47,438 bases of DNA from a virus, in the IMG/VR virus record IMGVR_UViG_3300037842_001040, positions 1 to 47,438 of that record; one strand, 5' to 3'. Below the pieces are notes generated by a model. The model was given only the letters and a program-made list of their open reading frames with translations, searched no databases and had not been told where the DNA came from. Below, one piece after another: positions 1 to 47,438 of the stretch. Position 1 is the first letter of the stretch. Every line of letters begins with the position of its first letter. Both the position numbers and the translations under genes were made by a program.

Positions 1-2
1 AT

Positions 3-1370
3 ATTGTAGCTGATAAAATAACTGAATCCGTAAATTTTGTGTCTTTAGAAAAAACATTGGATGATATGTTTGAGGATTTAGGTATAGATATTAACTTTAC
101 AAAACACTTCAAAGAAAGAGTTATTAGTAGGGGTCTTACAGAAGAAGATATTATAGAATTAATGGAAAAAATCTACGATACTCATGGAGATGAAGTAGCT
201 GATTTAGATAAAGATGAAAATAGAGTATTTACCCATATTAGACGTCTAATAGACATTGCAGCTGTTAATGTAGGATATGGAGAAGATTACCTAAAGGATT
301 TAGTATTAAAAACAGCATATAAACGTAATTCATCAAGAGAGCCAGAATTTAAAACTAATAATACCTCTCCCAAATTAAAAGTAAATGAAAATGCTACATA
401 TTCTCAAAATATAGATATTAAAAAAGAGATATCTAAATTAACTAAGCATATGATAGATAAGGGGATGAATATTCAACCCTTACCTAATTTAAAATTCATA
501 AATGGTGATCGTAGTAATGCTCAAGAGTTTTTAGGTAAAACTGCTTATTATGATCCAAATTCTCAAACAATTGTATTATACACTGAAGGCAGACATCCAA
601 AAGATATTGTACGTTCATTTTCCCATGAAATGGTTCATCATACCCAAAATCTAGAAGGTAGATTAGGTAATATTACAACAACAAATACTCAAGAAGATGA
701 TGAGTTAAATGATATTGAAGCTGAAGCTAATTTAAAAGGTACAATGACATTTAGAAATTGGACTGATAGTTTAGATGAAAAACAGGGATTTGATCCCAAA
801 TTAGGTAAAGATCCATTTGGTTTAAATCAATTTGCTAGAGAAATTGCTGAAGGAGTTTTGATACCTGAAGAAGAGGTTGTATCTTCACCCCCTATGGAAT
901 ATAAAATATATTCAGATATGGATGGTGTATTAACAGATTTTGATAAATCATTTGAAAAGTACTCTAAAGGAATACCACCCAGAGAATATGAAAAAAAGTT
1001 TGGGGAAGATGGATTTTGGGAATTAATTGATGGTAAAGGTAAAGTTGGATTTTGGGTAGGGATGCCTTGGATGGAAGATGGTAAAGACTATTGGAATTAT
1101 ATTAAAGATTATGATGTAGAATTACTATCATCCCCATCAAGATCACAAACCTCAAGATTAGGAAAAAGATTATGGGTTAGAAATAACATGCCTGGAGTTA
1201 AATTAACATTAGCCCAAGCTTATAATAAAAAGAATTATGCTGAACCTAACCATATTTTAATTGATGATAGAAAATCAAATATAGAACAATGGATTGAAGC
1301 TGGGGGTATTGGTATATTACATACATCAACCCAGGATACAATCAACCAACTTAAAGCATTAGGATTATGA
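3..1370 (+). CDS. Multidomain virion-type protein: HExxH metallopeptidase-like region plus C-terminal HAD-like phosphatase (5' partial)
   Basis: The frame is open to the window edge, so the gene probably begins upstream; GTG at 39 is only the first start-like codon inside the window. Numbering from 39, residues 15-100 form an unassigned alpha/beta domain. Residues 196-200 are HEMVH, an HExxH zinc-peptidase motif, followed by an acidic stretch (ELNDIEAEAN) that could supply the third ligand. Residues about 290-443 look like a HAD-fold phosphatase or 5'-nucleotidase: DMDGVLTDF (motif I), a later SSPS (motif II) and LIDDRKSN (motif IV). Between the two lies REIAEGVL, which fits the T4 gp21 prohead-protease pattern (I/L-x-E|G/A/S) and would separate the domains after residue 271. 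The next gene overlaps its stop by 4 bases. HAD assignment is fairly secure; peptidase activity is a motif-level inference. Confidence 0.75.
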   Translation: MVADKITESVNFVSLEKTLDDMFEDLGIDINFTKHFKERVISRGLTEEDIIELMEKIYDTHGDEVADLDKDENRVFTHIRRLIDIAAVNVGYGEDYLKDLVLKTAYKRNSSREPEFKTNNTSPKLKVNENATYSQNIDIKKEISKLTKHMIDKGMNIQPLPNLKFINGDRSNAQEFLGKTAYYDPNSQTIVLYTEGRHPKDIVRSFSHEMVHHTQNLEGRLGNITTTNTQEDDELNDIEAEANLKGTMTFRNWTDSLDEKQGFDPKLGKDPFGLNQFAREIAEGVLIPEEEVVSSPPMEYKIYSDMDGVLTDFDKSFEKYSKGIPPREYEKKFGEDGFWELIDGKGKVGFWVGMPWMEDGKDYWNYIKDYDVELLSSPSRSQTSRLGKRLWVRNNMPGVKLTLAQAYNKKNYAEPNHILIDDRKSNIEQWIEAGGIGILHTSTQDTINQLKALGL

Positions 1371-1579
1371 ATAAATCAAATACTTTATCAAAAGGATATA
1401 AAGAAGGATCATTAAGGTCCAGAAGTACTAACCCACTAATTACTACCCCCAATGATTTGCCTATAAAAGTAGATGTTAATTTATTAGCAAACCAAATAAA
1501 ACAATGGTATAGTGGTGGTAATTTATCAAAAGATGATATACAAGTTATTATTAAAGAATTAAATAAATTAGTTTTATGA
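1367..1579 (+). CDS. Small hypothetical protein
   Basis: Seventy residues with no recognisable family. The ATG overlaps the upstream stop (ATGA), and its own stop overlaps the next start in the same way, so the three genes look translationally coupled. The N-terminal half is Ser/Thr/Asn/Lys-rich; the C-terminal half (from about residue 37) is predicted helical, ending in SKDDIQVIIKELNKLVL, which looks like a short protein-interaction helix. No membrane segment or signal peptide. Confidence 0.6.
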   Translation: MNKSNTLSKGYKEGSLRSRSTNPLITTPNDLPIKVDVNLLANQIKQWYSGGNLSKDDIQVIIKELNKLVL

Positions 1580-2151
1580 GTAAGGTACAAGGATTAAATA
1601 AACAATTTACAGAAAAAGACGTAAATAGAATGCGTAACCTTATTCAAGGTAAGCATGGTGAAAAAATAGGACAAAGTGTGGGTTACGCCAAACATGAAAA
1701 GGAATATAAAGAAGGTGATGTTTGGGAAACTGATGGTCGTACTTGGACTATTAAAGAAGGAATAAAACAAAATATTACTAAATTAGATAAAGCAAAAAAA
1801 GCACACATAATGCCTATTTTTTGCCCTAACTGTAAATCAAAAATGCATACTGATTTAGATAAACCTTATTATAATATCCATAAAAAATGTTTTAATTGTG
1901 TTGTTGAATTTGAACACCATTTAAAAGTAGCAGGATTGTATGAAGCTTATGAATCTAAAATTATTAATTCAGAAATAGATAATTTTGCAAATGAGTTTAA
2001 AGCTTATATAGAAGCAGAATTATTATTATCTAATAAAGGTTTTATTACAGAACAGGGAGATGTAGAAAATTGGGTAGGTGCTCCTGATAAAGTAAGAGTA
2101 TTAGAGGGTTTAAATAAAACTATTGAACATTTAAATAGTCTTAAAAGATAA
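1576..2151 (+). CDS. Zinc-ribbon hypothetical protein
   Basis: 191 residues. Two CxxC pairs, C83-P-N-C86 and C105-F-N-C108, form a classic zinc ribbon in the middle of the protein. They follow a segment (GDVWETDGRTWTIKEGIKQ) that looks like a small beta domain. The C-terminal 80 residues are mainly helical and end in a Leu/Lys helix. The zinc-ribbon call is from the visible cysteines; function is unknown. The start overlaps the preceding stop, making it the third gene of a coupled trio. A nucleic-acid or protein-binding virion component is possible, but nothing in the sequence decides this. Confidence 0.7.
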   Translation: MSKVQGLNKQFTEKDVNRMRNLIQGKHGEKIGQSVGYAKHEKEYKEGDVWETDGRTWTIKEGIKQNITKLDKAKKAHIMPIFCPNCKSKMHTDLDKPYYNIHKKCFNCVVEFEHHLKVAGLYEAYESKIINSEIDNFANEFKAYIEAELLLSNKGFITEQGDVENWVGAPDKVRVLEGLNKTIEHLNSLKR

Positions 2152-2162
2152 CATATTTTTAT

Positions 2163-2172
2163 ATATTTATAA
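2163..2172 (+). promoter_or_regulatory. Recurrent ATATTTATAA motif (putative late promoter element)
   Basis: Exact ATATTTATAA, 9 bases before the ATG at 2182. It is one of a set found in intergenic gaps of this window; its reverse complement contains TATAAATA, the T4 late-promoter box. Confidence 0.4.
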
Positions 2173-2181
2173 CTAAAACTA

Positions 2182-2631
2182 ATGGATAATTTTAATATCA
2201 CTAAGTGGAATAGAAACCGCTATCTTAAGGAGAGTCAAATAGACGAATATGGAGAATATAAATCTCGAGAAATAGAATTAAGAAAAGAATTAGATTCTCA
2301 ATTTAATGATTATAATCCTAGCATTTCATTAGGAATGTATAGTGGTGATAGACCAGATACAGACCCTTTAAAAGGTAAGGGATATGGTTCTATTAGTTTT
2401 AATATTAAAGATGAACTTTTACCTAATGATTGGAATAAAGCATTAAAGTGGGTAGAAGATAAAGGATTTGATATAGAATCAGAATCTAATTGGTATGAAA
2501 TGGAATATGATGGAGATAGAGCATGGTACCCAAAAATAAAATTTCAATTTAATGTAGAAGATTTTCCTATCAACGAAGGGATGAGTAAAGCAGGTATTAA
2601 AAACAAATCAAAGATGCAGAAGAAATATTAG
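2182..2631 (+). CDS. Acidic virion-type protein with leader-like N-terminus, probably frameshifted
   Basis: 149 residues in the annotated frame. The N-terminus, MDNFNITKWNRNRYLKE|SQ, is a divergent version of the leader seen on genes further right (M-x-N-F-...-Y-L-x-E). Near the C-terminus FPINE|GMSK is a second possible gp21-type site. The reading frame ends a few codons after a run of five A (2599-2603). In the -1 frame a coherent 74-codon coding stretch continues to 2825 without a start of its own at the junction. I infer that the original product was about 215 residues, interrupted by a frameshift, a sequencing error in the A run, or ribosomal slippage. No family recognised. Confidence 0.65.
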   Translation: MDNFNITKWNRNRYLKESQIDEYGEYKSREIELRKELDSQFNDYNPSISLGMYSGDRPDTDPLKGKGYGSISFNIKDELLPNDWNKALKWVEDKGFDIESESNWYEMEYDGDRAWYPKIKFQFNVEDFPINEGMSKAGIKNKSKMQKKY

Positions 2632-2825
2632 ATAGTGGTGAAGCTAATGGTGAACCTTTAACTAGTGAAACAGAAATGTTAGTACAGAAAGAACTTAAAA
2701 GACTACTTTCACTATATAAATCAGCTAAAGATTTAAAAGAAGATAGAGAAGTATTTGATTATAATAAATTAACTCGTAAACAAATTGAATACTTAGAAGA
2801 CTTAAAAAGAAAAAAGGAAAGATAA
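2601..2825 (+). other. -1 frame continuation of the preceding gene
   Basis: Reading from 2601 gives KQIKDAEEILDSGEANGEP followed by a helical, charged segment ending LEDLKRKKER and a stop at 2823-2825. It is protein-like, with phase-correct codon use and an amphipathic Lys/Glu/Leu helix. A stop (TAA) lies immediately upstream in this frame, and the only ATG is at 2676, which would yield 49 residues. It is best read as the lost C-terminus of the 2182 gene. If joined, the INE|GMSK site would release it as a separate peptide of about 80 residues. Confidence 0.45.
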
Positions 2826-2882
2826 AACATATAAATCAGCCATTAAATCCGGCAAAAAATATCAATAAGGAAAAATCCTAAC

Positions 2883-2892
2883 ATATTTATAA
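2883..2892 (+). promoter_or_regulatory. Recurrent ATATTTATAA motif
   Basis: Exact motif in the gap (2826-2923) before the leader-bearing gene at 2924, 31 bases from its ATG. The rest of this gap shows no other element that I recognise. Confidence 0.4.
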
Positions 2893-2923
2893 TAAAATTA
2901 ATCAACAGAAAAATACAAATATA

Positions 2924-3808
2924 ATGAAAAAATCGGAATTAAAAGAAATCATCAAGAGTCAGTTTTTATCTGAAGCTGAAGATTCTAAAAAAGGAAACAG
3001 TGAAGAACAAAAACGTATGGAAGGTGCTATTCGTGATGATAGAGACCACATAAAAAATCTTGAAAAAGATATTAAAGACAACGAAGAAAAATTAGCTAAA
3101 CTTAAAAAGGATTTTAAGGATGATGTTATTAAAGAAGAACTATTGAATTTTGAAGGTGATGATATGTACCCAGAAATCAAAGGTGATATGAAAAGGTACT
3201 ACAAAATGGATGTACCAATGGATGTTATTAAAGATTGGGCAGACGATTACTTCCCAAATAGATATGATGATAAAGATGATTATGAATTTGAAACCTCTTC
3301 AAGAGAAGATTTTTTAGATCATTTAGAAGATGAATTTGCATCCGGTGATTCTAAACCTGAATGGTGGAATTTAACTGAAGCTGAAGAAGTAGATGTTGAA
3401 GACAATGAAGACATTGACATCGACATTGAAGACGAAGTTGATATTGATGATGAATCTTCAAAATCAGAAATTGAAGTTGATTCTGAACTAGCAGGTGAGT
3501 CTTCGGATGTAGCAGCTATATTAGGTCTTTTAACTAAAGCTCAAGAAGAGGCAAAATCTCTGGGTGATGAAAAGTTACTTGATCAAATAGGAAATACAAT
3601 TACTTATTATACTAGAGCACACGTTGTAGCTACTAATGAAGAACAAGGAATGGATCCTGAAAGATTCGTTGGTTCTGGTGGTGATGAAGTTGACTCTGAT
3701 AGTATAGTTAATGTAACAAAAGACAATCCAGCTGAAGATGCTGAAATTGGATTTGCGTTAGATGAATCATTATCTAGATTTCCAAAATTAGCAGGATTGA
3801 TAAAATAA
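2924..3808 (+). CDS. Putative internal head or accessory core protein with type-B leader and gp22-like C-terminus
   Basis: 294 residues, strongly acidic. The N-terminus MKKSELKEIIKSQFLSE|AE is a type-B leader ending in an L-x-E|A prohead-protease site. The genes at 10527 (internal start) and 16975 begin the same way. Residues about 25-70 are a Lys/Glu coiled coil. A second site, LTE|AEEV, precedes an Asp/Glu run (about 155-180). The C-terminus reads SRFPKLAGLIK, matching the end of the core scaffold at 25460 (ARFKKLAGII). I infer a protein packaged in the prohead core, perhaps a scaffold paralogue that shares a shell- or portal-binding tail. Function is not demonstrated by sequence. Confidence 0.7.
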   Translation: MKKSELKEIIKSQFLSEAEDSKKGNSEEQKRMEGAIRDDRDHIKNLEKDIKDNEEKLAKLKKDFKDDVIKEELLNFEGDDMYPEIKGDMKRYYKMDVPMDVIKDWADDYFPNRYDDKDDYEFETSSREDFLDHLEDEFASGDSKPEWWNLTEAEEVDVEDNEDIDIDIEDEVDIDDESSKSEIEVDSELAGESSDVAAILGLLTKAQEEAKSLGDEKLLDQIGNTITYYTRAHVVATNEEQGMDPERFVGSGGDEVDSDSIVNVTKDNPAEDAEIGFALDESLSRFPKLAGLIK

Positions 3809-3844
3809 ATAAAAACTAGTTATTAACCAATAAAATTTATAAAA

Positions 3845-4000
3845 ATGGATACAAAAGAATTATTAGAAGGAATCAAAGAACAAGTATTATTAATTGAAGC
3901 AGAAATTGAAAAAACAAGCGCTGCTGCCAAAGGTAGATGTAGATCTGCTGCTAATAAGATTAAAAACTTTTCTGCTGATTTCAAAAGAAACCATAAGTAA
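3845..4000 (+). CDS. Small basic-tailed protein (51 aa)
   Basis: ATG GAT ACA AAA at 3845 opens a 51-residue frame ending at 4000. It starts MDTKELLEGIKEQVLLIEAE; LIE|A fits the prohead-protease pattern. The remaining 30 residues (KTSAAAKGRCRSAANKIKNF and on) are Lys/Arg/Ala-rich and end FKRNHK. After cleavage the product would be a basic, DNA-binding-like peptide, reminiscent in composition of phage internal peptides or histone-like tails. The start is preceded by an A-rich stretch with a partial promoter motif (AATTTATAA, 3834-3842). The gene fills the gap between its neighbours exactly, which supports its reality. Confidence 0.6.
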   Translation: MDTKELLEGIKEQVLLIEAEIEKTSAAAKGRCRSAANKIKNFSADFKRNHK

Positions 4001-4002
4001 GA

Positions 4003-6084
4003 ATGAACGAACGTAAGCTGTCTAAGTCAGAACTTAAAAAAAGGGAAGATATTATCATGAATATGAAAGGTAACAAACGTGACCTTGTTAAGAAATATGG
4101 TAAAGATGCAGAGGCAGTTATGTATGGGCGTGCTACTAATATGGCAAAAAAACAAACTAAAGAAATGAGAGACCCTAAACTAACTGAGTTGATTAAAGAT
4201 GCTTTAAAAAATCCTAAAAAAGCCGATTTAAATAAGGATGGTAAGCTATCAGATTATGAAAAAACTAGGGGATCTGCTATTGAAAAAAATCTAAAAGAAA
4301 CTTTAGATGAAAAAGCATGGGGTAAATTAGATAGACTTAGAGATGCTATTGGTGATGATGATTATATTATTCAGTCCCTAATGAAAGCATTATCTACAGA
4401 TGATGCTAATTTATATTTAGATTCAATGATAAGAGACCATATTGATATAGTAGCAGATGACCCATTTTTAAATGACGAACCTATTAGTTCTAAATTTTCA
4501 GAGCCATTAGGTGAAGACACAGATATAAATGATCCTTTCAATGTTAGAGTTCGTGTAATGAGACAAATGGCTAAAGATAGAAAAGAATTTGAGGCTGCAA
4601 TGAAAGAAAAATCTAAAATTAAATCAAAAAAATCTCCTAAAAAACCAAAAGATAATTCCTATCATATAGGTTTATTGTTAGCTAAAAGAGAAGAATTATT
4701 AATGGATATGGAACAAGAAGCAGAGCCAGAAGGAGGACCAATTGCAGATGAGTATGGTTATATGCTTAATAAAATTGATAAACAATTAGATAAGTTAAGA
4801 GGAAGAAAAGAAATGACATATGATCAAGCAGTAGCTGAAGAAACTGGCCAATTAGGTACAGATGACGATACTGGATTTCAAGCGTCATTATATACCCCAA
4901 ATGAATTAGGTGATGTTTCCGTAGGAAGAGAATATGCTTCGGGGGCGTTTGAAGAAAACCAAAAACCAATAAACGAAACTATGAACATGAATAAATGGCG
5001 CCGTGCCTACAACGGAAAAGCATTTGCTAAAAAAATAGTATATTTAGAAGACTATAATGGCAATAAAAAAAGATATGCTATTTATTTCAAATATAAAGAA
5101 ACACCATCAAAAGATATTGTATCCCTTAAAGAATCTTATTTTGGAAACCACGAAGGTAGTGGAATGCCCTTTGCTATGTCTAATTTACAAAATAAACCAA
5201 CTTATTTATTTACATCAGATGACAAAATGGAATTTGATACCGAAGAACAATTTGATGATTTTGTAGATGATGGAGCTAAAGGATTAGAAAGTCTACTAAG
5301 CTATTTCTTAGGTGGTCAAAATGTTGATAATGCTATTAAAGCTTGGTTTGACACCGGTGTTACTGATAAAAGTAAAATGAAAATAGGTCCTGCTGAATAT
5401 TTTGAAGGTGCAGCAGTAAATGAAAATAAACCATCTAAATATAGTACAATAGCAGAAAAATTAGCTAAAGATTTAAAAGAAGGTTTACCTAAAGGATTTT
5501 GGGATAAAAAAATTGATGCTAAGGATGAAGATCAAGATGGTAGAATGAATGAGAGTAAACCTGTAAAGAGTAGAAAATCACATTATAATGTTGAATATCA
5601 CGGTGTAAAACATGGACATGATGATGTTGCAAACTACCCATCATTCAAACAGGCAGTTCAAAAAGCAACTCAACTTAAAAATGATGAATTATTTGGATAC
5701 ACATTGGAAGATGAAACGGATTACATTGGTGTAGATGGAAATGGTGGTAACGGTGAAGAATTTGCAATAATTTATATTGATACGAGGTTTTTCAAATCAG
5801 TAAATGCAGACGATTTTGGTAGTAAAGAGGATTATACTACATGGATGAAGTTTGCCAAGAAATCATTGAATTCTAAAAAACCCGTAATTGGTAAATATCC
5901 AAACATAGGTGAATCACAAAACAAAGCTCAGAATGAAATGTTGAATAATTCAATGAATGAAAGTAAACCAGTAAAAGGTAAAAAATCAGGTAAATCCGAA
6001 AAAGCAGCAAAAGCAATTGCAGGTGCAGTAGCATCATATAAAGCAAAAGGCGGAGGTAAAGGTCCAACAGCAAAACAAAAATAA
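4003..6084 (+). CDS. Large multi-segment virion-type protein with EF-hand-like loops
   Basis: 693 residues, Lys/Glu/Asp-rich. The first 50 residues (KKREDIIMNMKGNKRDLVKK ... KYGKDAEAVMYGRATNMAKK) are a module I recall from many marine T4-like phage structural proteins. DLNKDGKLSDYE (about residue 75) is a canonical EF-hand loop, and DEDQDGRMNE near residue 510 is a second, looser one. Possible gp21-type sites recur: INE|TMNMNKWRR, VNE|NKPSKY, MNE|SKPVKSRK and MNE|SKPVKGKK. The last two copies share MNESKPVK at amino-acid level, so part of the protein is duplicated. The C-terminus is Lys/Gly/Ala-rich (AIAGAVASYKAKGGGKGP). I infer a polyprotein cut into several internal head pieces; the sites are pattern matches only. 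Confidence 0.7.
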   Translation: MNERKLSKSELKKREDIIMNMKGNKRDLVKKYGKDAEAVMYGRATNMAKKQTKEMRDPKLTELIKDALKNPKKADLNKDGKLSDYEKTRGSAIEKNLKETLDEKAWGKLDRLRDAIGDDDYIIQSLMKALSTDDANLYLDSMIRDHIDIVADDPFLNDEPISSKFSEPLGEDTDINDPFNVRVRVMRQMAKDRKEFEAAMKEKSKIKSKKSPKKPKDNSYHIGLLLAKREELLMDMEQEAEPEGGPIADEYGYMLNKIDKQLDKLRGRKEMTYDQAVAEETGQLGTDDDTGFQASLYTPNELGDVSVGREYASGAFEENQKPINETMNMNKWRRAYNGKAFAKKIVYLEDYNGNKKRYAIYFKYKETPSKDIVSLKESYFGNHEGSGMPFAMSNLQNKPTYLFTSDDKMEFDTEEQFDDFVDDGAKGLESLLSYFLGGQNVDNAIKAWFDTGVTDKSKMKIGPAEYFEGAAVNENKPSKYSTIAEKLAKDLKEGLPKGFWDKKIDAKDEDQDGRMNESKPVKSRKSHYNVEYHGVKHGHDDVANYPSFKQAVQKATQLKNDELFGYTLEDETDYIGVDGNGGNGEEFAIIYIDTRFFKSVNADDFGSKEDYTTWMKFAKKSLNSKKPVIGKYPNIGESQNKAQNEMLNNSMNESKPVKGKKSGKSEKAAKAIAGAVASYKAKGGGKGPTAKQK

Positions 6085-6085
6085 T

Positions 6086-6538
6086 ATGACAGCAGCAGAA
6101 TTAAGGGAAAAGATAAGATTACTTGTCCCAACTGTTGTTGGTAATAAGAAACAAGCAGAAGAAGCTGCAGTGGAATATGATGAATTAACTAAATTCCCAG
6201 AGCTAAAAGCTGTTATTGTTGACTTATTAACTCATGAATTTGATTCATTTTTATCATCAATTGATTGGGTTGCCCCAAAACCTACAACATTTAGAATAAA
6301 TCTTAAAAATGACCAAGATTTTTATTTAATTTATACAAAAACCAGTTGGATAGCTCAAGTTGAAGGCAAAAAATACTATCTATTAAACCTACCAGAAGAA
6401 GAAAGAGCAACTGAAGCTATTGCACGTATTTTACGATATGGTGTAAAAGCTGACACTGATGCTGTTGAAGGTGGAAGTGAAGGTGGTGGAGAAGATGTAG
6501 ATGTTGAGGTAGATGATAACATTGATATAGATGCATAG
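6086..6538 (+). CDS. Hypothetical acidic-tailed protein
   Basis: 150 residues starting one base after the upstream stop. Residues 1-55 are helical. Residues 60-125 form an alpha/beta domain with aromatic positions (FRINLKNDQDFYLIYTKTSW, then KYYLLNLPEEERA). The final 25 residues are a Gly/Glu/Asp tail (EGGGEDVDVEVDDNIDIDA) similar in composition to the acidic runs in the 2924 and 25460 proteins. I do not recognise the family. Position within the virion-protein cluster makes a structural role plausible. Confidence 0.6.
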   Translation: MTAAELREKIRLLVPTVVGNKKQAEEAAVEYDELTKFPELKAVIVDLLTHEFDSFLSSIDWVAPKPTTFRINLKNDQDFYLIYTKTSWIAQVEGKKYYLLNLPEEERATEAIARILRYGVKADTDAVEGGSEGGGEDVDVEVDDNIDIDA

Positions 6539-6563
6539 GGGTTAAAAAATAAAATGAAATAAT

Positions 6564-7634
6564 ATGTGTAACTGTGGATGTAATACGTGTAAGACTAAAA
6601 GTACTGCGTTAGTACTTAATGAGAGCAAAGCTCCAAGGGCTATGTTGTCTAGGGATTTAAGATATCATATAGACAATAATAAACCGCTTATTAAGCATTT
6701 ATGCAGCATTGGTTCACGTGATTATTTTAAATTATTTGCAGAAGCAAGATCTTTATATAGTAGAGGTATTTTAGAATTTACTAATAAAGATGATTTAGCT
6801 TTACTTACAGAAACTAATTTAGGCCATTTTGGTTTATTAGAACAAACATCAACAGTAAGTAAGCGTAGAGCAGGAGCAGAATTAAAACAAAAACTTAAAG
6901 GAGTACGCTCAGATGGGTTTGGTAAATATGATGCTACAGTTTATGGATTAGGTAGTGATGGTAAAAGAGTTGAATTAAAAACTTTAAATGATTTAAATAA
7001 ATTCGATAAATTTGAATTAGCTGAAAATAAAAAAGTACCATTAGATTTTCCTATTGAATTAAATGAGCAAATGGATCTTGAAGACGAGTTAGCAAATATG
7101 GAATTTGGAATGGATTATGACCAATTAGGTGACAATGAAAAAGAATGGGTTCATGATGAAATAGATAATATGTCTATGAATGAAGGAACTTTTAATTCTT
7201 CAAACCACATTGCAATTTTTGATGGTCCTGATGGTATGGTAGATGTTTATAAGACACCAGAGGGTTATTATTTCCAAACTGATGATTTTGATGGAGAAGC
7301 TTCTAATGCTAAAGAAGCAGCTAAGTGGTTAAAAGATAATGGGTTTGTTAGATTACAAGCTGGCAGCTTAGATGAAGCTAAAAAGAAAAAAGCTAAGAAA
7401 AAAGACAATAGACCAATAGGAAAACCAATGCGTGATACATCCGGTGGAAAAGCATATAAAGTATACGTTAAGGATCCTAAAACCAAGAAAATTAAAACCG
7501 TTAGATTTGGATCTGGTGGTTTAAGAGCAAAAATAAATGACTCCAAAGCCCGTGCTGCATTTGCAAAAAGACATAAATGTGATACCCCAGGACCTAAAAC
7601 TAAGGCCAGATATTGGTCTTGTAAAGCTTGGTAG
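6564..7634 (+). CDS. Multi-segment virion-type protein with conserved basic C-terminal domain
   Basis: 356 residues. It begins MCNCGCNTCKTKS, a Cys cluster whose start is echoed in a tiny frame at 9308. Possible prohead-protease sites are VLNE|SKAPRA, MNE|GTFNSS and LDE|AKKKK, giving four segments. The last about 75 residues, after the KKKKAKKK run, contain RPIGKPMRDTSGGKAYKVYV, then VRFGSGGL, and end in HKCDTPGPKTKARYWSCKAW. I recognise this as a basic domain with two Cys and a TKARYW signature, common at the C-termini of marine T4-like phage virion proteins; its function is unknown to me. The third segment (IAIFDGPDGMVDVYKTPEGY) is a small beta domain. I infer a cleaved structural polyprotein. 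Confidence 0.7.
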   Translation: MCNCGCNTCKTKSTALVLNESKAPRAMLSRDLRYHIDNNKPLIKHLCSIGSRDYFKLFAEARSLYSRGILEFTNKDDLALLTETNLGHFGLLEQTSTVSKRRAGAELKQKLKGVRSDGFGKYDATVYGLGSDGKRVELKTLNDLNKFDKFELAENKKVPLDFPIELNEQMDLEDELANMEFGMDYDQLGDNEKEWVHDEIDNMSMNEGTFNSSNHIAIFDGPDGMVDVYKTPEGYYFQTDDFDGEASNAKEAAKWLKDNGFVRLQAGSLDEAKKKKAKKKDNRPIGKPMRDTSGGKAYKVYVKDPKTKKIKTVRFGSGGLRAKINDSKARAAFAKRHKCDTPGPKTKARYWSCKAW

Positions 7635-7673
7635 AATAATATAAATTACGTGGCTCCCTAAAACAAGAGTCGT

Positions 7674-7683
7674 ATATTTACAA
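7674..7683 (+). promoter_or_regulatory. ATATTTACAA, one mismatch to the recurrent motif
   Basis: It lies 19 bases before the ATG at 7703. The gap also holds GGCTC...GAGTC (about 7652-7671), a short imperfect stem. Confidence 0.25.
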
Positions 7684-7702
7684 ATCAAAATACTATCATT
7701 AG

Positions 7703-9286
7703 ATGGATGTAATAGATAAATTTTTAAATAAAATAGCATATAAATTTCCTAAAGGATATCCTGACATGAATAATGATCAGGATGTTTTATTACTAGAAAC
7801 ATTATTGGAACAATTAGTCGTTATGGAATTTGAAGATTCAGAAGGCCTACCAGAAGATTTATTGGATTTAAAATCAAGAATAAATGCTTTAGATGGTTAT
7901 GAAGTAGAAGCAATCCAAACAAAGAAAACAGGTGTTGGTACTCCAAAAGGTACTTGGATTTATTTAAAAGATGTAAGTGAAAAAGGTAGAGGGCTTAGAA
8001 AAGATTTAACTGATGATCTAGTTAAAAAAGGAGCATTACCACCAGGTAAGGTAACATCAAATAAAGGTGCGTTTTATTTAGAAACAGAAGATGGAGAAAT
8101 ATTTGTTATTAAAGGTGCTGGAAGTAAATTTAGTACAAATACAAATGTTAAAGAAGGATTAGTAATTTTATTTTTTAATGCGTTAAAAGATGATTGGAAT
8201 AAAAAAAAAGACCCATTCACATCAGAAAATTATTATGAACTTTTAAATTCCTTACCAATTAATACTAAAGGTATGGATGACACCTCAAAAAAAGAAGTTA
8301 ATAAAAAATTACCTATATTAAAGGGAGAAAATGCAAATTCAAGTTTAGCTGCTTTAGCGGCATTAAATGATCCACTTTCATCAGCAAAAAGATTACACGC
8401 AGATTATGGTAGTTATGATTTAATCCGAGATGGAGCTTTTGAAAAGATAAGATCAGCAGGTGCGGCAGCAACAGGTATAGATAAAGATAAATGGAACCCA
8501 GGAGATATTTATGTAGAACTCAAACCAGGGTTTGATGTAAAAAAATTAGAAACAGATGCTATGCCTTGGGGTAAACTTAATGAATTATTTGAAGGTCAAT
8601 GGGGAGAAACGGATGCTGAATTTGTCGCAGTATCATTAAAACAACAAAATGCACAAGGTGGTAAAGCAAAAGGGTTTCTTAAAAATTTAAATCCTGATTT
8701 ACTACCCGCAGATGGAGATAACAAACCACTTCCCCCAATATATGGCTTAAGTAAAGATGAAATGCAAGATGGGTATGATTTTGATACTGCATTGGGTTCT
8801 TATAAAAGTACTGTAATGGGTAAACTTGGTAATCAAGAATTTATTGATTTTAAAGCAGGAGAAAACCCACCAACAATACAACAGAAAAAATTTAAATTAG
8901 CTGCTTATAAAGCTTTAGATTATTTAATAACTTGGTTTAAAGATAAGGCTGGAGAAACAAACCCAGTTACAGCACTTGTTAAAATGGCAGCTTATGGTAT
9001 GTCTATTTCAGGTGTTAACCCAACATATTTTAAATTAATAGGAAAAACTGATGGATCAACTGCCGATATACCAGAAAAATTCCCAGCGGGAGCAACAGCT
9101 AAATTAACCCCAGGAACAAAAATCAAAATATATGATGGTAATAAAAATGGTTCTTTAATTATTGATATGACTGTAAATATAATGGTAGGTGATGATAGAA
9201 TATCTCAATACCAACTAAAAATATCAGCTAGAAGTAATGGTGGAGAGCAAAATACGATAGAAATATCAAAAGCAAAAAAATTATAA
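7703..9286 (+). CDS. Hypothetical 527-aa protein, possibly PD-(D/E)XK nuclease-like
   Basis: The largest protein of this region without an obvious leader. Central residues 264-275 read WNPGDIYVELKP, and residues about 305-314 read EFVAVSLKQ, followed by Gly/Lys. This resembles the D...(E)xK arrangement and W-N-P-x-D-I signature I associate with some phage or restriction-type PD-(D/E)XK proteins, but the match is by eye and weak. The N-terminal 70 residues are helical and acidic. Residues 80-130 form a beta-rich segment (GTWIYLKDV ... GAFYLETEDGEIFVIKGAG). The C-terminus is beta-rich (TKIKIYDGNKNGSLIIDMTV). It carries its own promoter-like motif and ends at a gap with another. Whether it is a virion protein or an early enzyme cannot be decided here. 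Confidence 0.65.
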   Translation: MDVIDKFLNKIAYKFPKGYPDMNNDQDVLLLETLLEQLVVMEFEDSEGLPEDLLDLKSRINALDGYEVEAIQTKKTGVGTPKGTWIYLKDVSEKGRGLRKDLTDDLVKKGALPPGKVTSNKGAFYLETEDGEIFVIKGAGSKFSTNTNVKEGLVILFFNALKDDWNKKKDPFTSENYYELLNSLPINTKGMDDTSKKEVNKKLPILKGENANSSLAALAALNDPLSSAKRLHADYGSYDLIRDGAFEKIRSAGAAATGIDKDKWNPGDIYVELKPGFDVKKLETDAMPWGKLNELFEGQWGETDAEFVAVSLKQQNAQGGKAKGFLKNLNPDLLPADGDNKPLPPIYGLSKDEMQDGYDFDTALGSYKSTVMGKLGNQEFIDFKAGENPPTIQQKKFKLAAYKALDYLITWFKDKAGETNPVTALVKMAAYGMSISGVNPTYFKLIGKTDGSTADIPEKFPAGATAKLTPGTKIKIYDGNKNGSLIIDMTVNIMVGDDRISQYQLKISARSNGGEQNTIEISKAKKL

Positions 9287-9296
9287 ATATTTATAA
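9287..9296 (+). promoter_or_regulatory. Recurrent ATATTTATAA motif
   Basis: Exact motif directly after the stop of the 7703 gene, at the head of the leader-gene array (9373-13503). Confidence 0.4.
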
Positions 9297-9307
9297 TAAA
9301 ATAAGAT

Positions 9308-9355
9308 ATGTGTAAATGCGGATGTAATATTTTGAATAAATTGACATATGTATAA
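9308..9355 (+). CDS. Mini-ORF MCKCGCN..., echo of the 6564 gene N-terminus
   Basis: ATG TGT AAA TGC GGA TGT AAT opens a 15-codon frame (MCKCGCNILNKLTYV). The first seven residues match MCNCGCN of the 6564 protein at six positions. It is either a decayed duplicate of that N-terminus or a tiny cysteine peptide; the shared start right after a promoter-like motif makes chance less likely. Confidence 0.3.
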   Translation: MCKCGCNILNKLTYV

Positions 9356-9372
9356 TAAACTAATAAAATAAA

Positions 9373-10404
9373 ATGAAAGATTTCGATTTAAAAAAATATT
9401 TAGCTGAAGGTAAGCTATTTGAAAACGAACCTACAGTCTTTGATGATGAAAGTATGGATGCGTTACTTGATATTATCATGAAATACGTTAAAGACCCAGA
9501 TGATGCTCAGTATGAACTAGATCGTTTTGATAATGGTGGATTTGATGCAATGTCAGATATGGTTACAGCTAATCTTCTTAGAGATCCCGAATATAAAGCA
9601 TGGTATGATAAATTACATAATATAAAACAAACCCAAATGGAAAATTTCGATTTAAAAAAATATTTAGCTGAAGGTAAGCTATTAAATGAAGCTATAGACT
9701 TCCCAGAAATGGAAGATGAATTTGAAGGTGCAATGGGTGCTATGGTAGTAGAACCTGAAGTATATCTTCAGGGTATTATAGATGCATCTGCTGAAGAAAT
9801 TGTAAGCGATGACTATTATGAGATAATGAATGCTGTAGAACAAGGATTTTATTCTAAAGATGAAGCCGTAAAATTGGCTAAAGAATGGGCTAAAGATAAA
9901 CTATCAGGTTTAGCTGAAGGTAAGCTATTAAAAGAAGATATAGATATGGCTACAATACTTAGCCATGATGATTATCAAGAACTTTATATAGGAAATAGAG
10001 CTGAACATGATGCTTCTTCTGAAGAAGAACAATTTAGTGATGAATATATGATTGACCTTAAACCAGGAATGTACCACATGATATTTTGGAATGATGAAGG
10101 TCCTGATTATATTGTTTATGATAGTAAAGAAGAATATATAAAAGATTCTATTAAAAGTTATTGGGATATCGAACACTTTGAAAGAAAATTTGGACTTACA
10201 GATGAATTAGATGCAGCTGGAGATAATTGGGAAAGTGTCTTTAATAAACACATAGAAGATAATTTGGATATGTATTATGAAGAACTAAATAGACTTATTA
10301 ACAATTCAGAAGCTGATGGTGATTCAGCTAATGGAGTTGTTCTTTTACAAAATGGTAAAGTAGTAGCTGGTGAAGCAACTAATATAAGCAGAAGATTTAA
10401 TTAA
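9373..10404 (+). CDS. Putative internal head protein with three repeated leader/cleavage modules
   Basis: 343 residues beginning MKDFDLKKYLAE|GKLF. A second full leader, MENFDLKKYLAE|GKLLNE, lies in frame at residue 89 (ATG at 9637, with A-rich upstream bases like a real start). A third, partial copy (SGLAE|GKLLKEDI) is at residues 178-189. Each copy is followed by a different acidic body of 70-155 residues with no family resemblance. DNA of the copies is almost identical across TTTAGCTGAAGGTAAGCTATT, pointing to recent duplication or recombination. If gp21 cuts at each L-A-E|G the product becomes three internal proteins. Alternatively, ribosomes also start at 9637. Leader identity is seen; packaging is inferred from T4. 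Confidence 0.75.
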   Translation: MKDFDLKKYLAEGKLFENEPTVFDDESMDALLDIIMKYVKDPDDAQYELDRFDNGGFDAMSDMVTANLLRDPEYKAWYDKLHNIKQTQMENFDLKKYLAEGKLLNEAIDFPEMEDEFEGAMGAMVVEPEVYLQGIIDASAEEIVSDDYYEIMNAVEQGFYSKDEAVKLAKEWAKDKLSGLAEGKLLKEDIDMATILSHDDYQELYIGNRAEHDASSEEEQFSDEYMIDLKPGMYHMIFWNDEGPDYIVYDSKEEYIKDSIKSYWDIEHFERKFGLTDELDAAGDNWESVFNKHIEDNLDMYYEELNRLINNSEADGDSANGVVLLQNGKVVAGEATNISRRFN

Positions 10405-10424
10405 AATAAACCAATAAAATAAAA

Positions 10425-10946
10425 ATGAAAGATTTTGACTTAAAAACATTTATATCAAAAAATCCTCTATTGGAAGAACATTTAATTAAAACAGGAAGGT
10501 ATAAAGATTTTATAAAACCAAATAAAATGAAAAAATCGGAACTACGTAAAATAATCAAAGAGGAAATATCAAGGGTGTTTGAGGAGAAACCAATAGGGGG
10601 TGTAACAGCTATAAGGGTTAATGGATCTGTTGGTGATGAAGATACACCCACAGATGTATTTGTAAAAACAATAGGTGATTCCTTTTTTAAAGGAAAATAC
10701 ATAAACGAAAGAAGGAAACAACCGGGTGTTGATATGATGGGGAATTACGCTATTTTCACCTTCAAATTGGATGAAATCACACCCGAATTTGAAAAGCTTA
10801 TAAGTAGTATTAGATCAACAAGAATCGAAGATGAAATTATTAAGGTTAGAAAATCGGGTATGGAGAAAATATTCAAACCCCTAATAAAATATTATATGCC
10901 TAGCTCAGAAGGAGATGGGGAATGGGGTTTATCTAATTTTATATAA
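10425..10946 (+). CDS. Putative internal head protein with two stacked leaders
   Basis: 173 residues from ATG 10425 (MKDFDLKTFISKNPLLE), a divergent type-A leader. An in-frame ATG at 10527, preceded by AAATAAA, begins MKKSELRKIIKEEISRVFEE, a type-B leader like those at 2924 and 16975. Either the real start is 10527, or a second leader was fused in front. The body (about 120 residues: IGGVTAIRVNGSVGDEDTP, then VDMMGNYAIFTFKLDEITPE) is alpha/beta and less acidic than its neighbours; family not recognised. The gap to the next leader gene is 11 bases of A/T, so the array is probably one transcript. Confidence 0.7.
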   Translation: MKDFDLKTFISKNPLLEEHLIKTGRYKDFIKPNKMKKSELRKIIKEEISRVFEEKPIGGVTAIRVNGSVGDEDTPTDVFVKTIGDSFFKGKYINERRKQPGVDMMGNYAIFTFKLDEITPEFEKLISSIRSTRIEDEIIKVRKSGMEKIFKPLIKYYMPSSEGDGEWGLSNFI

Positions 10947-10957
10947 AAAATATAACA

Positions 10958-11326
10958 ATGAAAGAATTTGACTTAAAAAAATATTTAGCTGAAAGTAAAC
11001 TATTAAAAGAAGAGATAATGGTTGACACCACTATTATGTTTGGTGGTAATGACTACATTAAAGATGTACTTACCTCACCGGATGATTTTGGCTTTGATGT
11101 AGAAGATGCTGGATGGATTAAAAGTAATATTTTACCCGCTCCTAAAACAATGTCTATTGAAGATTACATGGCTTTAGAAGACGAGTGGGTAAAACAAGCA
11201 AATTTAGATGTTGGAACAGGAGCAGATCGTGAGTCTGTTCTAGATGCTATTGATGTTCATGTTAAACAAGGATTAATAACCCCTGAAGAAGGAGAAACAG
11301 CTAAAAAAATAGCACTTAACTTTTAA
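10958..11326 (+). CDS. Putative internal head protein with type-A leader
   Basis: 122 residues beginning MKEFDLKKYLAE|SKLLKE. Removal of the leader at L-A-E|S would leave about 110 residues, acidic and mostly helical, ending DVHVKQGLITPEEGETAKKI. That ending looks like the short helical repeats (VxxGxITxEEA) seen in many helical-bundle proteins. The body has no counterpart in the neighbours, although the leader is nearly identical in protein and DNA. This pattern of constant leader and variable body is the basis for the targeting-leader interpretation. Confidence 0.75.
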   Translation: MKEFDLKKYLAESKLLKEEIMVDTTIMFGGNDYIKDVLTSPDDFGFDVEDAGWIKSNILPAPKTMSIEDYMALEDEWVKQANLDVGTGADRESVLDAIDVHVKQGLITPEEGETAKKIALNF

Positions 11327-11337
11327 AATAAAAGTAA

Positions 11338-11739
11338 ATGGAAAATTTCAATTTAAAAAAGTATTTAGCTGAAAGTAAACTATTAAAAGAAGACATCACT
11401 AAGCTAAGAGGACAAGAATTACTTGATTTCTTTAGTTATACCAAATACATGGATGTTGATGTAAAAAAATTAGAAGAAGAATTTATAGATTATATTAACT
11501 ATGGATATTTTACTGATCCTGCAAACGTTGAAGAAGATAAAAAAGACTTTACATCCGAAAATGGAGACAAATTTTTAGAAACTAATGAAGATAAAATGTC
11601 AGAGTATTTAGGATTTGAAATTGATACAGAACAAATGCTTGATGATTACTTTATAGGAAATCCAAAAGGTGTAGAGTTTGTACATTCTGATAAAGATTTT
11701 GAACGTTGGATGGTAGAAGGAAGTGAATTTTGGAGATAA
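11338..11739 (+). CDS. Putative internal head protein with type-A leader
   Basis: 133 residues beginning MENFNLKKYLAE|SKLLKE. The body is very acidic (runs such as KKLEEEFIDYI and VEEDKKDFTSENG) and rich in Tyr/Phe, and it ends in a Trp-containing segment (DFERWMVEGSEFWR). No known family. The gene sits between two others with the same leader; spacing is 11 bases upstream. The acidic body differs from the basic T4 internal proteins IPI-IPIII, so any DNA-binding role is doubtful. Confidence 0.75.
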   Translation: MENFNLKKYLAESKLLKEDITKLRGQELLDFFSYTKYMDVDVKKLEEEFIDYINYGYFTDPANVEEDKKDFTSENGDKFLETNEDKMSEYLGFEIDTEQMLDDYFIGNPKGVEFVHSDKDFERWMVEGSEFWR

Positions 11740-11755
11740 AATAAATAAAATAAAA

Positions 11756-12106
11756 ATGGAAAATTTCAATTTAAAAAAATATTTAGCTGAAGGTAGGCTA
11801 CTAAAAGAAGATAATTTAAGAGACTACTGGTCAGAATGGGCAGCAGGAGAAATTAAAGTAGGAAATGATGATGTAATTGATGCTGGTGGTGTTGATGCTG
11901 AATTTGGAAAAGTATCCGATGAAGCTATGAACACATTTAAAGATTATGTTAAGGCAGTTAAAGCTTTAAATGCTGATTCAAAAGAATTAAGAAATGATAT
12001 TGCTGGAGCAGTATCAACTATACTTTATGATGGTGGTGATTTTGAAGATTATACTTTTGATGTTCTAACTGCAGATCAATATACTAAAATACAAGATATA
12101 ATATAA
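11756..12106 (+). CDS. Putative internal head protein with type-A leader
   Basis: 116 residues from ATG 11756. An upstream in-frame ATG at 11723 overlaps the previous gene, but 11756 is chosen because it restores the leader exactly (MENFNLKKYLAE|GRLLKE) behind an A-rich stretch (AAATAAAATAAAA). The body is acidic and helical with an Ala/Gly/Asp-rich middle (DAGGVDAEFGKVSDEAMN) and ends FDVLTADQYTKIQDII. Family unknown. Confidence 0.75.
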   Translation: MENFNLKKYLAEGRLLKEDNLRDYWSEWAAGEIKVGNDDVIDAGGVDAEFGKVSDEAMNTFKDYVKAVKALNADSKELRNDIAGAVSTILYDGGDFEDYTFDVLTADQYTKIQDII

Positions 12107-12113
12107 AAATAAA

Positions 12114-12620
12114 ATGAAAGAACTATACAGATTTAGACAATTCCTTACAGAAGGTGTAACTGCAGATGAAATTGCTTCAAGAGTTAGGAAATTAGGAAAA
12201 GAAAAAGGCATAGAGGATGAATATATTGAAGATTATATAGATGAACTCGATGGAAATTTTGAACCTGATGCCTATGAAAACTCTACAGATAAAGATTTAC
12301 TTGATGATTTGAAATCATATATAGATTTATCTGAAGGTGTAATTAAAGAAGAAGATATAGCCGAAATGGCATACGAAAGAGATTCGGTAGAAGATATAGT
12401 AAAAAGAATTAAACCAATATTAGCTAATCACCCTCAATTAAAAAAACAAGAAGACCCAGAGCAATATTTAATAGATTTTGTTACAAAACGTAAACGGTTT
12501 ATTAATAAAAATGAAGCTCCTATTGGTAAAGATAAATTTGCTTATAATGTGGGTACGATGCCATATGACAAGTATATCAATCTTCAATTTAACGAATATA
12601 TATATTCTACTACACCGTAA
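12114..12620 (+). CDS. Putative internal head protein with divergent leader
   Basis: 168 residues starting MKELYRFRQFLTE|GVTADE. Compared with the array consensus the leader keeps M-K, aromatic positions and the L-x-E|G site but not the LKKY core. Because it is closer in shape to T4 MKTYQEFIAE, it supports a shared function. The body is Glu/Asp/Tyr-rich and helical (EYIEDYIDELDGNFEPDAYE), with SEGVIKEEDI in the middle. The C-terminal part includes KFAYNVGTMPYDKYINLQFN. Its stop is followed after 10 bases by the next leader gene. Confidence 0.7.
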   Translation: MKELYRFRQFLTEGVTADEIASRVRKLGKEKGIEDEYIEDYIDELDGNFEPDAYENSTDKDLLDDLKSYIDLSEGVIKEEDIAEMAYERDSVEDIVKRIKPILANHPQLKKQEDPEQYLIDFVTKRKRFINKNEAPIGKDKFAYNVGTMPYDKYINLQFNEYIYSTTP

Positions 12621-12630
12621 AATAAAACAA

Positions 12631-13503
12631 ATGAAAAATTTCGATTTAAAAAAATATTTAGCAGAAGGTAGATTAACAGAATCAACCGAATCAAGGTGGG
12701 ATGCCATAGATGTAAGTCGAAAAGCAGAAAAGGAATTATCAAATAAAGAGTGGAACGAACGTACTGCTAAAAAATTAAAAATCTTAACAGATCTTAATAA
12801 TGCTAATAAATTTAAGAAAGATTGGGATGAAGAAAAATTACAAGGGTGGGTTGATAAAAACTATTCTTGGGAAAAACTTACACAACAGTTTAAGTTAAAT
12901 GAAAATCAAAAACTAAAAGAAGTTTTCTCTGAAAAACAAAGAAAATGGGCATGCTCTCAAGACGGACCTGAATTTGATGAGATGTGTAAAGACACAGCAA
13001 TATCAAAAAAGAAAAAGATTAAAGAATGGGTTGGAGGTGAATTAGAAAAAAGAAGTAATGATTACTTTGAAAAATTAGTACCTGGACAAGGTAATGCTGA
13101 TACAATTGAAGGTGAATTATTAAGAGCTATAAATAAAATTATTTATCGTTATTATAATGATGGAGATTTCTATTATAAAGGATATGGTACTGAAACAGCA
13201 GGTCCTGCTCATTCATTTTTAATTAATTCAACAGATATTCCTTCAGAAATACAATCGACATTAAAAAGTATTTTTAGTAAAATTATGTCATCTTCAGGAG
13301 ATGAAGAAAAAATATATGAACGATTAACTGAATTTGCTTTAGAAAAAATATTAGATTATATAGATAGTAAAGATGGAAATTATACTGAATCAGATGAGGA
13401 TATGTTTAATTATGATGCTGAGTATGAAGATGAAGAAGATTATGATGATGATGATGATTATGGTTATGATGATGAAGAAGATGATGAAGAATGGGATTAT
13501 TAA
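12631..13503 (+). CDS. Putative internal head protein with type-A leader and Asp/Glu tail
   Basis: 290 residues from ATG 12631, giving MKNFDLKKYLAE|GRLTES. A longer in-frame extension back to 12478 overlaps the previous gene and is rejected, because the leader sits precisely at 12631 after AATAAAACAA. The body is Lys/Glu/Trp-rich and helical (residues 20-150). A middle part around residue 185 reads YRYYNDGDFYYKGYGTETAG. The last 25 residues are almost all Asp, Glu and Tyr (DDDDDYGYDDEEDDEEWDY). It is the last of the continuous leader array. Family unknown. Confidence 0.75.
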   Translation: MKNFDLKKYLAEGRLTESTESRWDAIDVSRKAEKELSNKEWNERTAKKLKILTDLNNANKFKKDWDEEKLQGWVDKNYSWEKLTQQFKLNENQKLKEVFSEKQRKWACSQDGPEFDEMCKDTAISKKKKIKEWVGGELEKRSNDYFEKLVPGQGNADTIEGELLRAINKIIYRYYNDGDFYYKGYGTETAGPAHSFLINSTDIPSEIQSTLKSIFSKIMSSSGDEEKIYERLTEFALEKILDYIDSKDGNYTESDEDMFNYDAEYEDEEDYDDDDDYGYDDEEDDEEWDY

Positions 13504-13529
13504 TGTATAATTATAAATAAAAAATAAAC

Positions 13530-14264
13530 ATGGCAAATTATATGATGTTTAGTGGATTGGTAGCACTTGGGAAAACACCAGAAGTAGGTACAGGTATAGG
13601 ATTATTTGGTTCCTATAATAATGAAGATGATCTCTATTATGTAGACTCACAGCATAATTTTGTAATAGACACCCCCAATTATGCAAGTAATTCTTCTATA
13701 GGGGGAAGTGTGGATATAGATGGTGAGTTATGTGGTTCAATGCCTGTAAATGTTGGAGGAACATCAAACACCCAAAATTTGGGATTTGCTATGGATGTTG
13801 GAGGAGACACAGGGGGTGGGCCAGTCACTTTCCCATCTTCATCCCAGTGTATATGGTTAGGAGCAGTTGACCCCCAGGCCTATGCTCTTAGTGGAGGAGA
13901 TTTTGATTCAACTGATTGGGCTAATAATTTTGGTGATGTAGGGTCACAATTTAATTTAGCAGCAGCTTCCAAAAAACCCGGAAGACCTAAACAAAACGCA
14001 GACTATTATAATTTTTATACAGTTTCAAAATCTAATTTAGTAGCAGCAGGACAAAATGGAAGAAGAATACATTGGGATGTGGCAGTAGGAACATTAGGGG
14101 AATTTAGTCTAAAAATGAGGGATACAATAGGACGAATGGGTCTTAACCATTTTGGATTACCTACTACTTCAACATCAGATGAACTTGCAGCTGGGTGTTG
14201 GTTAGCATGTGGTCATGGTATCCTACTAAATGGGGAATTAGCATTTGCAACAAAACAACCATAA
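13530..14264 (+). CDS. Hypothetical Gly/Ser/Asn-rich structural-type protein
   Basis: 244 residues without the leader. Composition changes sharply from the acidic array to Gly, Ser, Asn and Thr. The first half is probably beta-rich (GIGLFGSYNNEDDLYYVDSQ, then SIGGSVDIDGELCGSMPVNV). A basic patch, SKKPGRPKQNADYYNFYTV, falls near residue 150. The last part (WDVAVGTLGEFSLKMRDTIG ... GCWLACGHGILLNGELAFAT) looks like a compact domain. TATAATTATAAATA lies at 13505-13518 upstream, and a terminator follows the gene. Possibly a capsid decoration or other surface protein; there is no sequence proof. Confidence 0.6.
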   Translation: MANYMMFSGLVALGKTPEVGTGIGLFGSYNNEDDLYYVDSQHNFVIDTPNYASNSSIGGSVDIDGELCGSMPVNVGGTSNTQNLGFAMDVGGDTGGGPVTFPSSSQCIWLGAVDPQAYALSGGDFDSTDWANNFGDVGSQFNLAAASKKPGRPKQNADYYNFYTVSKSNLVAAGQNGRRIHWDVAVGTLGEFSLKMRDTIGRMGLNHFGLPTTSTSDELAAGCWLACGHGILLNGELAFATKQP

Positions 14265-14324
14265 TATTATAAACTTACAGCTCGATTCATAGCCGAGCGA
14301 TTATATAAAATAAATTTTAAGATC

Positions 14325-14357
14325 TGTGGCCTTCATTTGGAGGTCACATTTTTTTTT
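14325..14357 (+). terminator. Rho-independent terminator closing the accessory virion region
   Basis: TGTGGCCTTC / loop ATTT / GGAGGTCACA (10-bp stem with two G-T pairs), then nine T. A separate small hairpin, GCTCG...CGAGC, lies just upstream at about 14280-14299. Confidence 0.75.
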
Positions 14358-14389
14358 CGTATATTAATGACAAATAAAATTAAGTCTAA

Positions 14390-15733
14390 ATGAGTAAAAA
14401 TGTAGTAATTGTAGGAGCAGGTGTAGCAGGAGTAAATGCCGCTACAAAACTTGTAGATAACAACTTTAAAGGTAATATCACTATTATTGATATGGGTAAA
14501 AACCCATATGATAGAAAACCTGAAGAAGTAATGACTGGTTTCTTAGGAGCAGGTGGTTGGTCTGATGGTAAATTAACTTACCATACATCCATTGGTGGTC
14601 AATTATCAAAATACACAGGAGATGAAAAAGCAATGGAATTATTTGATCAAGTAATTAATAATTTTAAAAGATTCCATCCCAAGCCTGAGGAAGTACAATG
14701 CTCAGACCCCCAAGCAGAACCAGATTTTATTAAACCCTATTTTGGCTTACGCTTATTCCCTGTATGGCACGTAGGTACAGATTACTTACATGAAATAGGT
14801 AAAAATTGGTATAATTATTTAGTAGATGGTGGTGTAGAATTTAGATGGGAAGAAAAAGTAACCGATATTAAATTTGATTCACAAATAGTGGTAACCAATG
14901 CTAGTGAAGTAGATAATTTCACCTTATCATATGATAAACTTATATTTGGTGTTGGCAAATCAGGAATTGACTTCGGTAAGAAATTAGCTGAAAAATATGA
15001 TCTTCCTACAGAACCAAAGCCAGTACAAATAGGTGTTCGATTTGAAGCACCACAAAACCACTTCCAAAAACTAATTGATGTAAGTTATGATTTTAAGTTA
15101 TATCGTAAATTCGAAGACAAAGGAGTATCACTACGTTCTTTCTGTACAAACAACAATGCAGCATATGTTGCCGTTGAGCAAACGTATGGAGATGTTAGCT
15201 ACAATGGACATGCTAAAAAAGGAGAAGAACATAGAAATAATATGACTAATTTTGGGATTTTAATGGAAATTCAAGGCATTGATAAACCATTTGATTGGTC
15301 TAGAGAATTAGTTAAATTAGTAAATTCACAATGGATGGATTGTAGTAAAGGTATTGGTAGATATGCTCGTAAAGCTAATTCGGGTTTATATTATAGCCCA
15401 TCACGTGAAAGAGGAATGACAAGTGAAGGTGATTTAGTTGATGCTATGCCCACTAAATCTTTAGATATAGTTAAAAAATCATTTAAAGGTTATTATGATT
15501 ATATAGAAGATTTCATTGAGGATATGAAAAAAGTATTTCCAACACTTAAAGATGATTGGGGAATTTACATCCCAGAAGTAAAATATCTATCACCAGAACC
15601 CCTAGTTAATTATAATGATTTAAGTTTAACAAAATATCCGAATGTACATTTTGTGGGTGACGCTTTAAGTGCCAGAGGTATTACAGTATCGGGGGCACAA
15701 GGAACATTAGTAGGAGAACAATTATTAAAATAA
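14390..15733 (+). CDS. FAD-dependent dehydrogenase (COG2509-like flavoprotein)
   Basis: 447 residues. The N-terminal Rossmann dinucleotide site is VVIVGAGVAGVNAA (GxGxxG at 9-14), with an acidic residue ending beta2 (TIIDM). Residues 50-62, GFLGAGGWSDGKL, match the G-x-GGAG-x-SDGKL signature I know from uncharacterised FAD-dependent dehydrogenases. The C-terminus NVHFVGDALSARGITVSGAQ is the second FAD-contacting motif (GD...RGI...A..G). Length is normal for the family, so the enzyme appears intact. The substrate is unknown. It follows a terminator and heads a four-gene metabolic set (gaps of 1-5 bases). No virion leader. A flavoenzyme inside a structural-gene region suggests a host-derived auxiliary metabolic gene. 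Confidence 0.85.
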   Translation: MSKNVVIVGAGVAGVNAATKLVDNNFKGNITIIDMGKNPYDRKPEEVMTGFLGAGGWSDGKLTYHTSIGGQLSKYTGDEKAMELFDQVINNFKRFHPKPEEVQCSDPQAEPDFIKPYFGLRLFPVWHVGTDYLHEIGKNWYNYLVDGGVEFRWEEKVTDIKFDSQIVVTNASEVDNFTLSYDKLIFGVGKSGIDFGKKLAEKYDLPTEPKPVQIGVRFEAPQNHFQKLIDVSYDFKLYRKFEDKGVSLRSFCTNNNAAYVAVEQTYGDVSYNGHAKKGEEHRNNMTNFGILMEIQGIDKPFDWSRELVKLVNSQWMDCSKGIGRYARKANSGLYYSPSRERGMTSEGDLVDAMPTKSLDIVKKSFKGYYDYIEDFIEDMKKVFPTLKDDWGIYIPEVKYLSPEPLVNYNDLSLTKYPNVHFVGDALSARGITVSGAQGTLVGEQLLK

Positions 15734-15738
15734 AAATT

Positions 15739-16011
15739 ATGAAAAAGAAAGAAAAATATTATGAAGAAAAAGTAATTAAATACAAAGGTGCAAGACATTA
15801 TTTAATTAAAATGGAAGGTGAGGAACATTTTAAACATCACAGATATGATTCACCAGCAATAGTTCCAATTTCCAAAAATTCAGAATTTAAAAAAGGATAT
15901 TTTTTAAGTGGTATTGAATATTCTGAAGAAGATTTTAAATATATAATGAAAGAGCGAGAGGGATTACCTTGGTATAAAACAACAGCTGGTAAAGGAACAT
16001 CAAGACATTAA
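15739..16011 (+). CDS. Small hypothetical protein
   Basis: 90 residues, basic. The middle reads HHRYDSPAIVPISKNSEFKK then GYFLSGIEYSEEDF. The arrangement H-R-x-D-x-P-A ... G-x-x-Y-S-E-E-x-F resembles short phage proteins with H-R-x-D-G-P-A and G-K-x-x-S-E-x-x-F elements, of unknown role. It ends SRH. Located 5 bases after the flavoprotein and 1 base before the cupin, so co-transcribed with them. Confidence 0.6.
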   Translation: MKKKEKYYEEKVIKYKGARHYLIKMEGEEHFKHHRYDSPAIVPISKNSEFKKGYFLSGIEYSEEDFKYIMKEREGLPWYKTTAGKGTSRH

Positions 16012-16012
16012 T

Positions 16013-16420
16013 ATGAGGGATCATACATTAGAGGCAATGCCTTACAAAGGAGAAATTCATGAAAAAGCATGGGGTCATGAATTGTGGATTATTAATAATG
16101 AAAAATACTGTGGAAAACTTTTAGTATTTAAAAAAGATAAATCATTTTCAATGCATTATCATCTCCTAAAAGATGAAGCATGGTATATTTCTAAAGGAAA
16201 ATTCTTATACAAATATATTGATACTGAAAATGCTGAACAAAGAACAGTTGAAGTAACAGAAGGGGATTGCATCCATTTAATGCCTGGTCAACCCCACCAA
16301 ATGTTGGCTCTTGAAGAAGGAAGTTGTATATTTGAGGTATCAACACAACATTTCGACAGTGATAGTTATAGAGTGGGAATGGGATCTTCCCAATTAGATC
16401 CTTTAAATTTACCGTTTTAA
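16013..16420 (+). CDS. Cupin-domain protein (phosphomannose isomerase-like)
   Basis: 135 residues, one small cupin barrel. Cupin motif 1 is SMHYHLLKDEAWYISKG (H48, H50, E55); motif 2 is GDCIHLMPGQPHQM (H95). All four metal ligands are present. The layout AWGHELWIINNEKYCGKLL before motif 1 resembles the cupin of type II mannose-6-phosphate isomerase / GDP-mannose pyrophosphorylase proteins and related sugar-modifying cupins. Exact activity is undetermined: sugar-phosphate isomerase, epimerase or binding protein. It starts 1 base after the upstream stop and is followed after 1 base by the P-loop protein, suggesting a compact operon. Confidence 0.8.
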   Translation: MRDHTLEAMPYKGEIHEKAWGHELWIINNEKYCGKLLVFKKDKSFSMHYHLLKDEAWYISKGKFLYKYIDTENAEQRTVEVTEGDCIHLMPGQPHQMLALEEGSCIFEVSTQHFDSDSYRVGMGSSQLDPLNLPF

Positions 16421-16421
16421 T

Positions 16422-16952
16422 ATGAAAATAGGTTTTTGTGGTACAATGTCAGTAGGTAAAACAACTTTAGTTAACGCTTTAGCTAAATTACCAGAATTTC
16501 AATTATATAAATTTAGAACTGAACGTTCAAAATATTTAATGGAAATGGGTATTCCTTTAAATACAGACTCAACCGTAAAGGGTCAAGCTGTATTTTTAGC
16601 TGAAAGAGCTAGTGAATTAATGCAAGATAATATTATAACAGATAGAACAATTATAGATGTAATGGCTTTTGCTAAACAATCAACTTCAATGTATTATGGG
16701 GAAGCAGATGATTTTTGTTCATTTGCAAGTAATATGTTAGATGAATATGATTATATATTTTATGTTTCTCCTGAAGGAGTAGAAATTGAAAATAATGGTG
16801 TACGAGAAACAGATGCAGATTATAGAAAAAAAATTGATGAATCTATCCAATTATTAATTATTAGATATAGACATAAAATTAAAAATTTAATTGAGATTAA
16901 GGGATCAACAGAAGAACGTACAAAATTAGTTAAACAATCAATTTTTTCGTGA
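16422..16952 (+). CDS. P-loop nucleotide kinase-like protein (AAA_28/NadR-like)
   Basis: 176 residues. Walker A is GTMSVGKTT (7-15). A Walker B-like/DR segment, NIITDRTIIDVMAFA, follows at about 70-85, and an adenine-side/LID segment GVRETDADYRKKID is typical of nucleoside-kinase-type P-loop proteins such as the AAA_28 / ribosylnicotinamide-kinase group. Size is right for a stand-alone kinase domain. Substrate cannot be read from the sequence; a nicotinamide riboside, nucleoside or nucleotide kinase are all possible. Last gene of the metabolic cassette; the packaging module begins after the next promoter-like motif. Confidence 0.75.
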   Translation: MKIGFCGTMSVGKTTLVNALAKLPEFQLYKFRTERSKYLMEMGIPLNTDSTVKGQAVFLAERASELMQDNIITDRTIIDVMAFAKQSTSMYYGEADDFCSFASNMLDEYDYIFYVSPEGVEIENNGVRETDADYRKKIDESIQLLIIRYRHKIKNLIEIKGSTEERTKLVKQSIFS

Positions 16953-16961
16953 TATTTATAA
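16952..16961 (+). promoter_or_regulatory. Recurrent ATATTTATAA motif
   Basis: Exact motif that starts at the stop codon of the kinase-like gene and lies 13 bases before the ATG at 16975, heading the packaging module. Confidence 0.4.
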
Positions 16962-16974
16962 CAAAATACTCTAA

Positions 16975-17340
16975 ATGAAAAAATCAGAATTAAAATCCTC
17001 CATTAAAGAAGAAATTCTTGAATTATTAGAAGCAGAATCAGCAGATGAGATTAATGCTAAAGCTGATGCTCAAGCTGATTTTAACAATGAATTAGAAAAA
17101 ACTCAAGATCTAATGAAAGAAGAAGATGATGATGAGGATGAAATGGATAAAAAAGCCATAAAGGGAGCTAAAAAAGGAGATTCAATATCTAAATTAGCAT
17201 CAAAACTTCAACAAACAGCAGCTGAAATGAAGCGAGTAGTTAAAAAGTGGAAAAATGCTGAGGGCTCTGAAAAACAAAAACTTACAGATCGCTTAAGAGA
17301 ATTAACAAAAATTAAAAAAGAGCTTGAAGGTCTTCTTTAA
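16975..17340 (+). CDS. Small coiled-coil protein with type-B leader
   Basis: 121 residues. The N-terminus MKKSELKSSIKEEILELLE|A shares the MKKSELK start of the 2924 protein and ends in an L-L-E|A site. The body has an acidic patch (EEDDDEDEMDKK) and then a long Lys/Glu/Leu amphipathic helix (about 65-121) likely to form a coiled coil. Its place two genes before the terminase is where T4 has the small terminase gp16, but the leader and sequence do not support that identity by eye. Either an internal/core protein or a very divergent gp16. Confidence 0.65.
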   Translation: MKKSELKSSIKEEILELLEAESADEINAKADAQADFNNELEKTQDLMKEEDDDEDEMDKKAIKGAKKGDSISKLASKLQQTAAEMKRVVKKWKNAEGSEKQKLTDRLRELTKIKKELEGLL

Positions 17341-17920
17341 AAATATTCAATTTCTACTCATTGTAGTTTTAGTTGTACTCCTTTTATTACAAAGGAGCTG
17401 TTCTTCTAATCCCACTATTAGTGAACCTACAATTATAACAAAGATTGAAACTAAATGGGATACCATTACTATTAATAAGATAGAATATGTTCCTAAATGG
17501 ATTGAAAAAATTGTAACTATATATGAAAATGATACTATTATAATAAAAACCCCAATAGATACATTAGAGGTATTAAAAGATTATTATGCTAAAAATGTTT
17601 ACATAGATGAAATAGTATTAGATTCTTTAGGAGTTGTAACTATAACAGATACAATAACCCAAAACAAAATATTTTCAAGACAAGTAAAATCAGATATATT
17701 ATTACCAACAACAACATTAACCCAAGAAATATATCTTAATAATAGAGAATTTTATTGGGGAGTAGGAGTAGCTGGTAGATCTGATCAAATTAATTACTTA
17801 GGTGGAGAAATTTTATATAAAGATAAAAAGAAACAAATATATGGTTTAGGTTTAGGTGTTAATCAAGATTTTAAACCTATAATCTCCGGAAAGGTGTATT
17901 GGAAAATAGGGAAAAAATAA
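17324..17920 (+). CDS. Membrane-anchored protein with C-terminal beta domain (possible lysis or envelope protein)
   Basis: 198 residues if TTG at 17324 is the start; no ATG exists in the N-terminal half. It overlaps the upstream stop by 17 bases. Residues 7-23 are a single hydrophobic helix (IQFLLIVVLVVLLLL) followed by QRSCSS, so the protein is probably anchored in the inner membrane with the rest outside the cytoplasm; the Cys context is a poor lipobox. The middle is Thr/Ile-rich and beta/coiled. The last 60 residues (FYWGVGVAGRS ... YGLGLGVNQDF) alternate Gly and aromatic residues like a small beta-barrel domain. A spanin-type lysis role is possible but unproven. Confidence 0.65.
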   Translation: MKVFFKNIQFLLIVVLVVLLLLQRSCSSNPTISEPTIITKIETKWDTITINKIEYVPKWIEKIVTIYENDTIIIKTPIDTLEVLKDYYAKNVYIDEIVLDSLGVVTITDTITQNKIFSRQVKSDILLPTTTLTQEIYLNNREFYWGVGVAGRSDQINYLGGEILYKDKKKQIYGLGLGVNQDFKPIISGKVYWKIGKK

Positions 17921-19495
17921 ATGGCTGAGGATTTAAAAAAAATAATAAGACAAGAATATTTAAGATGCGCCCAAGACCCAGCTCATTTTATGAAAAAATA
18001 CTGTTTTATTCAACACCCCCAAAGAGGAAGAATTCAATTTAATTTATACCCATTCCAAGAAAAAGCTTTATATTTAGTTAGAGATAATCCTTATTCAATT
18101 ATTTTAAAATCAAGACAATTAGGTATATCAACTTTATCTGCAGGTTATTCTTTATGGTTAATGTTGTTTCATAAAGATAAAAATGTATTATGTATTGCGA
18201 CTAAACAAGAAACAGCACGTAATATGGTTACTAAGGTAAAATTTATGTATGATAATTTACCTTCATGGTTATCTATTAAAGCAGAAGAAAATAATAAATT
18301 ATCTCTTCGACTTAGTAATGGATCAATAATTAAGGCAACTTCAGCAAGTAGTGATGCTGGTAGATCAGAAGCAGTATCTTTACTATTAATTGATGAGGCT
18401 GCCTTTATTGATAATATTGGAGAAATTTGGGCATCAGCTCAACAAACACTAGCAACGGGTGGTGGTGCTATTGTATTAAGTACACCTTATGGTACTGGAA
18501 ATTGGTTTCATAAAACTTGGGTTAATGCTGAATCAAAAGAAAATCAATTTTTACCCATAAAACTCCCATGGTGGGTCCACCCAGAAAGAAACCAAGAATG
18601 GAGAGATGCACAGGATGATTTGTTAGGTGATCCTAGATTAGCAGCCCAAGAGTGTGATTGTGATTTTAGTACATCAGGGGATATTGTATTTTATGGTGAG
18701 TGGATTGAATTTTTAAATGAAACAACTATTAAAGACCCAATGGAAAGAAGAGGTGTGGATCAAAATTTATGGATTTGGGAATCTGCAGACTATTCTAGAG
18801 AATATATGGTAGTAGCAGATGTAGCTAGAGGTGATGGTAAAGATTATTCAGCCTGCCATGTAATGGATATAGCAACAAATACACAAGTAGCTGAATACAA
18901 AGGACAAATGCCCCCTAAAGAGTTTGGATATTTTTTAACTGGATTGGCTACAGAGTATAATAATGCAATGTTAGTAGTTGAAAATGCTAATATTGGTTGG
19001 GCTACTTTAGATGCAATTGTAGAAAGAGGATATAAAAATTTATATCAATCACCAAAATCAGATCAACTTACAGCTGAATCATATTTAAGAGTATTTGAAG
19101 GCAATTCAGAAATGGTTCCTGGTTTTACTATGTCAATGAGAACAAGACCTCTTTGTATAAATAAATTTAGGGAATTTGTGGGTGATAAATCTGTATCAAT
19201 TCGTTCAAAACGCCTAATAGAAGAAATGAAAGTATTCATTTGGAAAAATGGAAGACCAGAAGCTCAAACAGGTTATAACGATGACTTGGTTATGTCATTT
19301 GGAATTGGTATGTTTCTACGAGACACATCATTGAAATTTCAACAACAAAGTCTAGATATGACAAGAGCAACATTAGGTAGTGTAAAATCTAACAAAACAA
19401 CATACACTGGTGGCCATTCTGCTATAAATTCTATACAGAATCCATATGAAATGAAGATTGATGGGAAATCCCATGACATAAAATGGTTATTATAA
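17921..19495 (+). CDS. 17: Terminase large subunit (gp17-like)
   Basis: 524 residues. N-terminal packaging ATPase: adenine/Q-type region YPFQEKAL (43-50), P-loop KSRQLGIST (63-71), Walker B SLLLIDEAAF (153-162) with D158/E159, and coupling motif LSTPYGTGNW. C-terminal RNase H-like nuclease: MVVADVARGDGKDYSA (D300 and D308), VVENANIGWAT, and YNDDLVMSFGI with the final acidic pair. T4 gp17 has SRQLGKTT; here the P-loop has Ile where T4 has Lys, with a Lys just before (K63), a variation known among terminases. It starts at the base after the previous stop. Cuts and pumps DNA into the prohead through the portal encoded next. Confidence 0.95.
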   Translation: MAEDLKKIIRQEYLRCAQDPAHFMKKYCFIQHPQRGRIQFNLYPFQEKALYLVRDNPYSIILKSRQLGISTLSAGYSLWLMLFHKDKNVLCIATKQETARNMVTKVKFMYDNLPSWLSIKAEENNKLSLRLSNGSIIKATSASSDAGRSEAVSLLLIDEAAFIDNIGEIWASAQQTLATGGGAIVLSTPYGTGNWFHKTWVNAESKENQFLPIKLPWWVHPERNQEWRDAQDDLLGDPRLAAQECDCDFSTSGDIVFYGEWIEFLNETTIKDPMERRGVDQNLWIWESADYSREYMVVADVARGDGKDYSACHVMDIATNTQVAEYKGQMPPKEFGYFLTGLATEYNNAMLVVENANIGWATLDAIVERGYKNLYQSPKSDQLTAESYLRVFEGNSEMVPGFTMSMRTRPLCINKFREFVGDKSVSIRSKRLIEEMKVFIWKNGRPEAQTGYNDDLVMSFGIGMFLRDTSLKFQQQSLDMTRATLGSVKSNKTTYTGGHSAINSIQNPYEMKIDGKSHDIKWLL

Positions 19496-19504
19496 TATTT
19501 ATAA
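19495..19504 (+). promoter_or_regulatory. Recurrent ATATTTATAA motif
   Basis: Exact motif, running into TATAAATA, in the 19-base gap between terminase stop and portal ATG (10 bases before the start). Confidence 0.4.
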
Positions 19505-19514
19505 ATAAATAAAA

Positions 19515-21419
19515 ATGGCAGATAAAAGTTTATTTTCAAGGTTAAGAAGATTATTTTCAACGGATGTAATAATCCGTAATGTGGGAGGTAGTCAACTTAA
19601 AGTTTTTGATGTTAATAAAATCCAACAATCTGGAGAAATTGAAACCAATTCTTTAGTTGATAGGTTTAATAAAATTTACACAAATTCCACAACCTCACTA
19701 TATGGTCAACAAGCTGGATTCAACTATCAGTATTTAAGACCAATGCTATACTCAGAATATGATGCTATGGATACAGATGCAATTATAGCATCTGCTTTAG
19801 ATATCATAGCTGATGAATCAACCCTTAAAAATGATATGGGTGAAGTATTAGCAATCAAATCATCAGATGATGATATCCAAAAAATACTATATAATTTATT
19901 TTATGATGTTTTAAACATTGAATTTAATCTTTGGCCCTGGGTTAGAAACTTAGCTAAGTATGGTGATTTTTTCTTAAAATTAGAAATTGCAGAAAAATAT
20001 GGTGTTTATAATGTTATTCCCTATACAGCATTTCACATTGAAAGATTAGAAGGTGAGATGGGTCATGGTAGTAAAGATAATCCAAAAGATATTAGATTCC
20101 GTTTCGATCCTGAAGGCATTTCAGCGTCGGATACAGGGTATTATAGTGTCCCAGGCCAAACTCAAGATCGTCCGGGTTCAATTATATTTGATAATTATGA
20201 AATGGCCCATTTGCGTTTATTAACTGATATGAATTTCTTACCTTATGGTAGAAGTTATATTGAACCCGCAAGAAAATTATTTAAACAATATGTGTTAATG
20301 GAGGATGCTATGTTAATTCATAGAATTGTTCGTGCTCCTGAAAAACGTATCTTTTATATGAATGTAGGTTCTATCCCCCCAAATGAGGTAGATGCATTTA
20401 TGGAAAAAACATTAAGTAAACTTAAACGTACACCCCATGTTGATGAAAAAACAGGTGAGTATAATTTAAGATATAATATGCAAAACTTACTTGAGGATTA
20501 TTACATCCCAGTAAGGGGTAATGATGCAAGTACTAAAATTGAAAGTGCAAATGGTTTGCAATGGGATGGTATTGCGGATGTTGAATATTTAAGAGATAAA
20601 CTATTTGCAGCACTTAAAGTACCTAAAGCATTTATGGGTTATGATGAAAATACTGATGGTAAAGCTACTTTAGCAGCTCAAGATATTAGATTTGCACGTA
20701 CTATTGAACGCATTCAAAGAATAGTAGTATCAGAATTATATAAAATTGCATTAGTTCACCTTTATACTCAAGGTTATAGAGACGAACAATTAGCTAATTT
20801 TGAATTATCATTAACTACACCTTCAATCATTTATGATCAAGAAAGAGTAGCATTAATGAAGGAAAAAATGGATTTAGCCGCTCAAATGACTGAAACTAAT
20901 TTATTCCCTTCTGACTTTATATATGATCATTTATTCCATCTAAGTGAGGATGAATATGATGATTTTAGGGATTTAATTAGAGAAGATGCTAAACGTAAGT
21001 TTAGAATAGATCAAATTGAAGCAGAAGGTAATGATCCTGTTGAAACAGGACAATCATATGGTACTCCTCATGATTTAGCTTCATTATATGGTAAAGGAAG
21101 AATGTATACTAATCCCGGGGATGTTCCAAAACCAGATGAGTATGCTACAGATGATAAAACAGTATTAGGTAGACCAAAAGAAAAAGCATCTAAAAGAAAT
21201 ACCCAAGATGATAATTTTGGAAAAGATAGATTAGGTGCTAAAGGTATGAAAAAAGATTATAATGATAGTAGTAAAAATTCTATGGCTTTAGAAAATAACA
21301 CTCATTATCATAAGCACCAATCAATGTTAAAATCTATACCTGCAGGTAAAAAATTAGTATTTGAAAAAAAATCCGCAAAAAGTTCGCTTCTTGACGAGTC
21401 AAATATTAAGGAACAATAA
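19515..21419 (+). CDS. 20: Portal vertex protein (gp20-like)
   Basis: 634 residues, the ring protein through which DNA enters and leaves the head. T4-family signatures: LRPMLYSEYDAMDTDAIIAS near residue 75, IADEST, FNLWPWVRNLAKYGDFFLKL (about 137-156) and, in the clip/stem region, PPNEVDAFMEKTLSKLKRTP. Later come RGNDASTKIESANG and KVPKAFMGYDE (about 370). The C-terminal 90 residues (Lys/Asp/Ser-rich, KEKASKRNTQDDNFGKDRLG) are low in complexity and likely flexible. Position right after the terminase is as in T4. Confidence 0.93.
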   Translation: MADKSLFSRLRRLFSTDVIIRNVGGSQLKVFDVNKIQQSGEIETNSLVDRFNKIYTNSTTSLYGQQAGFNYQYLRPMLYSEYDAMDTDAIIASALDIIADESTLKNDMGEVLAIKSSDDDIQKILYNLFYDVLNIEFNLWPWVRNLAKYGDFFLKLEIAEKYGVYNVIPYTAFHIERLEGEMGHGSKDNPKDIRFRFDPEGISASDTGYYSVPGQTQDRPGSIIFDNYEMAHLRLLTDMNFLPYGRSYIEPARKLFKQYVLMEDAMLIHRIVRAPEKRIFYMNVGSIPPNEVDAFMEKTLSKLKRTPHVDEKTGEYNLRYNMQNLLEDYYIPVRGNDASTKIESANGLQWDGIADVEYLRDKLFAALKVPKAFMGYDENTDGKATLAAQDIRFARTIERIQRIVVSELYKIALVHLYTQGYRDEQLANFELSLTTPSIIYDQERVALMKEKMDLAAQMTETNLFPSDFIYDHLFHLSEDEYDDFRDLIREDAKRKFRIDQIEAEGNDPVETGQSYGTPHDLASLYGKGRMYTNPGDVPKPDEYATDDKTVLGRPKEKASKRNTQDDNFGKDRLGAKGMKKDYNDSSKNSMALENNTHYHKHQSMLKSIPAGKKLVFEKKSAKSSLLDESNIKEQ

Positions 21420-21426
21420 TTTTAGT

Positions 21427-21436
21427 ATATTTATAA
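21427..21436 (+). promoter_or_regulatory. Recurrent ATATTTATAA motif
   Basis: Exact motif, 14 bases before the ATG at 21451. Confidence 0.4.
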
Positions 21437-21450
21437 AAAAATAAGTATTG

Positions 21451-22308
21451 ATGTATATAAAACATTCAAAATTCAGGAATACTGGTATTTTATTTGAAGT
21501 GATAGTAAGAAAAATCACCTCAGACACCTTGTCAGGAAAAGATTCACCAGCTATTAAAATTCTAAAATCCCACTTTGTTAATACAGAGTTAGGTAAAGAA
21601 TATAAACTATATGAAACTTTATTTAAATCAAAAAATTTAGATGCTACTAAAGCTAGTACTATATTAGATGCGGTATTAGAATCATCTAAAAGACTTAACA
21701 GAACTCGAATAAGAAAAGAAAAATATAATCTTATTAAAGAACTTAAAATTCATTATAATGTTGAGGGCTTATTTAAAACAAAATTAAATGATTATAAAGC
21801 ACAAGCTTCTTTATATACTTTATTAGAGACATACAATACTGAGAAATTAATTGATCCAAATCAAATTATAGATAATAAAGTTACATTATTAGAACATTTA
21901 ACATCAAAAGATATTAATAGAAATAATGTTAAAGAAAATGTAATTGAAGAATTTAAATCTCAAGATAAAGATATTCGTACACTAACATATTATGTATTAT
22001 TAGAAAAATTTAACGATAAATATTCTTCATTAAATTTAAGACAAAAACACATTCTTAAAGAATTTATTGAGTCTGTAGATAATACCCCTTCATTAAAATC
22101 CTTTTATAATAAAGAGGTTCTTTTTATTAAAGAATCTATTTTAAAAGAAATTTCTAAAACCGAAAGTAAAGTTATTAAAATAAAACTTCAAGAAGTTTCA
22201 TCTTTAATAAAAGAATTAGATAAAAAATCCCACATAAAAAGCGATCATTTAGTTGATTTGTTACAATACCATTCATTATTAGAAGAATTAACAAAATCAA
22301 ATGGATAA
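21451..22308 (+). CDS. Hypothetical head-module protein between portal and protease
   Basis: 285 residues from ATG 21451; a TTG codon lies just before it, but ATG is preferred. It begins MYIKHSKFRNTGILFEVIVR and is almost entirely helical, Lys/Leu/Glu-rich, with no leader or membrane segment. The location between gp20 and gp21 corresponds to the T4 prohead-core genes (67, 68), and I infer a core or assembly role from position only. The next gene overlaps its end by 8 bases, suggesting coupled translation. The FRNTGILFEVIVRKI start seems to be a conserved motif of marine T4-like relatives, which I recall only loosely. Confidence 0.75.
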   Translation: MYIKHSKFRNTGILFEVIVRKITSDTLSGKDSPAIKILKSHFVNTELGKEYKLYETLFKSKNLDATKASTILDAVLESSKRLNRTRIRKEKYNLIKELKIHYNVEGLFKTKLNDYKAQASLYTLLETYNTEKLIDPNQIIDNKVTLLEHLTSKDINRNNVKENVIEEFKSQDKDIRTLTYYVLLEKFNDKYSSLNLRQKHILKEFIESVDNTPSLKSFYNKEVLFIKESILKEISKTESKVIKIKLQEVSSLIKELDKKSHIKSDHLVDLLQYHSLLEELTKSNG

Positions 22309-23488
22309 AATTGTAGAAAAAATAATGGGCTTAATAAAAGAAGTCAAAAAGAAAGATATTGATCCAAAATTACTAGATTGGATTGAAAAAAAATATGGCC
22401 CTTGGGATGATAGAGATTTTTTAAGCAATGACTTAGATACTTACTTTAAAACAGACCCAACCCATAAATCTGAAGGTGGGGGTACATCTCATAAAATTAT
22501 AAGATTACCATCATTTTCAGAATTAATAAAACAATTAAAATCATCAAGAGACGCAGCTAACGATTTAGTTAAAGGAGAGTCTGTAAGAGATGATGAAGTA
22601 TTAAGAGATATTTATGATGATCAAAGAGTAACATTTAATAAATTTAGAACCCATTTAAGAAAAGAATACCCAGCATTTTACTCTCAATTAAAAGGACAAC
22701 TTACAGAAGAAGAAATAGATGAGATGTCTACAACTGGGGGTGGAGCTGGATCAGCTACATTTACAGGAGGTACAGGGATGCAATACGCAACTCCCTATGC
22801 TTTTAAAAAGAAAAAAAAGGAAAAAATAGACGAAGATTCCCAAGTTAGAATATCAGAACCTAGATTTGTAAGGGATAAAAACCACCCTAATTTTTTAAAT
22901 GTTTATATTGATTATAGTATAGGAGCAGGTGGTTCATCAATTGCATTGGGTAAAGAAACAATGACAGGTCAAATTAGAAGAAAAAGTGCTGCGGCCGCTG
23001 TAGATAAATTAAATAATATAGCTAAAGATTTAGAATTAAAGTATAATATAGAAGATATTGAAGTAACAGATTTAGAAAATGGTAAAGCACGATTATTTGC
23101 AGTATCAGATGATTTTATAAATGGGGTTAAAGAAGGAGTAGGTGCAACCTTAGGACCTGGTCCTAAGGCAAGTAAAGATGGAGTTAAAGATAATGCATAT
23201 ATAAAACAATTTAAATATAGTTTAGTACCTAAAAAAATAAAAGGATCAGGATTAGAAGTTAAACAGTTATTTGAAGCTGACGATGTAAAATCATTCCAGC
23301 AAGAAAGAATAGCTGCCTTTGATGTAATTGAACAACAACTTAATGATATTTATAAGATGTTAAGCAATGCTAAAAATGAAACAGGAGATTATTACACAGA
23401 AAACCCAACTTCATTTTCAGTTATAAAACCAACAGATCTAATTTTAGACTATATAAAAGATATTAAAGACTTATTAAAAGGAGAATAA
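22301..23488 (+). CDS. Prohead/virion structural protein
   Basis: 395 residues. The N-terminal 110 residues are helical and charged. LTEEEIDE|MSTTGGGAGSATF near residue 143 starts a glycine-rich linker of a type I know from marine T4-like virion proteins (STTGG...GxxYATPYAF), and the glutamate before it suits prohead-protease cleavage. After a Lys run (FKKKKKEK), residues 185-300 form an alpha/beta domain (FLNVYIDYSIGAGGSSIALG). The C-terminal part is helical. It lies in the core-gene block just before the protease. I infer a cleaved head protein of unknown exact role. Confidence 0.7.
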   Translation: MDKIVEKIMGLIKEVKKKDIDPKLLDWIEKKYGPWDDRDFLSNDLDTYFKTDPTHKSEGGGTSHKIIRLPSFSELIKQLKSSRDAANDLVKGESVRDDEVLRDIYDDQRVTFNKFRTHLRKEYPAFYSQLKGQLTEEEIDEMSTTGGGAGSATFTGGTGMQYATPYAFKKKKKEKIDEDSQVRISEPRFVRDKNHPNFLNVYIDYSIGAGGSSIALGKETMTGQIRRKSAAAAVDKLNNIAKDLELKYNIEDIEVTDLENGKARLFAVSDDFINGVKEGVGATLGPGPKASKDGVKDNAYIKQFKYSLVPKKIKGSGLEVKQLFEADDVKSFQQERIAAFDVIEQQLNDIYKMLSNAKNETGDYYTENPTSFSVIKPTDLILDYIKDIKDLLKGE

Positions 23489-24658
23489 ATGAAAACATTA
23501 CAAGAACAATACAATCAAATTAAAAAAGGAAAAGGTAGTAAACATATTTTCCTTAAAGAAGTTAAATCAAAATATCCTAATTTAGTACGCAACGCTGCTG
23601 GATTTAAGGAAGCATCATCTGCTCTAATTGGTAGAAGTATTATAGCTGAAAACCTTTATGTAGGAACAGGAAATACTAAAAAACCAGACTGGTTTAAATT
23701 ATTTGATGATAACATGAATTTAATCTCTGAAGAAGAGGCTAAAGCCATTGAAAAAAAGGTTACAAAAGGAGTAACTGATTTACAGGCACCTGACAGAGGA
23801 TATGATTATAAAGATGATAAAATGCTTAATAATGTAGCTGGTGAACAGTTTCGTCAAGGGTATTTTACAGAACTTACAGATGAAGCTAACAAAGATAAAA
23901 CTAAACAAGAATTAATTGATTTAGTCATTAAGAATATGGATAAAAATCCTTTATATTATGTTGAGGAAGCACAATTTGGAATCAAAGGAATAGGATACAC
24001 TGAAGAAGCGCCGGCTTTAGGTAAAGGTAAAATGGTTAAAGACCCCGGTGTTGGGGGTGGATATGGTGAAGCCACAAAAAAAGACTTCCCAGAAGGTGAA
24101 GTAGGTACTGGTTATTTAGAATTAAAAGAAAATAAAATGATATCATTAGTAGATTTATTAGAAAATAGTCCTTTAGGAGAAAAACCAAAGGCAAAAATCA
24201 AGAAGAAAAAAGTAAAAAAAGAAACGACAGATAGCAAATTAGCGGAAATTGAAACTAATGGAAAAATTGCTACTTTAGAATTACAAATCGAAGCTTTAGA
24301 TGAAATTATTGAAAGTAAAAACGATAGAATTTCTATGGTTACTGAAGATGATAATTTATCTGAATTAGTAGATAAGAAAAAAATGAAAGAAATGCAACGT
24401 GAAGTAAAACTTCTTGAAAAGAAAAAAGCGGGCATGGAAAAAATGTATGAAAAAATGTGTGGTAAATCATACAAAAAAGTGGTTACTGAAATGGATCCTG
24501 AAGCATGGAAAAGACAAAATGGTCAAGATGCTGATTGGGCTCCTAGAAATGAAGAAAGTAATGCCAACAGTAATAATGGTAGTAACGAAAATTCAAATGA
24601 AAACAGTAATGATAACAAAGAATCATATTCAGGATTATCAAAATTTAGAACTGCATAA
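23489..24658 (+). CDS. Prohead core-type protein
   Basis: 389 residues, starting at the base after the upstream stop. N-terminal IFLKEVKSKYPNLVRNAAGF ... GRSIIAE|NL is a helical module recurrent in marine T4-like phage head proteins (by memory) and ends in an I-A-E site. The centre has FGIKGIGYTEEAPALGKGKM. Residues 245-330 form a long coiled coil with Lys/Glu runs (KLAEIETNGKIATLELQIEA). The last 40 residues are an Asn/Ser/Glu-rich low-complexity tail. The coiled coil and position just before gp21 suggest a scaffold-core component. Confidence 0.7.
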   Translation: MKTLQEQYNQIKKGKGSKHIFLKEVKSKYPNLVRNAAGFKEASSALIGRSIIAENLYVGTGNTKKPDWFKLFDDNMNLISEEEAKAIEKKVTKGVTDLQAPDRGYDYKDDKMLNNVAGEQFRQGYFTELTDEANKDKTKQELIDLVIKNMDKNPLYYVEEAQFGIKGIGYTEEAPALGKGKMVKDPGVGGGYGEATKKDFPEGEVGTGYLELKENKMISLVDLLENSPLGEKPKAKIKKKKVKKETTDSKLAEIETNGKIATLELQIEALDEIIESKNDRISMVTEDDNLSELVDKKKMKEMQREVKLLEKKKAGMEKMYEKMCGKSYKKVVTEMDPEAWKRQNGQDADWAPRNEESNANSNNGSNENSNENSNDNKESYSGLSKFRTA

Positions 24659-24666
24659 AACATATT

Positions 24667-25269
24667 ATGAGTCAATTATTAATAGAAACACACGTATTTA
24701 AACCTAAGGGAGTAACTCTAAATGAATCTCGTTCGAAAAGGGGTTTACCTTTAGTTGAGGGAGTACTAGCTACTGCTGAAGTAAAAAATGGAAATGGTAG
24801 ATACTATTCTAAAGAATTATGGGATAGAGAAATTGACAAATATAGAGTATTAGTTGATGAACACAGAGCTATGGGGGAATTAGACCACCCAGAATCATCA
24901 GTAATAAATCTTCAAAATGTATCACATAATGTTTCTGATATGTGGTGGGATGGTGATAATGTAATGGGTAAAATTGAAATTCTACCAACACCAAATGGAA
25001 ATATACTTAAAGCATTAGTTGAAAATGGTATTACTGTTGGGGTATCATCAAGAGGAATGGGTTCATTAGAACAAAAAGGTGAATTGATGGAAGTTCAAGA
25101 TGATTTTGAATTATTGTGTTGGGATTTTGTTTCAACTCCTTCCAACCCAGATTCATTTATGCATTTAGTAAGAGAAAGCAAAGAATTTAAAGCACAAGAC
25201 AAATATAAGAATGTAAATAGTATATTAAGTGAGATATTATGCTCACATGGACAATGTCCAATAATATAA
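24667..25269 (+). CDS. 21: Prohead core protease (gp21-like)
   Basis: 200 residues, close to T4 gp21 in size. The serine-protease fold of the herpesvirus-assemblin type is recognisable: NGNGRYYSKELWDREIDKY (41-59), the histidine motif GELDHPESS (H74), the nucleophile region TVGVSSRGMGS (S127/S128) and DFVSTPSNPDSF (D153). In T4 it cuts capsid, core and internal proteins after (L/I)-x-E and then degrades itself. Here it would be the processing enzyme for the leader proteins at 9.4-13.5 kb. Its own N-terminus contains TLNE|SRSK and its C-terminus ILSE|IL, possible self-cleavage sites. A terminator follows. Confidence 0.93.
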   Translation: MSQLLIETHVFKPKGVTLNESRSKRGLPLVEGVLATAEVKNGNGRYYSKELWDREIDKYRVLVDEHRAMGELDHPESSVINLQNVSHNVSDMWWDGDNVMGKIEILPTPNGNILKALVENGITVGVSSRGMGSLEQKGELMEVQDDFELLCWDFVSTPSNPDSFMHLVRESKEFKAQDKYKNVNSILSEILCSHGQCPII

Positions 25270-25298
25270 TTTAACAGTTTAACCCTGGTTCCTAGAAG

Positions 25299-25328
25299 AG
25301 GCGTATTCAATTTTTTGATGCGCCTTTT
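25299..25328 (+). terminator. Rho-independent terminator after gp21
   Basis: AGGCGTATTCAA / loop TTT / TTTGATGCGCCT with two G-T pairs and one mismatch, then a short T run. It separates the low-level protease from the abundant scaffold and capsid genes. Confidence 0.6.
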
Positions 25329-25366
25329 CGATTTCTATACCTCCTCATATACGTATAATTGATAAT

Positions 25367-25433
25367 ATGCCATTTCTTATATGGCATCAATAATTTTTAT
25401 TATAACCCCCCATTACGTTTCTTAATAAACGTA
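25367..25433 (+). promoter_or_regulatory. Two hairpins in the leader of the scaffold gene
   Basis: Within the 190-base gap before 25460: ATGCCAT(25367)-TTCTTAT-ATGGCAT(25387) and TACGTTT(25414)-CTTAAT-AAACGTA(25433). Both have perfect 7-base arms and neither has a T run after it, so they look like 5'-UTR structures rather than terminators. Confidence 0.45.
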
Positions 25434-25459
25434 GTTTCCCAACAAAAAATTTAGGAAAA

Positions 25460-26605
25460 ATGAATAGAAACTTTTTACGAGAGGCTATCGCCGATGCTAA
25501 AGCAGTCAAAGAATCTGCAATAGCAAATGCTAAAGTCGCTTTAGAAGAAGCTTTCTCACCTCAAGTTCAAGCCATGTTTGCTAGTAAACTAGAAGAAATG
25601 GAAAAAGAAGAAGAAGTGAATGAAGCTTATGATGAAGTAGATGAAGCAAAAGATGATAAGATTTCAGAAAAGAAAGAGTATATGACCAAAAAGGAAAAGC
25701 GCGAAGGTGACGATCGTAAGTCTGATAATAAGGCTGAGACTGAAACTGAAAAAATGCGTAAAATCAAAGAGGAAGATGATATGAACTTAGATGAAATTTT
25801 AGCAGAATTAGAAAAAGATGAAGATCTTAAAGAAAATGCTTGTACAGACGCTGAAGAAGAAGGCTACAAGGACGGTATTAAGGACGAAAAAGAGGACTTG
25901 AAAGAGGACGAACGTACTGATGCTGAAGAAGAAGGCTACTTAGACGGTGAAAAAGATGAGAAAGAAGACATAGATGGTGAGGAAGATGAAGACATCGACC
26001 TTGAAGATATGTCTGAAGAAGACCTTAAGAAATTTATCGAAGACGTAATCGAAGATATGGTTAATGCAGGTGAAATTGAAGCCGGTGAATCATTCGAAGA
26101 TGATGTAGATGTTGATGTTGACGTAGACGGAGAAATTGAAGTAGAAGATGATGAAGAAACTTCTGTGGATGTAGCTGAAGCTAAAGATGACATTGATGAA
26201 GGTAAAGAAGAAATAGACGAAGCAAAAGATGAATTAAAAAAGGATTTAGATGAAGCAATGCAAACTGTTGCTACATTAAGATCTGAATTAAATGAAATTA
26301 ATTTATTAAATGCTAAGTTACTTTACACAAACAAAGTGTTCCGCGGTAAAAATTTATCAGAAAACCAAAAGGTTAAAGTATTAAGTGCTTTTGATAAAGC
26401 TGAAACAATTAAAGAAGTAAAACTTGTATTTGAAACTATCGATGGTAGTATTAAATCCAAAACTACAAATAAATCTATTAGCGAAAGCATTAGACCAAAA
26501 GGTAGTGCTTCAAACTTATCAGCTCCAAAAACAACTAAAAAACAACCAATTGTTGAATCAGATGAAATGGTCGCACGCTTTAAAAAATTAGCTGGAATAA
26601 TCTAA
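25460..26605 (+). CDS. 22: Prohead core scaffold protein (gp22-like)
   Basis: 381 residues, highly acidic and helical, directly between gp21 and the capsid protein as in T4. Residues 100-175 hold a duplicated unit (CTDAEEEGYKDGIKDEKED / RTDAEEEGYLDGEKDEKED). Asp/Glu/Val runs follow (DVDVDVDGEIEVEDDEE), then a coiled coil with a conserved-looking LNEINLLNAKLLYTNKVF (about 280-297). The C-terminus reads ESDEMVARFKKLAGII, matching the tail of the 2924 protein. gp22 forms the inner scaffold on which gp23 assembles and is degraded by gp21 afterwards. Confidence 0.88.
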   Translation: MNRNFLREAIADAKAVKESAIANAKVALEEAFSPQVQAMFASKLEEMEKEEEVNEAYDEVDEAKDDKISEKKEYMTKKEKREGDDRKSDNKAETETEKMRKIKEEDDMNLDEILAELEKDEDLKENACTDAEEEGYKDGIKDEKEDLKEDERTDAEEEGYLDGEKDEKEDIDGEEDEDIDLEDMSEEDLKKFIEDVIEDMVNAGEIEAGESFEDDVDVDVDVDGEIEVEDDEETSVDVAEAKDDIDEGKEEIDEAKDELKKDLDEAMQTVATLRSELNEINLLNAKLLYTNKVFRGKNLSENQKVKVLSAFDKAETIKEVKLVFETIDGSIKSKTTNKSISESIRPKGSASNLSAPKTTKKQPIVESDEMVARFKKLAGII

Positions 26606-26648
26606 TTAAGTAAATTAAAACAATTATTAAATTTTAAAAACGTAAAAA

Positions 26649-28292
26649 ATGAGTCAATTAAATTCTCTTTTAGAAAGCGCTAATCCTTACAAGTCATTAC
26701 AAAGTGATGCTGCAAGATTAGCCAACAAATGGAACAAGACAGGCTTGTTAGAAGGTATCGGTAACGAAACTGAGAAAAACAATATGTCTATGATCCTTGA
26801 AAACCAAGCTAAGCAATTAGTTATGGAAGAAAGCAATACCGGTGGTCCACTTCCTGGAGCAGGTACATTTACTCCTGGAACAGGAGCACAATGGGCGGGT
26901 GTAGCTTTACCACTAGTAAGAAAGGTATTTGGTCAAATCGCAGCGAAAGAATTCGTTTCGGTTCAACCAATGAATCTACCTTCTGGTCTAGTATTTTATT
27001 TAGATTTCCAATACGGAACTACTAAACAACCATTCACAGCAGGTGATTCACTATATGGTGCTACTGATGGAAATACTCCATTTGGTAACGGTGCTACAGG
27101 TGGTCTTTATGGTGCTGGTAGATTTGGATATTCAATTAACAACACTCAATCTGCTGCTTATACAGTAGCTTCTAGTTCTGTTGATTGGTACACAGATTTA
27201 AATGCTGATTCTTCAGTATCTCAATCTTATGTTGCCGGTGCTACTGATCAGATTGTATGTTTAGCAATTCCAACTTCTTCATTACCTAACTTTGATGAAA
27301 GAGCCGTTAGAGGTTTCTATTTATCAGGTTCGGCAACGACAACATTTCCAGCAGTAACAACTCAATACCCACAATTTACTAAAATCAATGGTGAAAACAT
27401 TGAATTTTATGTTAGTTCATCAGTTATTGAAGCTGGTACTGGTTTAAAAGTTGAGTACTTAATGCAAACAAATGACGCTCAAAGAGGTGATTTTGAAGAA
27501 GGTAACACTAACTTAAATGGTAATAATGATCCAATCACTATTCCTGAAATCAACATTCAAATGCAGTCAGAAGCAATTGTTGCTAAGACTCGTAAATTGA
27601 AAGCTGTTTGGACTCCTGAGTTCGCTCAAGATCTTAACGCTTACCATTCTTTGGATGCTGAAGCTGAATTAACTTCAATTATGAGTGAGTATATCTCATT
27701 AGAAATTGATTTAGAAATTCTTGATATGTTGATCGAATCTGCTGCTGCTGGTACTGAGTACTGGAGTGCACAGAACAACCTATCATTAGCTTCAACAGGT
27801 GTTGTAGATGCAGATTTAGGTTTCTATAACTCACAAGGACAATGGTTCCAAACTTTAGGAACTAAAGTTCAGAAGTTAAGTAATATAATTCACCAGAAAA
27901 CTCTTAGAGGTGGAGCTAATTTCATGGTATGTTCTCCAACAGTAGCTACTATTATCGAATCTATTCCAGGATTTGCTAGTACTTCTGATGGTGATGCAGC
28001 TAAAATGAGCTACGCATTTGGTGTACAAAAAGCAGGTACTATCAATTCAAGATACACTGTTTATAAGAACCCATACATGACTGAAAATACCATTTTAATG
28101 GGATTCAGAGGTGGTCAGTTCTTAGAAGCTGGTGCTGTATTTGCTCCATACATTCCGTTAATCATGACTCCTTTAGTATACGATCCAGCAACCTTCACTC
28201 CAAGAAAAGGTTTACTTACTCGTTATGCTAAGAAAGTGGTACGCCCGGAATTTTATGGTAAAATTTATGTTGAAGGATTAAACACTCTTTAA
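26649..28292 (+). CDS. 23: Major capsid protein (gp23-like)
   Basis: 547 residues. The N-terminal about 60 residues form the removable region: ANKWNKTGLLE|G, then NQAKQLVME|ESNTGG at about residue 60, close to the T4 cleavage at 65. The HK97-fold body follows with GTGAQWAGVALPLVRKVFGQ (77-96), EFVSVQPMNLPSGLVFYLDF (about 100-119) and the E-loop/insertion region rich in Thr/Ser/Gly. Later come AKTRKLKAVWTPEFAQDLNA (about 314) and, near the end, YTVYKNPYMTENTILMGFRG and RYAKKVVRPEFYGKIYV. Complete, with a strong terminator behind it. Confidence 0.95.
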   Translation: MSQLNSLLESANPYKSLQSDAARLANKWNKTGLLEGIGNETEKNNMSMILENQAKQLVMEESNTGGPLPGAGTFTPGTGAQWAGVALPLVRKVFGQIAAKEFVSVQPMNLPSGLVFYLDFQYGTTKQPFTAGDSLYGATDGNTPFGNGATGGLYGAGRFGYSINNTQSAAYTVASSSVDWYTDLNADSSVSQSYVAGATDQIVCLAIPTSSLPNFDERAVRGFYLSGSATTTFPAVTTQYPQFTKINGENIEFYVSSSVIEAGTGLKVEYLMQTNDAQRGDFEEGNTNLNGNNDPITIPEINIQMQSEAIVAKTRKLKAVWTPEFAQDLNAYHSLDAEAELTSIMSEYISLEIDLEILDMLIESAAAGTEYWSAQNNLSLASTGVVDADLGFYNSQGQWFQTLGTKVQKLSNIIHQKTLRGGANFMVCSPTVATIIESIPGFASTSDGDAAKMSYAFGVQKAGTINSRYTVYKNPYMTENTILMGFRGGQFLEAGAVFAPYIPLIMTPLVYDPATFTPRKGLLTRYAKKVVRPEFYGKIYVEGLNTL

Positions 28293-28316
28293 TCAATAGA
28301 TTTTAAATAAATTAAG

Positions 28317-28344
28317 AGCCCCGCATTAGCGGGGCTTTTTTTTT
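28317..28344 (+). terminator. Strong rho-independent terminator after the capsid gene
   Basis: AGCCCCGC / ATTA / GCGGGGCT, a perfect 8-bp GC-rich stem in an AT-rich genome, followed by nine T. Confidence 0.92.
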
Positions 28345-28374
28345 CTACTAGTGTATACTTAGTTAGTAGTTAGT

Positions 28375-28384
28375 ATATTTATAC
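28375..28384 (+). promoter_or_regulatory. ATATTTATAC, one mismatch to the recurrent motif
   Basis: Between the capsid terminator and the ATG at 28411, 26 bases upstream; likely promoter for the post-capsid enzyme genes. Confidence 0.35.
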
Positions 28385-28410
28385 CTGTATATTAATTAAA
28401 AAGTTTTCAA

Positions 28411-29325
28411 ATGAAAGAAACACCATCACAGTTACCTATTCAAAGTTATGTAATGAATTTTCCACATACATTTTCAACCAATGATCCCAATAATGTTTGG
28501 ATGAAAGAAATGTCAGAAAAAGAATTAACCATAAACAAACCAAAAGCATATAAACAATTTATGGATCTGTATAATTTTATGGCAGGCCAATCTCTAGTCC
28601 ATTTATTACCAGCAGAAGGTAATTTCCAAGATTTGATTTATGTTGCAAATTTAGGCTTACAGTTACCCCACATTAAAGATGAAAATCATATCCTATTATC
28701 TAATTATACTTCTCCCCCAAGACAGGGTGAAGAATTTGTAGGTGAAAAATTTTTCAATCAGATGGGTTATAAAACTCATATATCCCCCCATAAATGGGAA
28801 GGAGAAGCAGATATTAAATATTTAAAGGATAATGTTTATATAGGTGGGTATGATATTAGATCAGACATAAAAACATATCATTGGATGGAGGAAAATTTTG
28901 ATATGAAAATTATTAAAGTTAAAATGGTAGACGAATATATGTACCACCTAGATTGTAGTATATTCCCGTTAAATACACATTCAACTATGGTTTGCACTGA
29001 ACTATATGATAAAGAAGAATTAGCACAAATAAGCAAATATACAAATATAATAGATATAGATGCTGAAGATTCAACTTATGGAATGGCTAATTCTGTTAGA
29101 TTGGGAAATATGATTTTATGTGCTTCCAATATTTCCGAAATGAAAAAAGGAGATGAATTTTATGAAGGAGAAAAGCATAAAATTGAATCATTAGAAAAAA
29201 TATGTTCTAATGAAGGAATGGAACCTGTAATATTTAATCTATCAGAATATATGAAATCAGGAGCTATGTTAAGTTGCATGGTAATGCACTTAAATAGAGT
29301 TGATCATTTTAAATCCCTCCTATAA
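28411..29325 (+). CDS. Guanidino-group modifying enzyme (DDAH/amidinotransferase/arginine deiminase superfamily)
   Basis: 304 residues, normal length for dimethylarginine dimethylaminohydrolase-type enzymes. Superfamily features: LLPAEGNFQDLIYVANLGL (65-83, the substrate Asp loop), a WEGEADI motif (E132, D134), HLDCSIFPL with catalytic-type H179 and D181, and near the end MKSGAMLSCMVMHLNR with C289 where the nucleophilic Cys lies. These are alignments by eye. The family hydrolyses or transfers the amidino group of arginine derivatives; the exact substrate is unknown. It is the first gene after the capsid terminator and overlaps the next gene by one base, so it is expressed with the PSD-like enzyme. 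I infer an auxiliary metabolic gene. Confidence 0.78.
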   Translation: MKETPSQLPIQSYVMNFPHTFSTNDPNNVWMKEMSEKELTINKPKAYKQFMDLYNFMAGQSLVHLLPAEGNFQDLIYVANLGLQLPHIKDENHILLSNYTSPPRQGEEFVGEKFFNQMGYKTHISPHKWEGEADIKYLKDNVYIGGYDIRSDIKTYHWMEENFDMKIIKVKMVDEYMYHLDCSIFPLNTHSTMVCTELYDKEELAQISKYTNIIDIDAEDSTYGMANSVRLGNMILCASNISEMKKGDEFYEGEKHKIESLEKICSNEGMEPVIFNLSEYMKSGAMLSCMVMHLNRVDHFKSLL

Positions 29326-30089
29326 TGGCTGAAAAATTAGAAGATTGGTTAAATGGAGAAGTAGCAGAATTATCTAAAATGTCTGTTGGAGAATTAAGTA
29401 ATAATTTCTTCTTTAGAGACCCAATTAGGCCTACATTTATAGATTATGAACATTTTTATAGCCCTTCAGATGGAACTATATTATATCAAAAAATAGTCCA
29501 ACCCGGGGAGCAAGTTTTAGAAATTAAAGGTATCGATTATACTATCCAAGATGTAATGGGTGATAGTGAATTTAATAAACCCTCTTTAGTTATTGGAATA
29601 TTTATGTCATTTTATGATGTTCATATTAATAGAATTCCATATGGGGGTATATTAAAATATAAAAGATTAGAACCTATTGAATCAACAAATAAACCCATGT
29701 TAGCGGTAGAGAAGGATATACTGAATAAAGTAATCAACCCAAATAACATGGCGTACTTAAAGTACAATGAAAGAATGTCTAACCAAGTGTATGTTCCTTC
29801 TTTAGATTACACATACCACTTAATACAAATTGCCGATGAGGACGTAAATGTAATAGCCCCTTTTAAACAACAAGGGGATCTTTGTGCCCAAAACGAAAGA
29901 TTCAGTTTAATTAGATGGGGCTCTCAAGTAGATTTAGTTCTACCTTTAGATTCTAGATATGAGTTTGAGACCATGTTAGATGACACAATGCATGTTAATG
30001 CAGGTCTTGACAAATTAATTAAAATAAACCACACTCAAAAATGCCTTCAAAACCCCATACAGACGAAGTTCACAGAAAACAAAGAATAG
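29325..30089 (+). CDS. Phosphatidylserine decarboxylase-like protein
   Basis: 254 residues. The order of motifs is that of the PSD family: FFFRDPIRPTFI (28-39; family F-F-R-x-P), FYSPSDGTI (D49; family SPADG), VIGIFMSFYDVHINRIPYGG (H100), and NERFSLIRWGSQVDLVLP (190-207; family G-E-R-F-x-x-I-x-F-G-S-x-V-D-x-x-x-P) with S200 at the self-cleavage site that makes the pyruvoyl group. The Asp/His/Ser set for processing and decarboxylation is present. PSD makes phosphatidylethanolamine at the membrane. No N-terminal membrane anchor is visible, as in the short soluble-type family members. Substrate could be another serine lipid or molecule. It overlaps DDAH-like and phoH genes. Confidence 0.8.
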   Translation: MAEKLEDWLNGEVAELSKMSVGELSNNFFFRDPIRPTFIDYEHFYSPSDGTILYQKIVQPGEQVLEIKGIDYTIQDVMGDSEFNKPSLVIGIFMSFYDVHINRIPYGGILKYKRLEPIESTNKPMLAVEKDILNKVINPNNMAYLKYNERMSNQVYVPSLDYTYHLIQIADEDVNVIAPFKQQGDLCAQNERFSLIRWGSQVDLVLPLDSRYEFETMLDDTMHVNAGLDKLIKINHTQKCLQNPIQTKFTENKE

Positions 30090-30775
30090 TGAAGAATCCC
30101 ATAAAATTTAAAATAAGTTTAAACGAAGAACAAAAAGAAGCAAAGAAAAAAATATTAGATAGTACATTAACTTTATTAGCTGGAAGAGCAGGATCAGGAA
30201 AAACACTTTTAGCTTGTCAAGTTGCATTAGATGGTCTCATACGAAGACACTACTCAAAAATTATAATTACAAGACCTACAGTATCAAAAGAAGAAATTGG
30301 ATTCTTACCTGGTGATTTGCGGGAAAAAATGGATCCTTGGATTCAACCTATTTACCAAAATATGTATGCTTTATATGATAAGGTAAAAGTAGAAAAATTA
30401 ATTGAAGGTGGTAAAATAGAAATTGTTCCCCTAGCATTTATGAGAGGAAGAACATTTTTAGATTCTTGTATTATTGTAGATGAAGCTCAAAATGTTACAC
30501 ATGAACAAATGGAGATGATTTCAACTAGAATAGGCTTAAGATCAAAAATGATTATTTGTGGAGATGACCATCAAGTAGATTTAAAATCAAAAAGAGAATC
30601 AGGATTTAGATTTTTATACTCAGCAGCACGTAAAGTAAAAAATATGTGTTCTATTACCTTAATGCAAAATCATAGAGATCCAATTGTGGATAATTTGATT
30701 GAAATTTATGAAGAAGCTGAAAGCAGGGGAATTATCAAAGGCTCCTCAGGCACTAGCGGAAAAGCTAGGCGATAA
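30041..30775 (+). CDS. phoH: PhoH-like ATPase
   Basis: 244 residues. Walker A LLAGRAGSGKTLLA (45-58) and Walker B FLDSCIIVDEAQNV (139-152), with the PhoH signatures ITRPTVSKEEIGFLPGDL (76-93), PLAFMRGRTF and MIICGDDHQVDL. The family are helicase-like P-loop ATPases or RNA-processing proteins, very common in marine phages, with uncertain phage role. The start overlaps the PSD-like gene by 49 bases; ATG 30041 is used although conserved sequence begins about residue 25, so a shorter start is possible. A terminator follows. Confidence 0.93.
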   Translation: MPSKPHTDEVHRKQRIVKNPIKFKISLNEEQKEAKKKILDSTLTLLAGRAGSGKTLLACQVALDGLIRRHYSKIIITRPTVSKEEIGFLPGDLREKMDPWIQPIYQNMYALYDKVKVEKLIEGGKIEIVPLAFMRGRTFLDSCIIVDEAQNVTHEQMEMISTRIGLRSKMIICGDDHQVDLKSKRESGFRFLYSAARKVKNMCSITLMQNHRDPIVDNLIEIYEEAESRGIIKGSSGTSGKARR

Positions 30776-30790
30776 TTCTAACCATTTAAA

Positions 30791-30819
30791 AGGGGCTTAG
30801 CAATTAAGCCTCTTTTTTT
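30791..30819 (+). terminator. Rho-independent terminator after phoH
   Basis: AGGGGCTTA / GCAAT / TAAGCCTCT (9-bp stem, one G-T pair), followed by seven T. Confidence 0.88.
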
Positions 30820-30821
30820 AT

Positions 30822-30831
30822 ATATTTATAA
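30822..30831 (+). promoter_or_regulatory. Recurrent ATATTTATAA motif
   Basis: Exact motif between the phoH terminator and ATG 30843 (11 bases before the start), placing a promoter-like element immediately after a terminator. Confidence 0.45.
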
Positions 30832-30842
30832 CAAAAATAATT

Positions 30843-32159
30843 ATGGCATCAATTTTAACTCCATCAGCATTTCAAATAAAAATAAAGGAGGAACACGTAG
30901 TTAAAGGTATTAAAACTACAAATGAAACTTTTTTCACATTAGGTAATATTACTAATGTAGATAGAAGAATTGTTACAATACCAGCATCAACCTCTATTGA
31001 TTTGTTTAACGTCAATGGTTTAAACCCATCTGCCGGTACTTTTCCTTCAAGTAGTATGAAATATGCTAGAATTACTAATTTAGATACTACTTCTTCATTG
31101 GCTGTCTCATTTACATCTTCTAAAGCCCCTGATGGGATAGGTATTATAGGTACGGATTTAACCTCATCATATACAAGTGGTGGATCAGGTGGAGTAATTG
31201 GTTTATACCCAGCTGTACCAACTACATCAAGTGTTAGTGGTAGTGGAATGACATTAGATGTTGTGGTTTCATCCTCTTTAATAATGAGTCAAAGTTTAAC
31301 AATAAATTCAGCCCCTACAGATTGTGCCACAGGAACTTATAATGTTAATTTAGTAGGAGGTAGTGGTACAGGAGCAACAGCTCAGGCTGTAGTTACAGGA
31401 GCTGACCCTTCACAACCAACATTAGCAACTGTAATGGTATTAGACCCAGGAAGAGGATATGTAGTAGATGATTCTTTTACAATTGCAGGTGGAGATTTAG
31501 GAACAGGACAATTAGTAACAGGTCAAGCTTTTACTAATAATGGTTTAACTCCTAATGTTACGAATGATATAACAAGAGAAATAGCAGTTTATACAACTAC
31601 AGGTCAAGGTGGTACAGTTAATGTAGTATCAGTTGGAGGAGTAGTTTCTACAGTAACCCCAGTAAATATAGGAACAGGATATCTGGAAACTCAATTAATT
31701 ACAATATCAAAAGATCAATTAACAAATGTAGGATTTGGAAATGTAAGTTCTGATTACACTTGTACTCTTGTAGCTAATGACGTTGAAAATTCAGGTCAAG
31801 CAGCTTTAGCAATTTTAACCAGTAGTAATATAACTACAGACATATTCCAAGCAAAAATAGCAGCTGGGGGTACAGGTTATCAAGTTGGAGAAACTGTAAC
31901 AGTAAATAAAGCTGAAATTGGTAATACTACTAATGATGCAATATTTACTTTAACATTAAATGATTTTACAGAAAATGGATCAAGAAGTTATTGGACTATG
32001 GATGTATTACCTACATCATCTCTAATGTTTTCAAGTCCTCAAGTTACAGGAAGTACATTCAATGGATTTTTTGATCAAGATATAGAATTTGTTTCTGTAT
32101 ATGCTGAGACAGAAAGAATGGATGTAGAATATGTAGTTGTTAACTCAGATAACGCGTAA
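30843..32159 (+). CDS. Virion structural protein with repeated beta modules
   Basis: 438 residues, Thr/Ser/Gly/Val-rich. The outer parts (1-130: FQIKIKEEHVVKGIKTTNET, then RRIVTIPASTSIDLF; and the last 60 residues, ending ERMDVEYVVVNSDNA) look like one small domain. Between them a repeated beta motif occurs three times: LDPGRGYVVDDSFTI (about 200), NIGTGYLETQLITI and AGGTGYQVGETVTV, i.e. G-x-G-Y-x-x-x-x-x-x-(T/I)-(V/I). I infer an insertion of adhesin-type repeats into a neck or head-associated protein. It starts the neck transcription unit and has no T4 counterpart that I recognise. Confidence 0.7.
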   Translation: MASILTPSAFQIKIKEEHVVKGIKTTNETFFTLGNITNVDRRIVTIPASTSIDLFNVNGLNPSAGTFPSSSMKYARITNLDTTSSLAVSFTSSKAPDGIGIIGTDLTSSYTSGGSGGVIGLYPAVPTTSSVSGSGMTLDVVVSSSLIMSQSLTINSAPTDCATGTYNVNLVGGSGTGATAQAVVTGADPSQPTLATVMVLDPGRGYVVDDSFTIAGGDLGTGQLVTGQAFTNNGLTPNVTNDITREIAVYTTTGQGGTVNVVSVGGVVSTVTPVNIGTGYLETQLITISKDQLTNVGFGNVSSDYTCTLVANDVENSGQAALAILTSSNITTDIFQAKIAAGGTGYQVGETVTVNKAEIGNTTNDAIFTLTLNDFTENGSRSYWTMDVLPTSSLMFSSPQVTGSTFNGFFDQDIEFVSVYAETERMDVEYVVVNSDNA

Positions 32160-32170
32160 ATAAAAAAACT

Positions 32171-33331
32171 ATGGCAAATATACCAATATGGCCCGGATCA
32201 AGTTCATTCCAACCAGGAGATACACCTTTTGGGTTTTATGACAATGATCCTGAATTTCAAATAGATGCAGATAAGTTTGCAACTTTTGCGGCCCGAAGAT
32301 TAGGATATCCTATTGTGGATGTTGAACTTCAAGATTTAAATTTTTATGCTGCTTTTGAAGAAGCAGTAACAATATATGCTAATGAATTATATGGATTTAA
32401 AATTAGAGATAATTATCTAACATTAGAAGGAGCAGATGCTGCTACTATGGATATTGAAGATACAATTATTGTTCCTAATTTAGGAAGAATAATTCAAATG
32501 TCAGAACAATATGGGGTTGAAGCTGGTACAGGCGGAAATGTAGACTGGCACACAGGTGAAATTAACTTAACTAAAAGCGTTCAAGATTATAATCTAGAAG
32601 AATGGGCTCAAGCTAACATACCTCACTATAAAAACCATGATATAGAAATCATGAGAGTTTTTTATGAAGCACCTCCTGCATCCATGAGAGCTTTTGATCC
32701 TTATCAAGGTGGGGGTGGTATGACAGAAATGATGGATACCTTTGGATGGGGTCAATTTTCTCCTGCAGGTGTTAATTATATGTTAATGCCTATAAATTTT
32801 GATATGCAAATTATCCAACAAATAGAATTTAATGATATGATTAGAAGAGCTAATTACTCTTTTGAGATACATAATAATAATTTAAGATTATTCCCAATTC
32901 CTGATGGAACCCCGGATAAAATGTATTTTGAATATATTCTAAATTCAGAACGTTCAAGTGCTTCATTTGTAGTAGGAGGAAGTAGTACTATTTCTAATAT
33001 TTATGATGTCCCTTATACTAATCCAAATTATGATGATATTAATTCAGTTGGTAGAAGTTGGATATTTGAGTATGCCTTAGCGGTATGTAAAGAAATGTTA
33101 GGATATGTTAGAGGTAAATATCAAGTAGTACCAATCCCAGGAGATAATGTTACATTAAACGCAAATGATTTAATTACAGCAGCTACCGGGGAAAAAGAAA
33201 GACTAATTGATAGATTAAGAGCTTATTTAGGAGAAACATCAAGAGAAAAATTATTAGAAAGAAGAGCAGCCGAAAGTGATTTTATTGAAAAAGAACTTGG
33301 CAAGGTTCCTTTTCCAATTTATATAGGATAA
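32171..33331 (+). CDS. 13: Neck protein (gp13-like)
   Basis: 386 residues. Position and pattern fit T4 gp13: an N-terminal helical region FATFAARRLGYPIVDVELQD then FYAAFEEAVTIYANELY (about 35-77), a beta region with many aromatic residues, the long MPINFDMQIIQQIEFNDMIR stretch (about 215), and a final helical segment IFEYALAVCKEMLGYVRGKY followed by GEKERLIDRLRAYLGETSRE. It is immediately followed (1 base) by the gp14-like gene. The pair closes the filled head and receives the tail. Identity rests on synteny and pattern, so moderately sure. Confidence 0.8.
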   Translation: MANIPIWPGSSSFQPGDTPFGFYDNDPEFQIDADKFATFAARRLGYPIVDVELQDLNFYAAFEEAVTIYANELYGFKIRDNYLTLEGADAATMDIEDTIIVPNLGRIIQMSEQYGVEAGTGGNVDWHTGEINLTKSVQDYNLEEWAQANIPHYKNHDIEIMRVFYEAPPASMRAFDPYQGGGGMTEMMDTFGWGQFSPAGVNYMLMPINFDMQIIQQIEFNDMIRRANYSFEIHNNNLRLFPIPDGTPDKMYFEYILNSERSSASFVVGGSSTISNIYDVPYTNPNYDDINSVGRSWIFEYALAVCKEMLGYVRGKYQVVPIPGDNVTLNANDLITAATGEKERLIDRLRAYLGETSREKLLERRAAESDFIEKELGKVPFPIYIG

Positions 33332-33332
33332 T

Positions 33333-33929
33333 ATGGCACTATTTGGAGGAGCAAGAGATATAAGTTTATTTAGACACCTAAATAGAGAGCTAATGGCGGA
33401 TGTCATTACCCAACAGTGTTCTTTTTATAAATTTAAATTAGAAGAAACTAAAGTAAATATTTATGGAGAAGCAGCTGAGGAAAAATTCTATATGGGTCCT
33501 GTTTTATTAAATTGTCTTATTGAAAGAGCAAATGAAGAATTCCCAGAAACAGACTTAGGTACAGATTTTACATGGGGTGCTACATTTAAGTTTTTAAGAG
33601 ATGATTTATTAGGTAAGATGGAAGAGTTTAATTTAGATTTTGCCCCTACAAATTATCAATATGGAGCTGATTTAGTTCCTGAAGTTGGAGATATAATTTT
33701 ATATAATGAAGGATACTATGAAGTAGATAATGTAAATGCTAATCAATATTTTATGGGTAAAAATCCAGATTATCCAAATTCACCTCAACTACAAAATCCA
33801 GGCTTAGAAGACTTTGGTTCTTCAATCTCAGTTATTGTAGAAACACATTATGTACCAGCTGATAAGGTTGGTATTACACAAGAAAGATTGTATACTGGAA
33901 ATAATTCAAACCCCTCATTAAATGGCTAA
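33333..33929 (+). CDS. 14: Neck / head-completion protein (gp14-like)
   Basis: 198 residues. It begins MALFGGARDISLFRHLNREL, followed by QQCSFYKFKLEETKVNIYGE, FTWGATFKFLRDDL and GDIILYNEGYYEVDNVNANQ, the layout I know for gp14-like head-closure proteins of T4-type marine phages. Overlaps the gp15-like gene by 8 bases. Works with gp13 at the portal end of the head. Confidence 0.82.
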   Translation: MALFGGARDISLFRHLNRELMADVITQQCSFYKFKLEETKVNIYGEAAEEKFYMGPVLLNCLIERANEEFPETDLGTDFTWGATFKFLRDDLLGKMEEFNLDFAPTNYQYGADLVPEVGDIILYNEGYYEVDNVNANQYFMGKNPDYPNSPQLQNPGLEDFGSSISVIVETHYVPADKVGITQERLYTGNNSNPSLNG

Positions 33930-34878
33930 ACAAGGAAAAATACCAATCCCAAAAACTCAAAGGGAAATATTAAATTCTCAAATTGATCCTTATAACCCAC
34001 CAAAGGGTTCTCCTGGTTTTTCTAGTACAGGTAATCCTAACAATGCTGATATACCTAATAGAGGTAATCAAGTATCTTTTAGAGACGATACTACAAAACC
34101 TTTTTCATTAGGTATTAAGGATATAGATGAAGCTATTGCTTACTATATGGAGGAAGTAATTAAACCTACAGTAATACAAAATGGTACGGTTCAACAAGTC
34201 CCTTTTATATATGGTTCCCCTGAAAGGTGGAAGCAAGTACAAAAAGATGGTTATTATAGGGATAAAAAAGGTAAAATTATGTTACCTTTAATTACATTCA
34301 AACGCAATAATATAGAAAAAATAAGAAATATAGCTAATAAATTAGATGCTAATAATCCTCATAATGTAAGTATATTTCAGAAACAATATAGTGTTAGTAA
34401 TGCTTATGATAATTTTGATATATTAAATAATAAAGCACCAGATAAAGTTAATTATGCAGTAGTAGTACCAGATTATGTTAATATTACTTATGATTTTATT
34501 ATTGCTACTTATTATATAGAGCAATTAAATAAAATTGTTGAAGCTATAAACTATGCATCTGATTCTTATTGGGGTAATCCTGAAAGATACCAATTTAGAG
34601 CCCGAATAGATAGTTTTGCAACCCCCGTACAAGTAGAACAAAAAGGAGAAAGGTCAGTTAAAGCAACTTTTTCATTAAAATTATATGGATATTTAGTTCC
34701 TGATACAGTTCAAAAACAATTAAACGCAATAAAAAAATTTAATACACCCACACAAATTATATTTAATATGGAAACAATACAAAGTATAGAAGAATTAAAC
34801 CAACGAGTCAAATTAGATAATTCTCGTCTTAGCATTCAAACTGATAATTCCTTTGCAGAATTTCCAGACTCTGAATAA
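33922..34878 (+). CDS. 15: Tail completion / sheath-stabiliser protein (gp15-like)
   Basis: 318 residues. After a 55-residue Pro/Asn-rich N-terminus, the core follows the T4 gp15 order: VPFIYGSPERW (T4 VPITYASKEHF), then IMLPLITFKR, NITYDFIIATYYIEQLNKIV (T4 IYELSIFTRYEDDMFQIVEQ) and VKATFSLKLYGYLVPDTVQ (T4 EWSLTFEVNGWMYPPVDD). gp15 caps the tail and joins it to the neck. Synteny after gp13 and gp14 agrees. Confidence 0.83.
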   Translation: MAKQGKIPIPKTQREILNSQIDPYNPPKGSPGFSSTGNPNNADIPNRGNQVSFRDDTTKPFSLGIKDIDEAIAYYMEEVIKPTVIQNGTVQQVPFIYGSPERWKQVQKDGYYRDKKGKIMLPLITFKRNNIEKIRNIANKLDANNPHNVSIFQKQYSVSNAYDNFDILNNKAPDKVNYAVVVPDYVNITYDFIIATYYIEQLNKIVEAINYASDSYWGNPERYQFRARIDSFATPVQVEQKGERSVKATFSLKLYGYLVPDTVQKQLNAIKKFNTPTQIIFNMETIQSIEELNQRVKLDNSRLSIQTDNSFAEFPDSE

Positions 34879-34895
34879 TAATAATGTTTTTTGTG

Positions 34896-34905
34896 ATATT
34901 TATAA
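34896..34905 (+). promoter_or_regulatory. Recurrent ATATTTATAA motif
   Basis: Exact motif running into TATAAATA, 10 bases before ATG 34916; start of the fibre-type genes. Confidence 0.4.
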
Positions 34906-34915
34906 ATAAAATTAA

Positions 34916-37444
34916 ATGGGTATAATATTAAGACAGAACAAAGGTTCCGAGTTAACGTTTGCAGAAGTAGATGGCAATTTTCAGTCACTCTACTACTCTA
35001 GTTCTCTGTCTGGTACTGATCTACAGTTTTTCTTTGCAAGTAGTAGTGTAACACATAGTATAGACTTAACAAATGTTCCTGGATTCACAGGAGTTACAAT
35101 TGAAAGTGGAAGTACTTTAATAGATAATGGTGTTCAAACTTTAAATTTCTTAGGAAGTGGTATAGCTAGTATTACAAATGCTGGGGGTAATCAAGTTGAT
35201 ATTACTATTGAAGGTGGTGGTGGTAGTGGAACAGGAATATTTCAATTATTAGGAGCTTCAGATATATATTATGCAACTTCTTCATTACAAGTAACAGCTA
35301 GTACTTATCAAGAGTCTGATTATACTACTATAGGCGTTACACAAAACCCAAATAATGATGGTACAGGGGGTAGCGTAGCAAAATATGGAATGATGTTTAG
35401 CCAATCTATATGGCATTATACGGATAATGTAGGTTACCCAACATCAAAAGCATGGCAGACAGATTTAGAAGGATCGGTATTTAATAATTATGATCAAAAC
35501 ACAGACACAGCTGAAATTTTAAGATTTATAGCAACACAATTAAGTGCATCATCACCAGATACTTCACCTAATGCTCGTTATTATTCTGGTACTTCTGAAA
35601 CAATTGCTTCAACAGGAACAGGTGGAGTTACGGGTTATGTACCCAATTCTACAACCGACCCTATTTTATTATATTTGCAAGGAAAAGGATGGGCTATAGC
35701 AGGACAAAGTGTATTTCAAGGAATTACTCCAATTTATAATAATTCAAGCTATAATATAAAATATACATCAGTTGCAGCTGGTTCGACCACATGCCCCTCA
35801 TCATCTTATGATCCTTCTTTCCAATTATTCAATTTAGGATTAGTAAGTTCTTCATTCACAACATCAGGTTCTTTAAGAAGAATTTTTGCTGATAACTCTG
35901 CAAAAACCCAAACAGTAGTAGATGAACAACAATATACTTTAGTAAAAACCCCACCACCTTTTAATACAACATCAGGTCAAACTATTGGGGCAATACCTAC
36001 AGTAGGAGGATTAGATATAAAATATCAAGATGGTAAATTTGCTACGATTTTTCAAAATAATTTATATAATGGGGGTATTTCCTTCACAACAAAAGAAGCT
36101 ACAGGTTGGTATAGATTATCTTCATCAATAGGAGTACAATCAGGTTCTTCTAATTATACTACTTTTTATGATCAAGATACTGAAATATTTTGGTCGGATG
36201 TACAAACTAGTGATTTTTCTCAAACAGTAGGTTTTAATACTAGACAAAGTTCATCTTTATCAGCAACCTCAAGATCACTTTCAGGAGCTCCTTTATTATT
36301 AACATCAAATTTTAAAGAAGGATCTCATCTTACAGGATATTTCAATCCTTTATTTTCAGCACAACCTACATTTGCTTCAATCACAGAAACAGATTCTTTA
36401 GTAACCCCCTCTAACCCAACAGGTGGAACTAGAAATGGAAGTACAAATGGGGGTACTGTTCAAACTTCTAATTTTATATATTCTAGTGGGGGTGTTGTTA
36501 GAACTGTAGGAACTGTACCAAGTCAAGGAGATGTTGTTTATCTATCGGCAAGTTTAGCATTTAATGCAGGGTCAGGAGGGGCTGATAACATCAACCAAAC
36601 TGGGCTAGGCACAACAACCTTTATTACAACAACAAAAGGAAGAGAATTTGGTGGGTCGTTAAATACTGTATTTACTAATACTTATGCTTATTTTGACCCA
36701 GGTACATATGGACAAAATGTACTATCAGGTTCTATGGGTTACTACGGTAGAGCTCAAGGATATGATGGGGGTACATTAACAGGAGCTTCAAGTAATACAG
36801 TATTCACAGAACAATTTTCAGGGGAAGATTATAGAATAATAATTGATGATGATTTACTAACAGGATCATATGCTAGTGGGACAAAATTTGCAACGGGTGT
36901 GTATGCAGAGTATGTTCAAGATGACTTAGAATTACAAGTAAAACCGGGATATTTAGTAACCCCTGGAGGAACATATGGTTATTGGACGCCTGCAAATGCT
37001 GGTGCAAATACTTATCAATATTATTCAAGAGCATTTCAAAGAGATTTAACAACAGGAGCAAGTGATGTAACAGCTAGTTTTGGTGCAGCTTTAAATACGT
37101 GGGATAGTACAGCTAATGGGATTTCAGTTGCATTTTTATTTTCGGGCTCAGGAGCTCAAGCATATTCTAACCCAAGAATTTTTGATCCAGCAACAACCGT
37201 TGGGGATGCTTTACAAATAGGCATAACTAATAATAATTCTACTAACCCATTTAGTGACCCTATTGATTTATATGCTTGCAAAACAGGTACAGTAAGAGGA
37301 AGTGGAGCTAGTACAAGTTATGAATTTCCTCTTTTAAATGGAAATGGTATGACTTTAGATCAATTTACACAAGATTTTATAGTTATAATAAGGTATAAAG
37401 GTGATCCAACTCCTATTGATGATATAGACATAACGATTACGTAA
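34916..37444 (+). CDS. Fibre-type structural protein
   Basis: 842 residues, rich in Ser, Thr, Gly, Asn and Tyr. The N-terminus MGIILRQNKGSELTFAEVDG NFQSL carries the (K/R)-G-x-x-L-T-x-A-E-V-D-x-N-F motif widespread at the starts of marine phage tail fibre or tail-associated proteins, probably an attachment segment. Residues 35-115 are a small beta domain ending in a Gly linker (EGGGGSGTG). The rest is beta-rich, with many S/T/G turns and few charged residues. Receptor binding is likely but not demonstrable. It precedes the giant repeat gene by 17 bases and may build the same fibre. Confidence 0.75.
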   Translation: MGIILRQNKGSELTFAEVDGNFQSLYYSSSLSGTDLQFFFASSSVTHSIDLTNVPGFTGVTIESGSTLIDNGVQTLNFLGSGIASITNAGGNQVDITIEGGGGSGTGIFQLLGASDIYYATSSLQVTASTYQESDYTTIGVTQNPNNDGTGGSVAKYGMMFSQSIWHYTDNVGYPTSKAWQTDLEGSVFNNYDQNTDTAEILRFIATQLSASSPDTSPNARYYSGTSETIASTGTGGVTGYVPNSTTDPILLYLQGKGWAIAGQSVFQGITPIYNNSSYNIKYTSVAAGSTTCPSSSYDPSFQLFNLGLVSSSFTTSGSLRRIFADNSAKTQTVVDEQQYTLVKTPPPFNTTSGQTIGAIPTVGGLDIKYQDGKFATIFQNNLYNGGISFTTKEATGWYRLSSSIGVQSGSSNYTTFYDQDTEIFWSDVQTSDFSQTVGFNTRQSSSLSATSRSLSGAPLLLTSNFKEGSHLTGYFNPLFSAQPTFASITETDSLVTPSNPTGGTRNGSTNGGTVQTSNFIYSSGGVVRTVGTVPSQGDVVYLSASLAFNAGSGGADNINQTGLGTTTFITTTKGREFGGSLNTVFTNTYAYFDPGTYGQNVLSGSMGYYGRAQGYDGGTLTGASSNTVFTEQFSGEDYRIIIDDDLLTGSYASGTKFATGVYAEYVQDDLELQVKPGYLVTPGGTYGYWTPANAGANTYQYYSRAFQRDLTTGASDVTASFGAALNTWDSTANGISVAFLFSGSGAQAYSNPRIFDPATTVGDALQIGITNNNSTNPFSDPIDLYACKTGTVRGSGASTSYEFPLLNGNGMTLDQFTQDFIVIIRYKGDPTPIDDIDITIT

Positions 37445-37461
37445 AAGAATAAAGATATAGA

Positions 37462-40400
37462 ATGGCATTAGATAAAACAAAAAAGTCGAATAGGTTACTC
37501 CAAAGTAAGAGATATACAATGGAGCAGAGTACTGATGCTCAAGAGGCATTCACAAGGACTCTCGATATTAATGCTGGTGATATTTATATTAGAGAAGATT
37601 ATGTCCCATCAGCATCAGGAAGTATACCATATTCTGGTAGTGCTCAAAATCAATTAACATTACAATCTGCAAGTGTTGATATTGTAAAATATCATTACCA
37701 ACATCAATTAACACCATCCTCAGTTGTTAATGGTAGTAAAACTGAAGTATTTTTCTTTATATCAAAATCAGCACATGATCCTACAATAGCTGTTACACCA
37801 CAAATTATACAAGAAGGCCAACAAACAAGTTTTATATCACCAAAATATTCTGATGCAGATTTAACATTTAAAAATACTGAAGATAATGTACCCGCAGGTG
37901 ATGGTACAGTTGGTTATAATGTTACTGTTAGAGTAAATGGTACAGAACAAGATGCAGCTTATTATCAATTTGATTATAAAACAGGTGTTATACAATTCGT
38001 AGATAGTTCAGTATCCCCAACTACTGGAGATACTGTTGTTATGTCAGCTTACCAATATGTAGGTCCTACTTTAGCAGATGGTTCACCTGGAGGAGGTGGG
38101 GGTGGTTTTCCATTCTCAGGTTCAGCACAAATAACAGGATCAGTTGGGGGAGTTCCCGGAGGATTTGCAGTAACTGGTAGTAGTACATTTGATGTAAGCG
38201 GAACAGGAGATGAATTTAAAATAGAATCAGCCCCTATTCAGGATTTTCCATTTTTACTAACATATGCAACAGGTTCAGGTAAAATAGGATATATTGAAAT
38301 ATCTAGTGGTACTAGTGGACTTTCAGGAACATCAGGAACAGCCGGTACTTCAGGGGATGGAGGAGGAGCAGGTGGAAGCGGAACAAGTGGAACATCAGGT
38401 ACAGCTGGTACTTCAGGTGAAAGCGGAACAAATGGTACATCAGGAGCAAGTGCCACTTCAGGTACAGCAGGAACTTCAGGTGCTAGTAACTCATCAGGTA
38501 CAGCTGGTACCTCTGGTGCAAGTAACTCATCAGGTACAGCTGGTACTTCAGGTGAAAGCGGAACAAATGGTACATCAGGAGCAAGTGCCACTTCAGGTAC
38601 AGCAGGAACTTCAGGTGAAAGCGCTACTTCAGGAACAGCAGGTACATCAGGAGCAAGTGCCTCAAATGGTACTGCAGGAACTTCAGGTGCAAGTGCCACA
38701 AACGGAACTGCAGGTACTTCTGGTCAAAGTTCCACTACAGGTACTTCAGGTACTTCAGGTGAAAGTGGAACATCAGGTACTTCAGGTGTAAGTGCCACTT
38801 CAGGTACAGCTGGTACTTCAGGTGAAAGTGCTTCATCAGGTACAGCAGGAACCTCAGGTGAAAGCGCTACTTCAGGTACTTCAGGAGAAAGCGCAACTTC
38901 AGGAACTGCCGGTACTTCAGGTGTAAGTGCCACTTCAGGTACAGCAGGTACTTCGGGTGAAAGCGGAACAAATGGAACTTCAGGCGAAAGCGCAACAAGT
39001 GGAACAGCTGGTACCTCGGGTGCAAGTAACTCATCAGGTACAGCAGGAACTTCAGGTGCAAGTGCCACAAACGGAACTGCAGGTACTTCAGGTGAAAGCT
39101 CTACAACAGGAACAGCAGGTACTTCGGGTGCAAGTGCTTCATCAGGCACAGCAGGTACTTCGGGTGCAAGTTCAACAAATGGAACTTCAGGTACTTCAGG
39201 AGTAAGTGCTACAACAGGTACAGCAGGTACTTCGGGTGAAAGCGGAACAAAGGGAACATCAGGAGTAAGTGCTACTTCAGGAACAGCAGGAACTTCAGGT
39301 GAAAGCGGAACAAACGGAACTTCTGGAGAAAGTGCCACTTCAGGTACAGCAGGTACTTCAGGTGCTAGTAACTCAACAGGAACAGCAGGTACATCAGGAG
39401 CAAGTTCCACAAGTGGAACTGCAGGTACTTCGGGAGCAAGTGCTTCAACAGGTACTGCAGGAACTTCAGGTGAAAGCGGAACAAATGGTACATCAGGAGC
39501 AAGTGCTTCATCAGGTACAGCAGGTACTTCAGGTGAAAGTGCTTCATCAGGAACAGCTGGAACTTCAGGAGCCAGTTCTTCAAATGGAACCGCAGGCACA
39601 TCAGGTGTAAGTGCCACTTCAGGTACAGCTGGTACCTCTGGTGAAAGTGCTTCATCAGGAACAGCTGGAACTTCAGGAGCCAGTTCTTCAAATGGAACCG
39701 CAGGCACATCAGGTGAAAGTGCTACTTCAGGAACAGCAGGTACAGCAGGTACAGCAGGTACATCAGGAGCAAGTGCCTCATCAGGTACTGCAGGAACTTC
39801 AGGTGAAAGTGCTACAAACGGAACAGCAGGTACTTCAGGTGAAAGTGCTTCATCAGGTACAGCAGGAACCTCAGGTGAAAGTGGAACAAACGGTACTTCA
39901 GGTGAAAGTGCAACTTCAGGTACAGCTGGTACTTCAGGTGAAAGTGCTTCATCAGGTACAGCAGGAACCTCAGGTGCAAGTAACTCATCAGGTACTGCAG
40001 GAACTTCAGGTGCAAGTGGAACTACAGGAACAGCAGGAACCTCAGGTGCAAGTGGAACTACAGGCACTTCAGGTGAAAGTGCAACTTCAGGTACTGCAGG
40101 TACATCAGGAGCAAGTGCCTCAAATGGTACTGCAGGTACTTCTGGTCAAAGTTCCACTACAGGTACAGCAGGTACTTCAGGTGAAAGTACTTCAACAGGT
40201 ACAGCAGGAACCTCGGGTGCAAGTAACTCAACAGGTACAGCAGGTACTTCAGGTGAAAGTGCAACTTCAGGTACAGCAGGTACTTCAGGTGAAGCCGGTG
40301 AAAGTGGAATAAGTGCAACATCAGGTACAGCAGGAACCTCGGGTGAAGATGGTACTTCAGGAGTAAGTGCAACCTCAGGTACAGCAGGTACATCAGGAGC

Positions 40401-43400
40401 AAGTGCCACAAATGGAACTGCAGGTACATCTGGAGCAAGTAACTCGACAGGTACAGCAGGTACATCTGGAGCAAGTGCCACAAACGGAACTGCAGGTACT
40501 TCAGGCGAAAGCGCTACTTCAGGAACAGCAGGTACGTCAGGTGAAAGCGGAACAAACGGTACTTCAGGGGCAAGTGCTACTTCAGGAACAGCCGGTACTT
40601 CAGGAGCAAGTGCTTCAAATGGAACAAATGGAACTTCTGGAGCAAGTGCCACTTCAGGAACAGCAGGTACTTCAGGAGAAAGCGGAACAAATGGAACTTC
40701 AGGTGAAAGTGCAACAAGTGGAACAGCCGGTACTTCGGGAGCAAGTGCTTCAACAGGTACTGCAGGTACTTCTGGAGCAAGTGTCACTTCAGGAACTGCA
40801 GGTACTTCAGGCGAAAGCGCAACAAGTGGAACAGCCGGTACGTCCGGTGAAAGTGGAACAGCCGGTACATCAGGTGAAAGTGCAACAAGTGGAACAGCCG
40901 GTACTTCAGGAGCAAGTGCTTCAAATGGAACAGCAGGTACCTCAGGTGCAAGTGCTACTACAGGTACTGCAGGTACATCAGGAGAAAGTGCAACTACGGG
41001 TACAGCAGGTACTTCAGGAGCAAGTGCCTCAACAGGTACAGCTGGTACTTCAGGTGAAAGCGCTACTTCAGGAACAGCCGGCACTTCAGGTGAAGCAGGT
41101 GAAAGTGGAATAAGTGCTACTTCAGGTACTGCAGGAACTTCAGGTGAAGATGGTACTTCAGGAGTAAGTGCTACTTCAGGAACGGCAGGTACTTCAGGAG
41201 CAAGTAAATCTTCAGGAACAGCAGGAACCTCAGGTGCAAGTGCTTCAACAGGTACAGCAGGTACTTCAGGCGAAAGCACCACAACAGGTACTGCAGGAAC
41301 TTCAGGAGCAAGTGCTTCAACAGGTACGGCAGGTACTTCAGGTGAAAGCGGAACAAATGGAACTTCAGGCGTAAGTGCTACATCAGGTACTGCTGGTACC
41401 TCGGGTGCAAGTAACTCATCAGGAACAGCTGGTACATCAGGAGCAAGTGCCTCAAATGGAACTTCAGGTACTTCAGGAGCAAGTGCCTCAACAGGTACAG
41501 CAGGAACTTCAGGCGAAAGCGCAACTTCAGGTACTGCAGGAACTTCAGGAGAAAGTGGAACAAATGGAACATCAGGTGTAAGTGCCACTTCAGGTACAGC
41601 AGGAACTTCAGGTGCTAGTAAATCATCAGGAACAGCTGGTACTTCAGGAGCAAGTGCCTCAACAGGAACAGCTGGTACATCAGGTGAAAGTGCTACTTCA
41701 GGAACAGCCGGTACTTCAGGTGAAGCAGGGGAAAGCGGAATAAGTGCAACTTCAGGTACAGCAGGAACCTCGGGTGAAGATGGAACTTCAGGTGTAAGTG
41801 CAACTTCAGGTACAGCAGGCACATCAGGAGAAAGTGCCACATCAGGTACAGCAGGAACTTCAGGAGCAAGTAACTCAAATGGAACAGCAGGCACATCAGG
41901 TGAAAGTGCAACAAGTGGTACAGCAGGAACCTCAGGAGCAAGTGCCACATCCGGTACTGCAGGTACTTCTGGTGCAAGTTCAACAAATGGAACATCAGGT
42001 GAAAGCGCAACAAGTGGTACAGCAGGTACTTCAGGTGAAAGTGCAACAAGTGGTACAGCTGGTACTTCGGGTGCAAGTGCCTCAAATGGAACAGCTGGAA
42101 CTTCAGGTGAAAGTACTACTTCAGGAACAGCTGGTACTTCAGGAGCAAGCAATTCATCAGGTACTGCAGGAACTTCAGGTGAAAGCGGAACAAATGGAAC
42201 ATCAGGAGCAAGTGCCACATCAGGCACTGCAGGAACTTCAGGAGCAAGTAAATCTTCAGGAACAGCAGGAACCTCAGGTGCAAGTGCTTCAACAGGTACA
42301 GCAGGTACTTCTGGTGAAAGTGCTACAAGTGGCACAGCAGGTACTTCTGGGGAAGCTGGAGAAAGTGGAATAAGCGCTACATCAGGAACAGCAGGAACTT
42401 CAGGTGAAGATGGAACTTCAGGAGTAAGTGCAACTTCAGGTACTGCAGGAACTTCAGGAGCAAGTGCTTCAAATGGTACAGCAGGTACTTCAGGTGAAAG
42501 CGCAACTACGGGTACAGCTGGTACTTCGGGTGCAAGTGCCTCAAATGGAACAGCTGGAACTTCAGGAGCAAGTGCTACTTCAGGAACTGCAGGAACTTCA
42601 GGTGAAAGTGCAACCACAGGTACTGCAGGTACTTCAGGAAAATCAGGAAAATCAGGTTCAAACGGTACAGCAGGTACTTCAGGCGAAAGCGCAACAAGTG
42701 GAACATCAGGCACATCAGGTGCAAGTGCTTCAACAGGGACAGCAGGTACTTCTGGTGCAAGTTCAACAAATGGTACATCAGGAGCAAGTGCCACTTCAGG
42801 TACAGCCGGTACATCAGGTGCAAGTAAATCTTCAGGAACAGCAGGAACCTCAGGTGCAAGTGCCACAAACGGAACTGCAGGTACTTCAGGTGAAAGTGCT
42901 ACATCAGGAACAGCTGGTACCTCAGGAGCAAGTGCTTCAACAGGTACTGCAGGAACTTCAGGTGAAAGCGGAACAAATGGTACATCAGGAGCAAGTGCTA
43001 CATCAGGAACAGCTGGTACCTCAGGAGCAAGTGCTTCAACAGGTACTGCAGGTACTTCTGGTGAAAGTGCTTCAAATGGAACAAAAGGAACTTCAGGTCA
43101 AAGTGCAACTTCAGGAACAGCAGGTACGTCAGGTGAAGCCGGAGAAAGCGGAATAAGCGCTACTTCAGGTACAGCTGGTACTTCTGGTGAAGATGGAACT
43201 TCAGGTGTAAGTGCAACTTCAGGTACAGCAGGCACATCAGGAGCAAGTGGAACAAATGGAACTTCAGGAGCAAGTGCTACAAGTGGTACTGCAGGAACTT
43301 CAGGAGCAAGCAATTCATCAGGTACTGCAGGAACTTCAGGTGAAAGTGGAACAAATGGAACTGCGGGTACATCAGGTGCAAGTAAATCTTCAGGTACAGC

Positions 43401-46400
43401 AGGCACATCAGGAGCAAGTGCTTCAAATGGTACAGCAGGCACATCAGGTGCAAGTGCAACCACAGGTACTGCAGGTACTTCAGGACAATCAGGAAAATCA
43501 GGTTCAAATGGAACTGCAGGTACATCAGGAGTAAGTGCTACTTCAGGTACTGCAGGAACATCGGGATCTAGTTCAAAATCAGGTTCAAATGGAACTTCAG
43601 GAGCAAGTGCAACAAGTGGAACTGCAGGAACATCAGGACAATCAGGTTCAAATGGAACTTCAGGATCAAGTGCTACAAGCGGTACAGCAGGTACATCAGG
43701 AGCAAGTGCTTCAACAGGTACTGCAGGAACTTCAGGTGCAAGTGCAACAAATGGAACAAAAGGAACTTCAGGTCAAAGTGCAACTTCAGGTACAGCAGGA
43801 ACTTCCGGATCTAGTTCAAAATCAGGTTCAAACGGAACCTCAGGTGCAAGTGCAACTTCAGGTACGGCAGGTACCTCAGGAAAATCAGGTTCAAATGGAA
43901 CTTCAGGTGCAAGTGCATCAAGTGGAACAGCAGGTACCTCAGGAGCAAGTGCTTCATCAGGTACAGCAGGTACCTCAGGAGCAAGTGCTTCAAATGGAAC
44001 AAAAGGAACTTCAGGTGAAAGTGCAACCACAGGTACTTCAGGTACTTCAGGAAAATCAGGTTCGAATGGAACTTCAGGTGAAAGTGCTACTTCAGGAACA
44101 GCTGGTACTTCAGGAGCAAGTAATTCATCAGGTACTGCAGGAACTTCAGGAGCAAGTAAATCTTCAGGTACTGCAGGAACTTCAGGAGCAAGTGCTACAA
44201 ATGGAACTGCAGGTACTTCTGGGGAAGCTGGAGAAAGTGGAATAAGTGCTACTTCAGGAACAGCAGGTACATCAGGTGAAGATGGTACTTCAGGTGTAAG
44301 TGCAACATCGGGTACAGCAGGTACATCAGGTGCAAGTAAATCTTCAGGAACTGCGGGTACATCAGGAGCAAGTGCTTCAAATGGTACAGCAGGTACCTCA
44401 GGTGAAAGTGCCACTTCAGGTACAGCAGGAACATCAGGATCCAGTAAAAAATCAGGTTCAAACGGAACTTCAGGTGCAAGTGCAACTTCAGGTACTGCAG
44501 GTACTTCGGGTGCAAGTAAATCTTCAGGTACTGCAGGAACTTCAGGAGCAAGTGCTACAAATGGAACATCAGGAACTTCAGGAAAATCAGGTTCAAACGG
44601 AACCTCAGGTGCAAGTGCTACATCGGGTACAGCAGGTACTTCAGGATCCAGTAAAAAATCAGGTTCAAACGGAACCTCAGGTGCAAGTGCCACATCTGGT
44701 ACTGCAGGAACATCAGGAACTTCAGGAAAATCAGGTTCAAACGGTACAGCAGGTACATCAGGTGAAAGCGCAACCACAGGTACAGCAGGTACTTCAGGAG
44801 AATCAGGAAAATCAGGTTCAAATGGAACTTCAGGAGCAAGTGCAACTTCAGGTACTGCCGGTACCTCAGGAGCAAGTGCTTCAAATGGAACAGCAGGTAC
44901 ATCAGGTGCAAGTGCTTCAAATGGAACAGCCGGTACATCAGGTGCAAGTGCAACAAGCGGTACAGCAGGAACCTCGGGTGAAGCAGGAGAAAGCGGAATA
45001 AGTGCTACTTCAGGTACTGCAGGAACCTCAGGTGAAGATGGAACTTCAGGAGTAAGTGCAACCTCAGGTACAGCAGGTACATCAGGTGCAAGTGCTTCAT
45101 CAGGTACAGCTGGAACTTCAGGAGCAAGTGCTTCAAATGGAACAGCAGGTACCTCAGGTGAAAGTGCAACTACAGGTACAGCGGGTACATCAGGAGCAAG
45201 TGCTTCAAATGGAACAGCAGGTACATCAGGTGCAAGTGCCACTTCAGGAACAGCTGGTACTTCAGGAGAATCAGGAAAATCAGGTTCAAACGGTACTGCA
45301 GGAACTTCTGGAGCAAGTGCAACTACAGGTACAGCAGGTACTTCAGGACAATCAGGAAAATCAGGTTCAAACGGAACAGCAGGTACCTCAGGTGAAAGTG
45401 CCACTTCAGGTACAGCAGGAACATCAGGATCCAGTAAAAAATCAGGTTCAAACGGAACTTCAGGAGCAAGTGCAACAAGTGGAACTGCGGGTACATCAGG
45501 TGCAAGTAAATCTTCAGGTACAGCAGGCACATCAGGAGCAAGTGCTTCAAATGGTACAGCAGGCACATCAGGTGCAAGTGCAACTACAGGTACAGCAGGT
45601 ACTTCAGGACAATCAGGAAAATCAGGTTCAAACGGAACAGCAGGTACTTCAGGTGAAAGCGCAACTTCAGGTACGGCCGGTACTTCAGGATCTAGTAAAA
45701 AATCAGGTTCAAACGGAACTTCAGGAGCAAGTGCAACAAGTGGAACTGCAGGAACATCAGGACAATCAGGTTCAAATGGTACATCAGGAGCAAGTGCCAC
45801 ATCTGGTACTGCAGGAACTTCAGGTGCAAGTAAATCTTCAGGAACAGCGGGTACTTCAGGTGCAAGTGCCACAAACGGAACTGCAGGAACTTCAGGTGAA
45901 AGTGCAACCACAGGTACTTCAGGTACTTCAGGACAATCAGGAAAATCAGGTTCAAATGGTACAGCAGGTACTTCAGGTGCAAGTGCTACAAGCGGTACAG
46001 CCGGTACATCAGGTGTAAGTAAATCTTCAGGAACAGCTGGTACTTCGGGTGCAAGTGCCACAAATGGAACTGCAGGAGCAAGTGCTACAAGCGGAACAGC
46101 AGGTACTTCAGGTGCAAGTGCTTCATCAGGTACAGCAGGTACCTCAGGAGCAAGTGCTTCAAATGGAACAAAAGGAACTTCAGGTGTAAGTGCAACTTCA
46201 GGTACAGCAGGTACTTCAGGAGAAAGCAAAAAATCAGGTTCAAACGGAACTTCAGGTGCAAGTGCTACTTCAGGAACAGCAGGTACTTCAGGTGCAAGTG
46301 CTTCATCAGGTACAGCAGGTACCTCAGGAGCAAGTGCTTCAAATGGAACAAAAGGAACTTCAGGTCAAAGTGCAACTTCAGGTACAGCAGGAACTTCAGG

Positions 46401-47438
46401 ATCCAGCAAAAAATCAGGTTCAAACGGAACTTCAGGAGCAAGTGCCACGTCGGGTACTGCAGGTACTTCGGGTGCTAGTAACTCTTCAGGTACAGCAGGT
46501 ACTTCAGGAGCAAGTGCCACAAATGGAACAGCCGGTACATCAGGTGCAAGTGCTACAAGCGGTACAGCTGGTACTTCAGGACAATCAGGAAAATCAGGTT
46601 CAAATGGTACAGCAGGTACTTCAGGAAGAAGTAACTCATCAGGAACAGCAGGTACTTCAGGTGCAAGTGCTTCTACAGGTACAGCAGGTATATCAGGCGA
46701 AAGTGCCTCATCAGGTACAGCCGGTACATCAGGAGCAAGTGCAACTACAGGTACAGCAGGTACATCAGGTGCAAGTAACTCAACAGGTACTGCAGGAACT
46801 TCAGGAGCAAGTGCCACTTCAGGTACAGCAGGTTCAAGTGGTACTTCAGGATCGTCAGGTATAGATGGTGGAGCTGGAGAAAGTGGAGAAAGTGCAACTT
46901 CAGGAACAGCAGGAACCTCAGGTGCAAGTGCTTCTACAGGTACAGCAGGTACATCAGGTGCAAGTAACTCAACAGGTACTGCAGGAACCTCAGGTCAAAG
47001 TGCAACTTCAGGATCTTCAGGAACAAATGGTTCTTCAGGAAACAATGGTGCTTCAGGTTTAAGCAGAACTTCAGGTTCATCTGGTTCAACAGGGTCAAGT
47101 GGTAACAACGGAGCTTCAGGTTTAAGTAGAACCTCAGGTTCATCTGGTTCAACTGGATCAAGTGGTAACAACGGAGCCTCAGGTTTAAGTAGAACATCAG
47201 GTTCTTCAGGTTCAACAGGCTCATCAGGTAACAACGGAGCCTCAGGTTTAAGTAGAACTTCAGGTTCTTCAGGTTCAACAGGATCAAGTGGTAACAACGG
47301 AGCCTCAGGCATAAGTAGAACATCAGGTTCAAGTGGTTCATCGGGTTCATCAGGAAATAACGGTGTAGCAGGAGCAAGTAAATTAAGCGCAACTTCAGGA
47401 TCTTCAGGAACAAATGGTTCTTCAGGAAACAATGGTGC
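37462..47438 (+). CDS. Giant collagen-like repeat fibre protein (3' partial, more than 3,300 codons)
   Basis: ATG at 37462 opens a frame that stays open to the last base; each codon phase checked along the region agrees and no stop was seen. Residues 1-280 are a non-repetitive beta-rich domain (DINAGDIYIREDYVPSASGS near residue 35; GTVGYNVTVRVNG; FDYKTGVIQFVDSSVSPTTG) ending in a Gly-rich linker (DGSPGGGGGGFPFSG). From about 281 onward nearly everything is G-x-y triplets, chiefly GTA-GTS-GAS-ATS with GES, GTN, GVS, GKS and GQS variants. The register is collagen-like, with Thr, Ser and Ala instead of Pro. It probably forms a very long, Thr/Ser-rich side or tail fibre shaft attached through the N-terminal domain. 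The C-terminal tip is outside the window. Confidence 0.88.
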   Translation, partial: MALDKTKKSNRLLQSKRYTMEQSTDAQEAFTRTLDINAGDIYIREDYVPSASGSIPYSGSAQNQLTLQSASVDIVKYHYQHQLTPSSVVNGSKTEVFFFISKSAHDPTIAVTPQIIQEGQQTSFISPKYSDADLTFKNTEDNVPAGDGTVGYNVTVRVNGTEQDAAYYQFDYKTGVIQFVDSSVSPTTGDTVVMSAYQYVGPTLADGSPGGGGGGFPFSGSAQITGSVGGVPGGFAVTGSSTFDVSGTGDEFKIESAPIQDFPFLLTYATGSGKIGYIEISSGTSGLSGTSGTAGTSGDGGGAGGSGTSGTSGTAGTSGESGTNGTSGASATSGTAGTSGASNSSGTAGTSGASNSSGTAGTSGESGTNGTSGASATSGTAGTSGESATSGTAGTSGASASNGTAGTSGASATNGTAGTSGQSSTTGTSGTSGESGTSGTSGVSATSGTAGTSGESASSGTAGTSGESATSGTSGESATSGTAGTSGVSATSGTAGTSGESGTNGTSGESATSGTAGTSGASNSSGTAGTSGASATNGTAGTSGESSTTGTAGTSGASASSGTAGTSGASSTNGTSGTSGVSATTGTAGTSGESGTKGTSGVSATSGTAGTSGESGTNGTSGESATSGTAGTSGASNSTGTAGTSGASSTSGTAGTSGASASTGTAGTSGESGTNGTSGASASSGTAGTSGESASSGTAGTSGASSSNGTAGTSGVSATSGTAGTSGESASSGTAGTSGASSSNGTAGTSGESATSGTAGTAGTAGTSGASASSGTAGTSGESATNGTAGTSGESASSGTAGTSGESGTNGTSGESATSGTAGTSGESASSGTAGTSGASNSSGTAGTSGASGTTGTAGTSGASGTTGTSGESATSGTAGTSGASASNGTAGTSGQSSTTGTAGTSGESTSTGTAGTSGASNSTGTAGTSGESATSGTAGTSGEAGESGISATSGTAGTSGEDGTSGVSATSGTAGTSGASATNGTAGTSGASNSTGTAGTSGASATNGTAGTSGESATSGTAGTSGESGTNGTSGASATSGTAGTSGASASNGTNGTSGASATSGTAGTSGESGTNGTSGESATSGTAGTSGASASTGTAGTSGASVTSGTAGTSGESATSGTAGTSGESGTAGTSGESATSGTAGTSGASASNGTAGTSGASATTGTAGTSGESATTGTAGTSGASASTGTAGTSGESATSGTAGTSGEAGESGISATSGTAGTSGEDGTSGVSATSGTAGTSGASKSSGTAGTSGASASTGTAGTSGESTTTGTAGTSGASASTGTAGTSGESGTNGTSGVSATSGTAGTSGASNSSGTAGTSGASASNGTSGTSGASASTGTAGTSGESATSGTAGTSGESGTNGTSGVSATSGTAGTSGASKSSGTAGTSGASASTGTAGTSGESATSGTAGTSGEAGESGISATSGTAGTSGEDGTSGVSATSGTAGTSGESATSGTAGTSGASNSNGTAGTSGESATSGTAGTSGASATSGTAGTSGASSTNGTSGESATSGTAGTSGESATSGTAGTSGASASNGTAGTSGESTTSGTAGTSGASNSSGTAGTSGESGTNGTSGASATSGTAGTSGASKSSGTAGTSGASASTGTAGTSGESATSGTAGTSGEAGESGISATSGTAGTSGEDGTSGVSATSGTAGTSGASASNGTAGTSGESATTGTAGTSGASASNGTAGTSGASATSGTAGTSGESATTGTAGTSGKSGKSGSNGTAGTSGESATSGTSGTSGASASTGTAGTSGASSTNGTSGASATSGTAGTSGASKSSGTAGTSGASATNGTAGTSGESATSGTAGTSGASASTGTAGTSGESGTNGTSGASATSGTAGTSGASASTGTAGTSGESASNGTKGTSGQSATSGTAGTSGEAGESGISATSGTAGTSGEDGTSGVSATSGTAGTSGASGTNGTSGASATSGTAGTSGASNSSGTAGTSGESGTNGTAGTSGASKSSGTAGTSGASASNGTAGTSGASATTGTAGTSGQSGKSGSNGTAGTSGVSATSGTAGTSGSSSKSGSNGTSGASATSGTAGTSGQSGSNGTSGSSATSGTAGTSGASASTGTAGTSGASATNGTKGTSGQSATSGTAGTSGSSSKSGSNGTSGASATSGTAGTSGKSGSNGTSGASASSGTAGTSGASASSGTAGTSGASASNGTKGTSGESATTGTSGTSGKSGSNGTSGESATSGTAGTSGASNSSGTAGTSGASKSSGTAGTSGASATNGTAGTSGEAGESGISATSGTAGTSGEDGTSGVSATSGTAGTSGASKSSGTAGTSGASASNGTAGTSGESATSGTAGTSGSSKKSGSNGTSGASATSGTAGTSGASKSSGTAGTSGASATNGTSGTSGKSGSNGTSGASATSGTAGTSGSSKKSGSNGTSGASATSGTAGTSGTSGKSGSNGTAGTSGESATTGTAGTSGESGKSGSNGTSGASATSGTAGTSGASASNGTAGTSGASASNGTAGTSGASATSGTAGTSGEAGESGISATSGTAGTSGEDGTSGVSATSGTAGTSGASASSGTAGTSGASASNGTAGTSGESATTGTAGTSGASASNGTAGTSGASATSGTAGTSGESGKSGSNGTAGTSGASATTGTAGTSGQSGKSGSNGTAGTSGESATSGTAGTSGSSKKSGSNGTSGASATSGTAGTSGASKSSGTAGTSGASASNGTAGTSGASATTGTAGTSGQSGKSGSNGTAGTSGESATSGTAGTSGSSKKSGSNGTSGASATSGTAGTSGQSGSNGTSGASATSGTAGTSGASKSSGTAGTSGASATNGTAGTSGESATTGTSGTSGQSGKSGSNGTAGTSGASATSGTAGTSGVSKSSGTAGTSGASATNGTAGASATSGTAGTSGASASSGTAGTSGASASNGTKGTSGVSATSGTAGTSGESKKSGSNGTSGASATSGTAGTSGASASSGTAGTSGASASNGTKGTSGQSATSGTAGTSGSSKKSGSNGTSGASATSGTAGTSGASNSSGTAGTSGASATNGTAGTSGASATSGTAGTSGQSGKSGSNGTAGTSGRSNSSGTAGTSGASASTGTAGISGESASSGTAGTSGASATTGTAGTSGASNSTGTAGTSGASATSGTAGSSGTSGSSGIDGGAGESGESATSGTAGTSGASASTGTAGTSGASNSTGTAGTSGQSATSGSSGTNGSSGNNGASGLSRTSGSSGSTGSSGNNGASGLSRTSGSSGSTGSSGNNGASGLSRTSGSSGSTGSSGNNGASGLSRTSGSSGSTGSSGNNGASGISRTSGSSGSSGSSGNNGVAGASKLSATSGSSGTNGSSGNNG
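47002..47051 (+). repeat. 50-base direct repeat, copy 1 (copy 2 at 47389-47438)
   Basis: The 50 bases starting GCAACTTCAGGATCTTCAGG are identical to the last 50 bases of the window, 387 bases downstream. The second copy is cut by the window end, so the identity may extend further. Confidence 0.85.
47041..47355 (+). repeat. Five tandem 63-base units (21-residue repeat)
   Basis: Units start at 47041, 47104, 47167, 47230 and 47293. They encode NNGASGLSRTSGSSGSTGSSG with minor changes (SGI in the last). The repeat contains Arg at the place of Gly in one triplet (RTS) and differs from the upstream 12-residue unit, marking a new shaft segment. Confidence 0.88.

Follow-up and report, generated by a model that had tools for sequence, protein, structure and literature searches.

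A predicted giant proline-free, collagen-like fibre in a T4-like marine phage and a candidate glycosylation cassette linked to it in related phages

Introduction

Collagen-like phage fibres, glycosylated mycobacteriophage virions and bacterial TibC enzymes are each already known, separately. EPclA, a fibre encoded by an E. coli O157 prophage, has been proven to be trimeric and triple-helical with a Tm of 42 °C, and the recombinant protein of 47 kDa has been shown to be unglycosylated (PMC3368898). Freeman et al. (2023, as cited in PMC12619734) have reported that mycobacteriophage virions are glycosylated, with sugars on the capsid and on the C-termini of the tail tube. The known substrates of the bacterial enzymes TibC and AAH are cell-surface autotransporters of E. 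coli (PMC4358343). Among animal collagens, Mann (1996, as cited in PMC11766948) has tied the stability of the cuticle collagen of the vent worm Riftia to glycosylated threonine and not to hydroxyproline. Here an open reading frame (ORF) for a long Gly-X-Y fibre is described from a viral sequence, together with the genes found next to its relatives. The window, that is the whole stretch of DNA analysed, corresponds to a single linear record of IMG/VR, 47,438 bases long (IMGVR_UViG_3300037842_001040).

Genomic setting and extent of the open reading frame

Judged by its genes, the carrier is a predicted marine T4-like myophage related to Flavobacterium phages. The genes upstream of the fibre encode terminase, portal, protease, a gp23-type capsid protein, PhoH and head-tail adaptors, and the capsid protein is also related (35%) to that of Rhodothermus phage RM378. 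The fibre gene lies downstream of the head-tail adaptors, and in relatives the tail sheath and tube come after it. The features that matter for the following are:

26649..28292, + strand: major capsid protein of T4 gp23 type, closest among isolates to that of Flavobacterium phage immuto (59%)
32171..33331, + strand: head-tail adaptor (Ad2-like) gene, which places the fibre in the neck/tail structural operon
34916..37444, + strand: 842-aa gene directly upstream of the fibre, whose N-terminus, 'GSELTFAEVDGNFQSL', is of fibre/baseplate type and which is syntenic in relatives
37462..47436, + strand: giant fibre ORF, 3,325 codons up to the contig end, which truncates it
37462..38073, + strand: conserved N-terminal anchor domain (residues 1-204), common to 30 proteins with differing bodies
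38074..38301, + strand: linker (residues 205-280) with fibre-like GSAQITGS motifs, kept only in the nearest relatives
38308..47436, + strand: proline-free shaft (residues 283-3325) of 1,014 triplets, 79% Gly-led, X mostly Thr and Y mostly Ser
47041..47340, + strand: near-identical 63-bp tandem units near the contig end

No Gly-X-Y gene was present in the 41-kb region of immuto searched, and neither a cellular copy nor a host clue was found in the genome contigs searched. At 29325-30089, within the head gene cluster, the window also encodes a phosphatidylserine decarboxylase domain (PF02666, E 2.5e-22).

The preliminary description of this DNA had the frame open from 37462 to the window edge over more than 3,300 codons, and this holds: from the ATG at 37462 to the last full codon at 47436, the assembled sequence gives 3,325 codons with no stop, within the repeat or before it. 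An open run of that length is expected by chance at about 10^-69 if equal codon use is assumed. Residues 1-280 are non-repetitive and conserved. Because the contig end cuts the ORF, the chain is at least 3,325 aa long; the 63-bp tandem units are the likely cause of the assembly break.

Composition and periodicity of the shaft

From residue 283 on, 805 of 1,014 triplets (79%) are led by Gly, which keeps a single register (806 residues in that phase, against 3 and 1 in the remaining two). Within the Gly-led runs Thr occupies X in 59% and Ser occupies Y in 66%, and the frame contains 66 matches to Pfam Collagen (PF01391), several of them above the 27.2-bit cut-off. About 3,040 residues had been described beforehand as G-x-y triplets almost without Pro. 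The single register over 1,014 triplets stands, but 21% of the triplets are without Gly, and the remark on Pro was an understatement, residues 283-3325 having no Pro codon whatever. Collagens have an uninterrupted Gly at every third residue and are enriched in Pro or hydroxyproline, and the window shaft, 79% Gly-led and free of Pro, departs from them on both counts. In two relatives, L330 and L196, Gly leads 98-100% of the triplets.

The non-Gly triplets are ATS, ASN, ASS, KSS, NSS and similar, and their first residue is most often Ala (155), then Lys, Asn, Ser, Arg, Thr and Val. The spacing from one non-Gly triplet to the next is exactly four triplets in 150 of 208 cases, so that the dominant unit is a 12-mer, GTA-GTS-G(E/A)S-ATS. 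Over the whole shaft (38308-47436) these triplets are always in phase; they fall mostly at every fourth triplet here and at every eighth in L189, L192 and L009, and they may act as hinges or turns, or as motifs for glycosylation. When the 12-mers were compared, codon positions 1 and 2 of the fixed residues were invariant and position 3 was free (mean entropy 1.06 bits). The serine of GTS and that of GxS are each invariant at positions 1 and 2, and these position-specific Ser codons are a trace of repeat duplication.

Across the repeat GC content increases, from about 31% to 48-50%. The GC3 of the repeat (9%) is no higher than that of the other genes (11-21%), so the rise is due to the Gly, Ala and Thr codons and not to foreign DNA; a foreign origin inferred from the GC jump was ruled out, as GC3 matches the genome. 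The repeat is also overlain by antisense ORFs, the longest of 906 codons, and these were likewise rejected, as a by-product of codon composition. With codon positions 1 and 2 fixed, position 3 free and GC3 like that of the genome, the simplest reading of the repeat is that of a protein held in frame by selection and resident in the genome.

Relatives of the fibre, its anchor and its tips

Residues 1-280 have relatives in viral contigs at 48-88% identity. No relative of the fibre N-terminus was found among isolated phages (50,697 records), and searches of the anchor against PHROGs and Pfam assigned no family. The anchor is common to 30 loci with interchangeable bodies of several kinds, which is the modular pattern of phage fibres; in L198-L207, for instance, a window-type anchor carries short bodies without Gly-X-Y. 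Complete fibres with a window-type N-terminus measure 2,467 aa (L014), 2,542 aa (L011, L012) and 3,473 aa (L017), and the nearest complete homologue, of 3,007 aa, occurs in three separately assembled records (L189, L190, L191) that differ by at most one base. The longest fibre came to light through the terminase. Locus L330, 3420-18353 (23419-38352 of contig G055), encodes a complete Gly-X-Y fibre of 4,977 aa, longer than that of the window, with 1,569 triplets, 98% of them with Gly, and a shaft without Pro. Its phage has a terminase 90% identical to that of the window and the same flanking gene order, with a different fibre N-terminus.

Contig G010, which carries the glycosylation genes described below, is especially close to the window. 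Four of six flanking genes are 94-97% identical and two are 85-89% identical, the N-terminal part of the fibre is 82% identical, and the G010 shaft is broken mostly every eight triplets, against four in the window. The shaft thus appears, by sequence comparison, to be the fast-evolving part. On the strength of the four neck/operon genes at 94-97% identity, the window was assigned to the cassette-bearing group.

The C-terminal domains are known from relatives, as the window ends before the fibre C-terminus. An S74 intramolecular chaperone domain caps nine Gly-X-Y fibres (E 2.5e-16 to 7e-20). Other Gly-X-Y fibres end in a C-terminal tip, a beta domain well modelled by AlphaFold2 (blocks of pLDDT 73-91). 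Fold searches, made with this tip model only, gave phage capsid structures of the cement/decoration type as the nearest solved folds (E 0.003-0.1, weak but consistent) and, as the nearest viral models, proteins of fibre-like type, several of which bear the name 'Collagen triple helix repeat'. S74-capped fibres and cement proteins function as trimers, and such ends therefore favour three chains in the shaft, by analogy. For the anchor with the first repeats, AlphaFold2 returned a mean pLDDT of 37 and no confident fold. Overall, complete relatives with known fibre ends, and a fibre of 4,977 aa in a near phage, uphold the earlier view that the gene encodes a giant collagen-like phage fibre.

Glycosylation genes downstream of related fibres

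In the complete loci examined, on five related contigs (G001, G002, G003, G004, G010), glycosylation genes come after the fibre and are themselves followed by tail sheath and tube. This cassette contains GT1 glycosyltransferases, SAM methyltransferases in most loci (one of the FkbM type) and a GT9 protein. The GT9 protein matches the NCBIfam model TIGR04414, 'autotransporter strand-loop-strand O-heptosyltransferase', at 297-323 bits (336 in G010) against a cut-off of 200, and reaches at most 42 bits with models of LPS heptosyltransferases. Its best solved relative is TibC (4rap, E 9e-64). The L020 enzyme has residues identical to D110, K230, R286, W305 and the iron-finger cysteines C339/342/358/370 of TibC, with T226 replaced by Ser, and L021 has Ile at the TibC Arg position; the roles of these residues have been described (PMC4358343). 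By HMM and active-site residues, the cassette GT9 protein is a predicted TibC-type protein O-heptosyltransferase. PHROGs held no family for the G010 enzyme, and TIGR04414 has no match in the 47-kb window record, which ends inside the fibre. Given the group to which the window was assigned, its phage would carry the cassette as well.

For the supply of a heptose donor, gmhA (ADP-heptose synthesis) was absent in 18 contigs. A PfkB kinase nearest to the HldE/RfaE kinase domain, far under the cut-off, occurs in 6 of the 18. PfkB-type kinases lie at 11537-12280 of L105 (101 bits against a cut-off of 345), where the gene adjoins the TibC-type gene, and at 4520-5266 of L208. That these kinases provide the heptose donor is suggestive only.

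Related genes are seen in other records. In Microcystis phage Mel-JY01 (PP395634.1; L023, 1-3052) a sense-strand Gly-Ser/Thr repeat ORF is cut by the start of the record; the annotation calls two antisense ORFs (1-651 and 739-2298) as genes over it, and a nearby gene named 'FkbM methyltransferase' holds a TibC-type domain. A 735-kb phage (LR756501; L024, 13221-21161) has a Ser/Thr Gly-X-Y ORF on the opposite strand, a GT1-like gene and a TibC-type enzyme close together. The 104-kb contig G045 (record of L260, IMGVR_UViG_3300027736_000029) has two TIGR04414 genes over the cut-off and a partial third match.

Linkage of the enzyme to Gly-X-Y fibres

Among 80 enzyme loci, a proline-poor Gly-X-Y ORF was present in 34 of the 42 with at least 5 kb of upstream sequence and in 1 of the 38 with less than 5 kb, the low count in the latter being due to contig breaks within the repeat. 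In 33 of the 34 this ORF was upstream on the same strand, with a gap of 3.1-7.7 kb; in L081 it lay downstream on the opposite strand. When the enzymes were clustered at 80% identity, 23 of 29 clusters had a Gly-X-Y ORF. In the same phage group, 80 loci centred on the terminase yielded none, and at 12 kb or more the count was 0/21, against 27/42 for the enzyme loci (p = 3e-7), a control that tests position within the genome because the fibre is about 20 kb from the terminase. Where the same anchor, a Gly-X-Y fibre and sequence beyond were all present, the enzyme followed in 7/7 contigs, and where the same anchor carried a non-Gly-X-Y body it was found in 0/10, including contigs of 155 kb and 105 kb, several rows being near-duplicates that reduce the comparison to roughly 4 against 4 by lineage. 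Contigs of at least 60 kb picked only by the DNA pattern (Gly-[Ser/Thr]-[Ser/Thr])4 had an enzyme over the cut-off in 11 of 19 cases and none in eight; among 50,697 phage records the enzyme model matched at all in four. In a set of 12 terminase-picked contigs the enzyme occurred in three, and all three belonged to the five contigs that match collagen. Of the two left over, one was the 4,977-aa fibre, on a contig that ends shortly after the stop, and one a Gln-rich repeat.

These counts suggest the shaft as substrate of the cassette enzyme. The preliminary description had proposed possible glycosylation from the Thr/Ser composition, and the predicted protein O-heptosyltransferase cassette linked to the fibre in relatives gives this independent support. 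Fairly unlikely is an alternative in which the repeat is an unglycosylated, mostly disordered or loosely trimeric low-complexity linker, the cassette acts on another virion protein, on host LPS or on DNA, and the linkage reflects operon conservation only. Tail genes do adjoin the cassette in the same operon, and AlphaFold predicts no structure for the repeat. In addition, L101-L105, L093 and L025 (a 636-kb record) have the enzyme without a strong Gly-X-Y neighbour, and from L101-L105 and L093 the enzyme substrate could be a neighbouring protein. Operon conservation sits poorly, however, with the absence of the enzyme next to the same anchor when the body is not Gly-X-Y, and with its recovery in contigs picked by the repeat alone. 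As for host LPS, TIGR04414 is a family of protein O-heptosyltransferases, and the LPS enzymes are distinct and score far lower.

Proposed structure and modification of the fibre

Taken together, the product is probably a trimeric, collagen-like tail or neck fibre, O-glycosylated on Ser/Thr by the phage's own enzymes. It would consist of the conserved N-terminal anchor, a long proline-free Gly-X-Y shaft with regular breaks and a C-terminal trimeric tip or S74 chaperone that sets the register. Three chains would assemble from the C-terminal trimer, and the shaft would wind as a collagen-type helix with regular weak points. The Ser/Thr residues of the shaft would be O-glycosylated in the host cytoplasm, probably before assembly, as TibC does with its autotransporter, by the TibC-type enzyme, GT1 and methyltransferases of the phage, with heptose or other sugars. 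On the outward side chains of X and Y these sugars could stabilise and hydrate the helix, in the role that proline and hydroxyproline would otherwise have. The outcome would be a long, hydrophilic and flexible fibre, able to touch receptors on the host surface at a great distance from the virion. The gene has neck genes on one side and sheath genes on the other, and the fibre may belong to the tail, to a neck whisker or to the head.

Counting against a canonical triple helix are the 21% of triplets without Gly, at which it would kink. They lend themselves to a quite unlikely alternative, in which the chain folds back as a polyglycine-II bundle as in gp38 of phage S16, with the Gly runs as short helices and the non-Gly triplets as turns, and the fibre stays far below 800 nm. 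S16 gp38 has ten Gly-rich motifs parted by short segments in a single chain (PMC6851490). A folded-back structure had also been named in the preliminary description. This alternative was kept because the Gly runs of the window are short and uniform, three triplets long in 150 of about 210, each broken by one non-Gly triplet. Turns, however, need not hold phase, and the triplet register does not slip over 1,014 triplets. Relatives of the same architecture have runs of 7 or 14 triplets, or no break over 105 triplets, one complete fibre has 98% Gly, and the S74 and cement-type ends point to trimers. Finally, expansion or chimerisation of a short repeat by the assembler is highly improbable, even with a contig end in near-identical 63-bp units and many related contigs likewise breaking in the repeat: exact repeats in the region reach 101-120 nt at most, with none of 121 nt or more, the 3,325 codons run without stop or frameshift and with free synonymous variation, the 3,007-aa homologue differs by at most one base across three separately assembled records, and the complete 4,977-aa homologue was assembled elsewhere.

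For the trimeric collagen-like fibre, a full triple helix would measure about 870 nm over the window shaft and about 1.3-1.35 micrometres over the 4,977-aa fibre, both being upper bounds. A length above 800 nm, as proposed beforehand for an extended shaft, needs an uninterrupted triple helix, which the window sequence does not strictly allow.

A wider reading is possible and at present doubtful: that a family of ocean phages makes collagen fibres that lack proline, with chains of up to about 5,000 residues, and that in them phage-encoded TibC-type O-heptosylation of Ser/Thr takes over from proline and hydroxyproline in stabilising the triple helix, a solution convergent with that of the vent-worm cuticle collagen. 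To our knowledge, such a fibre would be the first heptosylated collagen. If true, phages make and glycosylate giant collagen-like fibres with their own enzymes, a natural system exists for how a triple helix holds without proline, and the protein O-heptosyltransferase family of bacterial autotransporters extends to viral structural proteins. Fibres of such length would also change estimates of the reach of marine phages to their hosts. Linkage across many phage lineages, including the cultured-host phage Mel-JY01 and the 735-kb phage, makes the question directly testable.

Comparison with known systems

As far as searched, the combination of collagen-like fibre, virion glycosylation and TibC-type enzyme, together with the absence of proline and the size, is undescribed; a search of the literature, which fell short of most subscription journals, found nothing that links TibC-type enzymes to phages or to Gly-X-Y fibres. 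The cassette enzyme of the relatives belongs to the same family as TibC and AAH (BAHT family, TIGR04414) by the curated cut-off and by its active-site and iron-finger residues. Known TibC substrates are beta-helical autotransporters and not collagen-like chains, whereas in the relatives the gene is part of a phage structural operon and neighbours a Gly-X-Y fibre. The Riftia collagen is an animal protein, unrelated, and the phage shaft differs in having mostly Ser at Y and mostly Thr at X. For the mycobacteriophages, as cited in PMC12619734, no collagen-like fibre and no TibC-type enzyme is mentioned. S16 gp38 resembles the window fibre in its Gly-rich motifs, which in that phage fibre lie in PPII-like helices (PMC6851490), but it is a small single-chain tip domain with poly-Gly motifs, and the window encodes a giant Ser/Thr triplet shaft. 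EPclA and EPclB are alike in being phage fibres with an N-terminal anchor and a collagen-like Gly-X-Y part, and they have a C-terminal trimerisation domain of the kind of part seen here in relatives. EPclA is, however, far smaller than the window fibre, which has at least 3,325 aa and a shaft without proline, and whose relatives carry linked candidate protein glycosyltransferases.
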